From NCBI RefSeq assembly GCF_014645535.1, contig NZ_BMLX01000001.1, positions 1,047,169 through 1,111,168 on the forward strand: 64,000 nt of DNA, given 5' to 3'. Position 1 is the stretch's first letter; each line of letters opens with the position of its first letter. The stretch comes from Silvimonas iriomotensis. GTDB taxonomy: Bacteria > Pseudomonadota > Gammaproteobacteria > Burkholderiales > Chitinibacteraceae. The translations under genes were made by a program, and so were the position numbers. Below are positions 1-64,000 of this stretch, one piece after another. The notes under the pieces were generated by a model. The model did not search any database. It worked only from the letters and a program-made list of their open reading frames with translations, and was not told the origin of the DNA.

Positions 1-65
1 CGGGTCAGTACATCACGCAGCACATGATCAAGCAGCCCCTCCATCGGGGCCAGATAGATACGCAA
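1..65 (-). CDS. dusC: tRNA-dihydrouridine(16) synthase, N-terminal fragment
   Basis: Only the first 21 codons are present; the gene runs off the left edge. Read on the minus strand from TTG at 65 the peptide contains LAPMEGLLDHVLRD, which matches the start of DusC, the flavoenzyme that reduces U16 of tRNAs. The LAPMEG segment is the phosphate-binding start of the Dus TIM barrel. No ATG lies in this frame nearby, so TTG is the best start I can offer, with only a weak ribosome site. It is divergent from the LexA-like gene and shares its upstream region. Confidence 0.7.
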   Translation of the reverse strand, partial: MRIYLAPMEGLLDHVLRDVLT

Positions 66-168
66 AACAGATCCAGCCTGAAAATCGGTAAGCCGCCATT
101 GTACCGTGCGGCCCGCCGTTTGCCGCGCGCGGATTGATGCGCGGAGCCCTCACTCGGGCAGATCTTAT

Positions 169-197
169 TTGACACAGAACGTTCGTTCACATAACCT
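169..197 (+). promoter_or_regulatory. sigma-70 promoter of the LexA-like gene
   Basis: A perfect TTGACA (169-174) is followed after 17 bases by TAACCT (192-197), predicting a transcript start near 204. Both operator boxes of the LexA-like gene lie on this promoter. The predicted start leaves only about five bases before the ATG at 209, which favours the downstream ATG at 227 as the real start codon. Confidence 0.6.
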
Positions 198-217
198 TCA
201 GAGAACGAATGTTCTGT
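174..217. promoter_or_regulatory. twin GAAC-N4-GTTC operator of the LexA-like repressor
   Basis: Two 15-base arms (174-188 and 203-217) form an inverted repeat with one mismatch. Each arm itself contains GAAC-N4-GTTC. One box sits in the promoter spacer, the other over the transcript start and the first ATG. This is the geometry of an autorepressor site. The half sites resemble LexA boxes of Gram-positive bacteria rather than the usual gammaproteobacterial CTGT-N8-ACAG. Confidence 0.6.
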
Positions 218-226
218 GAGCGCATC

Positions 227-814
227 ATGGGCAACCCGAATCGCGATAACGAGTACCTCGGCAAGCTGCAAGACTATTACGCCGATTACCGCAGCCTGCC
301 TTCTTACGCCGTTATTGGCGAGATGCTGGGCATGGCATCCAAATCTGCCGTCTCGGCCCTGGTCAAGCGCCTGATGCTGGCCGGCTTTATTGAAATGACG
401 CCAGACAAGCGCCTGGCCCCCACCAAACGCTTCTTTGAGCGTGAACTGGCTGATTTCCCGGTGCCGGCAGGTTTGCCTGCGGCCGCCAACGATGCGATGA
501 GCGAAGCGCTCTCCATTGATGACTACCTGATCAACCGCCCCTCTGCCACGATCACCATCCGCGTGCGGGGCGAGTCCATGATCGAGGCCGGCATTCACGA
601 TGGCGACATTGCCATTGTCGAAAAACGCCCGGCAGCGCGCGTGGGCGATATCGTGGTCGCCATTATTGATGGCGAATACACGCTCAAGGAACTGGGCCGC
701 GACAAGCAAGGTTTTCTGCTGTTGCCGCGCAACCCGGAATTCCAGCCCATTCGCCCGCGAGAGGGTCTGGAGATTTACGGCGTGCTGGTTGGCCTTGTGC
801 GCAAGTACCGCTAA
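227..814 (+). CDS. LexA-family SOS-type repressor with S24 autoprotease domain
   Basis: The 195-residue protein has an N-terminal winged-helix DNA-binding half and a C-terminal S24 peptidase half. The self-cleavage bond (Ala81-Gly82), nucleophile Ser117 in GESM and general base Lys154 in TLKEL are all present, so RecA-stimulated autocleavage is expected. An in-frame ATG at 209 would add six residues but lies inside the operator, so 227 is preferred. The N-terminal half differs from canonical LexA (SYAVIGEMLGMASKSAVSALVKRL is the likely recognition region), so it could be LexA itself or a second LexA-like regulator. A strong hairpin terminator follows directly, so it is monocistronic. Confidence 0.85.
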   Translation: MGNPNRDNEYLGKLQDYYADYRSLPSYAVIGEMLGMASKSAVSALVKRLMLAGFIEMTPDKRLAPTKRFFERELADFPVPAGLPAAANDAMSEALSIDDYLINRPSATITIRVRGESMIEAGIHDGDIAIVEKRPAARVGDIVVAIIDGEYTLKELGRDKQGFLLLPRNPEFQPIRPREGLEIYGVLVGLVRKYR

Positions 815-837
815 ACGCGCCCTGCCCCGAACGCCAT

Positions 838-873
838 CAAACAAAACCCCGGTTCAGCCGGGGTTTTGTTTTG
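838..873 (+). terminator. rho-independent terminator of the LexA-like gene
   Basis: A perfect 15-base stem (arm 838-852, arm 858-872) encloses a five-base loop and ends in a T-rich stretch, 24 bases after the stop codon. Confidence 0.85.
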
Positions 874-1022
874 CCCATACTGAACAACGCTGGCCCCAAA
901 GCCGGGGCATGCCGCACAATAGCGTGATATACCGCCGGGCTTGAATGTGCGCGTGGCGGGCGCATCTATCCCGTCTACCCTGCGTCGCCCTTCCCGGTGG
1001 CCTGAACTTATCGGACAAGTGC

Positions 1023-1850
1023 ATGAGCGAAGCTGAATTTTCGCCGCTTGGCAAAGCGGTCAGTTACAAAACCGAATACGACCCCACGTTGCTGTTTCCC
1101 ATTCCGCGCCAAGGCAAGCGTGATGAGATCGGCGTGGGCGCCACCCTGCCCTTTATGGGCGTGGATATCTGGAATGCCTATGAGCTGAGCTGGCTTAACA
1201 GTCGGGGCAAGCCGGAAGTGGCCATTGCCACCTTCCTGATCCCGGCCGAGAGCCCGAATATCGTCGAGTCCAAGTCATTCAAGCTGTACCTGAACAGTTT
1301 TAACCAGACCAGACTGGCCGGATTTGAAGCATTGCAGTCTTTGCTGCAGGCTGATCTGAGCGCAGCCACCGGCGCGCCCGTGATGGTTCAACTGTTTGCG
1401 CCGGCCGCTTTTGCCGCGCAAAAGATGGGCGATCTGAAAGGCTATTGCATTGACAATCTGGATATTGAAATCGACCAGTACGAGCCCACGCCGGGCCTGC
1501 TCAAGTGCGATGAATCCGATAGCCCGGTGGAAGAAACGCTCACGTCCAATCTGTTGAAGTCCAACTGCCTGGTGACCGGGCAACCGGACTGGGCCAGCGT
1601 GCAGATCCACTATGTGGGCGCGCCGATCAACCGTGAAAGCCTGTTGCGCTATCTGGTGTCGTTCCGCAATCACAACGAGTTTCATGAACAATGTGTCGAG
1701 CGCATCTTTGTTGACATCATGCGTGAATGCAAACCCATGAAACTGGCTGTATATGCCCGCTACACGCGACGCGGCGGGCTGGACATCAACCCGTACCGCT
1801 GTAATTTCAGCGGCCCGCAACCGACCAATATCAGGACGGCCCGGCAATAA
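1023..1850 (+). CDS. queF: NADPH-dependent 7-cyano-7-deazaguanine reductase (long, unimodular QueF)
   Basis: QueF reduces preQ0 to preQ1 with NADPH in queuosine synthesis, in the cytoplasm. The 275-residue product has the length of the E. coli-type enzyme with two tunnelling-fold domains. The substrate motif [13 protein letters not shown] is at 82-94. The nucleophilic cysteine is Cys182 in [11 protein letters not shown], with catalytic Asp189 seven residues on and the FHE glutamate at 222. The ATG at 1023 gives the family N-terminus; the open frame continues upstream but without similarity. It is followed by msrA with 67 bases between. Confidence 0.93.
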
Positions 1851-1917
1851 ACCGGAACGTCCGCAACAACACCACGCGCAAGACGCGTGAATGACCTATC
1901 CCACAAGGAGAAACAGA

Positions 1918-2460
1918 ATGACCACAGAAGTTGCAGTACTGGCCGGTGGCTGCTTCTGGTGCATGGAAGCCGTGTTCCAGCGTCTGCGCGGCGTCACTGC
2001 TGTGCAATCGGGTTATATGGGCGGTCATGTCGATCACCCCACCTACAAGGCCGTGTGCACCGGTGAAACCGGCCACGCCGAGGTGCTGCGCATCGACTTT
2101 GACAGCAGCGTGATCAAGTATGAAGACATCCTGGATGTGTACTTCACCATTCATGATCCGACCACGCTGAACCGTCAGGGCGACGATGTGGGCACGCAGT
2201 ACCGCTCTGAAGTGTTCTTTTTGTCGGCAGAGCAAGAACAAAAGGCCCGCGCCAAAATTGCAGAACTGACCGCAGCCGGCACGTTCCGTGATCCGATCGT
2301 GACCCGCCTCACGCCCGCGCAGGATTTCTGGCCGGCTGAGGACTATCACAACAACTACTTCAACCAGCACGGCGAACAACCTTATTGCTCGCTGGTGGTC
2401 GCCTCCAAGGTGCAAAAGCTGCTGAAGTATTTCCCGTCGCAGTCAAAAGAAAGCCTGTAA
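1918..2460 (+). CDS. msrA: peptide-methionine (S)-S-oxide reductase
   Basis: MsrA repairs S-methionine sulfoxide in proteins and free methionine using thioredoxin. The signature GGCFWC is at residues 10-15 with catalytic Cys12. A further cysteine in the C-terminal PYCSLVV stretch is a candidate resolving residue. A near-perfect AAGGAG lies eight bases before the ATG at 1918, which fixes the start and gives 180 residues. It is a single-domain MsrA without a fused MsrB. A terminator hairpin closes the unit. Confidence 0.95.
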   Translation: MTTEVAVLAGGCFWCMEAVFQRLRGVTAVQSGYMGGHVDHPTYKAVCTGETGHAEVLRIDFDSSVIKYEDILDVYFTIHDPTTLNRQGDDVGTQYRSEVFFLSAEQEQKARAKIAELTAAGTFRDPIVTRLTPAQDFWPAEDYHNNYFNQHGEQPYCSLVVASKVQKLLKYFPSQSKESL

Positions 2461-2487
2461 CGGACGGTGGTGCGTTTGCATCGCCAG

Positions 2488-2521
2488 AACGGCGGATGGC
2501 GCAAGCCCTCCGCCGTTTTTG
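2488..2521 (+). terminator. rho-independent terminator after msrA
   Basis: AACGGCGGA (2488-2496) pairs with TCCGCCGTT (2509-2517) and runs into a T tract ending at 2521. Confidence 0.8.
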
Positions 2522-2564
2522 TTGCCAGCGCACGGGACGGGTGCCGCATGGATCACAACGCCGT

Positions 2565-2570
2565 TATAAT
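2565..2570 (+). promoter_or_regulatory. -10 element of the dapC-dapD promoter
   Basis: A perfect TATAAT stands 28 bases before the dapC start and just after the msrA terminator. The -35 position (about 2542-2547) matches the consensus poorly, so the promoter may need an activator or rely on the -10 region. Confidence 0.5.
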
Positions 2571-2597
2571 TGCGATTTTCCCCAAGGCCCCGCGAGT

Positions 2598-3788
2598 ATG
2601 TCACCCCGGCTTGACGGTCTGCACCCATACCCTTTTCAGAAGCTCAAAGCCCTGTTCCAGGGGGTTACGCCCAATCCGGCGCTCAAAGCCGTCAATCTGT
2701 CGATTGGCGAGCCAAAGCACGCCACGCCGGCGCTGATCAAGGATGCACTGATCAATCATCTGGACGGGTTGTCCGCCTATCCGGCCACCCTGGGTAGTGA
2801 CAGCCTGCGCCAGGCCATCAGCCAGTGGATTGCCCGCCGGTACGATATCCCGGCCCCGAACGCGGCCACGCAGATCATTCCGGTCAACGGCAGCCGCGAG
2901 GCGCTGTTTTCGTTTGCGCAAGCCGTGATCGACACCAGCGGCAGCAGCAAGCCCGTGGTGATCTCGCCCAACCCGTTCTATCAGATTTATGAAGGTGCGG
3001 CGCTTCTGGCCGGCGCCGAGCCGTTTTACGTCAACTGCCTTGCGCAAAACCATTTCCAGCCGGACTGGGACCAGGTGCCGGAAGAAGTCTGGCAGCGCAC
3101 CCAGCTTGTGTTTGTCTGCTCACCGGGCAACCCGACGGGTGCAGTCGCCTCGCTGGAAGACTGGCGTCGGCTGTTTGCCCTGTCTGACCGTTATGGCTTT
3201 GTGATCGCCAGCGACGAGTGTTACTCGGAAATCTATTTTGGCGACCAGCGCCCACTGGGCGGGCTGGAAGCCGCGCACAAACTGGGGCGTGATGATCGTC
3301 GCCTGGTTGTGTTCAGTTCGCTGTCAAAGCGCTCCAACGTCCCTGGCCTGCGTTCGGGCTTTGTAGCGGGAGACGCGCAGCTTCTGGGCAAGTTCTTGCT
3401 GTACCGCACTTACCACGGCTGCGCCATGAGCCCGTCGGTACAGGCGGCCAGTGAAGCAGGCTGGAATGACGAAGCGCATGTCATTGAAAACCGCGCCTTG
3501 TACGCCGCCAAATTTGCCGCCGTTACGCCAAAACTGGCCGAAGTGATGGATGTGGCACTGCCCGATGCGTCGTTCTATCTGTGGGCCGCTACGCCAATCA
3601 GCGATACGGAATTTGCGCGACGGCTCTATGCTGAACAACATGTGACCGTCCTGCCGGGTTCTTATCTGGCGCGTGAGGCCCACGGCATCAATCCGGGTGC
3701 CAACCGGGTGCGCATTGCGCTGGTGGCGCCGCTGGAAGACTGCGTGATCGCGGCTGAGCGCATCGTGCACTTTTGCAAGAATCTGTAA
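2598..3788 (+). CDS. dapC: N-succinyldiaminopimelate aminotransferase
   Basis: A fold-type I PLP aminotransferase of 396 residues. It transfers an amino group from glutamate to N-succinyl-2-amino-6-ketopimelate in lysine and peptidoglycan precursor synthesis. The Schiff-base lysine is Lys244 in SSLSKRSNVPGLRSGF; CSPGNPTG (174-181) and SDECYSE (205-211) are the usual cofactor-site motifs. The assignment to DapC rather than another class I aminotransferase rests on similarity and on dapD lying 93 bases downstream in the same direction. ATG 2598 is chosen because the open frame upstream crosses the msrA terminator. Confidence 0.9.
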   Translation: MSPRLDGLHPYPFQKLKALFQGVTPNPALKAVNLSIGEPKHATPALIKDALINHLDGLSAYPATLGSDSLRQAISQWIARRYDIPAPNAATQIIPVNGSREALFSFAQAVIDTSGSSKPVVISPNPFYQIYEGAALLAGAEPFYVNCLAQNHFQPDWDQVPEEVWQRTQLVFVCSPGNPTGAVASLEDWRRLFALSDRYGFVIASDECYSEIYFGDQRPLGGLEAAHKLGRDDRRLVVFSSLSKRSNVPGLRSGFVAGDAQLLGKFLLYRTYHGCAMSPSVQAASEAGWNDEAHVIENRALYAAKFAAVTPKLAEVMDVALPDASFYLWAATPISDTEFARRLYAEQHVTVLPGSYLAREAHGINPGANRVRIALVAPLEDCVIAAERIVHFCKNL

Positions 3789-3881
3789 TACCGGCCAGCA
3801 TCTGCTGAGTCCGCTACATCACGCGCGGCCCGCTGCACGCCGCGCAGTTTCACCACCATTGAAAATAGACAGGAAAAAGCC

Positions 3882-4703
3882 ATGAGCAATCTGCAGTCCG
3901 TGATCGAAACCGCGTTCGAGAACCGTGCCGAAATCAACCCTGGCAATGCCGCGGCCGAAGTACGCGATGCCGTCAACGAAGCCATCATCGGCCTCGACAA
4001 GGGTCTGTGGCGCGTGGCCGAAAAAGTGGACGGCCAATGGCAAACCAACCAGTGGCTGAAAAAAGCCGTACTGCTGTCGTTCCGCCTGAACGACAACGTA
4101 CCCATGGCCGGCGGCTGCACCCAGTATTTTGACAAGGTGCCGAGCAAGTTTGCCGACTACACCGAAGCCGATTTCCGTGCCGGCGGTTTCCGTGTGGTGC
4201 CCAACGCCATTGCGCGTCGTGGCTCCTACATTGCCAAAAACGTGGTGCTGATGCCCTCCTATGTCAACATCGGCGCTTATGTCGATGAAGGCACCATGGT
4301 CGACACCTGGGCGACCGTGGGTTCTTGCGCGCAGATCGGCAAGAACGTGCACTTGTCCGGCGGCGTCGGCATCGGCGGCGTACTGGAGCCGCTGCAGGCC
4401 GGCCCGACCATCATTGAAGACAACTGCTTCATCGGTGCCCGTTCCGAAGTGGTGGAAGGCGTTGTGGTTGAAGAAGGCTCGGTCATCTCGATGGGCGTGT
4501 ACATCGGCCAGTCCACCAAGATTTATGACCGCGAAACCGGCGAAGTCACCTACGGCCGCATTCCGGCTGGCTCGGTGGTGGTCTCCGGCAACCTGCCTTC
4601 CAAAGACGGCAGCTACAGCCTGTATTGCGCTGTGATCGTGAAGAAGGTCGATGCCAAGACCCGCGGCAAGGTCGGCATTAACGAACTTCTGCGCGGCATT
4701 TAA
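3882..4703 (+). CDS. dapD: 2,3,4,5-tetrahydropyridine-2,6-dicarboxylate N-succinyltransferase
   Basis: DapD succinylates tetrahydrodipicolinate with succinyl-CoA, the step before DapC. The 273-residue product matches the family length (E. coli 274). It has an alpha-helical N-terminal part, then a left-handed beta-helix rich in hexapeptide repeats (for example [20 protein letters not shown]), then the conserved C-terminus ending [11 protein letters not shown]. An AGGA-like site precedes the ATG by about ten bases. It is co-directional with dapC and probably co-transcribed. Confidence 0.96.
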
Positions 4704-4838
4704 TTCAAACGCAACCGTAGCCCGGGTTGGCACGCATTGCCCGCCCGGGTGTACGGCCGCGTTTGCGCACACCTGTCGGTGCGCCACACCGGTCACCCGT
4801 GATCTGATCACATTGAACAAGAGACTCGGTATCCACTC

Positions 4839-7667
4839 ATGCCATTGATTCGCAAGCTCCTGCTCGCTGCTTTGCTTTCCTCCGGCCTTGTTTGCCTGGC
4901 CCACGCCGATACTGGCTTCCCGCAAGATAAAAGTGACCTGAAGGCAGACCCTGCCGTCACCTGGGGCACGCTTGATAACGGTGTGCGCTACGCCATCATG
5001 CCCAACGCCGAACCCAAAGGCCGCGCCAGCCTGCGCTTGCTGGTCAAAGCGGGTTCGCTCAATGAAACGGACGATCAGCAAGGGCTGGCGCACTTTCTTG
5101 AGCACATGGCGTTCAAGGGCAGCACGCACTACAAGCCGGGTACGCTGGTCAATTATTTCCAGCGCCTTGGCATGGGCATGGGCAGCGACGCCAACGCCAA
5201 TACGGGCATGGATCGTACGGTGTATCAGCTGGAATTGCCGGATACCAAGCCGCACACACTACAAGAAGGCCTGCAGGTTTTTGCCGATTTCTCTGGCGGC
5301 CTGCTGTTGCAGCCAGACCAGATTGACAGCGAACGTGGCGTAATCCTGAGCGAAAAACGGGCACGTGATTCCGTGGCATTTCGCAGTTACAAGGCAGAAG
5401 TCGGCTTCTTGCTGCCAGGCTCCCTGCCCGCTGCGCGCATGCCGATCGGCCTTGATGACGTTATCCAGCAAAGCCGGCGCGACCGCTTTGTGGATCTGTA
5501 CAACACCTGGTATCAGCCCGATCGCATTACGGTCGTGGCGGTGGGCGATCTCAACGTCAAACAGACCGTCGCGCTGATCCAGAAAGAATTTGGTGAACTG
5601 GCGCCACGCGCACCAGCCCGCCCGTATCCGGACCTCAAGATCCCGACCGCCATTCCGGGCACCGAGTTCGGTTATCACTATGAAGCGGATGCGCCGAACA
5701 CCAGCATCAGCATCCAGACCCTGCAACCCTTCCCGGGCCAGGACAGTAGCGGCATCCGCCTGAGTGACCAGACGCTGCAACTGGCGCTGGACATGCTCTC
5801 GCGCCGCCTGGATATCCTGGCGCACAAGGAAAATTCGCCACTCAATGGCTCGTACGCTGGCGTGTACGACATGTTCCAGCAAGTGCGGATTGGCACCATT
5901 GGCGCCTCTGCCAAGCCGGAACAATGGCAAGCTGCACTGGCGCTGGTTGACCAGCAACTGCGCAGCGCGCTGGATCACGGTTTTACCGCGCAGGAACTGC
6001 AAGTGGCCGTCGCCAATCTGCGTACCGACCTGGATCAATCTGTCTCCAGCGCGGCAACACGCCGGTCCGACCGGCTGGCCGGCGCCATTACCGACGCGCT
6101 GAACGACGGCAATGTGTACACCTCGCCCGCGCAAGACAAGGCGCTGCTTGGCCCCTTGCTGGATAAAGTCACGCCAGAAGACTGCGTAGCCGCGCTGCGC
6201 AAGGCGTGGACGGGCGGTCGTCGCGTGTTTGTTTCCGGCAACGCCAAACTGGCTGATCCGCAAGCCGAGATCAAGGCCGCCTGGACACAAAGCCAGAGCG
6301 TCGCCACCACCAGCGGCGCAAACGACAACAACCTGAAATTCCCGTATACCGATTTTGGCCCGGCCGGCAAAGTGGTCTCGCAAAAGCGGCTGGCCGATCT
6401 GGATGTCACCCAGGTTACCTTCGCCAACGGCGTACGCCTGAACCTCAAGCAGACGCCTTTCCAGGCCAACACCATCAATGTGACGATGCGTGTCGGCGCC
6501 GGCCGCCTGACTGAACCAGCAGCAACCAAACCGGGCCTGGCATGGCTGACCTTGCTCACCTTCAAGGCGGGCGGTCTGGACAAACTGAGCATTGATGATC
6601 TGGATGCCGCCCTTGCCGGCAAGCAGGTCGGCATGGATTTCCGGGTTTCCAACGACGCCTTTACCTTTGGCGGCAGCACCAATCGGGACAACCTGCTGCT
6701 GCAGATGCAGTTGCTCACGGCATATCTGACGCATGCCGGCTATCGCCCTGAGGCGCTGACCATGGCACGCAAGGCGATTGTCGAAACCCAGGCTGAACTG
6801 ACACACACGCCGGAAGGCTTGCTGCAGACGCGCATTGACTCTGAACTGGCCAATCATGACCCGCGTTTTGGCATTCCGGACGAGAAAGTGCTGATGTCGC
6901 GCACGCTTGACGAGGTCAAGAACTGGTTGCAGCCACAACTGGACAAAGGCCCGCTGGAAGTCTCCATCGTGGGCGATATTGATATCGACAAGACCATTGC
7001 CGCCGTCGCCCAGACGCTGGGTACGCTGCCGGATCGGGAAACCAAGCCTGACTATGCCAATCAGCGCATTGTCAATTTTCCGGATAAAGGTCTGAGCCAG
7101 CGCTTCACCGTTCCGACCGAAATCAACCGCGGTCTGGTGTATATCGTCTGGCCGGCAACGGACGGTCGCGACATCCATCTGGCCCGCCGTTTCAACCTGC
7201 TGGCAGAGGTTTTCAAGAACCGTTTGTGGGATACCATCCGCACGCAAATGGGCAGTTCGTACAGCCCGGAAGCCTTTGCCCAACTGAGCGAGACCTTCAC
7301 GGGTTATGGCATGGTTGGCGTGCTGATCACGGTAGAACCTGAGCAAGCTGACAAAGTCACCGCCGCCGTGAAGAAAATCGCGGCCGACATGCAGGCGCAT
7401 GGCGTGACCGATGACGAACTGGAGCGCGCCCGCGCCCCGATCCTGACCGGCATTCGCGATTCCGAGCGCACCAACGGCTACTGGCTGGGCACGGTGCTTA
7501 ATGGCTCGCAGGAAATCCCGGCCCGGCTGGAATGGGCCCGTAGCCGCGCCAGCGACTATCAAAGCATCACCAAGGCTGATCTGGATTCGCTGGCCCGGCA
7601 CTATCTGGTCAAGGATCGCAATTTCAGCTTTACCGTGGTGCCAGACCACAAGATCACCAGCAAATAA
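4839..7667 (+). CDS. secreted M16-family zinc metallopeptidase (two-repeat, pitrilysin type)
   Basis: A 942-residue exported protease. The N-terminal 23 residues form a signal peptide ending AHA. The inverted zinc motif HFLEH is at 85-89, with the distal glutamate ligand expected in the ERGVILSEKRARD segment. The second, catalytically inactive M16 half starts near residue 520 (TFANGVRLNLKQTPF), and the architecture is that of PqqL-like periplasmic peptidases. The substrate cannot be told from sequence. It stands alone after dapD and ends in a terminator shared with rpoS on the other strand. Confidence 0.9.
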   Translation: MPLIRKLLLAALLSSGLVCLAHADTGFPQDKSDLKADPAVTWGTLDNGVRYAIMPNAEPKGRASLRLLVKAGSLNETDDQQGLAHFLEHMAFKGSTHYKPGTLVNYFQRLGMGMGSDANANTGMDRTVYQLELPDTKPHTLQEGLQVFADFSGGLLLQPDQIDSERGVILSEKRARDSVAFRSYKAEVGFLLPGSLPAARMPIGLDDVIQQSRRDRFVDLYNTWYQPDRITVVAVGDLNVKQTVALIQKEFGELAPRAPARPYPDLKIPTAIPGTEFGYHYEADAPNTSISIQTLQPFPGQDSSGIRLSDQTLQLALDMLSRRLDILAHKENSPLNGSYAGVYDMFQQVRIGTIGASAKPEQWQAALALVDQQLRSALDHGFTAQELQVAVANLRTDLDQSVSSAATRRSDRLAGAITDALNDGNVYTSPAQDKALLGPLLDKVTPEDCVAALRKAWTGGRRVFVSGNAKLADPQAEIKAAWTQSQSVATTSGANDNNLKFPYTDFGPAGKVVSQKRLADLDVTQVTFANGVRLNLKQTPFQANTINVTMRVGAGRLTEPAATKPGLAWLTLLTFKAGGLDKLSIDDLDAALAGKQVGMDFRVSNDAFTFGGSTNRDNLLLQMQLLTAYLTHAGYRPEALTMARKAIVETQAELTHTPEGLLQTRIDSELANHDPRFGIPDEKVLMSRTLDEVKNWLQPQLDKGPLEVSIVGDIDIDKTIAAVAQTLGTLPDRETKPDYANQRIVNFPDKGLSQRFTVPTEINRGLVYIVWPATDGRDIHLARRFNLLAEVFKNRLWDTIRTQMGSSYSPEAFAQLSETFTGYGMVGVLITVEPEQADKVTAAVKKIAADMQAHGVTDDELERARAPILTGIRDSERTNGYWLGTVLNGSQEIPARLEWARSRASDYQSITKADLDSLARHYLVKDRNFSFTVVPDHKITSK

Positions 7668-7684
7668 CCGGTTGATCTGCAAAC

Positions 7685-7723
7685 AAAAACGGCTGAGTGA
7701 CTTGTTGTCATTCAGCCGTTTTT
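7685..7723. terminator. bidirectional terminator between the M16 peptidase and rpoS
   Basis: AAAAACGGCTGA and TCAGCCGTTTTT form the stem, with A and T tracts on both flanks. It can serve the peptidase on the plus strand and rpoS on the minus strand. Confidence 0.8.
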
Positions 7724-7774
7724 ACATGCCCGGATTAATCGATTGACCAATCAGGGCCAGACCACTTTTTATTG

Positions 7775-8743
7775 TCAGAGCACCACGTCGCGCGTGACAC
7801 CGTAGCGACGCAGAATGCGGCGCAGTTGCTCGAGCGCTTCAATCTGGATCTGGCGCACGCGTTCGCGGGTCAGATTCAGGCTGGCCGCCAGGTCTTCCAG
7901 GGTGCAGATTTCGTACCCGTTCAAACCGTAACGACGCTCGATAACCATGCGTTGCTTGTCGTTGAGCTGCTTGAGCCACTCGCGGACATAGCGCTCGATT
8001 TCCATGTTCTGCAGCAGTGTTTCAGGGCCTTCGTGCTGCTCGTCCGGAATCGATTCGCCAATGGTCAGCATCGGGTCGATATCCAGCGGCGCATCCAGCG
8101 ATGCCACCCGCTCGTTCAGACCCATGACCCGGCGTACATCTTCCACCGGCTTGCCAACCAGCGCTGCCACCTCTTCCACCGTCGGTTCATGGCCCATGCG
8201 GGCTTCCAGGTGGCGCTGTGCGCGCAGATAAACGTTGAGTTCCTTGATGACGTGCACCGGCAGGCGGATCGTGCGCGACTGATTCATGATCGCGCGCTCG
8301 ATACTCTGGCGAATCCACCAGGTGGCGTAGGTCGAAAAACGGAACCCGCGTTCCGGGTCAAACTTCTCCAGCGCATGCATCAGACCGATGTTGCCTTCCT
8401 CAATGAGGTCAAGCAGCGTCATGCCACGGTTGATGTAGTGCTTGGCGATGTTCACCACGAGCCGCAAATTGTGCTCGATCATCTTTTGCCGGGCCTGGAA
8501 ATCACCCTGTACCACGCGACGAGCCAGGGCGCGCTCTTCATCCGGCGTCAACAACGGGCTATGGCCGATCTCATTCAGATAGATCTGAGTGACATCGCCA
8601 GTGCTTTCATAGACAGGAGCGTCTGCTTCCTCGGCAGCTGCAGCCTCCGCCTCACCTTCCCCTTCTGCTTCATTCTCGATTGACTCGAGGTCTTCTTCCT
8701 CAAGTAACGCTTCGTCTTCCAGGATATCGATTTGATCGTTCAT
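7775..8743 (-). CDS. rpoS: stationary-phase/general stress sigma factor RpoS
   Basis: A 322-residue sigma-70 family factor. A short acidic N-terminus (many Glu/Asp in residues 5-45) is followed by region 1.2 ([17 protein letters not shown]), region 2 ([20 protein letters not shown], the -10 recognition helix), region 3 and region 4 ([21 protein letters not shown]). Its length and position directly after nlpD identify RpoS rather than RpoD or RpoH. The start lies two bases past the nlpD stop with no strong ribosome site, so translation may be coupled to nlpD. In E. coli the main rpoS promoter lies inside nlpD; I could not identify it here. Confidence 0.95.
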
Positions 8744-8745
8744 GG

Positions 8746-9753
8746 TTAGTCTGAGTGGATGTATTTGGCTGGATCGACCGGTTTGCCAAATCTGCGGATT
8801 TCAAAATGCAGCTTGACCTGGTCGGCATCGGTATTGCCCATCTCCGCGATCTTTTCACCCTTCTTGACGATGTCGCCCTCCTTGACCAGCAACTTGCTGT
8901 TATGCGCATATGCGCTCAAGAACTCGGTGTTGTGCTTGATGATGATCATTTTGCCGTACCCGCGCAGGCCACTTCCGGCGTAGACCACCTTACCGGACGC
9001 TGACGCAACCACAGACTGCCCCATTTTCCCGAGAATATCAATACCTCTGCTTTCATCATTGAAAGCTTTGGCGGGTTGACCGGAAGTAGGCCAGATCCAC
9101 TCAACATCAGCCGAAGCCGCATCCGCCGGAGCGGAAGCGGGCCCGGAAGCCGCTTTTACGTTACCTTTTGTAACACTATCGGACGATATCGCAGTTTCTG
9201 AAGTGACAGCCGGTCGGGTTGCCGCACTATTATCCGGCTGTGGTTTTGATACAACGGAAGGCCCTTCCGCCAGTGCTGCAATGGCGCTTGCGTTCTGTGC
9301 GCTATAGGGCAGCTTCATCGCCTTTGGATAACTTTTGTTCACGCTGGCAGGTGCTGCCGCCACGGCAGGCGCGGTACTGGCATCCTTGAGCGGGCGCGTT
9401 TCAACCCCGCCCGCCGCAGTGGCGGCATTTGCCGGCGGTGTCAACCGCAACACCTGCCCCACCTTGATGGCGTTCACATCGTCCAGATTGTTCCATGCCG
9501 CCAGGTCACGCCAGGCCACGCCATGATCCATGGCTATGCGATACAAACCATCCCCCTTCTGGACGGTATAGGTTTCACCGGAAGGAGCGAGCGCCGGCGG
9601 CGTGCTGGTCTGGGGCTTGGGCGTGGTGGTAGAGATCGCGGCAGGCGTGCTCTGCTGATAACGGTCAACAATGGGGGCCGGCTGGGTTGGCTGATTGGCG
9701 CAGGCGGCCAACAGCAACGCGGTGGCGGGGGCAATGAGACGCTGCCAGTTCAC
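8746..9753 (-). CDS. nlpD: NlpD-like outer-membrane lipoprotein with LysM and LytM domains
   Basis: A 335-residue lipoprotein. The lipobox LLLAAC puts the lipidated cysteine at residue 18. A LysM peptidoglycan-binding domain (about 61-107) follows, then a Pro/Ala/Ser-rich linker, then a C-terminal LytM (M23) domain. The first zinc ligand of active M23 enzymes is replaced (RGIDILG), as in E. coli NlpD, so it should act as an amidase activator in daughter-cell separation, not as a hydrolase. The start is GTG, fixed by an AAGGAG seven bases upstream. It lies between pcm and rpoS. Confidence 0.92.
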
Positions 9754-9867
9754 TCAATTTCTCCTTGGATTTTTTCTATCTGATGCTGCTTGCGGGCAAT
9801 TGTTCTTGGCTTGTGTAACAACCGCATGTATGTAGCACTCACACGCCGCGCAGAGCCACCGCAAAAT

Positions 9868-10539
9868 TCACGCCGTGCCAGGAAGCAGCGGCACAAACTT
9901 CACCCGTTCCAGCTTTTGCTCGACCGGTCCTTCCGGGGTGAGTTCGATCATGCGCAATTCTTGTGTCTCGCCACCGACCGGAAAAATCATCCGGCCACCG
10001 GGCTTGAGCTGGGCAATCATGGCCTCGGGCACGATCGGCGCGGCGGCGGTCAGCATGATCACGTCAAACGGGCCGCCATCAGGCAAGCCGCGGCTGCCGT
10101 CGCCATGACGCAAACGGGTATTGAGCACGCCCAGCGAGGCCAGACGATCTCGCGCTTGCCTGGCCAGACCGCCAATGCGTTCGATGGAATAAACAGTTTT
10201 GAAGAACTGCGCCAGCACTGTGGTCTGGTAACCGCAGCCGGTGCCGATTTCCAGCACCTTGTCGTGCTGCGGCGCGCCCAGCGCCAGTTCAGTCATGCGG
10301 GCAACAATATAAGGCTGAGAGATGGTCTGACCGTGGCCGATGGGCAAGGACATATCGTCATAGGCCTTGTGCGAGATGGCCTCGTCCACAAACGCGTGGC
10401 GTGGCACCTCACCCATGACCACCAGCACCTCGGGATGGGTAATGCCCTGACTTTTCAGGCGGTCTATCATGCGGCTGCGCGTGCGGGCTGATGTCATGCC
10501 CATACCGGGCACATTATTGAAATTCATGCGCATAGCCAT
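9868..10539 (-). CDS. pcm: protein-L-isoaspartate O-methyltransferase
   Basis: Pcm methylates L-isoaspartyl residues with S-adenosylmethionine to start repair of aged proteins. The 223-residue product has the class I methyltransferase core with [17 protein letters not shown] as the SAM-binding loop, preceded by the family motif [15 protein letters not shown]. The first 16 bases overlap the 3' end of surE, so the two are probably translationally coupled. Several in-frame ATGs occur within the first 15 codons; the first one is used here. Confidence 0.95.
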
Positions 10540-11267
10540 TTCGAAACCGTCTCCAGTCCGGTATAGGCAGTGAGATCAATGGAAAGCGGCGTGACGGAGA
10601 CAAACCCGTTCGCCACAGCATAAAAATCTGTTCCTTCACCGCAAACAGCGGCACTGCCTACCGGCCCGACCCACCAGATGAGGTCGCCGCGCGGGTTCTC
10701 GCTCTTGATCACCGATGCCGCGCGATGCCGGCGCCCCAGGCGGGTGGTGAGCTTGCCGCGGATTTCGTCATACGGCAGGTCAGGCACATTCACATTCAAT
10801 AGCGTGGGCTGTTCGAACGGCTGCTTGATCACTTGCCGCACCAGATCACACGCCACACGGGCCGCCGTTTCAAAATGCTGTGGGTTGCGTGAGGCCAGCG
10901 AGAACGCCAGCGAGGTCACCCCCAGCAGATAACCCTCAGTCGCAGCCGCCACGGTGCCCGAGTAAATGGTGTCATCGCCCATATTGGCGCCATGATTGAT
11001 GCCGGAGATCACCAGGTCAGGCAAGGTTTCCAACAAGCCGGTTGCGGCCAGGTGCACGCAATCGGTCGGCGTACCGTTCACATACAAAAATCCGTTCGGT
11101 GCCCTTCTCACGCTCAGCGGCCGATCCAGCGTCAAAGAATTGCTGGACCCGCTCCGGTCGCGCTCCGGTGCACAGATCATGACTTCGTGCTCATCCGCCA
11201 GGGCCTCGGCCAACGCCGCGATCCCGGTCGCGAAATACCCATCATCATTGGAAACTAATATACGCAT
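10524..11267 (-). CDS. surE: 5'/3'-nucleotidase SurE
   Basis: A 247-residue survival protein that removes phosphate from nucleoside monophosphates, with metal-dependent chemistry in the cytoplasm. The signature [16 protein letters not shown] at the N-terminus carries the metal-binding Asp8-Asp9 pair, and [19 protein letters not shown] holds the conserved asparagine and substrate loop. The ATG at 11267 starts the canonical MRIL sequence; the long upstream open frame has no family similarity. It is the first gene of the surE-pcm-nlpD-rpoS stress cluster, an order also known from other proteobacteria. Confidence 0.95.
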
Positions 11268-11427
11268 GCGGCCTCCACTGCGGCGTATTCTAGCCGCATG
11301 CGCCTGGACGGCGAAGCGGCGGCAGAACGAGCGTTGCGTATTGCCGCCTTGCCGGAGGTACCGCGCGCTTGCAGCCCTTGTCTGGCGCGGCCTGGCGCTG
11401 TCAAGCGCACTGGCAGGCGGTGACGTG

Positions 11428-11811
11428 TCAATGCAGCGTGCGGGGTACGGAAAGAAGAAACTCGGGGATTTGCGCATCAAACAGCGTGCCGTCTGTGGTG
11501 CGCATCTGGTAACTGCCACGCATGGTGCCAACCGGGCACTCCAGTGTGGTGCCACTCATGTATTCAAAAGACTGGCCAGGTTCAAGCACGGGTTGCTCGC
11601 CGATCACGCCCAACCCGCTGACTTCCTGCTCACGCCCTTCCATGTCACGAATGATCCAGTGCCGCGAGATCAATTGCACGGTCACCGCGCTGCGATTGGT
11701 AATGGCAATCCGGTACGCAAAGACGTAGTGGTCTTCCGTCTCGTCGGACTGATCCGGGACGTAACTCGCATGCGGGACGATCTCGATAACGAACTCTGGC
11801 TTTTCGCTCAT
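11428..11811 (-). CDS. apaG: ApaG/DUF525 family protein
   Basis: A 127-residue all-beta protein with a fibronectin-III-like fold. It has the family motifs [23 protein letters not shown] and the glycine-rich [11 protein letters not shown]. In other bacteria apaG is linked to apaH; here it is alone and divergent from rpe. The biochemical role is not settled, and a nucleotide-pyrophosphate link has been proposed for homologues. The 160 bases between its stop and surE show no gene. Confidence 0.93.
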
Positions 11812-11922
11812 GGTTTATGCCTGTTTCAGGGTGATTTACATATTAGCAGCGCATGCGAACGGGCTGCATGTCTTATGCGATACAATCAGCCTGAGTGTCT
11901 TATCCATTTCACGGAGTTCTTC

Positions 11923-12609
11923 ATGGCCGAATATCGCATTGCCCCCAGCATTCTTTCCGCAGACTTTGCCCGCCTGGGTGAAGAAGTGCGTAACGTCACC
12001 GAGGCCGGGGCCAGCCTGATCCACTTTGATGTGATGGACAATCACTACGTCCCCAACCTGACCATTGGCCCGCTGGTCTGTGAGGCGATCCGCCCGCACA
12101 CCACGCTGCCGATCGACGTGCATCTGATGGTCAAGCCGGTGGACCGTATCATTCCGGATTTTGCCAAAGCCGGCGCCAATATCATCACCTTTCACCCGGA
12201 AGCGTCTGACCACATCGACCGCTCGCTGGGCCTGATCCGTGATCATGGCTGCCAGGCTGGCCTGGTATTCAACCCGGCCACATCGCTTGATTATCTGGAC
12301 TACGTGCTGGACAAGGTCGACATGGTGTTGCTGATGTCGGTCAACCCGGGCTTTGGCGGTCAGTCGTTTATTCCGGAAATGCTGGAAAAAGCCCGCCAGG
12401 CGCGCGCCAAGCTGGACAAGTACAAAGACAAAACCGGTCGCCATATCCATCTGGAAATCGACGGTGGCGTAAAGATCGACAACATCGGCCAGATTGCGGC
12501 CGCCGGTGTCGACACCTTTGTGGCCGGTTCCGCCATCTTCGGGCATCCGGACTACCGCGCCATCATCAGCGCCATGCATCAGGAAATCGACCGCCACGTC
12601 AGCAAGTGA
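11923..12609 (+). CDS. rpe: ribulose-phosphate 3-epimerase
   Basis: Rpe interconverts ribulose-5-phosphate and xylulose-5-phosphate in the pentose phosphate pathway. The 228-residue TIM barrel starts [15 protein letters not shown] and contains [27 protein letters not shown] and [16 protein letters not shown], with the usual metal ligands. The start at 11923 follows an ACGGAG site. A TACAAT at 11881-11886 is a possible -10 element. It overlaps no neighbour and leads into gph seven bases after its stop. It would also take the xylulose-5-phosphate made by the polyol operon at 48-56 kb. Confidence 0.96.
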
Positions 12610-12616
12610 GCGCGCC

Positions 12617-13276
12617 ATGGAAATCAAAGCCTTTGCATTTGATCTTGACGGCACGCTGGTCGATTCGATTGCCGATCTGGCCCGCGCCGCCAACGCTGCC
12701 CGGGCCGATCTGGGCCTGGCACCGCTGACCGAGGCCGTGGTGGCCAGTTACGTCGGCGACGGCGCATCCTCACTGGTCGCACGCACGCTGGCGGACGATC
12801 ACGCCGCCGAATTCACCGGCACCGCCTTGCAAAAAGAGGCCATGAGCCACTTTGACATGCACTACAAGCAAGGTCTGACGATTGCCACCACGTTCTACCC
12901 GCAAGTGCAGATCACGCTGTCGCGCCTGCATGAGCGCGGTTTTCCGCTGGCCATTGTCACCAACAAGCCGGAGCGCTACACCCTGCCGCTGCTGCGTGAA
13001 CTGGGCGTGAGCGAGCATTTTGAGGTCGTGGTTGCCGGCGACACCTTGCCGCAGAAAAAACCGTCGGCGGAACCCTTGCTGCACGTTGCCGCCCGGCTAG
13101 GTGTCAGCCCGAGCGAAATGCTGATGGTGGGCGACTCCAAAAACGACGTACTGGCTGCGCAAGCCGCCGGTTGCCCTGTGGTGGCGGTCAGTTACGGTTA
13201 CGGCGGAAAGATGGATGACATGGGCGCCGATCGCGTCATTCAGCATTTTGCCGATCTGCTGGAATTCATCGACTAA
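12617..13276 (+). CDS. gph: phosphoglycolate phosphatase
   Basis: A 219-residue HAD phosphatase that dephosphorylates 2-phosphoglycolate, for example from DNA-end repair. The nucleophile and acid/base are Asp9 and Asp11 in FDLDGTLVDS. Motif II is IVTNKPE, the motif III lysine lies in LPQKKPSAEP, and motif IV is MVGDSKNDVLAA. The rpe-gph order with seven bases between is the classical arrangement (in E. coli followed by trpS) and supports the substrate. A terminator follows. Confidence 0.92.
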   Translation: MEIKAFAFDLDGTLVDSIADLARAANAARADLGLAPLTEAVVASYVGDGASSLVARTLADDHAAEFTGTALQKEAMSHFDMHYKQGLTIATTFYPQVQITLSRLHERGFPLAIVTNKPERYTLPLLRELGVSEHFEVVVAGDTLPQKKPSAEPLLHVAARLGVSPSEMLMVGDSKNDVLAAQAAGCPVVAVSYGYGGKMDDMGADRVIQHFADLLEFID

Positions 13277-13290
13277 GCCGTTTCCACCCG

Positions 13291-13330
13291 CACATAAAAA
13301 AAGGCGCTGTTGAGCGCCTTTTTTTATGTG
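13291..13330. terminator. bidirectional terminator between gph and folA
   Basis: A perfect 18-base inverted repeat (arms 13291-13308 and 13313-13330) with a GTTG loop. A-tract and T-tract arms let it stop both convergent transcripts. Confidence 0.9.
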
Positions 13331-13342
13331 CGGCACGCAGGA

Positions 13343-13840
13343 TCAACGCTTGCGGTGGTAATCCACCCAGGCAAAGCGCGCGCCGCTGGCTTCATCCACC
13401 GCGGCTTCACGCGCGGTTTCCTGCCACACCTGGCGATCAAACTGCGGAAAATACGCATCGCCTTCCGGCGCCAGTTCAACCTCGGTCAGGTACAACGCAT
13501 CTGCCAGTTCCAGCGATTGCCGATAGATTTCACCGCCGCCAATCACAAACACGCGCTCGAGGCCGTCGCACGCAGCCAGCGCAGCTTCGATGCTCGGCCA
13601 GGCTTCTGCGCCCTCAGCCTGCCAGTCGGCCTGGCGGGTAATCACCAGATTACGGCGGCCAGGCAATGGGCGGCCGAGCGAATCCCAGGTTTTGCGTCCC
13701 ATCAGGATGGGCTGGCCCAGGGTGCGCGCCTTGAAGCGTTTCAGGTCTTCCGGCAGGCGCCACGGCAGGCGGTTTTCGATACCGATCACGCCATTGCTGC
13801 CCATGGCGGCAATCAGGACGACTTCGGGGCGTTGGCTCAT
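13343..13840 (-). CDS. folA: dihydrofolate reductase
   Basis: A 165-residue chromosomal DHFR that makes tetrahydrofolate with NADPH. The N-terminus IAAMGSNGVIGIENRLPWRLPEDLKRF carries the Met-20 loop equivalent and the catalytic acid Asp32. MGRKTWDSLGRPLPGRRNLV and VIGGGEIY are the NADPH-binding segments. ATG 13840 is chosen because it gives the family N-terminus; the open frame runs on upstream without similarity. thyA, its functional partner, lies at 37 kb in the same orientation. Confidence 0.95.
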   Translation of the reverse strand: MSQRPEVVLIAAMGSNGVIGIENRLPWRLPEDLKRFKARTLGQPILMGRKTWDSLGRPLPGRRNLVITRQADWQAEGAEAWPSIEAALAACDGLERVFVIGGGEIYRQSLELADALYLTEVELAPEGDAYFPQFDRQVWQETAREAAVDEASGARFAWVDYHRKR

Positions 13841-13982
13841 GGCGACTCCGGTGCATGCAGTGCAGTAAAGGCGGCATTGTGGGCGAAGCTGCGCCCAAGG
13901 GCAACGCGCGCGCAATGGCCGCCAGGGGAATCGCCTAACAGGTACAATAGCGCTTTGATTGTCTGATACCGGATTTAACGCA

Positions 13983-14687
13983 ATGACCGTGCAACCGCTC
14001 GACGACCAGGAATTCGATCGCCTGGATACTTTCCTGATGTGCCCGCGCACGCCTGAAGCCACCATGGATCTGGAAATGCTGGATGGTTTCCTGGTCGCGC
14101 TGACCATCGGCCCGGATGAAGTGCCTGAAGACGAATGGTTGCCGGCAGTGTTTGACGGTCAGGTGCCCGAGTTTTCCGACAAGGTCGAAGCCGACGACAT
14201 CATGGATCTGATCCGTCGCCATGCGGCCACGGTGCGTGAGGCGTTTTCCGCCAAGAGCCGCGTGCGGCCGGGCGAAGAAGCGCTGTACTACCCGCTCATC
14301 CTCAATGACGAAGGTCTGGATGAAAAATGGCAGGAAACCGTTGGCCAGTACTGGGCTTCCGGTTTTCATGCCGGCGTGGCCGTGCGCGAAGAAGCCTGGC
14401 AAGGCGCAATGGATGAGAACGATGACTTCTACAACACCATCGCCCGCATTCTGGCGGTGGAACTGGGCCATGACCCGGATGATGAAGAAGAAAAGAAACT
14501 CACCATCAAGCAACGCCAGGATCGGCTGGATGAATTGCCGTGGCTGATTGAAGAACTGATGTACTACTGGCTGGAACAACGCTTTGGCAAGGTTGAAACC
14601 GTCAAGAACGAAGAACCCAAAGTCGGCCGCAATGACCCCTGCCCGTGCGGCAGCGGCAAGAAATTCAAGAAGTGCCACGGCGCCTGA
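13983..14687 (+). CDS. YecA/UPF0149 family protein with C-terminal SEC-C zinc motif
   Basis: A 234-residue protein. The helical UPF0149/YecA-like region covers most of its length ([27 protein letters not shown] is typical). The last 20 residues form a SEC-C metal-binding motif ([19 protein letters not shown]), the type found at the SecA C-terminus, which binds zinc and often ribosomes or SecB. A TTG at 13959 could extend it by eight residues, but the ATG is preferred. Its exact role is unknown; YecA in E. coli has been linked to metal binding and translation-associated chaperoning. Confidence 0.85.
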
Positions 14688-14769
14688 TTGCGCCAGCCTG
14701 CGCGCAACCCGGCGGCAACTGCACCGGGTTGTACTTGATCATTCCATCTACTGACTACTGATCCCGCCC

Positions 14770-15615
14770 ATGTACCGTCTTGTTATCCAGGCTCCGGAAA
14801 TCGAAACCCCGAACCTCAAGCAACTGGCGCGCCTGTCTGGCGCTGGGGAAATCCAGGCCGTGAATCAGCAGGCATTCCATCTGATTGGCGCCGATATCGG
14901 CAACACGGAAGCCGTCGCTGATTTTTGCGAATCCATCCAGCATGACTGGGCGTTTATTCCGGAAGACACCCGGGTGGGCGATATCGGCCTTGTGGTCATG
15001 GATATGGACTCGACCCTGATCACCATCGAGTGCATCGACGAGATTGCCGACATGGTCGGCATCAAGCCGCAGGTGGCCGAGATTACCGCGGCCGCCATGC
15101 GTGGCGAACTGGATTTCAAGGAAAGCCTGACCCGCCGCGTGGCCTTGCTGGCCGGGCTGGACGCCAGCGCGCTGCAACGCGTTTACGACGAACGCCTGAA
15201 GCTGATGGCGGGCGCTGAAGCCATGCTCAAGGGCTTTCAGGCTGCCGGTGCAAAGACGCTGCTGATTTCCGGCGGTTTCACCTTCTTTACCAGCAAACTG
15301 CAAACCCGCCTGAATCTGACCCGCACCATTGCCAATGAACTGGAAATCATCGACGGCAAGCTCACCGGCCGGGTGATTGGCGATATCGTCGACGCCCAGC
15401 GCAAAAAGAGCGAATTGATCCGCATGCGTGAGGAACTGGGCCTGCGGCCTGATCAGGTGGTTGCCATGGGCGATGGCGCCAATGACCTGCCCATGCTGCA
15501 CGAGGCCGGTTACGGCGTAGCCTGCCATGCCAAACCCAAGGTTCAGGCTGAAGCGCCCTACTGCATCAACTTTGTCGGGCTTGATGGCGTGCTCAATTAC
15601 TTTGTGACGCCATAA
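14770..15615 (+). CDS. serB: phosphoserine phosphatase
   Basis: SerB does the last step of serine synthesis. The 281-residue HAD phosphatase has catalytic Asp78 and Asp80 in VVMDMDSTLI, the cap domain with ECIDEIADMVG, LLISGGFTFFT as motif II and VAMGDGANDLPML as motif IV. The first 70 residues are a small regulatory-type domain, shorter than two full ACT repeats. The gene stands alone between the SEC-C protein and a terminator. Confidence 0.95.
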   Translation: MYRLVIQAPEIETPNLKQLARLSGAGEIQAVNQQAFHLIGADIGNTEAVADFCESIQHDWAFIPEDTRVGDIGLVVMDMDSTLITIECIDEIADMVGIKPQVAEITAAAMRGELDFKESLTRRVALLAGLDASALQRVYDERLKLMAGAEAMLKGFQAAGAKTLLISGGFTFFTSKLQTRLNLTRTIANELEIIDGKLTGRVIGDIVDAQRKKSELIRMREELGLRPDQVVAMGDGANDLPMLHEAGYGVACHAKPKVQAEAPYCINFVGLDGVLNYFVTP

Positions 15616-15630
15616 GCAGCAGGTTTGCCC

Positions 15631-15666
15631 CAACAAAAAAGCGCCCGGATCGGCGCTTTTTTGTTG
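15631..15666. terminator. bidirectional terminator between serB and the EAL gene
   Basis: CAACAAAAAAGCGCC and its complement flank a six-base loop. A and T tracts serve both strands. Confidence 0.85.
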
Positions 15667-15678
15667 ACTGCGGGCCCC

Positions 15679-17277
15679 TCAAGACAAGGCTTTTTGTCGA
15701 TCCTGCGCCAGAAAGGCCAGAAATGCCGCCGCCGGCATCGGCTTGCCAAACAACCAGCCCTGCCCGGACTGCACGCCATGCGCCTGCAACCATTGTGCCT
15801 GGTCCTCGCTCTCGACGCCTTCGGCAATTATTTTCAGCTTGAGTGCGTGGCCGATCTCGACAATATGCGGCGCAACACTGGCCGTGGCCGCCTCAGTGCC
15901 GACCGTATCGATAAACGATTTGTCGATCTTGAGCACATCAACCTGAAAGGTCTGCAGATACGACAGCCCGGAATAGCCGGTACCAAAGTCGTCAATCAAC
16001 ACCTTGTGCCCGGCGGCCCGCAGTTTGCCGATCACTTCCTGCGCGCTGTTTACATCCATGAACCCGCGTTCGGTCGCTTCAATGGCCAGACGGGCAGATT
16101 CAATTCCCGCCTGCGGCAGCTTGTGCGCCAGCACCTGGATGAACCGGTCTGTACTCAGGTCGATGGCGGCCAGGTTGATCGAAACGTAAAGATCACTCCG
16201 CAATTGCAGCAGCGTCGCCATATCGGCGCAGATCAACTCCAGCACAAGGTCAGTCATGGGCTGGATCAGGCCGTTGTCTTCGGCCAGCGGCACAAACACA
16301 TCGGGCCGGATCATGGTGCCGTGCTGCTGCGGCCAGCGCACCAGGGCTTCTGCACCAATACACCGTCTGCTGGCCAGATCAACAATGGGCTGGTAATGCA
16401 TGACCAGCCGTTTACGGCGGATGGCATCGCGCAACTGGCCCACCATGGAGCCGCGGCTGCGAATGAACATCAGCATGGCCGCGGCCGCCGCCAGCCCCAG
16501 CAAAATACCCAGCGGCAACCAGATGCGCAAACTGGCATACCAGTGCCGCATCAGATTGCCAGTGGGCTCTCCGGCCACCACCGCAAACGGATACTGCGTG
16601 GATTTGACCATCACATAATAATTGCCGTCCGCCTGCCGTGAACCGGGGTCCTTGTAGCCCATCAGGGCGTACTCCGGTTTCACGTTGTGCCAGGACGCAA
16701 CCACTTCATTGGTCGCCGTGCCGACCAGCGACAAGGACAGACTCGGGTCCTCCACCACCACATCAACCAGTGAATCCGGGTCGATCAGCACGGCGTTGCG
16801 CTCATCGGCGATCATCAGCATAGGGTTGCCGGTGTCTTCGATGTCATACGCATTGAGCCAGACCCGATAGCGCGGGCCTTGCCAGGACGGCTGCTTGAGG
16901 CGGGCTTGTGGCTGCAGTCGCCCCAGCATGGCGCCGCACATGACATACTGGCCGTCGCGCAGCGTAACGATGTTCTGCACGTAGCGATGCATCAGCGCCA
17001 CGCGGCGCATGTCTTGCAGGTATTCATCGCCGCAGGTATCCGCATCAATGCGCTTCATCTGTTCCAGCGCGTCACGGGCGTTGGTGTACACCATCTCTAC
17101 GCGGGACAGGCCGCGCCGGGCGTAGAGCACCAGCGCATCGTATTCACGCGCCTGTGCGCGTTGTTCCGCAACAAAGGTCATGATGCCGACCGGAATGATC
17201 GCCACCGCAATGATTCCCAACACCAACAACACCACATAAGAATGCTGCAGCAACGATCTGCGCGAGGGCATCTGCAT
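15679..17277 (-). CDS. CSS-type membrane c-di-GMP phosphodiesterase (EAL)
   Basis: A 532-residue membrane protein. TM1 lies at about 13-37, a periplasmic sensor region at about 38-255, TM2 at about 256-277, and a cytoplasmic EAL domain at about 290-525. The EAL motif (AEALVRW), the conserved INLAA asparagine, EATERGF, DDFGTGYSGLSYL, KIDKSF and EGVES are intact, so it should cleave c-di-GMP. Two periplasmic cysteines, Cys82 and Cys114, are spaced like the redox-sensing pair of E. coli PdeC, though the first is followed by GD rather than SS. A GTG at 17304 could add nine residues; the ATG at 17277 is a judgement. Confidence 0.88.
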   Translation of the reverse strand: MQMPSRRSLLQHSYVVLLVLGIIAVAIIPVGIMTFVAEQRAQAREYDALVLYARRGLSRVEMVYTNARDALEQMKRIDADTCGDEYLQDMRRVALMHRYVQNIVTLRDGQYVMCGAMLGRLQPQARLKQPSWQGPRYRVWLNAYDIEDTGNPMLMIADERNAVLIDPDSLVDVVVEDPSLSLSLVGTATNEVVASWHNVKPEYALMGYKDPGSRQADGNYYVMVKSTQYPFAVVAGEPTGNLMRHWYASLRIWLPLGILLGLAAAAAMLMFIRSRGSMVGQLRDAIRRKRLVMHYQPIVDLASRRCIGAEALVRWPQQHGTMIRPDVFVPLAEDNGLIQPMTDLVLELICADMATLLQLRSDLYVSINLAAIDLSTDRFIQVLAHKLPQAGIESARLAIEATERGFMDVNSAQEVIGKLRAAGHKVLIDDFGTGYSGLSYLQTFQVDVLKIDKSFIDTVGTEAATASVAPHIVEIGHALKLKIIAEGVESEDQAQWLQAHGVQSGQGWLFGKPMPAAAFLAFLAQDRQKALS

Positions 17278-17470
17278 GAATACGCAATTCCAGAATATCG
17301 CCACGACACGGGCGAGGCTGTGAAAATCGGGCCGCCAGAGCGCGGCGGCACTCTCAATTCATAGCCAGCAAATGTCTCTCTTACCTGGAAACATGCATGA
17401 CGATTGCGCTGGCACCGTAAATCCCCTGTTATGCTTGAGCGCTTTCGTTCCCGATACAGGCAGTTTGCGC

Positions 17471-17827
17471 ATGAAATCCTCGTCACAAGGCGGTCTGGTT
17501 TATTCCACAGAGCATGGCCGCATGTGTCCGGATTGCCGCCAGCCCGAGGCGCAATGCATTTGCAAACCAGCGCAACCCACCGGCTTTGCCGACGGCGTAA
17601 TCCGGGTCATGCGCGAGACCAAGGGCCGCAAGGGAAAAGGCGTAACGCTGATCAAGGGCGCCGTCATGGACGCCGCCAGCCTGACCACGCTGGCGCGCCA
17701 ACTCAAGGCCGTGTGCGGCTCCGGCGGCACCATCAAGGATGGCGTGATTGAAATCCAGGGCGATCACGTAGAACTGGTGCTGGCCGAACTGAAAAAACGC
17801 AACCTTGCCGCCAAACGCGCGGGTTAG
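17471..17827 (+). CDS. yciH: SUI1/eIF1-like translation factor, YciH
   Basis: A 118-residue protein homologous to eukaryotic eIF1. The N-terminal part has a CPDC...CIC cysteine cluster (residues about 19-31) that could bind metal. The SUI1 domain follows (VMRETKGRKGKGVTLIKGA to the C-terminus). E. coli YciH is a stress-linked inhibitor of translation initiation on the 30S subunit. The ATG at 17471 starts the family N-terminus. Its 3' end overlaps the convergent EamA gene by four bases, with no terminator between. Confidence 0.9.
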   Translation: MKSSSQGGLVYSTEHGRMCPDCRQPEAQCICKPAQPTGFADGVIRVMRETKGRKGKGVTLIKGAVMDAASLTTLARQLKAVCGSGGTIKDGVIEIQGDHVELVLAELKKRNLAAKRAG

Positions 17828-18699
17828 CGGTAAAAGCGCGCGGTCAGCGTTGGCCCAAACACGTTGATCAGCAAACCCAGCATCACAATCAACCCGCCCA
17901 GCCATTGCAGCGCAGAAAGACGTTCCCCCAATGCCAGCGCGGCGGTCACCACCCCGATGACGGGCACCAGCAAGGTCAGCGGCGCAATCTGCCGCACCGG
18001 GTGATGCGCCAGCAAGCGGCCCCACAACCCATAGCCCATGCAGGTAGCGACATACGCCAGGTACAACAGTGCCAGCACGCTACTCCAGCCGGGGCTGGCC
18101 AGACTGGCGGTGATGCGGGCCGGGCCTTCCAGCCACAACGACAACAACAGAAACGGAATCGGCGGCACCAGCGCACCCCAGATTACGAGACTGAGCGGAT
18201 TGACCGCGCCGGCACGTTTGACTGCCAGATTGCCGCAGGCCCAGGACAGCGCCGCCAGCAAGGTCAGCACAAAACCGAAGCCAGTAAACCCAGCATGCCC
18301 TTGCAGGCCAATCAGGGCCAGCCCGGTCGCCGCAACCACCAGACCCGCCATATTGTGCCAACGCACCGGCTCGCCAAACAGCACGGCGGCCAGCAATACG
18401 GTAAAGAACGCCTGCGCCTGCAACACCAGGGAGGCCAGCCCGGCCGGCATGCCGACGTACAAAGCGGTAAACAGGAAGGCAAACTGCCCCAGGCTGATTG
18501 TCGCGCCATAGGCCAGCAGCAAACGCCATGAAATCTGCGGGCGCGGCACAAAGAACACGGCCGGAAACGCCACCAGCGTAAAGCGCAAGGCGCCCAGCAG
18601 CATGGGTGGTACGCCGTGCAGGCCAAACTTGATCACCACAAAATTGACGCCCCACACAAACACCACCACCAGCGCCGACAACCAGTCCTTCGCCTGCAT
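17824..18699 (-). CDS. EamA-family inner-membrane exporter (O-acetylserine/cysteine exporter-like)
   Basis: A 291-residue protein with about ten hydrophobic segments in two five-helix EamA repeats (DMT superfamily). Sequence features such as WGVNFVVIKFGLHGVPP at the N-terminus and SWACGNLAVKRAG at the start of the second repeat resemble E. coli EamA (YdeD), which exports cysteine-pathway metabolites. The substrate is inference. The gene is convergent with yciH and divergent from the copper chaperone gene. Confidence 0.82.
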   Translation of the reverse strand: MQAKDWLSALVVVFVWGVNFVVIKFGLHGVPPMLLGALRFTLVAFPAVFFVPRPQISWRLLLAYGATISLGQFAFLFTALYVGMPAGLASLVLQAQAFFTVLLAAVLFGEPVRWHNMAGLVVAATGLALIGLQGHAGFTGFGFVLTLLAALSWACGNLAVKRAGAVNPLSLVIWGALVPPIPFLLLSLWLEGPARITASLASPGWSSVLALLYLAYVATCMGYGLWGRLLAHHPVRQIAPLTLLVPVIGVVTAALALGERLSALQWLGGLIVMLGLLINVFGPTLTARFYR

Positions 18700-18881
18700 G
18701 CATCCGCTCCGTCCAAAGGGGCTCCAGTATGCCGGGTGACTGTTTGCCCCACTATCGGGTGCAGCCGGCGGCGTCTAGAATCTGCAACACGTTTCTGCCC
18801 GAGACAAGTATCCGGCCAGGGCGGCACTGCTTGAACCTTTTTGTGCCAACCCGATCAACGGATAAAAACGGAACCCGCCGC

Positions 18882-19340
18882 ATGCTCAAGAAAACATGGT
18901 TTATCGCCCTGCCGCTGGCTTTGACGCTGGCTGCCCCCTGCTTTGCTGCAGACACCCTGACCGTCAGCCAGGCCTGGGCCCGGGCAACACCGCCGGGCGC
19001 AAGCACCGCAGCGGCCTATTTCATCATCAAAAACGAGGGTGCCACGACCGACAGCATTGTGGGTGCGCGCACCAGCGTGGCCGATGACGCTTCTGTGCAT
19101 GAAATGAAAATGGCGAACGGCATGATGCAGATGCGTGCCGTGCCGAAGCTGGATATCCCTGCCAAAGCCAGCGTCACATTCAGCCCGCAGGGTTATCACG
19201 TGATGCTGACCGGGCTGAAAGCACCGCTCAAGGAAGGCAGCCACTTCAAGCTCTCGCTGGCGTTGCAGCGTGGTGGCAGCATTGATGTGAATGTCGATGT
19301 ACTGGGCCTTGGCGCGACCGAATTCTCGCACAGCCATTAA
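18882..19340 (+). CDS. periplasmic copper chaperone PCu(A)C
   Basis: A 152-residue exported protein with a signal peptide ending at about Ala22 (CFA). The full copper motif H-X10-M-X21-H-X-M is present as His73, Met84, His106 and Met108. PCu(A)C proteins deliver Cu(I) to the CuA or CuB site of heme-copper oxidases, commonly next to a Sco protein. No sco gene adjoins it here, so it may act alone or with a distant partner. A strong terminator follows. Confidence 0.92.
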   Translation: MLKKTWFIALPLALTLAAPCFAADTLTVSQAWARATPPGASTAAAYFIIKNEGATTDSIVGARTSVADDASVHEMKMANGMMQMRAVPKLDIPAKASVTFSPQGYHVMLTGLKAPLKEGSHFKLSLALQRGGSIDVNVDVLGLGATEFSHSH

Positions 19341-19357
19341 ACCTGCTCGCCCGGTCA

Positions 19358-19390
19358 TGAAAAAAGCCGCCAGGAAGGCGGCTTTTTTCA
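19358..19390. terminator. bidirectional terminator after the copper chaperone
   Basis: TGAAAAAAGCCGCC pairs with GGCGGCTTTTTTCA around a five-base loop. It sits between convergent genes. Confidence 0.88.
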
Positions 19391-19409
19391 TCCGGCAGCA
19401 GAACCAGCG

Positions 19410-19799
19410 TTAGTCCAGTTGCTCCAGGTAAACCCCTTCCGGCAACAACGTGCCTATGGGCGCGGGGCAAAAATACGCCCAGGCTTGTACTTGCGAGCCA
19501 TCCGGCGCGTGCACCGCAATGCGTTCGCGCGCATACCATTCAGGATGGCGCTCCAGCACATCCAGATGCGCCAGCTGATCCGCATCCACGCGATACAACT
19601 CGCCCGTCACCGGATAGCGTGATTCGCCCTTGAACAGAAACGGAATCCGTTGCTCCAGATAAAGCGCATAGCTGGCCACGGTGCGGGCTGCACCCAGGCA
19701 CGGCGTTCCGCGCATCCAGTGATGGTTGCGGCAACCTTGTTTCAAGGTGCCGTATACAAAGACATAGCCATCATCGGCCGCAGTGCTGTTGTGGGTCAT
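19410..19799 (-). CDS. gamma-glutamylcyclotransferase/AIG2-like protein
   Basis: A 129-residue cyclotransferase-fold protein. The YGTLKQG substrate loop is at 16-22, and the likely catalytic glutamate is Glu83 in LDVLERHPEWY. Family members release 5-oxoproline from gamma-glutamyl amines or peptides; the exact substrate of bacterial YtfP-like members is not established. The ATG overlaps the stop of the upstream ChiN-repeat gene (ATGA), so the two are translationally coupled. Confidence 0.85.
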   Translation of the reverse strand: MTHNSTAADDGYVFVYGTLKQGCRNHHWMRGTPCLGAARTVASYALYLEQRIPFLFKGESRYPVTGELYRVDADQLAHLDVLERHPEWYARERIAVHAPDGSQVQAWAYFCPAPIGTLLPEGVYLEQLD

Positions 19800-21193
19800 C
19801 GGGTGGGGACACGCGTGTAGTTGTCGGGCAGATCAAACGGCTTGCTGTTCTGATCCGTTGCCGGGGCAGCAGTAGCCGGGGCGGCGGCCGGTGGCTCCAT
19901 GTCATCGACCGTCGACGCTGGCGGCACCTTGCTGATGGCGGGCGCTGGCGCAGCGGGCGGGATGGCGGTGGTCGCATCGGCAATCGCCAAGGGCTGGCTT
20001 TCCCGGCAATCGTCATCGTCAAAACACACTTGCACGGCCATATGCACCGGCGCTTCGGTGCGCAGGATGCGCACCTTGCCGCAGTAACTGCGCGTACTGC
20101 TGACGGTCTGGGCCGCTTCTTCCACACCTTGCGGGCATTGCACGGCGCGCTTCTGGATATCGCCAAACGCCGTTCTGGCATCCGTATCGAACAACTGCCA
20201 GCGCAACGGCGCATTGGGCGCAGCGGCAACCGGCAAGGACCAGGCCAGGATGTACGAATCTGCCGTCGTACCACTGAGCGCCAGTTGCGGCACCACGCTG
20301 GAAGGTTGCGCGCTGACGACTTCCACGGCGTAAACGTCGCTGGGGGTACAGGCCAGTTTGGTACACAGCCGCACGCTCAATTGATGCTTGCCCGGTGCAA
20401 GCCCGGTCAGCGTGGTTTCGCCCATCTGGCTGTGCGCGTCGTCTTCACCAAAAGCACTGGATTCAAACAGCACTTTTTTATCGTCCAGCACCTGCCAGTA
20501 ATGGCCGGGCGTACCCCACCACAAATGCCAGGTGAGCTTGATCGGCTCGCCAGTGGTCACGGTGGGCAGCCATTCGATTTCTGGTGCGGAAGGCTTGCCG
20601 TCGCCCTTGGCGCCACCCACCCAGGTGTTGGCGCCCAGCAAAGTGCAGACCGGTTCGTTTTTGGTACCCGTGTTGCACAGGCGGATCTGCAGTTCGTGCC
20701 GGCCTGGCGCCAGATCGGTCAGGGTGTACACGCCGCTTTGCACCGAGACCGCTTTGGCAGCGCTGTCTTTGCTGGTGAGCAACGTGCGCTGGGTAAAGCT
20801 TTGCGTGCGCACGCGCAATTCGCCGTTATCCCAGATTTCCCAATACTGGGCCGTGGTCCCGAAATTGATATCCCAGCCTATGGTCAGCTGATTGCCCGGC
20901 AGCGATGCGGGCACCTCGTCCATCGCCGGTTTGATCGGCGGCTCTACGCTGGGCGCGGGAATGGACTGACCCGGGTATTGCATGGCCGGCAAGGCCTGAA
21001 TGGATGGGTCGTTGGCCGGCGCTGCGGGCGGCGCTTCCACATCAATGCAATCGACCATGCCGCCGCTGGCCGGCTTGCAGGCCCGGTTGCCGCTGCTGGC
21101 AGCTTCCTGCGGCGTCATCAAGGTTGCTTGCGCCACGGCGCAGCAGAACCAGCACAGAACACAGAACACCAACCGCTGCAGGGTCAAATCCAT
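19796..21193 (-). CDS. exported protein with three tandem chitinase-A N-terminal-like (ChiN) domains
   Basis: A 465-residue protein with a signal peptide ending near AQA (residue 23). Three Ig/Fn3-like repeats follow at about 100-184, 200-294 and 303-404, each with a C-terminal cysteine pair (173/183, 277/282, 390/396). Pro/Ala-rich linkers flank them (50-95 and 405-450). Repeat 2 resembles the N-terminal domain of Serratia ChiA: EIEW near its start, LTWHLWWGTPG, KVLFES and VRLCTKLACTPSD. No catalytic, anchoring or transmembrane segment is visible. It may bind chitin or another polymer or be a structural module; function is unproven. It lies between recJ (36 bases away) and the cyclotransferase. 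Confidence 0.75.
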   Translation of the reverse strand: MDLTLQRLVFCVLCWFCCAVAQATLMTPQEAASSGNRACKPASGGMVDCIDVEAPPAAPANDPSIQALPAMQYPGQSIPAPSVEPPIKPAMDEVPASLPGNQLTIGWDINFGTTAQYWEIWDNGELRVRTQSFTQRTLLTSKDSAAKAVSVQSGVYTLTDLAPGRHELQIRLCNTGTKNEPVCTLLGANTWVGGAKGDGKPSAPEIEWLPTVTTGEPIKLTWHLWWGTPGHYWQVLDDKKVLFESSAFGEDDAHSQMGETTLTGLAPGKHQLSVRLCTKLACTPSDVYAVEVVSAQPSSVVPQLALSGTTADSYILAWSLPVAAAPNAPLRWQLFDTDARTAFGDIQKRAVQCPQGVEEAAQTVSSTRSYCGKVRILRTEAPVHMAVQVCFDDDDCRESQPLAIADATTAIPPAAPAPAISKVPPASTVDDMEPPAAAPATAAPATDQNSKPFDLPDNYTRVPTR

Positions 21194-21229
21194 GTCTCCG
21201 TCAAAGCGCCGGATGCCGGCGCGGGCGTT

Positions 21230-22915
21230 TTACTCGCAATGCTCCAGTTGCAACTGCAAAATGCGTTCGCCACGAAACTCGTTGATGCTGATCGAGAACA
21301 CGGCGGTGACTTTATCCGGCAAGGCTTGCGGGCTGCCAAAGCGGATGCCATCAAGCACCATGCCAAAGCGGGTGGCCAGCTTCACCTTGAGGTGACGTTC
21401 ACCGACCACACGTTGTTCCAGCACCCGGAACTCGTCATGAAAGCGTGGCGCCGGAAAACCCTGACCCCACACCTGGTGATCCAGCCGCGCGACCACCTCC
21501 ATGTTGTAGCTTTCTTCCGGCAAGGCGCCATCGGTTTCGATAATGCGCTCCAGCGCCGTCGCCGGCATCAACTCCCGGCACACGGCCTCAAACGCTTGCT
21601 GGAAGCGCGCAAAGTCTTCGGTACGCAGGCTCAGGCCCGCCGCCATGGCGTGCCCGCCAAACTTCAGGATCAAGCCTTCATGACGCTTTGATACCAGATC
21701 CAGCGCATCACGCAGATGCAGGCCGGGAATCGAGCGGCCAGAGCCTTTGATCTCGCCCTCGCCCCCATCGGCAAACACCAGCGTAGGCCGGTGAAACTGT
21801 TCCTTGACGCGGGAGGCCACAATCCCGACCACGCCCTGGTGCCAGTCTGCGCGGTACAAACAGATGCTCCAGCTATCTGCCACATTGACGCTGGCCAGAA
21901 TGGCCTCGGCCTCGTCGCGCATGCCGGCTTCGATATCCCGGCGCGCGCGGTTCATCTGATCCAGCTCGCTCGCCAGCGGCAAGGCGGATTGCTCTGATCC
22001 CGCCAGCAAGCAGGCAATGCCCAGGCCCATGTCATCAAGCCGCCCGGCCGCATTCAGCCGTGGCCCCAGCGTAAAGCCCAGATCAAAACAACTGGCCCGA
22101 TGCGGGTTGCGGCCAGCGGCATTGAATAAAGCCAGCACACCGGCACTGGCCTTGCCGCTACGCATGCGCTTGAGTCCATGTTCAACCAGAATGCGGTTAT
22201 TGGCATCAAGACGCACCACGTCGGCCACCGTACCCAGCGCAACCAGGTCCAGCAGTTGCCCCAGATTGGGTTCCGGCTGGCTGGCAAAAACGCCGCGGCT
22301 GCGCATCTCGGCCCGGGTCGCCATCAGTACATAGAACATCACGCCGCAGCCGGCCAGGTTCTTGGACGGAAAGTCACAACCGGGCTGGTTGGGATTCACG
22401 ATCAGCGCATCAGGCAGGTGCTCGCCCGGCAGATGGTGATCGGTAATCAGGACATCAATGCCGCGCGCTTTGGCCGCAGCCACGCCCGCCACGCTGGCAA
22501 TGCCGTTGTCCACGGTCAGGATCAGGTCTGGCGATTGCTGCGCTGCCAGTTCGACAATCTCTGGCGTCAGGCCGTAGCCGTATTCAAAGCGGTTGGGCAC
22601 CACAAAGCCGATGGTCGCACCCAGCATGCCGAGGCCCTTCATGCCAACGGCACAGGCCGTGGCGCCATCGGCATCGTAATCGGCCACGATCAGGATGCGT
22701 TCCTTGCGGGCGATCGCATCGGCAAGGCGCACGGCGGCGGCAGCGGCCCCTTTCAGTTGCGCCCACGGGATCAACCGCGTCAGGTCATATTCAAGCTCAT
22801 GCTCATCACCGATACCGCGCGCGGCGTACAGGCGCGCTTCAAGCGCCGAATACCCGGCATGGCGCAAGCGGCTTTCCAGTTGTTCAGGCACGACTCTGGG
22901 CTGGATTTGGGGCAT
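21230..22915 (-). CDS. recJ: single-stranded-DNA-specific 5'-3' exonuclease RecJ
   Basis: A 561-residue DHH-superfamily nuclease for recombination and mismatch repair. The metal-site motifs VADYDADGAT (78-87) and TDHH (158-161, containing DHH) are intact. NAAGRLDDMG lies at the end of the first domain. The DHHA1 region with KFGGHAMAAGLSL precedes the C-terminal OB fold. ATG 22915 gives the family length. It follows the PGM-like gene by 25 bases in the same direction. Confidence 0.95.
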   Translation of the reverse strand: MPQIQPRVVPEQLESRLRHAGYSALEARLYAARGIGDEHELEYDLTRLIPWAQLKGAAAAAVRLADAIARKERILIVADYDADGATACAVGMKGLGMLGATIGFVVPNRFEYGYGLTPEIVELAAQQSPDLILTVDNGIASVAGVAAAKARGIDVLITDHHLPGEHLPDALIVNPNQPGCDFPSKNLAGCGVMFYVLMATRAEMRSRGVFASQPEPNLGQLLDLVALGTVADVVRLDANNRILVEHGLKRMRSGKASAGVLALFNAAGRNPHRASCFDLGFTLGPRLNAAGRLDDMGLGIACLLAGSEQSALPLASELDQMNRARRDIEAGMRDEAEAILASVNVADSWSICLYRADWHQGVVGIVASRVKEQFHRPTLVFADGGEGEIKGSGRSIPGLHLRDALDLVSKRHEGLILKFGGHAMAAGLSLRTEDFARFQQAFEAVCRELMPATALERIIETDGALPEESYNMEVVARLDHQVWGQGFPAPRFHDEFRVLEQRVVGERHLKVKLATRFGMVLDGIRFGSPQALPDKVTAVFSISINEFRGERILQLQLEHCE

Positions 22916-22940
22916 GGTCAGATCACCGGTTGCAATGTCA

Positions 22941-23942
22941 TCAGAACTGCCACGGCAGTCGCGGCCCGCGCCAGAATTTCCAGCGAAGGCTGCGATCAAC
23001 CTCAACCGCCAGCCCGGCTTCCGGCAAAGAGAACGCCAGACTGTCGATCCGCCCTGCTTTCAGACTCTCCAGCAGCGGCGAAAACCAGGTGGCTTCCAGC
23101 TTTTGCCAGGCATCACGCCAGCCTTGCGGATCATTGGCGACCAGTTCCGCGCCCAGCGCAGTAAACACAATCATGGCGTCTTGCGTCGGCAAGTCTTCAA
23201 CACGGCCCGGCAAGGGCTCTGCCTGCGCCCGCGCGGCGCCAGACAAGGCCTGCACCAGCGGGTCATTCGCCACAATGCGCGCGGCGGGCAACACCGGCGC
23301 GTGGCTCAGCGGCCATTGCCCGCCGCCCCAGAACCACACCGAGCTGATCGCCGGCTCACCGCGTGCTTCGCGCGCGTCGTTGACCAGATGCGTATAGAAC
23401 AACATCTGGATTTCATTAAGGGCACGATGCCAAAGCAACGCATCCGGGCCCTTGGGCAAGAATGGGTCGATATTGCGGCCATTGACCGTATCCACCGGCG
23501 TACACACCAGTTGCGGGTCTTGCGGCACGCGCAGATACCAGCGCTGCGGGGTGGCGGCGACAAAATGGTAGCCATCTTCACCGAACAACTGGTTCAGGCT
23601 GTGCACCAGCGCATCGGCATCGGCCTGGGTAATCGGAAAACTATGGCCATCCTGCAAAGACAACTGATCCCGCCCGACATGCAAATGCACCGGGTCTGCC
23701 CGCAGCCAGTATCCAGGCTCGGCATCAGGCAGATCGACGCCCATGCTGAGTGGTGCCACCGGCAGGCCCGGCACTTCAAAGCGTTCTGCCAGCCAGTCGT
23801 GCCAGGACTGGGCGCGGGCAGGCATGGGCCGACCACGGCCCAGCATTTGCCCCAGCGCGGGCAGTTTCAGGTCGTTGACAAGGTGAGATTGCAGTTCGGC
23901 ATCCGGCCAGATGCCGTGAGGAATGACAAGGTGATAGCGCAT
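22941..23942 (-). CDS. RpfE-type / phosphoglycerate-mutase-like conserved protein
   Basis: A 333-residue cytoplasmic protein of a family often called regulatory protein RpfE or phosphoglycerate mutase-like in betaproteobacteria and xanthomonads, usually next to recJ as here. Recognisable segments are the N-terminal RYHLVIPHGIWP, the central LPKGPDALLWHRALNEIQMLFYTHLVNDARE and SSVWFWGGGQWP. I see no complete metal-binding set of the alkaline-phosphatase/iPGM superfamily, so enzymatic activity is doubtful. No signal peptide. Confidence 0.7.
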   Translation of the reverse strand: MRYHLVIPHGIWPDAELQSHLVNDLKLPALGQMLGRGRPMPARAQSWHDWLAERFEVPGLPVAPLSMGVDLPDAEPGYWLRADPVHLHVGRDQLSLQDGHSFPITQADADALVHSLNQLFGEDGYHFVAATPQRWYLRVPQDPQLVCTPVDTVNGRNIDPFLPKGPDALLWHRALNEIQMLFYTHLVNDAREARGEPAISSVWFWGGGQWPLSHAPVLPAARIVANDPLVQALSGAARAQAEPLPGRVEDLPTQDAMIVFTALGAELVANDPQGWRDAWQKLEATWFSPLLESLKAGRIDSLAFSLPEAGLAVEVDRSLRWKFWRGPRLPWQF

Positions 23943-23984
23943 GGCGGCGATTCTAGCACGCCATGCGCTGCGCTCTGCCGGCGA

Positions 23985-25028
23985 TCAAGGGCGCTGGTCA
24001 GTGGAGGGCTTCTCCCACAGATTGATGCCGCTTTCCACAGCGTAGCGGTCAATCTCGGCCAGTTCTTCGGCAGAGAAATTCAACTTGCCCAGGGCGGCGA
24101 CGTTTTCCCTGATTTGTTCTGGCGTGCTGGCACCAATCAGCGCCGTGGTAACCCGTTTGTCGCGCAGCACCCACGCCAGCGCCATTTGCGCCAGGCTCTG
24201 GCCACGCCGTTTGGCGATCTCGTTGAGCGAACGCACGCGGGCAATATTCTCATCATTCAGGTGCGATTTTTGCAGCGAACCACCACCCGGATTGTTGACG
24301 CGCGCATGCTCCGGAATGCCATTGAGGTATTTGTCGGTCAGCAACCCCTGGGCCAGCGGCGTAAAGGCAATGCAACCGGCACCTTCATCTGCAATGGCAT
24401 CCAGCAAACCATGCTCAACCCAGCGATTAAGCATGTTGTACGACGGCTGATGAATCAGCAGCGGGATTTTCCACTCACGCAAGAGCGCCGCCATTTCACG
24501 TGTTTTGTTGGGCGAGTATGACGAGATCCCCACATACAGCGCCTTGCCCTGCTGTACCGCTGTGGCCAGTGCGCCGGCGGTTTCTTCCAGCGGCGTATCC
24601 GGGTCAAAGCGGTGCGAGTAGAAAATATCAACGTAATCGAGCCCCAGCCGCTTCAGACTCTGATCCAGGCTGGCCAGCACATACTTGCGCGAGCCGCCAC
24701 CCTGCCCGTACGGGCCAGGCCACATATCCCAGCCGGCCTTGCTGGAAATAACCAGTTCATCCCGGTAAGGCTTGAAGTCCTGGCGGAACAACTCGCCGAA
24801 ATTACTTTCTGCGCTGCCATACGGCGGGCCGTAATTGTTGGCCAGATCAAAATGGGTAATGCCCAGATCAAACGCAGTACGCAGCAAGGCGCGCTGGTTT
24901 TCCAATGGCGTGGTGCCGCCAAAGTTGTGCCACAGCCCCAGCGACAACGCCGGCAGTTTGAGGCCGCTTTTGCCGCACGTGCGGTACACCATCTGATCGT
25001 AACGGGCTTCTGATGCAAGGTAAGACAT
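23985..25028 (-). CDS. aldo/keto reductase, L-glyceraldehyde-3-phosphate reductase type
   Basis: A 347-residue AKR with the YghZ/GpR-type sequence (YRTCGKSGLKLPALSLGLWHNFG). The catalytic Asp61 and Tyr66 lie in HFDLANNYGPPYG, and FYSHRFD holds the active-site histidine. NADPH-binding residues are in the C-terminal RDKRVTTALIGAST. Family members reduce small aldehydes such as methylglyoxal and L-glyceraldehyde-3-phosphate. It leads a possible co-transcribed run with the PGM-like protein, recJ, the ChiN protein and the cyclotransferase, with gaps of 42, 25 and 36 bases and then a 4-base overlap. Confidence 0.88.
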   Translation of the reverse strand: MSYLASEARYDQMVYRTCGKSGLKLPALSLGLWHNFGGTTPLENQRALLRTAFDLGITHFDLANNYGPPYGSAESNFGELFRQDFKPYRDELVISSKAGWDMWPGPYGQGGGSRKYVLASLDQSLKRLGLDYVDIFYSHRFDPDTPLEETAGALATAVQQGKALYVGISSYSPNKTREMAALLREWKIPLLIHQPSYNMLNRWVEHGLLDAIADEGAGCIAFTPLAQGLLTDKYLNGIPEHARVNNPGGGSLQKSHLNDENIARVRSLNEIAKRRGQSLAQMALAWVLRDKRVTTALIGASTPEQIRENVAALGKLNFSAEELAEIDRYAVESGINLWEKPSTDQRP

Positions 25029-25187
25029 GAGATCACTCCACAGACTGGCAGACAGGAACAATGAGCAGGTTGACCCACAACCTGCCATCCGGTTTCCTTG
25101 TATTCAAGACTGTGCTGGCCAGTGCGCAAGCCCGGCACAACATCCGGCCTGAGGCCGCACCAGGTTTGGTGATCTCGTCACGCAAAC

Positions 25188-25217
25188 AAAAAAAGACCGC
25201 GCCGGGCGGTCTTTTTT
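25188..25217 (-). terminator. rho-independent terminator of dcd
   Basis: AAAGACCGC and GCGGTCTTT-type arms surround a short GC loop, with a T tract on the minus strand, just past the dcd stop. It separates dcd from the aldo/keto reductase gene. Confidence 0.82.
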
Positions 25218-25238
25218 ACTGGGCAATGCATGGATGCA

Positions 25239-25814
25239 TCAGGTTTTGGGCAGCGTAACGCCCACCTGGCCTTGATACTTGCCGCCACGATCGCGATAGC
25301 TGGTTTCACAGATATCGTCTTCGTCCGCCTCAAGGAATAGCACCTGGGCCACGCCTTCGTTGGCATAAATCTTGGCCGGCAGCGGCGTGGTGTTGGAGAA
25401 CTCCAGCGTCACGTAGCCTTCCCATTCCGGCTCGAACGGGGTCACGTTCACGATGATGCCGCAGCGGGCGTAGGTTGATTTGCCCAGGCACACCGTCAGC
25501 ACATTGCGCGGAATGCGGAAGTACTCCACCGTGCGGGCCAGCGCAAACGAGTTCGGCGGGATGATGCAATAGCCCTTGCCGGAGACGTCAACAAAGCTGT
25601 TTTCGTCAAAATTCTTCGGATCGACAATGGTGGAATTCAGGTTGGTGAACACCTTGAATTCATCGGCGCAGCGAATGTCGTAGCCATAGCTGGAGGTGCC
25701 ATACGACACAATGCGCTCGCCATTCACCATTTTCACCTGACCCGGCACATAGGGCTCGATCATCTGGTGTTCTTCGGCCATGCGGCGGATCCATCTATCG
25801 GACTTGATACTCAT
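25239..25814 (-). CDS. dcd: dCTP deaminase
   Basis: A 191-residue trimeric enzyme that deaminates dCTP to dUTP for thymidylate synthesis. The motifs [41 protein letters not shown] and [33 protein letters not shown] are diagnostic; the catalytic glutamate lies in the last of these. ATG 25814 starts [14 protein letters not shown], the usual betaproteobacterial N-terminus. The adjoining 231 bases to bcp show no gene and presumably hold divergent promoters. Confidence 0.95.
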
Positions 25815-26045
25815 CGTTGTCACACCATCTACACAAAATGGGGGTTATTGTAACTGCACCTGACTGGCGCGTGTGGGTCACGTGCTTGCGCGCTGGCAAA
25901 CGCGGCTTGTTTTGAGGTACTGCCCGGCCACGGCAGCACCTGCGGCATTTTTGCAAAACACTTTCTTCTTACTTGCCGCTTGTGATTGCATTGACCAGAA
26001 TGAAATCAGAGGGGCAAGCATCCCGAAAAACAACGGAGAATACAG

Positions 26046-26504
26046 ATGCTCAATGAATCCTGCCCGTCTTTTGAGTTGCCCATGACGGGTGGTGCGACTT
26101 TCAACCCGGCCTCGCTCAAGGGCGAAGCCTTTGTCCTGTACTTCTACCCCAAGGACAGCACGCCTGGCTGCACGGTAGAAGGCTCCGATTTTCGCGACAA
26201 GAACGCGGCCTTTGCTGCCGCCGGCGCGCGTGTCTTTGGCATCAGCCGCGACAGCATCAAATCCCACGAAAATTTCAAAGCAAAAATGTCGTTTCCGTTC
26301 GAGTTGATCTCTGACCCGGATGAAACGGCGTGCGCTGCCTTTGGTGTCATGAAAATGAAGAACATGTACGGCAAACAGGTGCGCGGCGTGGAACGCAGCA
26401 CTTTCGTCATCGACAAGGAGGGCAAGGTGGTCCACGAGTGGCGCGGGGTGAAAGTACCCGGCCACGTTGAAGAAGTGCTCAGCGTCGTGCAGGGCCTTAA
26501 ATAA
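26046..26504 (+). CDS. bcp: peroxiredoxin, BCP/PrxQ type
   Basis: A 152-residue thioredoxin-fold peroxidase that reduces hydroperoxides. The peroxidatic Cys42 is in TPGCTVEGSDFRD. The resolving cysteine found five residues later in E. coli BCP is Ser47 here. Cys96 (DETACAAFG) or Cys6 would have to resolve, or the enzyme works in one-cysteine mode. FYPKDSTPGCT and the C-terminal RSTFVIDKEGKV are otherwise typical. A CGGAG site precedes the ATG by eight bases. A terminator hairpin separates it from phoH. Confidence 0.92.
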   Translation: MLNESCPSFELPMTGGATFNPASLKGEAFVLYFYPKDSTPGCTVEGSDFRDKNAAFAAAGARVFGISRDSIKSHENFKAKMSFPFELISDPDETACAAFGVMKMKNMYGKQVRGVERSTFVIDKEGKVVHEWRGVKVPGHVEEVLSVVQGLK

Positions 26505-26510
26505 AAGGGG

Positions 26511-26538
26511 AAAACGGTCTGCGCGCAGGCCGTTTTTT
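26511..26538 (+). terminator. terminator after bcp
   Basis: AACGGTCTG and CAGGCCGTT pair with one G-T wobble, followed by a run of T. Confidence 0.7.
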
Positions 26539-26587
26539 GTTGGTGTCGCTCATGCGTATTGATCCGCCCGTCTACAAGGAGAGCCCG

Positions 26588-27997
26588 ATGGCCACCCGCA
26601 AAACGAAGAAAAGCCAGGAAACGAAGCTGTTCGTGCTGGATACCAACGTGATGATGCACGATCCCACGTCGATCTTCCGGTTTGAGGAACACGATCTCTT
26701 TCTGCCGATGATGACGCTGGAAGAACTGGACGGAAACAAGAAAGGCATGACGGAAGTTGCCCGCAACGCCCGTCAGACCAGCCGGTTTATCGAAGAATTG
26801 ATCGCCGGCCGCGAAGAAGACCTGCACGCCGGGGTCTCGCTGGAAGACGCCAGCAAGGGGCAGGCATCGGGCCGTTTGTTCCTGCAGACCGAAGCCATCA
26901 CCAGCGTGCTGCCCTCGCAACTGCCCATGGGCAAGGCTGACAACCAGATCCTGGGCGTAGTGCACCATCTGCAGCAGATGCAGCCCAAGCGGCAGGTCAT
27001 CCTGGTTTCCAAAGACATCAACATGCGCATCAAGGCGCGTGCACTGGGTCTGGCGGCGGAAGACTACTTCAACGACAAAGTGCTGGAAGATACCGATCTT
27101 CTGTACACCGGCATGCGTGAGATCGACCAGACGTTCTGGGAGAAAAACGGCAAGGATCTGGAGAGCTGGCAAGAAGGCGGCCGCAGCTACTGGCGCCTGA
27201 AAGGCCCGGAAGTCATCGACCTCTACCCCAATCAGTTGTTGTTCCAGCAAGGCGACCGCCCCATGGCCGCGCGCGTGGTGGAACTGGAAGGCAAATCCGC
27301 CAAGATCGAGAGCCTGAAGGATTACTCGCACCAGAAAAACGCCATCTGGGGCGTGACCGCGCGCAACCGCGAGCAGAACTTTGCGCTCAACATGCTGATG
27401 AACCCGGATGTGGATTTTGTCTCGCTACTGGGTCAGGCCGGCACCGGTAAAACCTTGCTGACGCTGGCAGCGGGCCTTGTGCAGACACTGGAATCCAAGA
27501 TTTATTCCGAAATCATCATGACCCGCGTGACCGTGCCGGTGGGCGAAGACATCGGCTTCTTGCCGGGCACCGAAGAAGAAAAGATGCAGCCGTGGATGGG
27601 CGCGCTGGAAGACAACCTGGACGTCCTCAACCAGACCGACGCCGAAGCAGGCGACTGGGGCCGCGCCGCCACGCGTGACCTGATCCGCAGCCGTATCAAG
27701 GTGAAGTCACTTAACTTCATGCGCGGGCGCACTTTCCTGAACAAGTTCCTGATCATTGATGAGGCGCAAAACCTCACGCCCAAGCAGATGAAAACGCTGA
27801 TCACCCGCGCCGGCCCTGGCACCAAAGTGGTGTGTCTGGGCAATATCAGCCAGATTGATACGCCCTACCTGACCGAGGGTTCATCCGGCCTGACTTATGT
27901 GGTGGACCGCTTCAAATCCTGGACCCACTCCGGCCACATCACCTTGCAGCGGGGCGAGCGTTCAAGACTGGCGGATTACGCCGCAGAAACGCTCTGA
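26588..27997 (+). CDS. PIN-PhoH family ATPase (PhoH2-like ribonuclease/helicase)
   Basis: A 469-residue fusion of an N-terminal PIN nuclease domain (KLFVLDTNVMMHDPTS at about 13-28, with further acidic residues in TLEELDGNKKG and VSKDINMRIKA) and a C-terminal PhoH P-loop ATPase. Walker A is GQAGTGKT at about 281-288, Walker B is FLIIDEAQN, and GERS is near the end. PhoH2 proteins unwind and cleave RNA in vitro. AAGGAG lies six bases before ATG 26588. No vapB-like antitoxin-type partner adjoins it. A terminator follows. Confidence 0.93.
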   Translation: MATRKTKKSQETKLFVLDTNVMMHDPTSIFRFEEHDLFLPMMTLEELDGNKKGMTEVARNARQTSRFIEELIAGREEDLHAGVSLEDASKGQASGRLFLQTEAITSVLPSQLPMGKADNQILGVVHHLQQMQPKRQVILVSKDINMRIKARALGLAAEDYFNDKVLEDTDLLYTGMREIDQTFWEKNGKDLESWQEGGRSYWRLKGPEVIDLYPNQLLFQQGDRPMAARVVELEGKSAKIESLKDYSHQKNAIWGVTARNREQNFALNMLMNPDVDFVSLLGQAGTGKTLLTLAAGLVQTLESKIYSEIIMTRVTVPVGEDIGFLPGTEEEKMQPWMGALEDNLDVLNQTDAEAGDWGRAATRDLIRSRIKVKSLNFMRGRTFLNKFLIIDEAQNLTPKQMKTLITRAGPGTKVVCLGNISQIDTPYLTEGSSGLTYVVDRFKSWTHSGHITLQRGERSRLADYAAETL

Positions 27998-28020
27998 GCA
28001 CCAGGTGCTACATGCAACGC

Positions 28021-28047
28021 AAAGCGGGCTTCGGCCCGCTTTTTTTA
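28021..28047 (+). terminator. terminator after the PIN-PhoH gene
   Basis: AAAGCGGGC, TTCG loop, GCCCGCTTT, then a seven-T tract. The tetraloop makes it very stable. Confidence 0.9.
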
Positions 28048-28219
28048 TTGCCCGTAAAGTGATCGGCCCCTGCCAAGTGGTCTTTACCTGCGACTGATAT
28101 GCCCCTGCAGCCAGCCGTTTTACCGGTGTCATCCATGACCAATCATGGTGCAAGTGACTGCCTGACTACATGAATCCACAATTGAATTCGTTTTCAAACC
28201 TGTTTTCACAGCATCTTTT

Positions 28220-28259
28220 CAGCTCCGTGACAGCTTTGCTGTCATCCCGTATGGAGCTG
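28220..28259. repeat. nested stem-loop upstream of the 105-residue protein
   Basis: CAGCTCC (28220-28226) pairs with GGAGCTG (28253-28259). Inside it TGACAGC pairs with GCTGTCA around a TTT loop (28228-28244). There is no T tract, so it is not an ordinary terminator. Confidence 0.6.
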
Positions 28260-28401
28260 ACAGACGGTCAAGTGGTATCAGCCGCTATCCCAATAAATGC
28301 GTAAATTTATTTGATAAGGCAAGCATTACGGGGGCTAGCTAAGCAACATACCGACGTGTACGCTGTGCGCTGTCCGGTCGTCAGTACACCCCCGGGGAGG
28401 G

Positions 28402-28417
28402 ACTGGTGCACACCAGT
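28402..28417. promoter_or_regulatory. ACTGGTG-CA-CACCAGT palindrome
   Basis: A perfect seven-base inverted repeat with a two-base centre lies 42 bases before the start of the 105-residue protein gene. It may be a repressor site or part of leader folding. Confidence 0.4.
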
Positions 28418-28458
28418 AGCCGGTTGCGCGACTGTTACAACTACAAGATGGAGGATCA

Positions 28459-28776
28459 ATGCCAACGATCAAGATTCATCGTCAGGGCGCGCTGGGCCGT
28501 CAGCCGCGCATGTTGTTAGATGGACACCCGCTGGGCCACACGGCGCCCGGCCACTGCCTTACCGCTTCACTGCCCCCGGGCCGCCACGTACTGCAGGCCC
28601 AGCTTGACTGGGGCAAAACCCCGCCACTGGTGTTTGACACCGACGCTGAAGAAATGCACTTCACCGTCAAAAGCGCCATGCACGGCTGGCGATTCCTGTT
28701 TGCCCCGTTCTATCTGTTTGCGCCGTATAACGCACTGGTCGTGGAAAAGCAGCAACGTCAGCCGGCGCACCACTGA
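28459..28776 (+). CDS. small conserved protein with PEGA-like beta domain and C-terminal hydrophobic segment
   Basis: A 105-residue protein. Residues 1-70 follow a pattern common in small uncharacterised bacterial proteins: a short beta domain with LLDGHPLGHTAPG, then LPPGRHVLQAQLDWGKTPPL. Residues about 75-92 (WRFLFAPFYLFAPYNAL) could lie in or on a membrane. GGAGG lies six bases before the ATG. It has an unusually long upstream region and its own terminator. Function unknown. Confidence 0.7.
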   Translation: MPTIKIHRQGALGRQPRMLLDGHPLGHTAPGHCLTASLPPGRHVLQAQLDWGKTPPLVFDTDAEEMHFTVKSAMHGWRFLFAPFYLFAPYNALVVEKQQRQPAHH

Positions 28777-28820
28777 TCCGGCCCGCCACTGCGGTTTGAC
28801 GACCACGAATTCCTGAAAGA

Positions 28821-28848
28821 AAAGGCCCGCTTGTGCGGGCCTTTTTTT
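28821..28848. terminator. bidirectional terminator between the small protein and the cupin gene
   Basis: AAAGGCCCGC and GCGGGCCTTT around a TTGT loop, with a T tract on the plus strand and A residues on the other flank. Confidence 0.88.
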
Positions 28849-28881
28849 ATGGCTGACAGGGTTGCGCTTGCGCTTTGCGGC

Positions 28882-29244
28882 TCAGTCCGCGGTTTTTTCG
28901 TAGATCGCAAAGTACTTCTTCACCGGCTCGAGCACCTCAAACCGGCCCTTGAAACCTGCGGGGATCACCAGCGCCTCACCCGGGCCGACTTCGGCAAACT
29001 CGCCCGCCTCGTCATACACGCGCGCACGGCCTTCGATAATGCTGAAGAACTCTTCTTCAGCCGGGCCGAACTCGATACGCCAGCTCCCGACTTCCGACGC
29101 CCAGATTCCGCTCGAAAAGCCATTGGCTGCATGTTCATAGTGCAGCCAGGTAGTGCGCTGCGGGTTGCCTGAGACCAGCCGTTCCGGGCGCGGGTAATCG
29201 GTGACGGGTTGCGGCTGGTGGGCAGAAAAGGCGATCACTTTCAC
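28882..29244 (-). CDS. cupin-domain protein
   Basis: A 120-residue single-domain cupin (RmlC-like beta barrel, cupin_3 type). WRIEFGPAEEEFFSIIEGRARVYDEAG is motif 1 and GPGEALVIPAGFKGRFEVLEPVKKYFAIYE motif 2. The usual metal-binding histidines are mostly replaced by acidic residues, so binding of a small ligand rather than catalysis is plausible. The start is GTG at 29244 with AAGGA upstream. It is divergent from the asparaginase gene. Confidence 0.82.
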   Translation of the reverse strand: MKVIAFSAHQPQPVTDYPRPERLVSGNPQRTTWLHYEHAANGFSSGIWASEVGSWRIEFGPAEEEFFSIIEGRARVYDEAGEFAEVGPGEALVIPAGFKGRFEVLEPVKKYFAIYEKTAD

Positions 29245-29436
29245 GGTTATTCCTTATCAATCATCAACTTGGGCAATCCGCCCAGAGCGCGGCTGCCGAT
29301 TGGTATTAACGAAATCCCTGACAGTACTTTCAGCAATGTTGTCAGCACGGGGCACAGATCATGCTTTTTATGCCCTGACAAAACTTGCTTCGTCGTTGGC
29401 CCGCCCATTTGAAACGCAACACGGCAGGCTGACCAG

Positions 29437-29462
29437 ATGAAAACAGGTTTCGTTGTTTTCAT
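29437..29462. promoter_or_regulatory. ATGAAAACA-N8-TGTTTTCAT inverted repeat before the asparaginase gene
   Basis: A perfect nine-base inverted repeat with an eight-base spacer ends 36 bases before the asparaginase start codon. It has the size of a dimeric regulator site. No T tract follows, so it is not a terminator. Confidence 0.45.
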
Positions 29463-29498
29463 GCCGTATCCACTGAAAAACATTGTCTGGAGAGTCAT

Positions 29499-30566
29499 AT
29501 GCTGACCAAGTTGTTTCAACGCGCATTGTTCATCGCCATTACCTGCAGCGCCACGGCCACCTGGGCCGCCGACAAACTGCCGCACGTGGTCATTCTGGCC
29601 ACCGGTGGCACCATTGCCGGCACGGGCGCCACCAGCACCACCACCGTGGGTTATACCGCAGCCAAAGTAGGCGTCGAAAAACTGATCGAGGCCGTCCCGG
29701 AGCTCAAACAGGTAGCCAATGTCTCGGGCGAACAGGTTTTCCAGATTGCCAGTGAAAACATGACCAACGAGAACTGGCTGACCCTGGCCAAACGCGTCAA
29801 CACCTTGCTCAAGCAAAGCGACGTGGACGGTATCGTGATCACGCACGGCACCGACACCATCGAAGAAACGGCTTATTTTCTCAATTTGACGGTGAAAAGC
29901 AAAAAACCGGTGGTGATTGTGGGTTCCATGCGCCCTTCCACCGCCATTAGTGCCGATGGCCCGATCAACCTGTATAACGCCGTCGCGGTGGCGGGCAGCC
30001 CGGACTCGGTCAACCGCGGCGTGCTGGTGGCCATGAACGACGAAATCCTTGGCGCACGTGATGTCACCAAGACCAACACCATGCTCGCCAACACCTTCCG
30101 CTCGCCGGAACTGGGCGATCTGGGGTACATCGTCAGTGGCAAGCCGCAGTACTACCGCGCTACCACCAAAAAGCACACCGCTGATACCGAGTTTGATATC
30201 TCGAAACTGGAGCACCTGCCGGCCGTCGATATCGCCTATGGTTCGGCCAACGCCAATACCCTGGCCATCGACGCCTTTGTGGCCGCCGGTGATGTCGGCA
30301 TTGTCTACGCTGGCACGGGCGACGGTAGCCTGGCCACCCCGGTACGCGCCCGCCTGACAGAACTGCGCCAGAAAGGCATCTTCATCCTGCGCTCATCGCG
30401 CGTGGGTAATGGCCCGACGCTGCGCAACGGCGAGAACGATGACGACAAGACCGACTTTGTGGTCTCCGATACGCTCAACCCGCAGAAAGCACGCATTCTG
30501 TTGATGCTGGCGCTGACCAAAACCAAAGACACCAAAGAAATCCAGCGCATGTTCTATACGTACTAA
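29499..30566 (+). CDS. ansB: periplasmic L-asparaginase, type II
   Basis: A 355-residue exported amidohydrolase that converts L-asparagine to aspartate and ammonia. The signal peptide ends ATWA (about residue 23). The nucleophile is Thr38 in ATGGTIAG, and the second catalytic set is THGTDT. The C-terminus GTLNPQKARILLMLALTKTKD is close to E. coli AnsB. The signal peptide separates it from cytoplasmic type I. TGGAGAG precedes the ATG. A terminator follows. Confidence 0.95.
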   Translation: MLTKLFQRALFIAITCSATATWAADKLPHVVILATGGTIAGTGATSTTTVGYTAAKVGVEKLIEAVPELKQVANVSGEQVFQIASENMTNENWLTLAKRVNTLLKQSDVDGIVITHGTDTIEETAYFLNLTVKSKKPVVIVGSMRPSTAISADGPINLYNAVAVAGSPDSVNRGVLVAMNDEILGARDVTKTNTMLANTFRSPELGDLGYIVSGKPQYYRATTKKHTADTEFDISKLEHLPAVDIAYGSANANTLAIDAFVAAGDVGIVYAGTGDGSLATPVRARLTELRQKGIFILRSSRVGNGPTLRNGENDDDKTDFVVSDTLNPQKARILLMLALTKTKDTKEIQRMFYTY

Positions 30567-30636
30567 GGCACGGCCGGGGAAGTCTGGTGGAAACCTGCAC
30601 CAGCTTGCCCCGGTTAGCCTGCCTTGCTGCATGAAT

Positions 30637-30676
30637 AAAAAAACCCTGGCCTTCGCGGATGCGGCCAGGGTTTTTT
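30637..30676. terminator. bidirectional terminator between asparaginase and dnaB
   Basis: AAAAAAACCCTGGCC pairs with GGCCAGGGTTTTTT across a ten-base loop. The A/T flanks suit both strands. Confidence 0.88.
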
Positions 30677-30722
30677 CAGAGTTTGCGATGCTGGGCCAGC
30701 GTGCCGGCGCGCACCTCACCCG

Positions 30723-32135
30723 TTACTCCAGATCACCACTCCAGCCTTCCGGCTTGACCAGCGCATTGTCAAAGCGCGAATACTTGCCGATAAACACCAG
30801 CGGCACCTTGCCGGTCGGGCCGTTACGGTGCTTGCCGACGATGCACTCGGCCAGGCCTTTGAACGGCGAATCCGGGTTGTAGTACTCGTCGCGGTACATG
30901 AACATGATGATGTCCGCATCCTGTTCAATCGCGCCCGATTCACGCAAGTCAGACATCATCGGACGTTTATCTGTACGCTGCTCCACCGAACGCGACAGCT
31001 GTGAGAGCGCAATCAGCGGGCATTTCAGCTCTTTGGCCAGACCCTTGAGCGAACGGGAGATTTCACCCAGTTCGGTCGCCCGGTTCTGGTCCTTGGCCCC
31101 TGCCCGACCCGACATCAGCTGCAAATAGTCGATCACGATCAGACCCAGCTGGCCGTGTTGACGCGCCAGACGGCGGCAGCGCGTGCGGATATCCAGCGCG
31201 CTGAGCGCACCGGTTTCTTCAATGAAGATCGGCGCCTCAGAGAGCTTGTTAATGGCGTAGGTCAGCTTGGTCCAGTCTTCATCTTCAAACCGGCCGGTTT
31301 TGAGTTTGTGCAGGTCAATCTTGCCGATCGAACCCACCATCCGCATGCCCAGCTGCGCCGCGCCCATTTCCATGGAAAAAATCGCGACCGGTTTTTTCAG
31401 TTCGGTCCCCACGTGTTCGGCAATGTTCACCGAAAACGCAGTCTTGCCCATGGAGGGTCGCCCAGCCACGATCACAAGGTCGCCCGGCTGCAGACCGGAA
31501 GTCATCTTGTCCAGATCGACAAAGCCCGAGGCCACGCCGGTAATTTCCGACGGGTTATCCTGGCGGTACAGGTAATCAATCTTTTCGACGATTTCTTTCA
31601 GAATCGGCGGCATGGCAATAAAGCCCTGCTGCCCTTTGGCCGATTGCTCGGCAATCTGGAACACCTTGGATTCGGCTTCATCCAGCAGTTCTGTCGCCTC
31701 ACGCCCGTTGGGGCTATAGGCTGCGTCGGCGATTTCGTTGGCGACGCTGGCCAGCTGGCGCATGACGGACTTCTCACGCACGATCTCGCCATAGCGGCGA
31801 ATATTGGCCGCCGAGGGCGTGTTCTGCGCCAGCGCGCCCAGATAAGCCAGGCCGCCGACGTAAGTCAGTTCGTTGTTGTTATCCAGCGATTCAGCGACAG
31901 TAATCACGTCAGCCGGCCGGTTGTGTTCAATCAAGCGGACGATATGCTGGAAAATACGGCGGTGATCGTCGCGGTAAAAGTCCTGCTCGCCCAGAATGTC
32001 GGCAATACGGTCAAACGAAGGGTTGTCCAGCAACAAGCCGCCCAGCACCGATTGCTCCGCTTCAATGGAATGCGGGGGCAGGCGCAGGCTGTCAGGTTGC
32101 GTGTCAGGGACGGGGGCGGTAGGATGCTCGGTCAT
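30723..32135 (-). CDS. dnaB: replicative DNA helicase DnaB
   Basis: A 470-residue hexameric helicase of the replication fork. The N-terminal primase-interacting domain (PHSIEAEQSVLGGLLLDNPSFD onwards) is followed by the RecA-like motor with Walker A GRPSMGKTA, Walker B LIVIDYLQLMSG and the SQLSRSVEQR motif. No intein is inserted. The gene is divergent from ratA; in many proteobacteria dnaB is followed by alr, which is not the case here. Confidence 0.97.
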   Translation of the reverse strand: MTEHPTAPVPDTQPDSLRLPPHSIEAEQSVLGGLLLDNPSFDRIADILGEQDFYRDDHRRIFQHIVRLIEHNRPADVITVAESLDNNNELTYVGGLAYLGALAQNTPSAANIRRYGEIVREKSVMRQLASVANEIADAAYSPNGREATELLDEAESKVFQIAEQSAKGQQGFIAMPPILKEIVEKIDYLYRQDNPSEITGVASGFVDLDKMTSGLQPGDLVIVAGRPSMGKTAFSVNIAEHVGTELKKPVAIFSMEMGAAQLGMRMVGSIGKIDLHKLKTGRFEDEDWTKLTYAINKLSEAPIFIEETGALSALDIRTRCRRLARQHGQLGLIVIDYLQLMSGRAGAKDQNRATELGEISRSLKGLAKELKCPLIALSQLSRSVEQRTDKRPMMSDLRESGAIEQDADIIMFMYRDEYYNPDSPFKGLAECIVGKHRNGPTGKVPLVFIGKYSRFDNALVKPEGWSGDLE

Positions 32136-32289
32136 TTTGTAATTAAATCAAATCGCCGTTCTTCTGGTTTACTGTTGTCACACCCGTTCAGCATAAATGC
32201 AACCGGGGCTGGCAAAGCAACGCGTGAAGGCGATGCTGACGCGCTGTTGCGTCAATTCCTGTAGAAAAGCCTGTTAGTTTACGCCAGAC

Positions 32290-32721
32290 ATGCAGCGCAT
32301 ACGAAAATCCCTGCTGGTTCCACACAGCGCCGAACGCATGTTCAACCTTGTGGACCGGGTAGAAGACTACCCGAAATTCCTGCCGTGGTGCGGCGGAATC
32401 GAGGTGCACGAGCGCACCGACGACGTGCTGGACGTGACGGTTCATATCGAATTCCTCAAGGTTAAAACCTTTTTTCGCACGCGTGATGAACGCGTGCCGC
32501 ATACGCGCATCGACATGCAGTTTGCCGACGGCCCGTTCAAGGCGCTGCACGGTGAGTGGACATTTACTGCGCTGGATGAAGACGCCTGCAAGATCGAATT
32601 TGCGCTGGATTACGAGTTTTCCAACCGCATGATCGAGGCTGTGATCGGCCCGGTGTTCTCGCGGATTACCAATACGTTTGTCGATGCGTTCATTACCCGC
32701 GCCGACAAACTTTACGACTGA
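32290..32721 (+). CDS. ratA: RatA/COQ10-family START-domain protein
   Basis: A 143-residue START-like lipid-binding protein (SRPBCC fold). The family opening SLLVPHSAERMFNLVDRVEDYPKFLPWCGG is clear. E. coli RatA was described as a ribosome-association toxin; the wider family (COQ10) binds ubiquinone. The neighbour rnfH, 13 bases downstream, is the usual partner, but smpB, commonly divergent to ratA, is absent from this spot. Confidence 0.9.
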   Translation: MQRIRKSLLVPHSAERMFNLVDRVEDYPKFLPWCGGIEVHERTDDVLDVTVHIEFLKVKTFFRTRDERVPHTRIDMQFADGPFKALHGEWTFTALDEDACKIEFALDYEFSNRMIEAVIGPVFSRITNTFVDAFITRADKLYD

Positions 32722-32734
32722 AAAGGCGGCCAGC

Positions 32735-33052
32735 ATGAGCCATGACATCGTTGTTGAAGTGGTCTACGCCACGCGTGACAAACAAAAGCTGCTGAGCGTG
32801 AAAGTGCCGGAAGGCACCACCGCAGAAGAAGCCGTGCGCCGCTCCGGCATCCTGGCCGAGTTCCCGGAGATTGATCTGGCCGTCAACAAACTGGGCATCT
32901 TCGCCAAGGCCGTCAAGCCGGACACCGTACTGCGCCAGAAAGATCGCGTTGAAATCTATCGCCCGCTGATTGCGGACCCCAAAGAAGTGCGCCGCCAGCG
33001 CGCCGCTGAAGGCAAGGTCATGAAAAAAGGCGGCGGCCCAGCCGAAGAATAA
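32735..33052 (+). CDS. rnfH: RnfH-family ubiquitin-like protein
   Basis: A 105-residue beta-grasp protein (UPF0125). VEVVYATRDKQKLLSVKVPEGTTAEEAVRRSGI and DRVEIYRPLIADPKEVRRQRA are characteristic. The ATG at 32735 is preferred over the longer frame because it starts the family sequence. It is conserved with ratA across proteobacteria. Despite the name it is not tied to an rnf cluster here, and its role is unclear. Confidence 0.9.
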   Translation: MSHDIVVEVVYATRDKQKLLSVKVPEGTTAEEAVRRSGILAEFPEIDLAVNKLGIFAKAVKPDTVLRQKDRVEIYRPLIADPKEVRRQRAAEGKVMKKGGGPAEE

Positions 33053-33360
33053 GCTGCCGGCCAGCCGTCACGCCCATACTGCCGCCAGACAAGGCGCCGG
33101 TTTACCACCGGCGCACCGGCCCGGATGATGCCCTCTGTGCTGCCGGGCCGGCATCACGCTGGCCACAGGCCGACGGCTTGGTGCCATGGTCGCCCGCCGG
33201 CCTGGCACAAGCCCTGATCCGGCGCGGTTTGTCTATCGCCGGCACCTGAATCTGCAGCCGATACAGTGTGATTGTGTTCCTCCACAACGAACAGACATCC
33301 AGTCATACTCGCCCGACCGAATCTCTTATAAGCCCACTCCAAATACGGGAAATCAACCGC
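33053..33360. other. 308-base intergenic region before the OmpA-type lipoprotein gene
   Basis: It contains a GCGCCGGT/ACCGGCGC hairpin (33094-33114) without a T tract, which may end the ratA-rnfH transcript weakly. A possible -10 (TATAAG, 33327-33332) lies before the lipoprotein gene. I see no gene in it. Confidence 0.4.
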
Positions 33361-34026
33361 ATGCGTAAAATCGTTATTCCGGCGCTGATCAGCGCCCTTT
33401 TGCTTTCTGCTTGTGCCAATGACCTGGGCGACAAGCGCAGCATGAACAATACGGAAACCGGCGCCCTGATTGGCGCGGTTGGCGGCGCAGCCATTGGTGC
33501 GGCAGTCGACAAAAACCATCGTGGTCGCGGCGCGTTGATCGGCGCGGTGGGTGGCGGCCTTGCCGGTGGCGCCATCGGCGCTTACATGGACAAGCAAGCC
33601 AAAGACCTGCAAAAGCAACTGGCCCCGGAAATCCAGGCCGGCAACATCAGCCTGCAACGCCTGAGCGACAGCCAGATCAAGGTCACCATGACCTCGACCA
33701 CCGGCTTTGATACCGGCTCGGCCGCCCTCAAGGCCGGCTTTACACCGACACTGGACAAGATCGGCCATGTTCTCAACCAGTACGGCAAGACGACGGTTGG
33801 CGTGATCGGCTACACCGACAACGTCGGCAAGGCAGACTTCAACCAGGGCCTGTCGCAACGCCGCGCCCAGTCGGTCAGCGACTACATGACTGCGCACCAG
33901 GTCAACCCGGTTCGCCTGCAAGTGGAAGGTCGCGGCATGAACGAACCGCGCGCATCCAACGCCACCGAGGCCGGCCGCGCACTGAACCGTCGCGTGGAAT
34001 TGCTGATTACTGCGGTACAAAGCTGA
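33361..34026 (+). CDS. OmpA-family outer-membrane lipoprotein (YiaD-like)
   Basis: A 221-residue lipoprotein with lipobox LLLSAC and lipidated Cys18. A glycine-zipper region (GALIGAVGGAAIGAAVDKN and the similar GALIGAVGGGLAGGAIGAY, about 33-75) is followed by a peptidoglycan-binding OmpA C-terminal domain (about 110-219, with GYTDNVGKADFNQGLSQRRAQSV and the NRRVELLI end). It should anchor the outer membrane to the cell wall. Upstream in-frame ATGs exist, but 33361 directly starts the signal sequence. Confidence 0.92.
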   Translation: MRKIVIPALISALLLSACANDLGDKRSMNNTETGALIGAVGGAAIGAAVDKNHRGRGALIGAVGGGLAGGAIGAYMDKQAKDLQKQLAPEIQAGNISLQRLSDSQIKVTMTSTTGFDTGSAALKAGFTPTLDKIGHVLNQYGKTTVGVIGYTDNVGKADFNQGLSQRRAQSVSDYMTAHQVNPVRLQVEGRGMNEPRASNATEAGRALNRRVELLITAVQS

Positions 34027-34044
34027 TCAGCCATACCGGTGCAC

Positions 34045-34081
34045 CAACAAAAACAGGCGCTCGGGGCGCCTGTTTTTGTTT
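34045..34081. terminator. bidirectional terminator after the OmpA-type lipoprotein
   Basis: AACAAAAACAGGCGC and its complement form a 15-base stem with a four-base loop. It lies between convergent genes. Confidence 0.9.
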
Positions 34082-34116
34082 GAGCCTGTTGCACAGAACA
34101 GGTGGGCAAACCAACC

Positions 34117-34539
34117 TTATTGCTCTTCGCAATACTTCTTGATGTTGGCCTGGGTCTGTTTGATTTCTGCCTGCTTCTTGTCTGTATCCATCATTTCAAC
34201 TTCGCCTTTTTCATTGATAGTGCGCAGGCGAACTGCATCGTTTTGCAGGAACTCAAGCCGCTTGTGGGCGTTGCTGCAAGCAGTCACATCCAGCGTGCTG
34301 GCCTTGGTCGGCGCAGAGGCCGCGTTGGCAACGGTAGAAGCAGCCCCGCTGGCGGCCTTCTGGGCAGGAATACTGGTCAGATTGGTCGTCTTGACGTTCA
34401 CGACCTGGGCTTTCGCTGTCGGCGGTGGTGGCGTATCCGAGTACTGCGTATTGCCGTTCGCATCCTTCCACTTGTAGATCTGGGCCTGTGCCAGTGCAGC
34501 GCATCCGCACAACACGGCCAACGCCAACAGATTTCGCAT
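34117..34539 (-). CDS. exported DUF4124-domain protein
   Basis: A 140-residue protein with a signal peptide ending ALAQA (residue 19). The DUF4124 motif follows at once (QIYKWKDANGNTQYSDTPPPP). The rest is an Ala/Thr-rich linker and a charged, probably coiled-coil C-terminus with two further cysteines. DUF4124 proteins are periplasmic and of unknown function. GGAGCG precedes the ATG. The 276 bases to the next gene contain nothing I can name. Confidence 0.85.
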   Translation of the reverse strand: MRNLLALAVLCGCAALAQAQIYKWKDANGNTQYSDTPPPPTAKAQVVNVKTTNLTSIPAQKAASGAASTVANAASAPTKASTLDVTACSNAHKRLEFLQNDAVRLRTINEKGEVEMMDTDKKQAEIKQTQANIKKYCEEQ

Positions 34540-34815
34540 ATCTTCGCTCCTGCCTCTATACAGTTGTTGCCAGCGACAATGTCACCAGCATGGAATCACT
34601 ACATTATCAAAATCTAACTCTCTTGCTGACACGAGGCAAGCGTGGGGGGATACCGTACAGACCTCTTTGCAACGCCTCCGTAGAATTCGCGAAAGAGTTG
34701 ATTGCAAGGACGCAAGTATAGTGGGCAAGCGTCACCAGCGGCATAACGCTTGCGATGGACGCCCGCTTTCCTCCGCCGTCCGTATTTTGGCTTCCCTCTA
34801 TGGGCAGGAGACCTC

Positions 34816-36000
34816 ATGAGTACCCATCACCCCGAATTTCGCAGTCGCCAGTTTTTGCTGGACCATATCCGTCACACCATGTCGTTTTACGATCCGCGCT
34901 CGGTCGATGAGAACGGCGGGTTCTACCACTTCTACAAAGACGACGGCACGATTTACGATAAATCGACCCGTCACCTCGTCTCCTCTACCCGTTTTGTCTT
35001 CAATAACGCCATGGCCTGGCTGCAATTCCAGCAGCCCGAATACAAAGACCGCGTCCAGCACGGCATCGACTTCATCCGCAATGTCCACCGCAACCCGCAG
35101 ACCGGCGGCTACGCCTGGGAATTGCAGGACGGCCAGGTCAAAGACGGCCGCAACATGTGCTATGGCCTTGCCTTTGTAATGCTGGCTTATGCCTGCGGCG
35201 TGCGCTGCGGCGTCGCCAATGCAGCCCAATGGCTGGGTGAAACCTACGACCTGATGGAGCAGCACTTCTGGCTGCCCGAACACGGCATGTACGCCAGCGA
35301 AGCCAGCGCCGACTGGAAACTCGATGACTATCGTGGCCAGAACGACAACATGCACGGCTGCGAGGCCATGCTGGCCGCCTATGAAGCCACCGGCGAACAA
35401 CGCTATCTGGAACGCGCCAAAACGCTGGCCAAGAACTTCACCATCGTGCAGGCCGGCCGCACCGGTGGCCAGGTCTGGGAGCACTTTCGCACCGACTGGA
35501 CGCCTGATCTGGAATACAACAAGGGCGACCGCACCAACATCTTCCGCCCGTGGGGTTTTCAGACCGGTCACCAGACCGAATGGGCCAAACTGCTGCTGAT
35601 CCTGGATCGCCACGCCCCGGCCGAATGGCATCTGGACCGCGCCCGCGAGCTGTTTGATCGCGCCATGGAACATGGCTGGGATCACCAGAATGGCGGTCTG
35701 GTTTATGGCTACGACCTTGAAGGCAAGCTGTACGACGGCGACAAGTATTTCTGGGTCCAGGCAGAATCCTTCGCCGCCGCCGCCTTGCTGGCCGAGCGCA
35801 CCCGTGACGCCAGATACTGGGAGTGGTACGAGCGCATTTGGGCGTACAGCTGGGAATTCTTTGTCGACCACAAATACGGCGCCTGGTACCGCATCCTGAC
35901 GCCGGAAAACGGCAAGGTAGACGACGAGAAGTCCCCCGCCGGCAAGACCGACTATCACACCATGGGCGCGTGCTACGAAGCGCTGAATGTGATCAAGTAA
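34816..36000 (+). CDS. AGE-family sugar isomerase/2-epimerase, mannose-isomerase-like
   Basis: A 394-residue (alpha/alpha)6-barrel enzyme of the N-acylglucosamine 2-epimerase superfamily. FRPWGFQTGHQTEWAKLLL is the conserved histidine/glutamate segment, and RHLVSSTRFVFNNAMA and the C-terminal YHTMGACYEALNVI are typical of the YihS/mannose-isomerase branch. It would interconvert D-mannose and D-fructose or a related pair, although cellobiose-epimerase-like specificity cannot be excluded. It is cytoplasmic and monocistronic, with CAGGAG before the ATG and a hairpin after the stop. Confidence 0.85.
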   Translation: MSTHHPEFRSRQFLLDHIRHTMSFYDPRSVDENGGFYHFYKDDGTIYDKSTRHLVSSTRFVFNNAMAWLQFQQPEYKDRVQHGIDFIRNVHRNPQTGGYAWELQDGQVKDGRNMCYGLAFVMLAYACGVRCGVANAAQWLGETYDLMEQHFWLPEHGMYASEASADWKLDDYRGQNDNMHGCEAMLAAYEATGEQRYLERAKTLAKNFTIVQAGRTGGQVWEHFRTDWTPDLEYNKGDRTNIFRPWGFQTGHQTEWAKLLLILDRHAPAEWHLDRARELFDRAMEHGWDHQNGGLVYGYDLEGKLYDGDKYFWVQAESFAAAALLAERTRDARYWEWYERIWAYSWEFFVDHKYGAWYRILTPENGKVDDEKSPAGKTDYHTMGACYEALNVIK

Positions 36001-36020
36001 GGTCAGCCGCGTTCAAACAA

Positions 36021-36045
36021 CAAGGCCCGCTCATGGCGGGCCTTG
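36021..36045. terminator. hairpin between the isomerase and the deaminase genes
   Basis: CAAGGCCCGC pairs with GCGGGCCTTG around a five-base loop. The flanks are only moderately T-rich, so termination may be partial on either strand. Confidence 0.6.
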
Positions 36046-36056
36046 TCACGCGTGGG

Positions 36057-37211
<1,155 letters not shown>

Positions 37212-38006
37212 TCAGACGGCCACCGCGCCTTTCAGCGCCGGGTGCGGGTCGTAGCCTTCCAGGGTGAAATCCGCGTATTCAAAGTCAAAGATACTGCGGC
37301 GATCCGGGTTGATCTTCATGACTGGCCGTGAGCGGGGCTCGCGGCTGAGCTGGGTTTTAACCTGCTCCATGTGGTTCAGATAGATATGGCAATCGCCGCC
37401 GGTCCAGACGAACTCGCCCGGTTCCAGGTTGCACACTTGCGCCACCATCATCAAGAGCAATGCGTAGGAGGCGATATTGAACGGCACGCCCAGGAACAGG
37501 TCGGCAGAGCGTTGATACAACTGGCAGGAGAGCTTGCCGTTGACCACGTAGAACTGGAAGAACGCGTGGCATGGCGGCAGCGCCATGTTCTCGATCTCAC
37601 CCACATTCCAGGCCGAAACAATCAGCCGGCGCGAATCCGGGTTGTTCTTGATCTGCTGGATCACCTGGCTGATCTGGTCGATATGGCGACCATCGGCCGT
37701 TGGCCAGCTACGCCACTGGTAGCCGTAAACCGGGCCCAGATCACCATTTTCGCGGGCCCATTCGTCCCAGATGGTGACGCCGTTTTCCTGCAGCCAGCTC
37801 ACGTTGGTGTCGCCGCGCAGGAACCACAGAAGTTCGTAAATGATCGACTTCAGATGCGTTTTCTTGGTGGTGACCAGCGGAAAACCTTCCGCCAGATCAA
37901 ACCGCATTTGCGCGCCGAAATAACTGATGGTGCCGGTGCCGGTGCGGTCTTCCTTGCGCGTTCCGTGGTCGAGCACATGTTGCAGCAAATCAAGGTACTG
38001 GCGCAT
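37212..38006 (-). CDS. thyA: thymidylate synthase
   Basis: ThyA methylates dUMP with methylenetetrahydrofolate. The 264-residue length equals the E. coli enzyme. The nucleophile is Cys146 in [11 protein letters not shown], and [31 protein letters not shown] and DCHIYLNH are all intact. ATG 38006 is chosen over the upstream frame because [15 protein letters not shown] is the canonical N-terminus. It lies 59 bases after the histidine kinase gene on the same strand. Confidence 0.97.
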
Positions 38007-38065
38007 GAAAGAAGAACTCCGCGAACAAACACTTTTTAAAGAGCGGCATTTTACCCGCTGGGGCC

Positions 38066-40135
38066 TCAACCGGCTACCGGAAGGTTTACGAGAAAAGTCG
38101 CGCCATTACCCAGCTGGCTGTGGCAATGCACCGTGCCGTGCATGCTTTCGACAAGGCGCTTGACGATCGACAAGCCCAGGCCGGTGGCATGCTCGCCGCC
38201 AGTCGGAACAGCCGAGAGCCGGCTGAATTTCAAGAAGAGCTTGTCCATTTCATGTAAGGCGATGCCGGGGCCCTGATCCGCCACGCGAATCTCCACCGCT
38301 TTGCCCCGCACCAGCGCGGTCAGCGTGATAGCGCTGTGCGATGGCGAGTATTTGGAGGCATTGGACAACAGATTATCGAGCACCTGCCATAACGCCTGAC
38401 GGTCTGCCCGGACCGATATCCCGCTGGGCAGCCACGAGGCGTGCTGGAATTTGTCTTGCAGCCGCGCGTCCCAGCTTTGCAGCAGCTCTGCCATCAATGG
38501 GTCCAGCTCTACGGTTTCCAGATGCGCGCGGAACTGGCCGGATTCAAGCGCGTGAATATCCAGCAGGTTGCTGACGATCTGCTGCAACCGCCCTGCCAGC
38601 TGCTGCATGCCCAACAAGCGCGTGCGCACGCGCTCTGCCGGCCATTCGTGCAGCTTTTCCGCCACCAGGCCTGCCATGCCGCCAATGCTGGCGACCGGGT
38701 TTTTCAGGTCATGCGCGGCAATGGCCAGCAGTTCGTTCTTTTCGTCATTCAGGTGCGTCAGTTGCTGGTTGGCGCTGTGCAGGTCGGCATTGGTCTGCGC
38801 CAGTTCGGCTGTACGCTCGGCCACCAGTTCTTCCAGATGATGGCGGTGATTGGCCACTTTTTGCGCCATGGCATCAAAGTTGCGTGCCAGCTCGCCCAGT
38901 TCGTCATCGCGATGGATATCCAGCTGGTCAGAGGCTTGTCCGTGTGCCAGCGTCTGGATGGCGGATTTAAGCCGCGACAGTGGTCTGGCGACATCCATCT
39001 TCAGTACCCACGCCAGCAGGCCCAGTTCTACCAGCAGCGCAATCAGCCCCAGCAGCAAGACCATGCTGGCGGCGACCGCGGCTTTTTCCTGCAGCAGGCG
39101 TTTGGGGTACACCACCACAAACATCCAGTCCGCGCCAGAGATGCCAGAGACGCCCAGCCAGGATTTGCCGTCAGGCGATTCCACAAAGGGTTGTGAGGGC
39201 GTGGCCTTGAGGGCGGCGTAATACAAGTCACGCAGCAGCGGGTCGTTGGCCGTGCGCAAATCGTATTCACCATGCGCCTGGTGGATTTGCGTCATGCGAT
39301 CGGCATGAGCGATCAGCTGGCCGCCACGCGTCACGATAAAGTTGTAGGTACCCGGAATGCTGACGCTGTTGGTGCGCTGGATCAGTTGATCGAGCAACAC
39401 ATCCTGGCCAGAGCCGCCAATATAGCGGCCCAGATAGTCGATCGGCGTCACCACCGAGACCATCCATTCCATGGCCTGTTTGTCGAAATAAATACCGGTC
39501 CAGAAGGTTTTGCGCTCCGGATTACGCTCCGGCGTAGCGCCCAGTTCGGTTTCCAGATCGACCGCAAAGTCCGCCACCGAGCCATTGCGCGCGTAGTTCA
39601 GGTCCGGCAGGAACATCACGCTGCCGTCAGAGACGTTCAGATCAACAAAGGTGTCGTAATAGCGGTTGCGGTTGGCCTGGCCAAACTGGCCGCACAGCTC
39701 GTACGCCAGCAACGCCTGCCGCATGAATTCATCGGTAAGATTCACCCGCGGCAAGATGGCGACGGTGGCTTTGTACTCGAAGTCATCCAGCTCTGGCCGC
39801 ACGCGCCACATGCCGTCACGGTCTTGCTTGAACAAGCGGTGGAACTCGGGACCAGGATCGCTGCTTTGCATTTGCGCATAGCGGCGGACAAACTCGTTGC
39901 GCAAGAGTTTGGTGTTGGTTTCGGCCTGCAAAAACAGATTGGATTCAATCTGGCTGCGCGCCTCGATGTACTTGCCCAGATTGGCCAGCGCTTCGGTCTG
40001 ATAGCGCGTGTAGCTGTAGTAATAACCCAGCGCGGAGAGGATCAGCGAGGCCAGCGCAATACGGCAGGCCATATTGCGCAGGACGCGGCGGAACAGGCTG
40101 GCTTTGGCGGGCGCGGTCAGTTCTTGTTCTGTCAT
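38066..40135 (-). CDS. membrane sensor histidine kinase with large periplasmic domain and HAMP
   Basis: A 689-residue kinase. TM1 is at about 22-42 and an extracytoplasmic Cache-like sensor at about 45-345. TM2 is at about 350-378, a HAMP domain with [20 protein letters not shown] follows, then a coiled coil, a HisKA domain with phospho-acceptor His475 ([16 protein letters not shown]) and a HATPase_c domain ([30 protein letters not shown]). No response regulator or PAS domain is next to it, so its partner is elsewhere. The ligand is unknown. Confidence 0.9.
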
Positions 40136-40181
40136 GCTGGCAGCATACAGACGCCGCCAGCTTGCTGCAAAAACAGTGAAA

Positions 40182-40748
40182 TCAGGCGGCCGGCTCTGTC
40201 TCTACCGCGACATACATCACTTCCAGCACTTCCAGTTCTTCAATACCGGCCGGTGTGCGCAGCAACACCACGTCGCCCTCACGCGCCTTGAGCAGCGCGC
40301 GGGCAACGGGCGAAGTCCAGCTGATATGGTTGCGTGGCGGGTTGGTTTCATCCACGCCGACGATGCTCACGGTTTCTTCGCGGCCATCTTCACGCGCGTA
40401 GGTCACGGTGGCGCCGAAAAACACCTGGTCTGTGGCTTCACGGGTTTCGGGGTCTACCACTTCGGCGTTTTCAAGGCGTTTGGTCAGAAAGCGGATACGG
40501 CTGTCGATCTGGCGCAGCCGCCGTTTGCCGTACAGATAATCACCGTTTTCAGAGCGATCACCATTACTGGCGGCCCAGTTCACCACCTGGGTGAGCTCCG
40601 GGCGCTCTTTGTTCACCAGGTGATGCAACTCTTCGCGCAGCTTTTTCCAGCCGCCGGGCGTGATGTAGTTCTTGCTGCCCGCCGGCACTTGCAGTTCTGG
40701 CGGCAGATCGCCGTCGTCATCGCTCTCTTTGGTAAACGCCTTGTTCAT
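40182..40748 (-). CDS. greB: transcription elongation factor GreB
   Basis: A 188-residue factor that rescues backtracked RNA polymerase. The coiled-coil tip acidic residues lie in NGDRSENGDYLYGKRR. The C-terminal domain has FFGATVTYAREDG and ISWTSPVARALLKAREGDVV. The NYITPGGWKKLREELHHLV opening and the basic YGKRRLRQIDSRIRFL segment point to GreB rather than GreA. The N-terminal 25 residues are acidic and probably disordered. It is between rluB and the kinase gene on the same strand. Confidence 0.93.
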   Translation of the reverse strand: MNKAFTKESDDDGDLPPELQVPAGSKNYITPGGWKKLREELHHLVNKERPELTQVVNWAASNGDRSENGDYLYGKRRLRQIDSRIRFLTKRLENAEVVDPETREATDQVFFGATVTYAREDGREETVSIVGVDETNPPRNHISWTSPVARALLKAREGDVVLLRTPAGIEELEVLEVMYVAVETEPAA

Positions 40749-40780
40749 GATGTACTTCCATCAGACCGGGCCGGTCTTTC

Positions 40781-41938
40781 TCAGTAATCTTTGGTCTGGC
40801 CGTTGATGCGCAGATCGGCCCACTTCATGGCGGCCAGCACTTCGGTTTCGTTCAGTTCATAGAACTGGCCGCGCTTCAGGCGGGCCGGCAGGTGGAACAT
40901 GCCGTAGCGCACCCGCATCAGGCGGCTGACGGTGAGTTCGTAATGCTCGAACATCCGGCGCACTTCACGGTTACGCCCTTCGCGCAGCACCACGCGATAC
41001 CAGTGGTTAACGCCCTCGCCGCCCGAATCTGAAATATGGTCAAAGTGGGCTTTGCCGTCATCCAGTTCGATGCCGCGGGTCATTTCGTTCATTTGCTCGC
41101 CGGTCAGCTCGCCCAGAATCCGCGCGGCGTATTCACGCTCAACCGCAAAACTGGGGTGCATCATGCGGTTGGCCAGATCGCCCGACGTGGTAAACAGCAG
41201 CAAGCCGCTGGTGTTGAAGTCCAGGCGACCAATGGCCACCCACTTGCTGGAGGCCAGCTTGGGCAGGCGGTCGAACACGGTGACACGGCCTTGCGGGTCA
41301 TCCCGCGTGACCAGTTCACCTTCTTGTTTGTGGTACATCACAATACGCGGCAGACGATCGGCCCAGCGCAGGTTCACGCGCTTGCCATCCACACGTACGT
41401 CGTCGCCCTGCTTGACCTTGGCGCCCAGCTCGGCAATCTTGCCGTTCACCGAAACGCGGCCTTGCTCAACCCACGTTTCCGCTTCGCGGCGCGAGCCCCA
41501 GCCGCTGAACGCCAGTGCTTTTTGCAGACGCTCTTCACCCACCTGGTCAGAAGTCAGGCGCTTGGCACGCAATTGCTTCTGGGTTTCGACCTGCTTGGCA
41601 GAGCCGTGCCGCACCAGCATTTTCTTGGCGCGGGTCACACTCACTTTGGCCGTGCGTGGCTTGCTGGCGGGGGTTTCTGCGCCTGGCGCAGCGGCACCAG
41701 CCGCACCGGTCGGGCGGGTATTGGCCGGGCGGGCCGTAGTGGCTGCACGCGGGCCAGAGCGCGGCGCAGCCTTGGGGGCAGTACCACGCGCGCCGGTTTC
41801 TTCACGCGGGCCGCTGTGCCAGTTATCGGACGTATCTTTGGTGCGCGTACGGCGAACGCCGGCGGCAGCCTTCTGGTTCTGTCCGGTTTTTTGCTCTCTG
41901 ATGGCAGGTTGCGGCCGACGGGCGCGGGTGGTTTTCAT
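40781..41938 (-). CDS. rluB: 23S rRNA pseudouridine(2605) synthase
   Basis: A 385-residue RsuA-family enzyme. Residues about 1-120 are a low-complexity extension rich in Arg, Lys, Ala and Pro. An S4 RNA-binding domain (ERLQKALAFSGWGSRREAETWVEQGRVSVNG) and the catalytic domain follow, with the catalytic aspartate in GRLDFNTSGLLLFT. The extension is long compared with E. coli RluB, whose tail is C-terminal. An ATG at 41953 is in frame, but GGGGAAAG seven bases before 41938 favours the second. Confidence 0.9.
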   Translation of the reverse strand: MKTTRARRPQPAIREQKTGQNQKAAAGVRRTRTKDTSDNWHSGPREETGARGTAPKAAPRSGPRAATTARPANTRPTGAAGAAAPGAETPASKPRTAKVSVTRAKKMLVRHGSAKQVETQKQLRAKRLTSDQVGEERLQKALAFSGWGSRREAETWVEQGRVSVNGKIAELGAKVKQGDDVRVDGKRVNLRWADRLPRIVMYHKQEGELVTRDDPQGRVTVFDRLPKLASSKWVAIGRLDFNTSGLLLFTTSGDLANRMMHPSFAVEREYAARILGELTGEQMNEMTRGIELDDGKAHFDHISDSGGEGVNHWYRVVLREGRNREVRRMFEHYELTVSRLMRVRYGMFHLPARLKRGQFYELNETEVLAAMKWADLRINGQTKDY

Positions 41939-42039
41939 GCGATCTTTCCCCAATTCAATCCACGATTATAACTTAGAGCCGACAACAACACCCGGCCAGT
42001 GCTTGCGGATATCAACCAGACGCGCTGCGCGGCCGGCCA

Positions 42040-42072
42040 CAAAAACAAAGACCGCCAGTTGGCGGTCTTGTT
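42040..42072 (-). terminator. terminator of the unknown 149-residue protein gene
   Basis: On the minus strand AAGACCGCC, an AACT loop and GGCGGTCTT run into TTGTTTTTG, 19 bases after the stop. Confidence 0.78.
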
Positions 42073-42090
42073 GCGGTGCTGTTTGAAGCC

Positions 42091-42540
42091 TCAGTCAGCA
42101 GAGAAAAAAGCAATGCTGCCCAGACTGGTCAGGCCCAGATTGAAGTGCTGACCCTCGGTGGTTTGTCCGGTACCGCGCAACTCGGCGCGACGCAGGATCT
42201 CGTGCAGCACTTCGACTTCCTTGAACCACTTCATCAAACGCGTATCGGCGTTGATGAAAGCTTCAATTTTTTCCTTACCAAAGTGGTCACCAAAAACAGC
42301 GACCTTGCCATCCTCGGCACTACGTAACTGGACGGCTGGCGGCACGGTAATATCAATTTCTTTGAGATGCTGACCCAGGTCGTCACCGAAACGTCTTAAT
42401 TCGCTGGCGGCTTTGGAGCGGATGTCATTGAGCTTGATACCGTCGTCCGTCCCGGTCAGCCCAAGAAACCGTACAACCCCCGAATCCAGCGGATCCGGGC
42501 CATCTGCCGGGGCATTCACCGGCTCACTTGCAATGTTCAC
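42091..42540 (-). CDS. protein of unknown function
   Basis: I do not recognise this 149-residue protein. It is soluble, acidic in the first 35 residues (PADGPDPLDSG) and predicted helical in the middle (RSKAASELRRFGDDLGQHLKEID and RLMKWFKEVEVLHEILRRAELRG). It ends hydrophobic (FNLGLTSLGSIAFFSAD). GTG at 42540 is chosen because GAGGAG lies six bases upstream; the TTG six bases earlier overlaps that site. It lies after mutS on the same strand, 173 bases away, with its own terminator. The gap shows no gene. Confidence 0.7.
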   Translation of the reverse strand: MNIASEPVNAPADGPDPLDSGVVRFLGLTGTDDGIKLNDIRSKAASELRRFGDDLGQHLKEIDITVPPAVQLRSAEDGKVAVFGDHFGKEKIEAFINADTRLMKWFKEVEVLHEILRRAELRGTGQTTEGQHFNLGLTSLGSIAFFSAD

Positions 42541-42713
42541 AATCAACTCCTCAAGGCTTTTTTATTGGTATGCGTAAAGGGTTTGGTTGAGCTCTGTTGC
42601 GTCACCAGACCAGAATCGTAGCAAACGACCCTGCAAACGATAGGGGAAATAGACGGACGGTCCAATGGGGCGTGTACCTTATCACACCACCTTACAATCC
42701 GTAAGCAACCTTG

Positions 42714-45311
42714 TTACAAATTGTCTGAAATCGCTTTCAAGCGATACAAAACTTGCAAGGCTTCGCGCGGGGAAAGGTCATCCGGATTGACCTCATCCAG
42801 CGCCACCAGCACCGGGTCAGCGGCGATTTCCTCGGGCTCCTCGGGCAACGGCGCCGCAAACAGATCGCCCTGCAGACCATTGGTGACGCTGTGCTGTTCC
42901 AGCTCTACCAGTTTGCGACGGGCCTGACGCACTACGTCGCGCGGCACACCAGCCAGGCTGGCCACGGCCACGCCATAACTTTGTGAGGCCGGTCCTTCCT
43001 GCACCGCATGCAGGAACACGATCTTGTCTTTGTGCTCGACGGCATCCAGGTGCACGTTGGCCACCTGCGGGTAGTCTTGCGCCAGACGGGTGAGCTCGAA
43101 GTAGTGCGTGGCAAACAACGTATAGGCGCGGTTTTTCTCGATCAGCGCGCGGGCAATGGCCCAGGCCAGTGCCAGACCGTCGAACGTGGACGTGCCGCGC
43201 CCTACTTCATCCATCAGCACCAGCGAGTGCTCGCCAGCGTTATTAAGGATGTTGGCGGTTTCGGTCATTTCCACCATAAAGGTCGAACGCCCGCCGGCCA
43301 GATCGTCCGATGCACCAATCCGCGTAAAGATGCGATCAACCCGGCCAATGGTCGCCGCCGTTGCCGGTACCCACGAGCCCACATGTGCCAGCAGCACAAT
43401 CAGCGCCACCTGGCGCATGTAGGTCGATTTACCGCCCATGTTCGGGCCGGTAATCAGCAGCAGTTTGCGGGTAGCCGCAAAATCCACGCCGTTGGGAATG
43501 AAATCGTCAATCTGCGCTTCCACCACCGGATGACGGCCAGCGTCGATATGCAGCACGGTTTCATCGACAAACTGCGGCGCCACATAATTGCACTCGACCG
43601 CACGTGCAGCCAGGCAAGCCAGCGTATCTGCCGTCGCAGCCGCGTGGGCTGCCAGACGCAATGCTGCCAGGTGCGCTTGCAGGTCTTCCAGCAGCGTTTC
43701 ATACAGTTGCTTTTCCAGCGCCAGTGCGCGGTCCTGGGCCGAGAGCGCCTTGTCTTCAAACTGCTTGAGTTCCGGCGTGATGAAACGCTCGCAGTTTTTC
43801 ATGGTCTGGCGACGGCGATATTCCGGCGGCACCTGATCCAGATACGAGTTGGTCACCTCAATAAAGAACCCGGCAACACGGTTGTATTCCACGCGCAGAT
43901 TGGCAATGCCGGTACGCTCGCGCTCGCGGGCCTCCATCTGGGTCAGGAACTCGCCACCGCCCACCTGAATGGCGCGCAGCTCATCGAGCTCAGCCGAGAA
44001 ACCATCGGCAATCACCCCGCCTTCCCGCAGGACCACACCCGGCTCGGGCTTGATTGCCGCGGCCAGCATGGCATGCAGCGCCGGATCGGGTTGCAGCGCC
44101 TGTGCCAGGCCGGCAAAGAAAGGCTGCTGCGGCAACACGCCAGGCAACCTGGCCAGCGACACCAGGCTGTCACGCAGGCTGGCCAGATCACGCGGGCGCG
44201 CGCTGCGCAGGGCAATGCGGCTGGCAATCCGTTCAATGTCGGCTACGTCATCCAGCACGCGGTGAATATCGATATACGCACCGCTCTCGACCAGCGCGCC
44301 AATGGCCTCTTGCCGCTCCAGAATCGGGCCATGCTGGCGCAGCGGATGATGCAGCCAGTGCCGCAGCAAACGCGAACCCATGCCGGTTGCGCAACGATCC
44401 AGCAACGAGAACAAGGTCGGTGAGGCCTCGCCGCGAATGGTTTCGGTCAGTTCCAGGTTACGCCGTGTTGCGGCATCCAGCTCAATGAACTGCGTATGGC
44501 TTTCCACACGCAGGCCCGCCAGTTGCGGCACCACCCCACCCTGCGTGCTGCGCACGTATTCCAGCAACGCCCCCGCCGGGCCCAGCGCCAGCGTCTCATC
44601 GGTTACGCCAAAGCCGGCCAGATCATGCACGGCAAAATGGCGGGTGAGATTGCGTGCGGCGCTTTCGCGATCAAACTGCCAGGGCGCAAGGCGGCGCACC
44701 GGCGCGCTGACCTGATCGAACAGCGCCAGGCTGGCGCCATCGGCAATCAGTATCTCGGCCGGGCGCAAGCGTTCCAGCTCAGACATCAGTTTTTCGACGG
44801 TGGTGTCCATCAGCGCAAAATCGCCGGAGGCCAGCGACAACCACGCCATGCCCAGCGCGCCTTTTTCCAGCGTCAGCGCCAGAATGCGGTTTTCGGTTTT
44901 GTCATCCAGCAAGGCGGCATCCGTCAGCGTGCCGGGTGTCACCACCCGCACCACCCGACGCTCCACCGGGCCTTTGGTCGTGGCCGGATCGCCAAACTGC
45001 TCGCAAATGGCGACCGACTCGCCAAACTTCACCAGCTTGGCCAGATATTGCTCGACCGCGTGATACGGCACGCCCGCCATGCGGATCGGTTCACCTGCCG
45101 ACTGCCCGCGCGTGGTCAGGGTGATATCCAGCAGCTTGGAAGCCTTGACCGCGTCGTCGTAGAACAGCTCGTAGAAATCCCCCATCCGGTAGAACACAAA
45201 CTTGTCCGGATGATCTGCCTTGAGTTTCAGGTACTGGGCCATCATCGGCGTGTGTTGCGTGGACGAATCCACCTTGCCGGATTTCGCTTTGGGGGTCGGT
45301 TCTACAGCCAT
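42714..45311 (-). CDS. mutS: DNA mismatch repair protein MutS
   Basis: An 865-residue MutS1. The mismatch-reading motif is Phe46-Tyr-Glu48 in [11 protein letters not shown]. Connector, lever and clamp domains follow, then the ATPase with Walker [10 protein letters not shown], Walker [17 protein letters not shown] and ATHYFELT. The C-terminus carries the helical dimerisation segment. No frameshift is visible. It is monocistronic by orientation. Confidence 0.98.
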
Positions 45312-45420
45312 TGATTATGCGTTCCTGTGCGGCCGCCAGCGGGTTGGCAGCCGGGTCTGTCTATGGGGAAATGGGGCGTATTCTAGCGTGACTGGCCGGC
45401 TTTTGCCGACGCCCCTTAAA

Positions 45421-45461
45421 GCACAAAAGCCATGGTGTGTTGCTCACCATGGCTTTTGTAT
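45421..45461 (-). terminator. terminator after the threonine aldolase/small membrane protein genes
   Basis: ACAAAAGCCATGGTG and CACCATGGCTTTTGT form a long stem with a seven-base loop. On the minus strand it lies downstream of the 46-residue protein gene. The 165 bases between it and that gene show no other feature. Confidence 0.65.
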
Positions 45462-45626
45462 TGATCGGCAGAACTACAAATCTTGACTGAGAACTCTCCG
45501 CACGATCCGTCAGACTGCCGCACCTTCATGCGAATTGCCGAGTCAATTGGTGTCTAGCGTTTGCCAAAAAGTCGCTACTCCAGTCACGAATAAGCACGTT
45601 AGTTCTGCGGCGTGCTCAATTGGGCA

Positions 45627-45767
45627 TCAGGGCTTGGTGAGAAGCGCGTGAACCAGCCAGCTCACTGCCAACCCCAGAAAAGCAAAGGCAACCCACTCCG
45701 CCATTTTGAGCAGCACGCGCAGCCACATCGGCCCTTGTTGCGATTCCATCTCGTGTGCGTCAGTCAT
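45627..45767 (-). CDS. 46-residue single-span membrane protein
   Basis: This small frame is easily missed. Its ATG at 45767 has GGAG seven bases upstream. The product has a polar N-terminus (MTDAHEMESQQGP), then an amphipathic/hydrophobic helix from about residue 14 to 43 (WLRVLLKMAEWVAFAFLGLA is its first part), and ends HALLTKP. It starts 31 bases after the threonine aldolase stop on the same strand and is probably co-transcribed. Function unknown. Confidence 0.6.
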   Translation of the reverse strand: MTDAHEMESQQGPMWLRVLLKMAEWVAFAFLGLAVSWLVHALLTKP

Positions 45768-45798
45768 GGGCTCCACCATGCAAACCGATTCGCCAGTA

Positions 45799-46827
45799 TT
45801 ACAACCCGGCTTTCACATCCGCAATCAGTGCATCAACCTCTTCCACCGTCGTCGCCCACGAGCATACAAAGCGCGCACCGCCGGCGCCGATGAAGCTGTA
45901 GAACGCCCAGTTGTTATCCTTGAGCGCTTGCGCGGCGCTGGCGGGCAGGTTGACGAACACGGCGTTGGCTTGCGTGGGGAACATCAGCGAGACGCCTGGC
46001 AGTGCGGCCAGTGCTTCTGACAGGCGCGTGGCCATGGCGTTGGCGTGGGCGGCGCGGCGGGTCCAGGCGTTGTCGTGCAGCATGCCAACCCACGGCGCGG
46101 CCAGAAAACGCATTTTGGAGGCCAGTTGCCCGGCCTGCTTGCAGCGGTAGGCAAAGTCCTGTGCGAGTTCGTGATTGAAAAACACCACCGCTTCGCCCAC
46201 CGGCATGCCCATCTTGGTGCCGCCAAAACTCAGTACATCCACGCCGGCTTGCCAGGTCAGTTCTGCCGGGCTGACGCCAAGATGCGCCACGGCATTGGCA
46301 AAGCGCGCGCCATCCATATGAAACGCCAGGCCCATTTCACGGCAGGCAGCGCCGATGGCCTGTACTTCTGCCAGTGAATACACGGTGCCGACTTCCGTCG
46401 ATTGCGTGATGGTCACGGCGCGGGGCTTGGGGTAATGGATATCCGTGCGGGCCGCGACCAGGCGGGCGATTTCCCGGGCATCGAGCTTGCCGTCCTCACC
46501 TTCTGCCAGCAACAACTTGGTGCCGTTGGAGAAAAATTCCGGGCCGCCGCATTCGTCGGTTTCCACGTGCGAGAGCTTGTGGCAGACAATGCTGTGATAA
46601 CTCTGGCACAACGAGGCCAGCGCCAGCGAATTGGCGGCGGTGCCGTTGAAGACAAAGAACACGTCGCAATCGGTCTGGAACAGATCACGGATGGCATCGC
46701 AAGCGCGGCGCGTCCATTCATCGTTGCCGTAAGAGGCCATGTTGCTGGTATTGGCGGCGATGAACGATTCAAGCGCTTCCGGGCAAATGCCGGAGGTGTT
46801 GTCACTGGCGAAAGCGGTTTTTTGCAT
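45799..46827 (-). CDS. ltaE: low-specificity L-threonine aldolase / beta-eliminating lyase family
   Basis: A 342-residue fold-type I PLP enzyme. The PLP lysine is Lys205 in SFGGTKMGMPVGEA. FASDNTSGICPEAL, FNGTAANSLAL and FHMDGARFANA are the usual signatures. The family splits L-threonine or L-allo-threonine to glycine and acetaldehyde. This branch (MQKTAFASDN) also includes related beta-eliminating lyases, so the exact substrate is not certain. The small membrane protein gene follows. Confidence 0.88.
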   Translation of the reverse strand: MQKTAFASDNTSGICPEALESFIAANTSNMASYGNDEWTRRACDAIRDLFQTDCDVFFVFNGTAANSLALASLCQSYHSIVCHKLSHVETDECGGPEFFSNGTKLLLAEGEDGKLDAREIARLVAARTDIHYPKPRAVTITQSTEVGTVYSLAEVQAIGAACREMGLAFHMDGARFANAVAHLGVSPAELTWQAGVDVLSFGGTKMGMPVGEAVVFFNHELAQDFAYRCKQAGQLASKMRFLAAPWVGMLHDNAWTRRAAHANAMATRLSEALAALPGVSLMFPTQANAVFVNLPASAAQALKDNNWAFYSFIGAGGARFVCSWATTVEEVDALIADVKAGL

Positions 46828-46922
46828 GGGCGGGTATCCACTTCAGGGCACTGAGGGCTTGTGGCCGGCGCGCGTATTGAAAATCAGTATGCACTGATTA
46901 GACCAGAGGCGCGCCCCTGCAC

Positions 46923-47837
46923 TCAAGTCACGTTTACCCTGGCCTGCGCAGGCGTAGTTTGGTGTCTGGCGATGGCATCAACCACGGTGTCGTAGAGGAC
47001 CAGCGGCAAGTCATGACCCATGCCAGGCAGGATCATGAGACGCGCCCCGGGGATCGCACTGGCGGTGTCTTGCGCACAAACCGGCAAAAACAGCGGATCA
47101 TCCGTGCCGTGCAATACCAGCGACGGCACCCGGATCTTTGCCAATTGCGCGCGCCGGTCTGCGCTGAGCGCAATCGCGGCAAGCTGCCGGGCAAAGCCAC
47201 CGGTGCTGCGGCCACGGCGAATTTCTTCCAGCAACCATTGCCGCTGCAACGCCGGGTAGAACGGATACCCCTTGCCGGCGATGCGCTGCGCAAAAGCCAG
47301 ACCGTGGGCAATAAAGCCTTCAAGATCGGTTTGCGGGTCTGGCGCGGGCCGCGTCATCAGCGCCATGACTTCTGGTGCAGCACCTGGCAATGCCGGATTG
47401 CCGGAACTGGCCATGATCGAAGTCAGCGACAACACCCGCTCCGGGTAATGGCTGGCGACAAGTTGCGCAATCATCCCGCCCATGGACCGGCCCACCACAT
47501 GCGCCTGTGCGATACCCAGCGCATCAAGCAAGCCCACCGCATCGGCGGCCATGTCTTCCAGCCGGTACGCCAGCACGGGCGGCTTGCCGGCCTGCAAGGC
47601 GGCGGCCAGTGCCGGAAAATCCAGCGCGGGGTGTTGATCAAACCAGGTGGAGCCGCCGGTGTCGCGATTATCAAAGCGGATAACCCGGAAACCGCGCGCG
47701 GCCAGCGCCTCACAAAACGGCACGGTCCAGCGGATCATTTGCGTGCCCAGCCCCGCAATCAGCAACAATGGTTCTGCCGATTCGTCGCCAAAACTGTCCC
47801 AGGCCAGCGTAATGCCGTTTGCCTTGAGCGTGTTCAT
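46923..47837 (-). CDS. alpha/beta-hydrolase
   Basis: A 304-residue alpha/beta-hydrolase fold protein. The nucleophile elbow GRSMGG has Ser118, the acid is expected in VLHGTDDPLFLPV, and the histidine in LPGMGHDLP. LLLIAGLGTQMIRW holds the oxyanion region. It is soluble with no signal peptide. The substrate is unknown; similar sequences are often annotated as esterases or 3-oxoadipate enol-lactonase-like. Its promoter carries twin TTTACCCGG operators and a hairpin over its ribosome site, so it appears tightly controlled. Confidence 0.85.
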   Translation of the reverse strand: MNTLKANGITLAWDSFGDESAEPLLLIAGLGTQMIRWTVPFCEALAARGFRVIRFDNRDTGGSTWFDQHPALDFPALAAALQAGKPPVLAYRLEDMAADAVGLLDALGIAQAHVVGRSMGGMIAQLVASHYPERVLSLTSIMASSGNPALPGAAPEVMALMTRPAPDPQTDLEGFIAHGLAFAQRIAGKGYPFYPALQRQWLLEEIRRGRSTGGFARQLAAIALSADRRAQLAKIRVPSLVLHGTDDPLFLPVCAQDTASAIPGARLMILPGMGHDLPLVLYDTVVDAIARHQTTPAQARVNVT

Positions 47838-47840
47838 GCC

Positions 47841-47865
47841 GTGTTCTCCATCAATGCGAGAACAC
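47841..47865 (-). promoter_or_regulatory. 5'-UTR stem-loop covering the hydrolase ribosome site
   Basis: GTGTTCTC (47841-47848) and GAGAACAC (47858-47865) are perfectly complementary across nine bases. In the minus-strand transcript the right arm contains the GGAGAAC ribosome site, so the helix could hide it. It could equally be a DNA operator. Confidence 0.45.
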
Positions 47866-47894
47866 AATTTACCCGGATAAAAATATCCAGTCAA
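47866..47894 (-). promoter_or_regulatory. promoter of the alpha/beta-hydrolase gene
   Basis: On the minus strand TTGACT, a 17-base spacer and TAAATT lie 29-57 bases before the start codon, between the xylB stop and the hydrolase gene. Confidence 0.6.
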
Positions 47895-47908
47895 TATTAC
47901 CCGGGTAA
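47868..47908. promoter_or_regulatory. twin TTTACCCGG(A/G)TAAA operators
   Basis: Copy 1 (47868-47881, one mismatch from a perfect palindrome) covers the -10 element. Copy 2 has a perfect 12-base palindrome TTACCCGGGTAA (47897-47908) just upstream of the -35. The two centres are 28 bases apart. TetR-family repressors often use such sites; no tetR-like gene lies nearby. Confidence 0.6.
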
Positions 47909-47921
47909 ATATAAAGCCAGA

Positions 47922-49391
47922 TCAGCCGCGTACCAGATGCGCTTGCGGCCGCTGCCGGTACAGGTCGCGATAAAACGCCAGCCGGTGCGCCAGGATGTCA
48001 GCCCGCTGGGTTTGCGGCAGGTATTCCGCGCGCACTGGCGGCTTCTGGCAGATATCGGCCTCGTTCCCGCCGGCACACAACCAGCCCAGACGCGCCGCCC
48101 CCAGCGCGCCGCCGGCCTCACCGCCGTGATGCGTGACAATGCGCAGGTTAAGCACGTCTGCAATCAGTTGCGCCCAGTACGGGCTGCGGGCGCCGCCCCC
48201 CATCAGCGACAGCGTATCGACGGTGGTGCCCGCCTCGCTCAGCGCGTCCAGACCATCCTTGAGCGCGAACGTCACGCCTTCAAGCACTGAATAACCCAGC
48301 ATGGCGCGATCGGTCGCGTGGGTCATGCCGTGAAATACGCCCTGAGCGAACGGGTCATTGTGCGGCGTGCGCTCGCCCGACAGATACGGCAAGAACACGG
48401 GCGACTGATCCAGCATGTCGGCCGACAGTGCCGCGACTTCAGGCAGCAAGGTCGCTTCGTCGGTACTTGTTAACCGGCACAACCAGCGCAGGCAGCTGGC
48501 GGCAGAGAGCACCACGCTCATCTGGTGCCAGCGATTGGGCAAGGCATGACAGAACGCATGCACGGCCGAGGCCGGGTTGGGCCGGAACCGGTCGTTCACC
48601 ACAAACATGACGCCAGAAGTGCCCAGCGAAATAAACCCGTCGCCCGGCGCGGTCGCCCCAATGCCAACCGCGCTGGTGGCATTGTCGCCACCACCGCCGG
48701 CCACCATCACACCGGTCGACAAACCCCAGCGCGCGGCCAGTTCCGGGCGCAGGAAGCCGGACACGGCATCGCCTTCCACCAGTTTGGGCATGTGATCGCG
48801 GGTCAGCCCGGTGGCGGCCAGCAAGGTGTCAGACCAGTCCCGCCTGGCGACATCCAGCCACAAGGTGCCGGCCGCGTCAGAGGGGTCCGAGGCTTTTTCG
48901 CCAGTCAGCTTCAGGCGCAGCCAGTCTTTGGGCAGCAACACAGTCGCCGTTCTGGCGTAGATATCCGGTTCATGCCGGCGCAGCCACAAAAGTTTGGGTG
49001 CGGTAAACCCCGGCATGGCCAGGTTGCCGGCAATGTCATGCAGATCAGGCGCAAGTTCGGTCAGTTCACGGCATTCATCAGCGGCGCGCATGTCGTTCCA
49101 CAAGATGGCCGGGCGCAAGACCTTGTCGGCCGCATCCAGCACCACCGCGCCATGCATCTGGCCAGACAGGCCAATGGCGCGCACTTCGGCAAACTGCGCC
49201 GGGTGCGCGGCACGCAGTTTGTCGACGGCCTCGACCGTGGCATCCCACCACGCGGCCGGGTCTTGCTCTGACCAGCGTGGATGCGGGCGGCTGACGGTCA
49301 GCGTGGTCCCTGCGGTGGCCACAATGTTGTTGCGGCTATCGAGCAGCACAACTTTGACTTCAGACGTGCCCAGATCAATGCCCAGATACAT
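47922..49391 (-). CDS. xylB: xylulokinase
   Basis: A 489-residue FGGY-family kinase that phosphorylates D-xylulose to D-xylulose-5-phosphate. MYLGIDLGTSEVKVVLLD is the N-terminal phosphate-1 motif with Asp6. GLSGQMHG (74-81) is the XylB signature, GGGGDNATSAVG holds the catalytic aspartate, and GGGARSPYWAQLIADVL is the adenosine motif. The N-terminal ATG at 49391 has GGAGAAAG upstream. It is the last gene of the polyol operon, 46 bases after the dehydrogenase whose product it should phosphorylate. Confidence 0.95.
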   Translation of the reverse strand: MYLGIDLGTSEVKVVLLDSRNNIVATAGTTLTVSRPHPRWSEQDPAAWWDATVEAVDKLRAAHPAQFAEVRAIGLSGQMHGAVVLDAADKVLRPAILWNDMRAADECRELTELAPDLHDIAGNLAMPGFTAPKLLWLRRHEPDIYARTATVLLPKDWLRLKLTGEKASDPSDAAGTLWLDVARRDWSDTLLAATGLTRDHMPKLVEGDAVSGFLRPELAARWGLSTGVMVAGGGGDNATSAVGIGATAPGDGFISLGTSGVMFVVNDRFRPNPASAVHAFCHALPNRWHQMSVVLSAASCLRWLCRLTSTDEATLLPEVAALSADMLDQSPVFLPYLSGERTPHNDPFAQGVFHGMTHATDRAMLGYSVLEGVTFALKDGLDALSEAGTTVDTLSLMGGGARSPYWAQLIADVLNLRIVTHHGGEAGGALGAARLGWLCAGGNEADICQKPPVRAEYLPQTQRADILAHRLAFYRDLYRQRPQAHLVRG

Positions 49392-49437
49392 GCTTTCTCC
49401 TGTGTGCTGCCCAGTTTGACTGCTTGAACCAGCCGGC

Positions 49438-50823
49438 TTACTGCGCGGCCAGCCAGCCATTCACGCGCTCGACCGATTCACGCATCAGCACAACAAACTC
49501 CGGCTTGCCGGCAATGGCGCCCCATAGCATGGGATCAGCGCAAAAACGGGCAATCGGGTCTGCATCTGCCAGCATGGCGCGCGTCGCCGTGGCGTCCAGA
49601 ATGCCGTCCTGGTATTCATATGGCAACTTGCCGGCGGCCCAGCGCTGCAAGAACACATAAAAGAGCGCCGGCAACATGGCGGTCGCCACCGGCACCGCGC
49701 CGCGTTTGAAGCATTCGTTCAGCGTCGGCGCAATAAAGCCGGGGATTTTGGAAAAACCATCGGCGGCCACGCGCTGGTTGCTGTCGCGAATGGCCGGATT
49801 GCCAAAACGGTCCAGCACCACATCACGATATTTGCCCAGATCGATCGGGCTGGGTGACAGGCACGGGATCACGTCTTCGGTGACATAAGCGTAGGCCATC
49901 TGCCGGATCGAGGGGACGTGCGTGCCTTCATGGATATACGTCAGGCCGGTCAGCGTGCCGGCCCAGGCAATGCAGCTGTGGCTGGCGTTCAGGATACGGA
50001 TCTTGGCCTCTTCATACGGCAAGACCGATTCGACCATCTCGACGCCGACGTTCTCCAGCGCCGGACGGCCGGCAATAAAGTGGTCTTCTACCACCCACTG
50101 GATAAAGCTCTCGCCCATCACCGGCACTTCATCATCAAACCCGGTGGCGGCTTTGACGCGTTCCCGCACGGCCGGCACCGGGCGCGGGGTAATGCGGTCC
50201 ACCATGCAGTTGGGGCTGGCGGTGTTCACGGTCACCCAGTCTGCCAGATCGTTCTCTTCACGCAGGGCCAGGAATTGCAGCATGCCATCGCGGAACCGTT
50301 CGCCGTTGTGGCGCAGGTTGTCGCAGTTCAACAGCGTGACCGGGCCATGGCCGGCCGCGCGGCGGGCACTGAGAATGGCGTGCAGCGCGCCGTAAATGGT
50401 GCGTTTGCCGCCTTTCAGGTCTGCCGCCAGATCCGGGTTGGCGATATCCAGCTTGAAATGCTGATCCAGGTAATAACCGGCCTCGGTCACGGTAAACGAG
50501 ATCACGCGCGTCTGCGCGGCGGCGCCTGCCTCGACCACTGCGGCAAGCTCGGCATCCCACGGCACGATCTTGCCGATGGAGCGCACTGTTTCATACTGAT
50601 GCACACCTTCCGGGGTAATGGTTTCCAGCGTGTACTCGCCCCTCTGCCGCGCCAGTGCGGCCAGCAAAGGCGACATGTCCTCGCGGATATTGCCCAGTGC
50701 CAGGGTCCAGCCGTGATCACCGGCCTCGCGCAGGCGGTGCAGATACCAGGCCTGATGCGCGCGATGGAAAGAGCCGGCCCCAAGGTGCAACCAGGTGCAG
50801 GGCCCGTTGGCATGTGTATTCAT
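49438..50823 (-). CDS. dalD: polyol dehydrogenase of the mannitol dehydrogenase family, D-arabinitol 4-dehydrogenase-like
   Basis: A 461-residue long-chain NAD-dependent polyol dehydrogenase. The Rossmann part starts [21 protein letters not shown]. The catalytic signature K-x4-N-x2-H is Lys274, Asn279, His282 in [19 protein letters not shown]. The whole sequence closely resembles Klebsiella DalD (for example [35 protein letters not shown]), which oxidises D-arabinitol to D-xylulose. The adjacent xylulokinase supports this. Mannitol or sorbitol as an additional substrate cannot be excluded. Confidence 0.88.
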
Positions 50824-50923
50824 GATGAATCTCCTGTGTCTTTGGCGGTCTTGCGGCCGCACGCGCCCTGCCCGGCACCGTCTGGCCCGGCTTGTCACGT
50901 GTGGCGATCATTCGGTTGGGGCG

Positions 50924-52024
50924 TTACGCCGCGGCCTGCAGCTTGACCCGCGGGCAGGCGCTGCCGTCGGCGGCAAACAAGTGGCAACGATTGGGGTCGG
51001 CATACAGTTGTACGGTGCTGCCGTGCACGTATTCGTCTTCGTCCGGCACGCGCAGGATCAGGCCATCCGGCGCACCGGCATACGTGGCATACACAAAAGC
51101 GTGATCGCCCAAAGACTCCTGAGCGGTCACCGTGGCCTGAATCTGGCCCGCGCCATCAATGGCCACATGTTCCGGGCGAATGCCGACCGTGACCTTGTCG
51201 CCCACCTTCAAACCGCTGCCATCAACGGCAACCAGTTGCACCCCGCCGGCCAGTTGCACCTTGACGTGATCCGGGCCAATGCCGGCGACCTCGCCTTCAA
51301 TGAAATTCATCTTGGGCGAGCCGATAAACCCGGCGACAAAACGGTTGGCCGGATGGTGGTACAGCGTATGCGGCGAGCCGACCTGCTCAATCCGCCCGGC
51401 CGACAACACGACGATCTTGTCGGCCAGCGTCATGGCTTCCACCTGATCGTGCGTCACGTAAATCATGGTGGTCTTCAGATCGTCGTGCAGCTTGGCGAAC
51501 TCCAGCCGCATTTTTACGCGCAGCGCGGCATCCAGATTGGATAGCGGCTCATCAAACAGAAACACAGAGGGCTCGCGGGTGATGGCGCGGCCAATCGCCA
51601 CACGCTGCCGTTGCCCGCCGGAAAGCGCCTTGGGTTTGCGATCCAGCAAATGGTCGATATGCAGGATTTTGGCGGCGTGCTTCACCGCCACATCGATTTC
51701 TTCTCTGGATTTGCCGGCAATCTTCAAGCCAAACGCCATGTTGTTGTACAGCGTCATGTGCGGGTACAGCGCGTAGCTCTGGAACACCATGGCGATGCCG
51801 CGCTTGCTGGCGGGCACGTCGTTCATGCGGGTGCCGCCAATTTGCAACTCGCCGCCGGTGATTTCTTCCAGCCCGGCAATCATGCGCAGCAGCGTGGATT
51901 TGCCGCAGCCAGACGGGCCGACGAACACCACAAACTCGCCATCTGCGATATCCAGATTGATATTGCGCAAGACTTCAACCGACTCGTAACTCTTTTGCAC
52001 ATCCCGCAAGGTCATGCTGGCCAT
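50924..52024 (-). CDS. smoK: polyol ABC transporter ATP-binding protein (SmoK/MtlK type)
   Basis: A 366-residue ATPase of the MalK/UgpC group. Walker [10 protein letters not shown] is at 36-44, the Q-loop is in [13 protein letters not shown], the signature is LSGGQRQR, Walker B is [13 protein letters not shown], and the switch histidine is in [12 protein letters not shown]-terminal MOBE/TOBE regulatory domain (about 240-355) follows. The start has AAGGAG ten bases upstream. It belongs with the binding protein and two permeases of this operon. Confidence 0.93.
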
Positions 52025-52081
52025 CTCAGGCTCCTTTCTCTTGACCGGCCCGCACGTACTGGCGCGGGCCGCTGGTGTCTG

Positions 52082-52744
52082 TTAATGCCAGGCGGCAAGG
52101 CGCGCCGGCAACGTCGTCATATCGTCAAAAACATCGGTTGCACCGGCATCACGCAGACGTTGGGCTGCTGCGGGCTCGCCATGGCGGGCGCCGACAAAAC
52201 CCAGCACCGTCAACCCGGCCGCGCGCGCCGCGGTGACGCCGGCCACGCTGTCTTCCAGCACCAGCGTGGTGGCCGGATCCGCCGTCAAACCCTGGCAGGC
52301 CGCGCGGTACAGGTCTGGCGCGGGCTTGGGGCGCAAACCACGGCCTGGCGTGTAGATACGGCCGGCAAACAGCGTCCACAGTCCGGCATTGCGCAAACCG
52401 GCCTCAACCCGCGGCTGGCTGCTGTTGCTGGCCACCGCCATGGGCAGGGCCACCTTGCGCAGCGCATTGCGCACGCCATCAATGGCCTGGGCTTCGACGA
52501 TGCAGCGGTCTTCTACTGATGCTTCCAGATGCATCGTCTCGTCATGTGTCAGATGCAGGCCCAGCACGCGCGCCATGTCGTCTGCGATGTGGTGCAGGGT
52601 CATACCCAGGCGCGGCCGCAGAAAGGCATCAAGCTGCGCGCGCTCCATACGCCCGGAAAGGCCGTCCAGAATGGCGGCCAGCGCCACGCTTTCGCTATCG
52701 AGCAAGACGCCGTCGCAATCGCAGATCAGGTGCTTCAGGGTCAT
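52082..52744 (-). CDS. HAD-family sugar-phosphatase-like hydrolase in the polyol operon
   Basis: A 220-residue HAD hydrolase of the beta-phosphoglucomutase/YieH-like subgroup. The nucleophile Asp9 and acid Asp11 are in ICDCDGVLLDSE, motif II is VASNSSQPR, the motif III lysine is in GLRPKPAPDLY, and motif IV is LVLEDSVAGVTAA. Its start overlaps the permease stop (ATGA). It may remove phosphate from a dead-end sugar phosphate formed from the imported polyol; the substrate is inference. Confidence 0.85.
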   Translation of the reverse strand: MTLKHLICDCDGVLLDSESVALAAILDGLSGRMERAQLDAFLRPRLGMTLHHIADDMARVLGLHLTHDETMHLEASVEDRCIVEAQAIDGVRNALRKVALPMAVASNSSQPRVEAGLRNAGLWTLFAGRIYTPGRGLRPKPAPDLYRAACQGLTADPATTLVLEDSVAGVTAARAAGLTVLGFVGARHGEPAAAQRLRDAGATDVFDDMTTLPARLAAWH

Positions 52745-53550
52745 TTCACGGCCCCGAAGGTCATGCCGCGTACCAGTTGCTTTTGCGCGATCCAGCCCAG
52801 GCACAGAATGGGCGCCACGGCCAGCAAAGAGGCAGCTGAGAGCTTGGCCCAGAACAAGCCTTCCGGATTGGAATACGAGGCAATGAACACGGTCAGCGGC
52901 GCAGCACTGGAGCTGGACAGATTGAGGCTCCAGAACGCCTCGTTCCACGACAGGATCACCAGCAACAGCGCGGTAGATGCCAAACCGGGTAAGGACGTTG
53001 GCAACAGCAGGTGCAGCATTTCCTGCCAGGCGCTGGCGCCATCAATGCGCGCGGCTTCCAGGATTTCCTTGGGGACTTCGTTGAAATAGGTAAAGGCCAT
53101 CCACACGGCAATCGGCAGATTGATCAGGGTGTAGATGATCACAAGGCCGGTCACGCTATCGAGCAAGCCGCTATTTTTGGCCAGCAGATAGATCGGGATC
53201 AGCACACCCACGGCCGGCATCATTTTGGTCGAGAGCATCCACAACAGCGTTTTCTGGGCACGCGGGCCCGGGAAAAACGCCAGTGAATACGCCGCCGGAA
53301 TGGCAATCGCCAGCGAGAGCAAGGTCGAGCCAAACGACACAATCACCGAGTTGGTGACAAACGACAGGTAATGGCTGCGCTCGAAGACCTCATGAAAGCT
53401 TTGCAGGGTGGGCGTGAACACCAGGCTGAGCGAGTACGCATCCTGCTCGGTTTTGAACGCGGTAATGGCGATGATGAAGATGGGCATGAAGATGACCAGC
53501 GCGACCGCCCAGCCCAGCACGCCGACCCAGATCGGGGCTTTGTCATTCAT
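52741..53550 (-). CDS. smoG: polyol ABC transporter permease, second subunit (SmoG/MtlG type)
   Basis: A 269-residue inner-membrane protein with about six transmembrane helices. The EAA loop contacting the ATPase is EAARIDGASAWQEMLHLLLP. The CUT1 family (MalG-like) C-terminus LAVAPILCLGWIAQKQLVRGMTFGAVK is typical. It overlaps the upstream permease and the downstream HAD gene by four bases each, so all three are translationally coupled. Confidence 0.92.
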   Translation of the reverse strand: MNDKAPIWVGVLGWAVALVIFMPIFIIAITAFKTEQDAYSLSLVFTPTLQSFHEVFERSHYLSFVTNSVIVSFGSTLLSLAIAIPAAYSLAFFPGPRAQKTLLWMLSTKMMPAVGVLIPIYLLAKNSGLLDSVTGLVIIYTLINLPIAVWMAFTYFNEVPKEILEAARIDGASAWQEMLHLLLPTSLPGLASTALLLVILSWNEAFWSLNLSSSSAAPLTVFIASYSNPEGLFWAKLSAASLLAVAPILCLGWIAQKQLVRGMTFGAVK

Positions 53551-54491
53551 TTGTCGTACTCCCCTTTGAGGTTTCTGGCGAGCATGCGCACAAGGAAGAT
53601 CGACACGATATTGGCCAGCACCACGGCAATGACACCGCCGGCCGAGGCAATCCCGATATCAAACTGTTGCAGACCAATCGAGTAAATCAGCCAGGTCAGC
53701 GTGGTGGTTTCATTGCCCGGGCCGCCTGCGGTAGAGGTGAAAATCTCGGCAAAGATCGACAGCAGGAAGATGGTCTCGATCATGATCACCACGGCAATAG
53801 CGCGCGACAGGTGCGGCAGCGTGATGTAGACAAAGATGCGCACGGAGCCGGCGCCATCCAGCTGCGCGGCTTCTTTTTGCTCGGTATCCAGTGATTGCAG
53901 CGACGTCAGCAAAATCAGGAAGGCAAACGGCAACCACTGCCACGCCACCATCACGATCACCGACCACATGGGGTAATCCGCCAGCCAGTCGATGGGCTGC
54001 AGGCCCAGGTGGCGGAATATCCCCGCCCACAAGCCGTACACCGGATGCAGCACCATGTTTTTCCAGATCAGCGCGCTGACCGTGGGCATCACAAAAAAAG
54101 GCGCGATAACAAGGAGTCGGGCGATACCGCGGCCTGCAAAGGGTTGGTCAAACAACACCGCCACCAGCGTGCCGCCAATGACAGAGATCGCCAGTACCGA
54201 GCCAATCAGTACCAGCGTGCGGCCGATCGAGGGCCAGAAAGTCGGGTCTTCCAGCAGGTATTTGTAGTTATCCAGGCCGACAAAGCCGGTCTGATCCGGG
54301 CTGAGCAGGTTGTAACGGATCACAGAAAAATACAGCGTCATGGCCAGCGGCACGATCATCCACAAAAAGAGGACGGCCACCGATGGCGTAAGCAGCAACC
54401 TGGCCAGCGGTGTCACCGGCTTGCGCCGGGGCGCAGGCGCCACTGCAGCCGCCGTACCCGCTGGCAGGGCTTCAAGAACGTGTTGAGTCAT
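53547..54491 (-). CDS. smoF: polyol ABC transporter permease, first subunit (SmoF/MtlF type)
   Basis: A 314-residue CUT1 permease (MalF-like). After a cytoplasmic Ala/Pro-rich N-terminus of about 35 residues come six hydrophobic segments and the EAA loop EAAQLDGAGSVRIFVYITLP. ATG 54491 is taken as start; the longer frame would include the repeat-like region upstream. It lies 162 bases after the binding-protein gene, separated by an unusual repeat. Confidence 0.92.
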   Translation of the reverse strand: MTQHVLEALPAGTAAAVAPAPRRKPVTPLARLLLTPSVAVLFLWMIVPLAMTLYFSVIRYNLLSPDQTGFVGLDNYKYLLEDPTFWPSIGRTLVLIGSVLAISVIGGTLVAVLFDQPFAGRGIARLLVIAPFFVMPTVSALIWKNMVLHPVYGLWAGIFRHLGLQPIDWLADYPMWSVIVMVAWQWLPFAFLILLTSLQSLDTEQKEAAQLDGAGSVRIFVYITLPHLSRAIAVVIMIETIFLLSIFAEIFTSTAGGPGNETTTLTWLIYSIGLQQFDIGIASAGGVIAVVLANIVSIFLVRMLARNLKGEYDK

Positions 54492-54502
54492 GGGACACCT
54501 AC

Positions 54503-54653
54503 GGTGAGTAAGGGGTAAGGCGTAAGGGCTGAGGCGCAAAAAACCTGCGGCATGGTCTTGCCACGGCACCTCATCCCTCACCCGATGGAGCAAGAGAGGA
54601 AGGCATCAGGAGGGCACACCTGGCCCCTCGCCTCCCTCCTCACGCCTCACGCA
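54503..54653. repeat. inverted arrays of GTAAGG/GTGAGGC-type heptamers between smoE and smoF
   Basis: The left flank (54503-54536) holds imperfect tandem heptamers related to GTAAGGG. The right flank (about 54622-54653) holds the same type in reverse complement (GTGAGGC, GTGAGGA). The middle contains a further inverted pair (CTCATCCCTCACCC). The region can fold on itself and looks like a dispersed intergenic element rather than a unique sequence. Confidence 0.55.
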
Positions 54654-55964
54654 TTACTTCAGATAACCCGCCTGGCGCATGGCGCGTTCGGCCAGCGCTT
54701 GCGATGACTTGAGCGCGGCGTCGACCGAGCTCTTGCCTGTCAGTGCGCCGGCCACTTGCTGGCCAACCACAGTACCGATGGACTGGAACTCTGGAATGGT
54801 GGCGAACTGGATGCCGATATAAGGCACTTTCTGCACGGTGGCGTCAGTCGGGTTGGCCGTCTTGATGGCGTTCAGCACAAAGGCAGCAAACGGCGCGGCT
54901 TTCTGGTATTCCGGATTGGCGTAGGTGGATTCACGCGTACCGGACGGCACCGAAGCCCAGCCCAGATCCTTGGCCACCAGCCCGATGTATTCCTTGCTGG
55001 TCGCCCACGCGGCAAATTTCTGCGCAGCGTCCTGGTTCTTGGACGACTTGGGCACCGCCAGCGACCACATCCACTGCCAGTGCGCGCCCTTCGGCGTGGT
55101 GCCGATCGGGGCCTGGGCGAAGGCGACCTTATCGGACACCTTGGATTCCTTGCCGTTGTACAGCATGCCGGCGGCGACGGTGGCGTCGATCCACATGGCA
55201 CACTTGCCGCTGCCAAACAGCACCAGGTTTTCATTGAAACCGTTGGCACTGGCGCCCGGAGGGCCGTATTTGTTCAGGATATCCACATAAGTGGTGACGG
55301 CTTTTTTCCACTCGGGCGTATCAATGGTGGGCTTCCAGTTCTCGTCAAACCAGCGGCCACCAAAGGTATTGACCATGGTGCCGACCAGCGCCATGTTTTC
55401 GCCCCAACCGGCCTGACCACGCAAACAAATGCCATACACGCCATTGGCTTTATCAGTGAGCTTGGCCGCAAAGCCAGAGATATCGTTCCAGGTCGGCTGT
55501 TCCGGCATCTTCAGACCTTTGGCATCGAACAAGTCTTTGCGGTAGTAGGTCATGGAGCTTTCAGAATAAAACGGCACAGCGTAGAGCTTGCCATTGAGCG
55601 ACAAGCCGTCACGCACGGGCTTGATCACGTCGTTGACGTCGTAACTGCCCGGCAGGTTCAGCGGGGTCAGCCAGCCTTTCTTGGCCCAGATCGGGGTTTC
55701 GTACGCACCAATGGTCATCAGGTCAAACTGGCCCGAACCGGTGGCAATGTCGGTGGTCACGCGCTGGCGCAGTACGTTTTCTTCCAGCGTCACCCACTTG
55801 AGCTGGATATCCGGATTGGCGGCTTCGAACTGCTTCGAGAGCTTTTGCAGTTCGATCATGTCCGGGTTGTTGATGGTGGCGATGGTCACGGTGGCGGCGC
55901 TGGCAAAACCGGCCGCGGCAAAGGTGGCCGCGCTCACGGCGCAAATCATGGCATTGCGTTTCAT
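54654..55964 (-). CDS. smoE: polyol ABC transporter periplasmic substrate-binding protein (SmoE/MtlE type)
   Basis: A 436-residue family-1 solute-binding protein. The signal peptide ends FASA (about residue 23). TVTIATINNPDMIELQKLSKQFEAANPDIQLKWV, the typical mature start, is followed by DLMTIGAYETPIWAKKGWL and VPFYSESSMTYYRKDLF. It is similar to polyol-binding proteins SmoE and MtlE. The start at 55964 has GGAGAGA nine bases upstream. It is the first gene of the operon smoE-smoF-smoG-HAD-smoK-dalD-xylB. Confidence 0.93.
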   Translation of the reverse strand: MKRNAMICAVSAATFAAAGFASAATVTIATINNPDMIELQKLSKQFEAANPDIQLKWVTLEENVLRQRVTTDIATGSGQFDLMTIGAYETPIWAKKGWLTPLNLPGSYDVNDVIKPVRDGLSLNGKLYAVPFYSESSMTYYRKDLFDAKGLKMPEQPTWNDISGFAAKLTDKANGVYGICLRGQAGWGENMALVGTMVNTFGGRWFDENWKPTIDTPEWKKAVTTYVDILNKYGPPGASANGFNENLVLFGSGKCAMWIDATVAAGMLYNGKESKVSDKVAFAQAPIGTTPKGAHWQWMWSLAVPKSSKNQDAAQKFAAWATSKEYIGLVAKDLGWASVPSGTRESTYANPEYQKAAPFAAFVLNAIKTANPTDATVQKVPYIGIQFATIPEFQSIGTVVGQQVAGALTGKSSVDAALKSSQALAERAMRQAGYLK

Positions 55965-56033
55965 GCTTTGTCTCTCCAAACGTTTGTACGTTGGGCGATG
56001 AACGCGGTGCCGACTACATTTTTTGTAGCCTTC

Positions 56034-56050
56034 TGACACCAATATGGTGC
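56034..56050. promoter_or_regulatory. possible NtrC-type box
   Basis: On the minus strand the site reads TGCACC-N5-GGTGTC within GCACCATATTGGTGTC. The NtrC consensus is TGCACC-N5-GGTGCA, so two outer bases differ. I found no convincing sigma-54 promoter beside it. Confidence 0.25.
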
Positions 56051-56295
56051 ATTCATCGACCCGCTCCTGCTTGCTGGGTACCGCATTGCCGACGTTGTTT
56101 TATGCAACTGCCATCAAGCGCGGCGCGGCATATCCGTCGTGTCGTTCGAGTTCTGATGACGCAAAAAGACCGCACATTAACTGCAATTTGCTGTGCTTTA
56201 ACCCCATTTTCTTCTTGCTCAAGGTCTTTGCGACTGTCAAATGCAGCAGCGTTGTCATGCCTGACAGGCTGGCAGGCCTGGGTTTTCGCCATCGC

Positions 56296-56317
56296 GTAGT
56301 GAGCAATTAATCACTAC
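56296..56317. promoter_or_regulatory. GTAGTGA-N8-TCACTAC operator of the polyol operon
   Basis: A perfect seven-base inverted repeat with an AT-rich spacer lies immediately downstream of the predicted smoE transcript start (near 56319). The position fits repression by the divergent SorC/DeoR-type regulator. Confidence 0.5.
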
Positions 56318-56325
56318 ACGAGCAA

Positions 56326-56354
56326 ATAATCAAACATCACTTGCGCAATGTCAA
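56326..56354 (-). promoter_or_regulatory. promoter of the smoE operon
   Basis: On the minus strand a perfect TTGACA is followed by a 17-base spacer, which contains the palindrome TTGCGCAA, and a GATTAT -10. Confidence 0.55.
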
Positions 56355-56511
56355 GCTTTTGCCCACATTTAGAGCAAATGCCACTTTTATGCACTTGTCT
56401 TGCGCACCACACCCGGCCGCGCAGTGACTGCCGCACGGCCGCTGAAATGGCTACAATCGGCAAGCGCCGTCTGCCGCCAGCCAGCGCCAGACCTGCATCA
56501 CGGAGCAATCG

Positions 56512-57462
56512 ATGTCTAAACAGCAAGAAAAACTGGATCAGGCCGCGCGGGCCGCGTGGATGTATTACGTTGCCAACAACACCCAGCATGAGATCGCCGA
56601 TCACCTGGGCATCTCGCGCCAGATGGCACAGCGCCTCGTGGCGTACGCCGTAGAACAAGGCCTGGTACGGGTCAGCGTGCAGCATGAAATCACCGACTGC
56701 CTGGCCTTGGCCGAGCAGATGAAAGCTCGCTTTGGCTTGAGCCTGTGCCGCGTGGTGCCTGCCAGCGGTGAATCTGAAGGCCTGCGCCGCATGCTGGCCG
56801 TGGCGGGCGCCGAGGTCATGACGCAGTTCTTGCAGTCCGAAACCCCGATCGTGGTGAATCTGGGCTCTGGCCGGACCCTCAAGGCCGTGATCGACGAATT
56901 GACAGAGATCGAGCGCCCGCAACATCGCATCGTCTCGATGGTCGGCGCCATTGCCACTGACGGCGCTTCCAACCGCTACGACGTAGCGCTGCGTACTGCA
57001 GAGAAAACCGGCAGCAAATACTTCATGCTGCCCGCCCCGCTGATTGCCGACAGCGCCGAAGACTGCCGCCAGTGGTGCAGCCACCGCGTGTACCGCGTAG
57101 TGAGCGAGTTGTCTGCCCACGCAGACGTGACTTTTATCGGCATCGGCTCAGTCGGCCCGGGCTGCCCGCTGGAAGAAGATGGTTTCTTGAGCAAAGAAGA
57201 GATCGGCCAGCTGGTTTCTGAGGGCGCGGCCGGTGAAATCATTGGTCATGCCGTCAATCACGAAGGCCGGCCCATCTCCTCGCCCATCACCGACCGCGTC
57301 ACCAGCCTGCAATTGCCCACCGCCGTGGAACGCCCGGTGATCGCCTTTGCCGGTGGCGCCAGCAAATACGCCGCATTGAACGCAGCACTGCGCGGGAAAT
57401 GGTTGTCAGGGCTGGTGACGGATGAAGAATCAGCGCGTCAGGCGCTGGCGATGACGGAATAA
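56512..57462 (+). CDS. smoC: SorC/DeoR-type sugar-binding transcriptional regulator of the polyol operon
   Basis: A 316-residue regulator with an N-terminal helix-turn-helix (about 25-46, THE EIADHLGISRQMAQRLV segment) and a C-terminal sugar-binding domain of the SorC type (NLGSGRTLKAVIDEL, FIGIGSVGPG and AFAGGASKYAAL). It resembles SmoC, which controls the polyol operon of Rhodobacter. Divergent orientation to smoE and shared upstream region support control of the transporter genes, with the polyol or its phosphate as inducer. Confidence 0.9.
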   Translation: MSKQQEKLDQAARAAWMYYVANNTQHEIADHLGISRQMAQRLVAYAVEQGLVRVSVQHEITDCLALAEQMKARFGLSLCRVVPASGESEGLRRMLAVAGAEVMTQFLQSETPIVVNLGSGRTLKAVIDELTEIERPQHRIVSMVGAIATDGASNRYDVALRTAEKTGSKYFMLPAPLIADSAEDCRQWCSHRVYRVVSELSAHADVTFIGIGSVGPGCPLEEDGFLSKEEIGQLVSEGAAGEIIGHAVNHEGRPISSPITDRVTSLQLPTAVERPVIAFAGGASKYAALNAALRGKWLSGLVTDEESARQALAMTE

Positions 57463-57496
57463 CACCCCTCTTTTGGGCGTCAATACTGATTTAGCG

Positions 57497-57532
57497 CACA
57501 AACAGGCGTATAGTTACGCTATCCGCTTTGTG
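57497..57532. promoter_or_regulatory. nested inverted repeat at the higBA promoter
   Basis: CACAAA (57497-57502) pairs with TTTGTG (57527-57532). Inside, GCGTA (57506-57510) pairs with TACGC (57515-57519). A TATAGT -10 candidate (57509-57514) lies in the centre. The higB start follows three bases later, consistent with HigA autorepression. Confidence 0.5.
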
Positions 57533-57534
57533 CC

Positions 57535-57813
57535 ATGATCAAGCACTTCAGGCACAAAGGCCTTCGTCAGTTTTTTGAGACCGGTAGCACGGCGGGCATT
57601 CAGCCATCGCACGCCGGGCGACCGGGCAGACAACTTGCCCGACTCGATGTGGCACTCCATCCGCAAGACATGAACCTGCCCGGCTGGCGCCTGCATGCAC
57701 TGACAGGTCATTTGGCCGGCCACTGGGCCGTCACCGTGTCTGGCAGCTGGCGCATGACTTTCCGGCTTGAAAGCGGCCACGCCGAGCTTGTTGATGATCA
57801 GGACTACCATTGA
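57535..57813 (+). CDS. higB: HigB-family RelE-like toxin (mRNA interferase)
   Basis: A 92-residue basic protein of the HigB/RelE superfamily. The start MIKHFRHKGLRQFFETGSTAG and the C-terminal VSGSWRMTFRLESGHAELVDDQDYH follow the host-inhibition HigB pattern, with the conserved arginine and the terminal DYH. These toxins cleave mRNA on the ribosome. The toxin gene comes first, as is usual for higBA, and its stop overlaps the antitoxin start as TGATG. Confidence 0.93.
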   Translation: MIKHFRHKGLRQFFETGSTAGIQPSHAGRPGRQLARLDVALHPQDMNLPGWRLHALTGHLAGHWAVTVSGSWRMTFRLESGHAELVDDQDYH

Positions 57814-58127
57814 TGCCCAGCGCCATGCACAACCCGCCGCACCCCGGCGAAGCACTTCGTGAAGATATCCTGCCCGCACTGGACCTTACCGTCAGCCAGG
57901 CCGCCATTGAACTCGGGGTAACCCGCGCCGCCCTGTCACGCATTCTGCATGGCCATGCCGGTATATCGACCGAAATGGCTCTGCGACTTGAAAGCTGGCT
58001 GGGCGGCCCCGACGCTGGCCCCAGCGCGGAAAGCTGGCTGCGTGCGCAGATGGCTTATGACTTGTGGCAATCCACCCTGCACGGCCGGCGACCCAAGGTC
58101 ATGCAGGTGCATACACTGCCAACATAA
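57813..58127 (+). CDS. higA: HigA-family antitoxin
   Basis: A 104-residue antitoxin with a Xre-type helix-turn-helix (about 27-46, VSQAAIELGVTRAALSRILH). The opening NPPHPGEALREDIL is the VapI/HigA signature. It should bind HigB and the nested repeat upstream of higB. ATG 57813 overlaps the toxin stop; the TTG three bases earlier is not needed. A strong terminator follows. Confidence 0.93.
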   Translation: MPSAMHNPPHPGEALREDILPALDLTVSQAAIELGVTRAALSRILHGHAGISTEMALRLESWLGGPDAGPSAESWLRAQMAYDLWQSTLHGRRPKVMQVHTLPT

Positions 58128-58161
58128 GTTGCCTTTACCTGATCAAGGCAGACCAGACCAC

Positions 58162-58191
58162 AAAAAAAGCCCGCATCAGCGGGCTTTTTTT
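58162..58191. terminator. bidirectional terminator between higA and the UPF0303 gene
   Basis: AAAAAAAGCCCGC, ATCA loop, GCGGGCTTTTTTT. It sits between convergent genes. Confidence 0.9.
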
Positions 58192-58206
58192 CAATCAACA
58201 ACTACA

Positions 58207-58701
58207 TCAATCCAGCATCAACCCGTCCAGCGACACCCCCAGGTGCGCTGCCAGCGCTTCGACCACAAAGCCGTGATCGTCACGCTGCGCCAGACCGGAC
58301 ACAATCACACTACCCACGCAGCCCGCGCCTTTGATCAACAGGGGAAAAGCGCCGCCGTTGGTGGCGTAGTCGGCCAGCGGCACGCCGATTTTGTCAGTCA
58401 GGGTCATACCGGATTGCCGGCAACCCTGGCCAATAAAATACGTGCTGTGATGATGCAGTTCGACCACATTGCGTTTGCGACGCACCCAGTCATCATTCAC
58501 CGGCGTCGTGCCGGGCATGGAGACGTAAAACAGACGCTGGCCATTAAGCGTGATTTCAATGGTGATTGGCGCCTTGCGCGCCACGGCCATATCACGCAGG
58601 CGGCAGCCCAGCTTCCAGGCTTCATCGGTATCGAACCGGTCAAACTGCAGCACTTCTTCCTGGCGCTTGATCGCGGCCAGGTCTTTGGCAAAATCGGTCA
58701 T
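58207..58701 (-). CDS. UPF0303 / heme-degrading-domain (HbpS-like) protein
   Basis: A 164-residue cytoplasmic protein of the UPF0303 family, related to the GlcG/HbpS fold. FDTDEAWKLGCRLRDMAVARKAPITIEITLNGQRLF is the family N-terminal region and RKRNVVELHHHSTYFIGQ the conserved middle. The GGAFPLLIKGAGCVGSVIVSGL segment is typical. Function is not established in bacteria. It is the third gene of the unit DeoR regulator-dehydrogenase-UPF0303, 17 bases after the dehydrogenase stop. Confidence 0.85.
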   Translation of the reverse strand: MTDFAKDLAAIKRQEEVLQFDRFDTDEAWKLGCRLRDMAVARKAPITIEITLNGQRLFYVSMPGTTPVNDDWVRRKRNVVELHHHSTYFIGQGCRQSGMTLTDKIGVPLADYATNGGAFPLLIKGAGCVGSVIVSGLAQRDDHGFVVEALAAHLGVSLDGLMLD

Positions 58702-58718
58702 GCACTTCCCCTCTGGTA

Positions 58719-59756
58719 TCAAACCGTAAACGGCAGTTCGCGCTGCATAGTGGCGCTGGTGTGGGCCAGTTCGATGATCGCCATGACGGCCAGCGCTTCT
58801 TCGCCGGACACCGGGTTGGGTTCGCCAGCGGCAATGGCTGCCGCCACGCCGTTGTAATACGCGCGATAGTCGCCCACTTGTGTGCTGACCACTTCAGTTT
58901 CTTCGATGTCGTTCACACTGGTGATCAACGAGCCATCCAGCGCATCCTGACCCCAACCGGCATCACCCGGCTTGCCACCGGCCTTGAGCTGGCTTTCCTG
59001 GGTATCCAGGCCCTGCTTGATAAAGCTGCGCTTGTCGCCATGAATGACAAAGCGCGGGCCACCGGCCACCAGCGTGCTGCCATGCAGGATCACGCGCAGG
59101 CCTTCATAACGCAGGATAACGTGGAAATAATCGGTCGCCACCGCGTCATCACGCATGATGGCCATATCGGCATACACCGCTTCTGGCGTGCCAAACAGTT
59201 GCAGTGCCTGATCGACCAGGTGCGGACCCAGGTCAAACCACAGGCCATTACCCAGCCCGGCGGCTTCGCGCCAGCGCTGGCGCACTACCGGGCGGAACCG
59301 GTCAAAGTGCGATTCAAAATGCACCACGCGGCCCAGATCATCATCGGCCAGCAGTTTTTTCACAGTCAGAAAATCCGCATCCCAGCGGCGATTCTGGAAT
59401 ACCGACAACACCTTGCCCACTTCCCTAGCCTGGGCGATCAGGCTGCGGGCTTCGGCCAGCGTGGTCGTGAACGGTTTGTCGACCACCACATGCTTGCCTG
59501 CGGCCAGGGCGGCTTGTGCCAGCGGAAAATGCTGGTCATTGGGTGCGGCGATCACCACCAGATCAATCTGCGGATCGGCCAGCGCTTCGCGGGCGTGCGC
59601 TACCACGTTGACGTCCGGGTAATCCGCATGGACTTTGCCCGCATCGCTGGATACCACTGTGGCCAGTTGCAGGCCGGGCGAGGCCACGATCAGCGGGGCG
59701 TGAAAGGTTTTACCGGCGTAGCCGTAGCCCACCAGTGCAACTTTGAGTCGATTCAT
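58719..59756 (-). CDS. Gfo/Idh/MocA-family NAD(P)-dependent oxidoreductase
   Basis: A 345-residue dehydrogenase. The Rossmann motif VGYGYAGKTFHAPLI is at 9-23 and the catalytic lysine motif DKPFTTT has Lys94. The substrate-side histidine is expected in WFDLGPHLVDQAL. It resembles YdgJ/IolW-type enzymes acting on inositols or sugars; the substrate is unknown. It overlaps the DeoR gene stop by four bases, so the two are coupled. Confidence 0.9.
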   Translation of the reverse strand: MNRLKVALVGYGYAGKTFHAPLIVASPGLQLATVVSSDAGKVHADYPDVNVVAHAREALADPQIDLVVIAAPNDQHFPLAQAALAAGKHVVVDKPFTTTLAEARSLIAQAREVGKVLSVFQNRRWDADFLTVKKLLADDDLGRVVHFESHFDRFRPVVRQRWREAAGLGNGLWFDLGPHLVDQALQLFGTPEAVYADMAIMRDDAVATDYFHVILRYEGLRVILHGSTLVAGGPRFVIHGDKRSFIKQGLDTQESQLKAGGKPGDAGWGQDALDGSLITSVNDIEETEVVSTQVGDYRAYYNGVAAAIAAGEPNPVSGEEALAVMAIIELAHTSATMQRELPFTV

Positions 59757-60526
59757 GCGGTTTTCTCCGTATTTGTAGAAACATGCCCTGCCCCGATCAC
59801 CCGCAAACCCGCCGGCGCATTCGCCCAGCCGGGCGTGCGATCAGTAAACCAGTGGGTAAAATGCGGCACAGGGCAGACAAAAAAGGGTTCGCTACGGCCA
59901 GTCTTGCTGTGATCAGCCACCAGCATGGCCTGGGCGCTGGCCGCCAGCATGGCGCGTTTGACTTCGGCATCGGCGGCATCACTGGCGGTCAGGCCGAGTT
60001 TTTCATGTACCGCGCACGCCCCCATGATGGCCCAGTCAGCCCGCAGCGACTGGATCTGCGCCACGGTTTGCGTGCCGGTAAACAAGCGCTGGCGTGCATC
60101 CCACAGGCCACCCGCCAGAATCAGGCGTATTTGCGGGCGCTGGCTTAATGCATTGGCAATATCCAGCGCATGCGTGATCACGGTGAGCGGCACATCCGGC
60201 AGGGCTTGCGCCACGGCCAGTACGCTTTGCCCGGCATCAAGCATCAGCGTCTGGCCCGGTTCAATCTGTTCAATGACTGCTTGCGCCAGTTGCTGCTTGA
60301 CCTGCGGCAGCACCTGGGCGCGCTGCGCCCGCGCCATGCGCGGCACTTCCAGCGACACCGCACCGCCGTGGGTTTTTTGCAAAAAGCCCAGTTCATCCAG
60401 CGCACGCAAATCACGGCGCACCGTGTCGTCTGACACCTGCAGCCGCTGGGCGAGCTCAAGCACCGTCACCCGGCCGGTTTCGGCCAGGTAATCAAGAATG
60501 GTTTGATGGCGTTCTTCAGTAAACAT
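59753..60526 (-). CDS. DeoR/GlpR-family transcriptional regulator
   Basis: A 257-residue regulator with an N-terminal helix-turn-helix (about 20-41, VTVLELAQRLQVSDDTVRRDL) and a C-terminal sugar-phosphate sensor domain of the DeoRC type (LMLDAGQSVLAVAQALP, LILAGGLWDARQRLFTG and KRAMLAASAQAMLVADHSKTG). It heads the three-gene unit with the Gfo/Idh dehydrogenase and the UPF0303 protein and probably controls it in response to a phosphorylated sugar. Confidence 0.92.
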   Translation of the reverse strand: MFTEERHQTILDYLAETGRVTVLELAQRLQVSDDTVRRDLRALDELGFLQKTHGGAVSLEVPRMARAQRAQVLPQVKQQLAQAVIEQIEPGQTLMLDAGQSVLAVAQALPDVPLTVITHALDIANALSQRPQIRLILAGGLWDARQRLFTGTQTVAQIQSLRADWAIMGACAVHEKLGLTASDAADAEVKRAMLAASAQAMLVADHSKTGRSEPFFVCPVPHFTHWFTDRTPGWANAPAGLRVIGAGHVSTNTEKTA

Positions 60527-60604
60527 GCGGACATTCTAGTCCGGCCATGCCAGATTGTGCAAATTAATGCGGTTTATTGCGGTTTTGTATTTTTGAAACC
60601 GCAA

Positions 60605-61051
60605 TCAGGCGTCTGCGGGCAGACACCAGAGCAAACCGGCAGCGCCGCCCAAGGTGCCTGATAGCACGGCGTTTTGCTCAAAACGCTGACCCCATGCCGC
60701 AGCGGCAGGCGCATCGACCGCCAGCACCAGCGCAGAGGGTTCGGCCGGCCACTGGCCGTCATCGCCCTCGCCAAAGCCTTCAAAGAAGACCAGTCCGGCC
60801 GTGTTCAGGGCATCAAGCAGATTCTGGTGGCGTGCAAGGTTCTCGTGCTGGCACAGCACGGCGCGGGAGTATGGGTTACACGCAGAGATGAACATCCAGC
60901 CGTGCGCATCGTGCTGACGCAGTACGGCATCCAGTTCCGGGGAGTGTTGGCCAACCCGCAATGTCAGGCCCAGTGCGGGCACAACATAGCGGGTGGCCAT
61001 GTAGGCGGCGTTGAGCGCCGCCAGGCGGGAATCGGCATCTGGCGCAGTCAT
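60605..61051 (-). CDS. DUF3293-like conserved protein
   Basis: A 148-residue soluble protein. The central GWMFISACNPYSRAVLCQHENLARHQNLLDAL resembles the DUF3293 pattern (an AxNPxS segment followed by N-x2-R/H repeats). No catalytic motif is obvious. It lies 27 bases after suhB ends on the opposite end of the same strand, and 78 bases before the DeoR gene. Function unknown. Confidence 0.7.
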   Translation of the reverse strand: MTAPDADSRLAALNAAYMATRYVVPALGLTLRVGQHSPELDAVLRQHDAHGWMFISACNPYSRAVLCQHENLARHQNLLDALNTAGLVFFEGFGEGDDGQWPAEPSALVLAVDAPAAAAWGQRFEQNAVLSGTLGGAAGLLWCLPADA

Positions 61052-61078
61052 GGCCGGATCACCGTTCTGGTTTGACGC

Positions 61079-61861
61079 TTACTTCAGGTGCGGCTTGATC
61101 AGTTGCAGCATCTGGCCAAACACGCGCGGCGTACCGCAGATCACATCACCGGTCTGCAAGTAGTTTTCGCCACCTTCAACGTCGGTAATCAGACCACCGG
61201 CCTCTTGCACCAGCAAAGAGCCCGCGGCGATATCAACCGTCTTCAGGCCAAACTCAAAGAAACCGTCAAACTGACCGCAAGCCACATAGGCCAGATCCAG
61301 CGCGGCTGCGCCCGGGCGACGCACGCCCGCAGCTTTCTGCGCCATTTCGCGGAAAATGTTCAGGTAGGTATCCAGATGCTTGAAGTCGGTATACGGAAAG
61401 CCGGTACCCACCAGCGCATCAGACAGTTCACGCACCTTGGAAACGCGGATACGGCGATCATTCAGGAACGCGCCCACGCCACGGGTGGCGGTAAACAGAT
61501 CGTTGCGGTTCGGGTCGTACACCACGGCCTGCGTCACGACACCTTTGTGTGCCAGGGCAATCGACACCGCATATTGCGGAAAGCCGTGCAGGAAGTTGGT
61601 GGTGCCATCAAGCGGGTCGATGATCCATTCGAATTCGGAATTACCGGTCGCACCGGACTCCTCTGCTAGAATGGCGTGCTTGGGATAGGCTTCCAGAATG
61701 GTTTCGATGATGGCACGTTCAGCAGCGCGGTCCACTTCAGACACAAAGTCGTTGTGGCCTTTCTTCTCTGGCGTGATCAGATCGAGATTATTGGATGCGC
61801 GCTGGATGACGGAAGCGGCACGGCGAGCGGCACGAACGGCCGTATTGAGCATCGGATGCAT
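61079..61861 (-). CDS. suhB: inositol-1-monophosphatase family protein SuhB
   Basis: A 260-residue Mg-dependent phosphatase. The metal motifs are LAEESG (Glu67, Glu68) and [15 protein letters not shown] (Asp82, Asp85), with a third aspartate in the C-terminal [19 protein letters not shown]. SuhB also takes part in ribosomal RNA antitermination in E. coli. It is divergent from trmJ, an arrangement widespread in proteobacteria. ATG 61861 gives the family N-terminus [14 protein letters not shown]. Confidence 0.93.
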
Positions 61862-62099
61862 GAACTTACCCCTGGCAGATTGAAACAGGCTGATTGAAAC
61901 GCGCAACCTGCAATGCCATTACACAATGGCAAAGCGGCCAGCGGCCCATGCATGACGATGCAGATTGTCACTGATCCCGGGCGGCGCGAAGTGCGTCACG
62001 GATCAGCCTGTAAAGATCGAAAACAACTATAGCCGCTATTGTACTGAATTTCCGGCCCTTTTGTCAGCGCCAACCAAAAAACGCCTTGATACGCCCCGA

Positions 62100-62906
62100 A
62101 TGACTGAACTGACTGATCTTCCTGAAGCCGGCCTTGCCGCCAACCACACGCTCGCCGCGTTTCGCGTCGTGCTGTGCAATACCTCGCACCCCGGCAACAT
62201 CGGGTCTACCGCCCGCGCCATGAAAACCATGGGTTTGTCGCACCTTTATCTGGTGAACCCGAAAGAATACCCGTCGGACGTGGCGCGCTCGCTCGCCAGC
62301 AGCGCCGATGATGTACTCGACAACGCCACCGTCGTGAACACGCTGGAAGAAGCGCTGGCGGGCACCACGCTGCAAGTGGCCATGACCGCACGCCGGCGCG
62401 AACTGGTCCAGCCCTTGCACACGCCGCGGCAACTGGTGCCGGAGCTTTTGCAAGAAGCCACCAGCGGCGGCACGATCGCCCTCGTCTTCGGCAACGAAAC
62501 CAATGGCATGACCATTGATGAAGTGCGCCAGTGCAACCGGCTTGTCACCATTCCAACCAACCCCGTGTATTCCAGCCTGAACCTGGCGCAAGCCGTGCAG
62601 GTGCTGTGCTACGAATTGCGCGCGGCGCTGCTGGATGACGTGAGCCACCTGGAAGAAAAACGCACCCTGCCCAGCCATGAATACATGGAGCTTTTTTATG
62701 AGCACCTGGAACGCACGCTGATCACCATTGGTTTCTTGCGCACCAAAAACCCCAAGCGCCTGATGCCGCGCGTGCGCCGCATTGTGCAGCGCGCCCAGCT
62801 GGATCAGGAAGAAGTGGATATGCTGCGCGGCGTCTTGCGTGCCGCTGTTGAGTTCGAGCGTGTGGTGCCGCCACCCGGCCAGAAAGACCAGCCCGCATCT
62901 GAATAA
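62100..62906 (+). CDS. trmJ: tRNA (cytidine/uridine-2'-O-)-methyltransferase TrmJ
   Basis: A 268-residue SPOUT methyltransferase that methylates position 32 of tRNA. FRVVLCNTSHPGNIGSTARAMKTMGL is motif 1, LVFGNETNGMT motif 2 and IPTNPVYSSLNLAQAVQVLCYEL motif 3. The C-terminal helical region (about 180-255) belongs to TrmJ and not to TrmL. The 238 bases between suhB and trmJ presumably hold both promoters. A perfect terminator follows. Confidence 0.94.
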   Translation: MTELTDLPEAGLAANHTLAAFRVVLCNTSHPGNIGSTARAMKTMGLSHLYLVNPKEYPSDVARSLASSADDVLDNATVVNTLEEALAGTTLQVAMTARRRELVQPLHTPRQLVPELLQEATSGGTIALVFGNETNGMTIDEVRQCNRLVTIPTNPVYSSLNLAQAVQVLCYELRAALLDDVSHLEEKRTLPSHEYMELFYEHLERTLITIGFLRTKNPKRLMPRVRRIVQRAQLDQEEVDMLRGVLRAAVEFERVVPPPGQKDQPASE

Positions 62907-62924
62907 ATATTGCTTGCGGTTTAC

Positions 62925-62962
62925 CCAATCAAAAAGGCCGCAATTGCGGCCTTTTTGATTGG
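62925..62962. terminator. bidirectional terminator after trmJ
   Basis: A perfect inverted repeat (CCAATCAAAAAGGCCGCAA with its complement) with A and T tracts sits between convergent genes. Confidence 0.92.
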
Positions 62963-62997
62963 CGGTGTTTAATGCGCCATTTCCGGATTAATCCGGT

Positions 62998-63453
62998 TTA
63001 TTCCAGTGCGGCATTGATTGCGCGATCCACAGCGTGATGCGCTTCATGAATATGGTGTAATACGCGCGCCTGCAATTCGATCGCAGCCGGATCGCTTTCT
63101 TGATGCGATACGTCTTGCTCTGCGCGATTCAGCAATTCCAGCGCTTTGTGAAAACGGTCGGTATGCTTGAGATTGGCATCGACCGGCATATGGTCATGAA
63201 TATCCTTGCCGTCGTCGATCGCAGCATGTTTCATTTCACCAATGGCCGCGTCAATTTCTTCCAGCGCTTTCACTTCGTCTTTTTGCACCTGACTGGAATC
63301 AATGCGATCCAGATAACCACGCGCGTCGCGCAGATCGCTCAATGCGTGCAGGTAATACGGGTGCGGGCCCGGGGTATCAGCGTGGGCCGACAGCGGCGCA
63401 AAAATGGCACCGGCAGAGATAACAGCAGCAACAACTCGCATCATTTTGTTCAT
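62998..63453 (-). CDS. His-rich exported helical protein of unknown function
   Basis: A 151-residue protein with a signal peptide ending SAHA (about residue 25). The mature part is almost all helical and contains 13 histidines in about 126 residues, including HDH, LHHIHE and AHH clusters. This suggests a periplasmic four-helix bundle that may bind metal, though that is inference. AGGAG lies nine bases before the ATG. The 228 bases after its start show no further gene. Confidence 0.72.
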   Translation of the reverse strand: MNKMMRVVAAVISAGAIFAPLSAHADTPGPHPYYLHALSDLRDARGYLDRIDSSQVQKDEVKALEEIDAAIGEMKHAAIDDGKDIHDHMPVDANLKHTDRFHKALELLNRAEQDVSHQESDPAAIELQARVLHHIHEAHHAVDRAINAALE

Positions 63454-63681
63454 GATCAGGACTCCTGATTGAATGTTTGTAGACCGCGCCAACGGGTAGC
63501 TATTGCGGTGACTTTGTTATGTGCGGTTGTCTTTTTTGGCGAAATCTACGCAGCGGCAATTACGGCGTCAATCACCCATAACCTTTCGATACAATTGGAG
63601 AAGCGCGCATAAAAAATGGCCGACAAGCGGCCGATTTCAACGCATCAAAGTGAACTACGTCACCTGTTTTGTATTCATATT

Positions 63682-64000
63682 TTATTTCAGGTAACGCTCG
63701 CCCCCGTAACCGGATACCGCCATCAAAAACCGGACAATTCCGTAACTGAGCCAGGGCTTGATACGCCAGCCCGATGGCCCGCGCAATCTGGCCGGCAATT
63801 GCACCGGTCGTGCCGAGTTTTCAATTGTATTGCGCACGTCTTGTGCCAGCGTGCCGGCAAAATCCTTATCGCGCACAAACACATTTCCTTCACGCGCCAG
63901 CAACAGGCTGAACGGATCAATATTGGACGACCCCACCGTCGCCCAGGCGCCGTCAATGACCGCCACTTTGGCATGCATATAGCCGCTGACGTACTCGTGA
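63682..64000 (-). CDS. clsB: cardiolipin synthase B / phospholipase D family protein, C-terminal fragment
   Basis: Only the last 105 or so residues are in the window; the gene enters from the right edge in frame (HEYVSGYMHAKVAVID). The second HKD motif, HAKVAVIDGAWATVGSSNID, is complete and followed by the conserved RE-N-VFV segment. This closely matches the ClsB (YbhO) C-terminus. The enzyme joins phospholipids to form cardiolipin at the inner membrane. Confidence 0.88.
   Translation of the reverse strand, partial: HEYVSGYMHAKVAVIDGAWATVGSSNIDPFSLLLAREGNVFVRDKDFAGTLAQDVRNTIENSARPVQLPARLRGPSGWRIKPWLSYGIVRFLMAVSGYGGERYLK

Follow-up and report, generated by a model that had tools for sequence, protein, structure and literature searches.

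A conserved exported-type protein with three ChiN-like repeats and no catalytic domain in Silvimonas iriomotensis, a candidate accessory protein of chitin degradation

Introduction

ChiN is known as the fused guide domain of single chitinases and is usually joined to GH18. ChiN/Fn3 folds serve as plain spacers too. In Serratia ChiA, chitin is reported to be guided by residues that include Trp33 and Trp69. The equivalent of Trp69 in Vibrio carchariae chitinase A, Trp70, has been put forward as the chief contact in the initial binding step (PMC2265269). Within the family Chitinibacteraceae, 177 secreted non-CAZymes, including chitin-induced hypothetical proteins, were detected in the secretome of Andreprevotia ripae on chitin, and this organism also secretes chitin-binding proteins that carry CBM5/12 only (PMC8802321).

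Here, we describe a gene of Silvimonas iriomotensis whose product contains a ChiN domain outside this usual setting. All coordinates are positions in the window, the whole 64,000-nucleotide stretch of DNA that was analysed. The second of three repeats in the protein (repeat 2) resembles the ChiN domain of Serratia marcescens ChiA (PDB 1edq, 1ctn) in its fold, its PF08329 match, its C-terminal Cys pair, and an aromatic residue equivalent to Trp69, but it is not fused to GH18 and sits in a tandem of three. Like the CBM5/12-only proteins of A. ripae, the protein is non-catalytic, of exported type, and from the same family, whereas it has no CBM5/12 match. In the part of the open literature that was searched, no description of a free-standing ChiN protein was found, and PMC7641034 and PMC13199048 contain nothing on one.

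Results

The gene occupies positions 19796..21193 on the minus strand, with the ATG at 21193 and the end of the stop codon at 19796, and encodes an exported-type protein of 465 aa with three ChiN/Fn3-like repeats. The first-pass annotation had the span right and called the product exported, but gave no strand. The N-terminus, MDLTLQRLVFCVLCWFCCAVAQA/T, was read by eye as a signal peptide (residues 1-23, AVAQA/T, 21125..21193, minus strand). By eye, the N-termini of the relatives keep a hydrophobic stretch and an A-x-A-like site, and no lipobox was seen in those of the protein or its relatives. Residues 24-94 (20912..21124, minus strand) comprise the Cys pair C39, C49 and a Pro-rich linker, and were mostly modelled at low confidence. 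The repeats are followed by an Ala/Pro/Thr-rich C-terminal tail (residues 409-465, 19799..19969, minus strand), which differs in length between relatives; its very low model confidence (pLDDT about 45) is as expected of disorder.

Each repeat carries a C-terminal Cys pair (C173/C183, C277/C282, and C390/C396), as the first-pass annotation had noticed, and these pairs are invariant in 30 relatives. The same applies to two extra pairs, C39/C49 at the N-terminus and C353/C371 within repeat 3. In line with the earlier reading of the protein as non-catalytic, the 465 aa gave no Pfam match to a catalytic family. Pfam scans gave no GH18 match for any of the 30 family members, and no match to PF02839 (CBM5/12) or PF03067 (AA10) in the protein or the family members. 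Inspection of the sequence, the Pfam matches, and the model showed no transmembrane, lipoprotein, or signalling part in the protein. Three beta-sandwiches are predicted with confidence in the model of the whole protein, and its overall pTM of 0.42 is low, so that the relative arrangement of the domains is not fixed by it. Three-domain Ig/Fn3 receptor strings dominate the matches of the whole-protein fold search, which is uninformative taken alone.

Repeat 2 (residues 199-298, 20300..20599, minus strand) is a true ChiN domain according to the family model, the PDB profile search, and the fold search. Residues 213-295 match PF08329 (ChitinaseA_N) with 39.6 bits against a cut-off of 21.2 (E 4.9e-10), and PF08329 is matched by 30/30 aligned family members. 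The motifs LTWHLWWGTPG and VRLCTKLACTPSD, through which the first-pass annotation had recognized the ChiA N-terminal pattern, are located in this repeat. A PDB profile search with repeat 2 returned chitinase A chains first (E 3.7e-7), and all matches with E<1 were chitinases. We modelled the repeat by AlphaFold2 with 29 relatives and without templates (pLDDT 94.8, pTM 0.85); in a Foldseek search against the PDB, ranks 1-26 were all ChiA-type chitinases. The next-best fold match after the chitinases was to the Fn3-like modules of Clostridium thermocellum CbhA (PDB 3pdd, 3pdg). These modules are likewise beta-sandwiches in a secreted polysaccharide-degrading context, but they are part of a cellulase, belong to a separate sequence family, and show far lower similarity.

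The residues of the candidate chitin-contact face were located by profile alignment to 1eib, which places WNLWNG of ChiA over WHLWWG of repeat 2, so that Trp66 corresponds to Trp222 and Trp69 to Trp225. For this we used ChiA residue numbers that we take to be the chain position plus 23 (mature ChiA numbering). The codons of Trp225 and Trp226 lie at 20516..20521 (minus strand). Position 225 is aromatic in 30/30 sequences (Trp in 24/30, Tyr in 6/30), and the adjacent Trp226, which is additional with respect to Serratia ChiA, is invariant (30/30). Trp208 (codon at 20570..20572, minus strand) is also invariant in 30 sequences, and its P-x-I-x-W motif resembles the surroundings of ChiA Trp33. Since Trp208 lies outside the HMM alignment, its candidacy as the Trp33 counterpart, based on the motif only, is a lead. 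Two further residues, Trp222 and Trp233, are probably core residues, because invariant counterparts exist in all three repeats (107/118 and 318/332 in the other repeats).

Repeat 1 (residues 95-195, 20609..20911, minus strand) and repeat 3 (residues 299-408, 19970..20299, minus strand) were compared with repeat 2 by hhalign profile comparison against column-shuffled controls (100 shuffles). Repeat 1, a predicted beta-sandwich, aligned to repeat 2 with a probability of 99.5 and a score of 121 (best shuffle 20), and repeat 3, the most divergent of the three, with a probability of 92 and a score of 40.5 (best shuffle 20.6). Thus, each is homologous to repeat 2 beyond chance; no direct homology between repeats 1 and 3 was detectable by hhalign. 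Neither repeat matched PF08329 in the Pfam scan, and PDB profile searches gave no chitinase match for them. As sequence profile searches yielded nothing useful, the idea that they are ChiN domains detectable in the PDB was rejected. In most relatives, they also lack the ChiN-type aromatic positions. The first-pass annotation had counted three ChiN domains and suggested comparing all of them with PF08329 and Fn3 folds. This held for repeat 2, whereas the placement of repeats 1 and 3, which gave no ChiN match by sequence, comes from homology to repeat 2 and the predicted beta-sandwiches. Given this homology, "three ChiN-like domains" is a fair description of ancestry, and "ChiN domain" is established for repeat 2 only.

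Orthologs are present in exactly one copy each in 31/43 Chitinibacteraceae genomes and 9/11 genera, and the named relatives include Silvimonas amylolytica (84% identity), Silvimonas terrae, and Chitinolyticbacter albus. The earlier term "orphan" is therefore misleading. When the full profile was searched against 399 genomes of the order, the sole match outside the family was to the repeat 2 region, within a 680 aa frame of another protein. In a sample of the class, PF08329 was found in 5/369 genomes, including that of S. iriomotensis, and the other frames were at least 556 aa long. Comparison with S. amylolytica gave a dN of 0.092, a dS of 1.28, and a dN/dS of about 0.07, showing that strong purifying selection acts on the gene. 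An origin as a plasmid gene was rejected on the lack of a plasmid match and the stable gene order.

The first-pass annotation had placed the gene in a chitin-degrading bacterium and suggested profiling it against GH18 content. Consistent with such a setting, carrier genomes have 5-27 GH18 matches, and the two non-carrier genera have the fewest GH18 genes, with 0 in g9 (three genomes) and 3-6 in g10 (nine genomes). In a recJ tree, g9 and g10 stand apart, and its well-supported branches require two changes between presence and absence of the gene. Gene absence thus tracks low GH18 content, which is suggestive only, since there are two lineages, one gene tree with a midpoint root, and one clade whose counts slightly overlap those of the carriers. 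In the S. iriomotensis genome, the gene is the only ChiN match. Its GH18 proteins number eight, two of which score below the GH18 cut-off; ChiN was found in 0/8, and CBM5/12 is carried by 6/8.

The upstream neighbour is recJ (21230..22915, minus strand; DHH, DHHA1, and RecJ_OB domains), whose listed frame opens at 23005 and which has a likely ATG start. The next gene upstream of recJ (22941-23942, minus strand) matches 2,3-bisphosphoglycerate-independent phosphoglycerate mutase at the borderline (21.9 bits versus a cut-off of 21.5). Downstream lies a gamma-glutamylcyclotransferase-like gene (19410..19799, minus strand; GGACT, PF06094, 97.8 bits). The coupling of the gene to a cyclotransferase and its position behind recJ, both noted in the first pass, are real in the window, with a 36 bp gap to recJ and a 4 bp overlap of the stop with the cyclotransferase start, but the order is separable. 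In 27/30 loci, recJ is found upstream in the same orientation (24 within about 210 bp, and three of genus g11 at about 620-650 bp); the cyclotransferase gene comes next in 18/30, usually with an overlap. In two genomes (G011, G012), the gene is elsewhere, near tamA/tamB-like genes as read from translations, and the cyclotransferase gene comes after recJ; G025 has no copy of the gene, and there recJ and the cyclotransferase gene adjoin directly. Gene order is therefore conserved but separable, being broken in g5 and incomplete elsewhere, and a functional link through recJ or the cyclotransferase was rejected on this ground. The association with the cyclotransferase is probably one of gene order only, as indicated by the 18/30 loci and by the three genomes in which the cyclotransferase gene comes after recJ and the gene is absent from between them. 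Since the protein appears exported, it is unlikely to work directly with RecJ.

Some minor features of these loci were also observed. A small lipoprotein-like frame separates recJ from the ChiN gene in genus g11 (L069:3559-3828; L068 has a similar one). Genus g10 does not have the gene; its position after recJ is taken by a lipoprotein-like gene that encodes a Lamin Tail Domain and a TSP3 repeat (L070:3-1325, minus strand; also L071-L074, L076, and L082). A scan for promoter and terminator patterns gave no more than expected by chance. A hairpin at window positions 19360-19388 (GCCGCC-AGGAA-GGCGGC, with A6 and T6 flanks), located where the cyclotransferase gene and a PCu(A)C copper chaperone gene converge, looks by eye like a two-way terminator; it was not listed by the pattern scan.

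Discussion

The most likely reading, to which we give about an even chance (roughly 0.5), is that the product is an exported accessory protein of chitin degradation that binds chitin or chito-oligosaccharides, with both binding and export predicted. In this model, a Cys-paired protein with three ChiN/Fn3-like domains and no enzyme would be exported by the Sec pathway. The aromatic face of repeat 2 (Trp208, Trp225, and Trp226) would bind chitin chains or chito-oligosaccharides, and repeats 1 and 3 would act as spacers or weaker contacts. The protein might keep substrate or fragments close to the cell, or assist ChiN-less chitinases in engaging crystalline chitin in trans. Its role would be that of ChiN in ChiA, performed by a separate protein. 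We infer these steps, from export through binding to help for chitinases. In favour of a chitin role, we counted the PF08329 match throughout the family, the ChiA matches in the PDB profile and fold searches, the conserved aromatics, the GH18 content of carriers versus non-carriers, and the presence of a single ChiN in a genome with ChiN-less GH18 proteins. Counted against it were the origin of the GH18 association from two lineages, the scarcity of ChiN-type aromatics in repeats 1 and 3, the use of ChiN/Fn3 folds as plain spacers, the position behind recJ, and a neighbourhood in which no chitin genes are linked.

The main rival to the chitin-accessory reading is a structural or protein-contact role, in which an exported Ig/Fn3-string protein would serve protein-protein contact or envelope structure (docking, adhesion, or periplasmic assembly), chitin binding having been lost and the resemblance to ChiN reflecting ancestry. 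The receptor strings that dominate the whole-protein fold search agree with such a role, as does the closeness to ChiN of one repeat in three, and a near-universal single copy at a fixed position looks house-keeping. However, the aromatics specific to repeat 2, which correspond to the chitin-guiding face, persist in 30/30 sequences, and the genera without the gene are exactly those poorest in GH18 genes; we regard this role as somewhat unlikely. If the protein does not bind chitin, ChiN domains would have been reused for another envelope task.

The conserved candidate face could also belong to a periplasmic protein that binds a non-chitin glycan (peptidoglycan or exopolysaccharide) or senses chito-oligosaccharides instead of aiding enzymes, and an exported-type, Cys-paired protein whose gene is a constant neighbour of house-keeping genes would suit such a task. 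This appears improbable to us, given the lack of any visible membrane, lipoprotein, or signalling part and an absence pattern that follows GH18 content. Because ChiN is usually fused to GH18, a chitinase remnant or a piece of a longer gene interrupted by a frame error also had to be considered, and the first-pass annotation had itself named a missed frame, with homologues fused to catalytic domains, as a possible flaw in its reading. No sign of this was found. The 30 family members have identical architecture, a well-defined unrelated gene lies directly on either side, and the conserved architecture together with the dN/dS led us to reject a missed frame or decayed chitinase; this explanation is hardly credible.

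The chitin-accessory reading can be extended further, although we hold the extension to be a long shot. The exported tandem-ChiN protein would then be a shared non-catalytic substrate adaptor that guides chitin in trans for the ChiN-less chitinases of the Chitinibacteraceae and replaces the fused domain of the Serratia and Vibrio chitinases. If the protein binds chitin, a free-standing tandem of this kind, present once per genome in most genera of a family whose genomes have up to 27 GH18 matches each, would represent a new sort of accessory protein for crystalline chitin breakdown and an easy candidate to boost chitinase mixtures.

ChiN-like domains related to repeat 2 also occur in other family proteins (genomes G002, G003, G024, and G341). 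These proteins differ in having one PF08329 copy followed by a large region that matches nothing in Pfam, NCBIfam, or the PDB, and some carry CBM5/12-like modules. We observed secreted-looking proteins of roughly 680-930 aa (L064:2723-4756, plus strand; also in L035, L040, and L066) with a single ChiN-like domain, a weak Big_2-like stretch, and, in some, N-terminal CBM5/12-like modules. They share a conserved region of ~450 aa (…GYVIEPDFLGYMMQQSG…) with no Pfam, NCBIfam, or PDB match, and possibly represent an undescribed type of chitin-active enzyme.

Follow-up and report, generated by a model that had tools for sequence, protein, structure and literature searches.

What occupies the long gene-free stretch upstream of a small gene in Silvimonas iriomotensis, and could it act as an RNA? 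The window that we analyzed, by which we mean the whole stretch of 64,000 nucleotides, contains phoH (ending at 27997), its terminator, and, 461 bases after the end of phoH, the ATG of the small gene (28459-28776), followed by a cupin gene on the opposite strand. An earlier note on this DNA had reported more than 400 bases without a gene, and indeed only mechanical open reading frames lie within these 461 bases. It had also likened the arrangement to a cis-regulatory RNA or a small RNA gene, of a class that it could not name. A cis-regulatory RNA remains the best reading, but most of the folding stressed in the note is not preserved among relatives. To judge from the aligned sequences, the locus probably holds a real but modest finding: a genus-restricted cis-acting leader RNA, built on a 60-nt element that is mostly other than the features first described.

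Gene order and the small protein

The end of phoH, the terminator, the leader, and the small gene are consecutive in the four Silvimonas genomes, and the leader lies at the same position upstream of the small gene in all of them. The intrinsic terminator of phoH (28021-28049, forward strand) was detected by a terminator scan as a 9-bp stem followed by a run of T, and the alignments revealed a GC hairpin with a T run at this position in the three other species. Since this terminator sets the leader and the small gene apart from phoH, the small gene is its own unit. A terminator-like hairpin was seen by eye 3' of the small gene (28820-28848, forward strand) and is missing from the list produced by the scan. 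A search for sigma-70 promoters found none. We ruled out that the leader is coding, or an N-terminal extension of the small protein: the insertions and deletions that separate the aligned leaders have lengths not divisible by three and so exclude coding, and an inspection by eye of the 13 upstream codons found no in-frame ATG, GTG, or TTG.

The small gene (forward strand) encodes a PEGA/transthyretin-like protein of 105 aa. Its sequence is 89-100% identical within the genus (S. amylolytica has the same protein, and S. terrae one of 92% identity) and 69-71% identical to its relative in the sister genus Amantichitinum (L030), with relatives in 6 of the 43 genomes of the family. Pfam gave a weak match to BiPBP_C (E 3e-4, below the cut-off), and NCBIfam and PHROGs gave none. 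The predicted structure is all-beta (mean pLDDT 75), with a poorly predicted hydrophobic C-terminal part. A fold search returned no match at E 0.001 or better (best E 6.3e-3), and its weak matches include transthyretin-like and carboxypeptidase-regulatory-like beta folds; the three matches of the sequence profile to solved structures (E 0.19 or worse) were taken as chance. Calling the protein PEGA-like, as the earlier note did, is reasonable, although it is not proved.

Conserved blocks in the leader

Conservation across the four species comes in islands, at 28216-28237, 28257-28269, 28305-28325, 28344-28368, and 28375-28434, and in the C/A-rich linker and the Shine-Dalgarno sequence. Invariant columns make up 0-25% of the alignment at 28102-28170, against 85% at 28346-28365 and 70% at 28434-28453; in the small gene, 20-45% of the third codon positions differ between species. 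The first island (28216-28237, forward strand) reads TTTTCAG-n-T-n-C-n-TGACAG, with 75% of the columns at 28216-28235 invariant in the four species. It has one exact match in the window, where 0.09 are expected with up to 2 mismatches. The second (28257-28269, forward strand) reads CTGACnnACGGT(C/G) in the alignments. TTTTCAG-n4-(G/A)TGACAG and then CTGACnnACGGT are conserved along 28216-28269, though the hairpin that spans both in this genome is not. Both blocks are possible operator parts, the first possibly of a promoter, and the conserved sequence of 28216-28269 may be a promoter or an operator.

An ungapped block of 25 nt, CAACATACCGACGTGTACGCTGTGC (28344-28368, forward strand), lies 5' of the stem described in the next section. 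It is identical in three species and carries 3 substitutions in the fourth. Allowing up to 3 mismatches, it occurs in 4 of the 5 genomes searched, which are the four Silvimonas, with one copy in each. We rejected a phage or mobile origin: the pattern derived from this block was absent from the viral contigs searched, and the small protein has no match in PHROGs.

Other short motifs are scattered over the leader. Two sites starting with CAAGTGGT (28074-28090 and 28269-28283) are conserved in three of the four Silvimonas species. The first reads AGTGGTCTTTACC, which we take to be a candidate likeness to the operators of the GntR-type regulators NagR and DasR; counted with up to 2 mismatches, the site pattern occurs 18 times in the window, where 9.3 matches are expected. 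A short inverted repeat resembling TTGCCAAGGCAA (28310-28323) is perfect in S. amylolytica and in the Silvimonas genome G003, and imperfect here and in S. terrae.

A covarying stem upstream of the small gene

The region 28160-28480 as a whole folds with a z of -1.90 (6 of 100 shuffles as good), and for the final 141 bases 195 of 200 shuffles fold as stably or more so (z +1.71); therefore, folding energy alone does not single out the GC-rich part. As far as the aligned sequences tell, what singles it out is the comparison with relatives. In the element at 28375-28434, a 7-bp helix, P1 (5' strand 28375-28381, 3' strand 28428-28434), closes an irregular stem, and a hairpin, P2 (28402-28417; ACTGGT-GCAC-ACCAGT), caps its tip, all on the forward strand. 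The strands of P1 read CGGTCGT/GCGACTG, with CGGTTGC/GCAACTG in S. terrae and CAGTCGC/GCGACTG in G003; all four species keep the pairing, in which one pair has changed on both sides (C-G to U-A) and two further changes are single-sided. P2 is the perfect palindrome of the earlier note, exactly as described there, and its pairing is conserved while its sequence is not, four of its pairs showing double changes.

Over the 14 pairs of P1 and P2 in the four species, 55 of 56 cells (98.2%) are paired and 5 pairs have double changes, counts that lean towards P1 and P2 because the structure was chosen from these same four sequences of one genus. Each count was reached by 0 of 500 shuffles, and slid versions of the structure pair in at most 51.8% of the cells; a fuller version with 19 pairs has 93.4% of cells paired. 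Column shuffles of alignment columns 50-121 gave z values of -4.08 (default) and -4.86 (ribosum), with 0 of 300 shuffles as good in each case, and the columns of P2 alone gave -6.95 (1 of 300). The complete leader of 148 columns is not significant in this test (z -1.1 with 35 of 300 shuffles as good; with ribosum, z -0.43 and 102 of 300), and the 25-nt block has no structure signal of its own (z -0.82, 63 of 300), so the signal is confined to the P1-P2 element. Hence, compensatory base changes for a common structure are found there, in four sequences only. An exhaustive listing of the stems common to the four species has P1 at the top. Ranked beside it is another 7-bp stem with one double change, which T-rich and G-rich runs form through many G-U pairs, and a third common stem, AT-rich, pairs 28306-28312 with the Shine-Dalgarno region.

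Folded alone, the element has P1 in its minimum-energy structure in three of the four species; in the remaining one P1 costs 0.6 kcal/mol and six of its seven pairs are already made. The stability of the single sequences (mono-shuffle z) is ordinary in two species (-0.11 and -0.36), reaches -1.76 in a third, and is good only in G003 (-3.74). Within the ensemble of the full leader, the probability of P1 is just 0.02-0.035 in this genome; it is low in three of the four species (0.02-0.16) and dominant in G003 (0.85-0.88).

The remaining features of the earlier note fared less well. Its nested hairpin (28220-28259) does exist and is stable in this genome, where 28215-28265 has a folding energy of -23.2 kcal/mol (z -5.74) that 0 of 200 shuffles equal, but it is not kept in relatives: across the four species 73.4% of the cells are paired, the hairpin is broken in the three relatives, and there is no excess of covariation, the count of double changes being reached by 309 of 500 shuffles. 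The AT inverted repeat (28292-28311) exists, but its folding is no better than chance in the single sequence (z -1.12, 29 of 200 shuffles as good) and its comparative support is weak, with 85.7% of cells pairing in the four species and a single double change, a count that 133 of 500 shuffles also attain. As conserved parts of an RNA, these two were thus rejected or found weak on the pairing and shuffle counts. The complementary segments GTGTAC and GTACAC (28357-28362 and 28384-28389) are present, but the alignment shows that their complementarity is lost in the fourth species. A lack of covariation among relatives, which the earlier note named as evidence against its reading, is not what we observed: covariation is present in the GC-rich 28375-28434, but not in the nested hairpin and not convincingly in the AT repeat.

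Distribution and relation to known RNA classes

We built a model of the element, R1, from the four sequences and 14 pairs. Among the 43 genomes of the family, it matched the four Silvimonas genomes once each (E 1e-38 to 2e-34), and three more matches (E 0.20-0.48, in G018, G050, and G021) were taken as chance. The single match among 300 genomes of the order, and again among 369 of the class, was the genome of origin; because stricter filters were applied here and few candidates were scored in each genome, weak relatives of the element could be missed in them. Amantichitinum keeps the small gene and lacks the leader, according to both the alignment and the R1 search. Between its phoH and small gene lies a gene for a 257-aa ParA-like ATPase (L030 1160-1933). 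This gene stands 67 bases before the small gene, an arrangement that suggests an operon. In another genome of the family (G012) we found a ParA-like protein with 64% identity, as well as two proteins distantly related to the small protein.

The leader still fits no known class. Rfam 15 (4227 families) gave no match at the gathering score in the whole window. At E up to 10, the interval 28000-28560 has 9 weak matches, of which eight fall on the phoH terminator (28000-28058) and the ninth at 28185-28208, with none over 28344-28434; the loci of the three relatives have 19 weak matches, all below the gathering score and none over the leader element. A literature search found nothing linking Silvimonas with a riboswitch, and the top papers of a broader search make no mention of the genus.

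The core of the cobalamin riboswitch (RF00174) reads GGGAA-hairpin-...CGCaACTGTnA, with a conserved GGUGnAAnnCC hairpin, and the GGGAG-hairpin-...GC(G/A)ACTGTTA of the leader is superficially like it. However, the ACTG of the leader is half of a helix, the ATG comes within 25 bases, so that no B12-box part lies downstream, and the fourth species has ATTCATC-GAAAA-GATGAAT in place of the hairpin motif. We rejected this candidate, as the likeness is by eye only and the covariance model had no match at the gathering score in the whole window, none at E up to 10 in 28000-28560, and none among the weak matches in the loci of the three relatives. The targets of GcvB-type small RNAs carry a C/A-rich segment before the start codon, and in the leader a conserved ACAAC-n-ACAAG segment directly precedes the ribosome-binding site. 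We rejected control by GcvB, because GcvB itself was found in none of the four Silvimonas genomes by a search whose control recovered it in E. coli. More generally, the leader resembles structured 5' leaders (those of ribosomal-protein genes, riboswitches, and protein-binding leaders) in having a covarying stem near the Shine-Dalgarno sequence of one gene in its own transcription unit. It differs from them in that the element is confined to one genus and one gene, and in that the ribosome-binding site is outside the conserved stem.

Proposed action of the element

We consider it rather likely that 28375-28434, together with the conserved block just upstream, is a structured cis-acting leader RNA of the small gene, restricted to Silvimonas. 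The 3' end of P1 (28434) is 15 nt before the Shine-Dalgarno sequence GGAGG (28450-28454, forward strand; GGGAG in the fourth species), and a C/A-rich linker, TTACAACTACAAG (28435-28447, forward strand), conserved in the four species, leads from P1 to the ribosome-binding site. In models starting at -155 or -135, 11 bases of the linker have a mean unpaired probability of 0.68-0.83, and in the longest model the range is 0.44-0.85. All models leave the Shine-Dalgarno sequence partly paired (mean unpaired probability 0.06-0.34), chiefly to the beginning of the coding sequence. Some folding near the start can therefore be expected whether or not the element is there.

If the element is transcribed, as we infer, the mRNA would carry within its 5' untranslated leader an irregular stem closed by P1 with P2 at its tip, and the end of P1 would leave a C/A-rich single-stranded landing segment ahead of the Shine-Dalgarno sequence. 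The element could in this way present a site near the start for a protein, a small RNA, or a waiting ribosome, and would act in cis on the translation or the stability of the mRNA of the small gene. A transcription-attenuation leader would need an intrinsic terminator between element and gene, and the terminator scan of 28043-28458 found no terminator-like site there. This makes attenuation by termination unlikely and the control of translation or mRNA stability the natural inference.

Alternative explanations

The leader may instead be mainly promoter and operator DNA, with transcription-factor sites at 28216-28237, 28257-28269, and 28344-28368 and incidental hairpins, an explanation that we find possible if rather improbable. 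It accounts for 28216-28235 and 28257-28269, conserved as sequence without conserved pairing, and for the 25-nt block, ungapped and lacking a structure signal, but leaves unexplained why the sequence of P2 changes while its pairing stays and why P1 shows a double change between strands 46 bases apart. Moreover, no regulon is seen for the 25-nt block, since it is single-copy in each Silvimonas genome. An unlikely alternative keeps the RNA and makes it a two-state, riboswitch-like leader, in which CGGT (28375-28378) pairs either with ACCG (28350-28353) in the 25-nt block or with the 3' strand of P1, the choice being made by a ligand or a protein. Folded at minimum energy, the full leader adopts the ACCG/CGGT pairing here and in S. 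amylolytica, whereas the element alone folds with P1, and the low probability of P1 in full context in three of the four species is in line with this. Yet the upstream helix shows no covariation and is broken in G003, where CAGT replaces CGGT and P1 dominates; since G003 cannot form it, such a switch is possible but lacks comparative support.

It seems more unlikely still that a separate small RNA gene, or an RNA acting in trans, stands before the small gene by chance. The long gene-free stretch, the structure, and the single copy would suit it, but about 25 bases, containing no terminator, separate the element from the ATG, which makes the small RNA gene of the earlier note the less likely of its two proposals, and conservation continues unbroken into the ribosome-binding site and the start codon. 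We regard as very improbable that the leader is a remnant of the ParA-like gene. That gene occupies the gap between phoH and the small gene in Amantichitinum, and the best matches of its product in the four Silvimonas genomes have an identity of only 32-33% and lie in other places. However, a comparison of the ParA-like protein with the four leaders gave nothing beyond a 7-residue chance match (E 4.7), and the conserved blocks and compensated pairs argue for a present function.

Implications

The leader element alone leaves the general picture unchanged. One may imagine that a riboswitch-like or protein-sensing class of RNA evolved in Silvimonas where its sister genus has a ParA-like gene, and that a switch between P1 and the upstream pairing controls the small all-beta protein, but we hold this doubtful. 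If real, the cis-acting leader RNA would be undescribed and very young, belonging to a single gene of a single genus. Regulatory RNAs restricted to one lineage easily escape detection because large covariance searches need many diverse sequences. The sister genus, which has the gene and lacks the leader, would offer a clean comparison, with and without the element, for the origin of a regulatory RNA.
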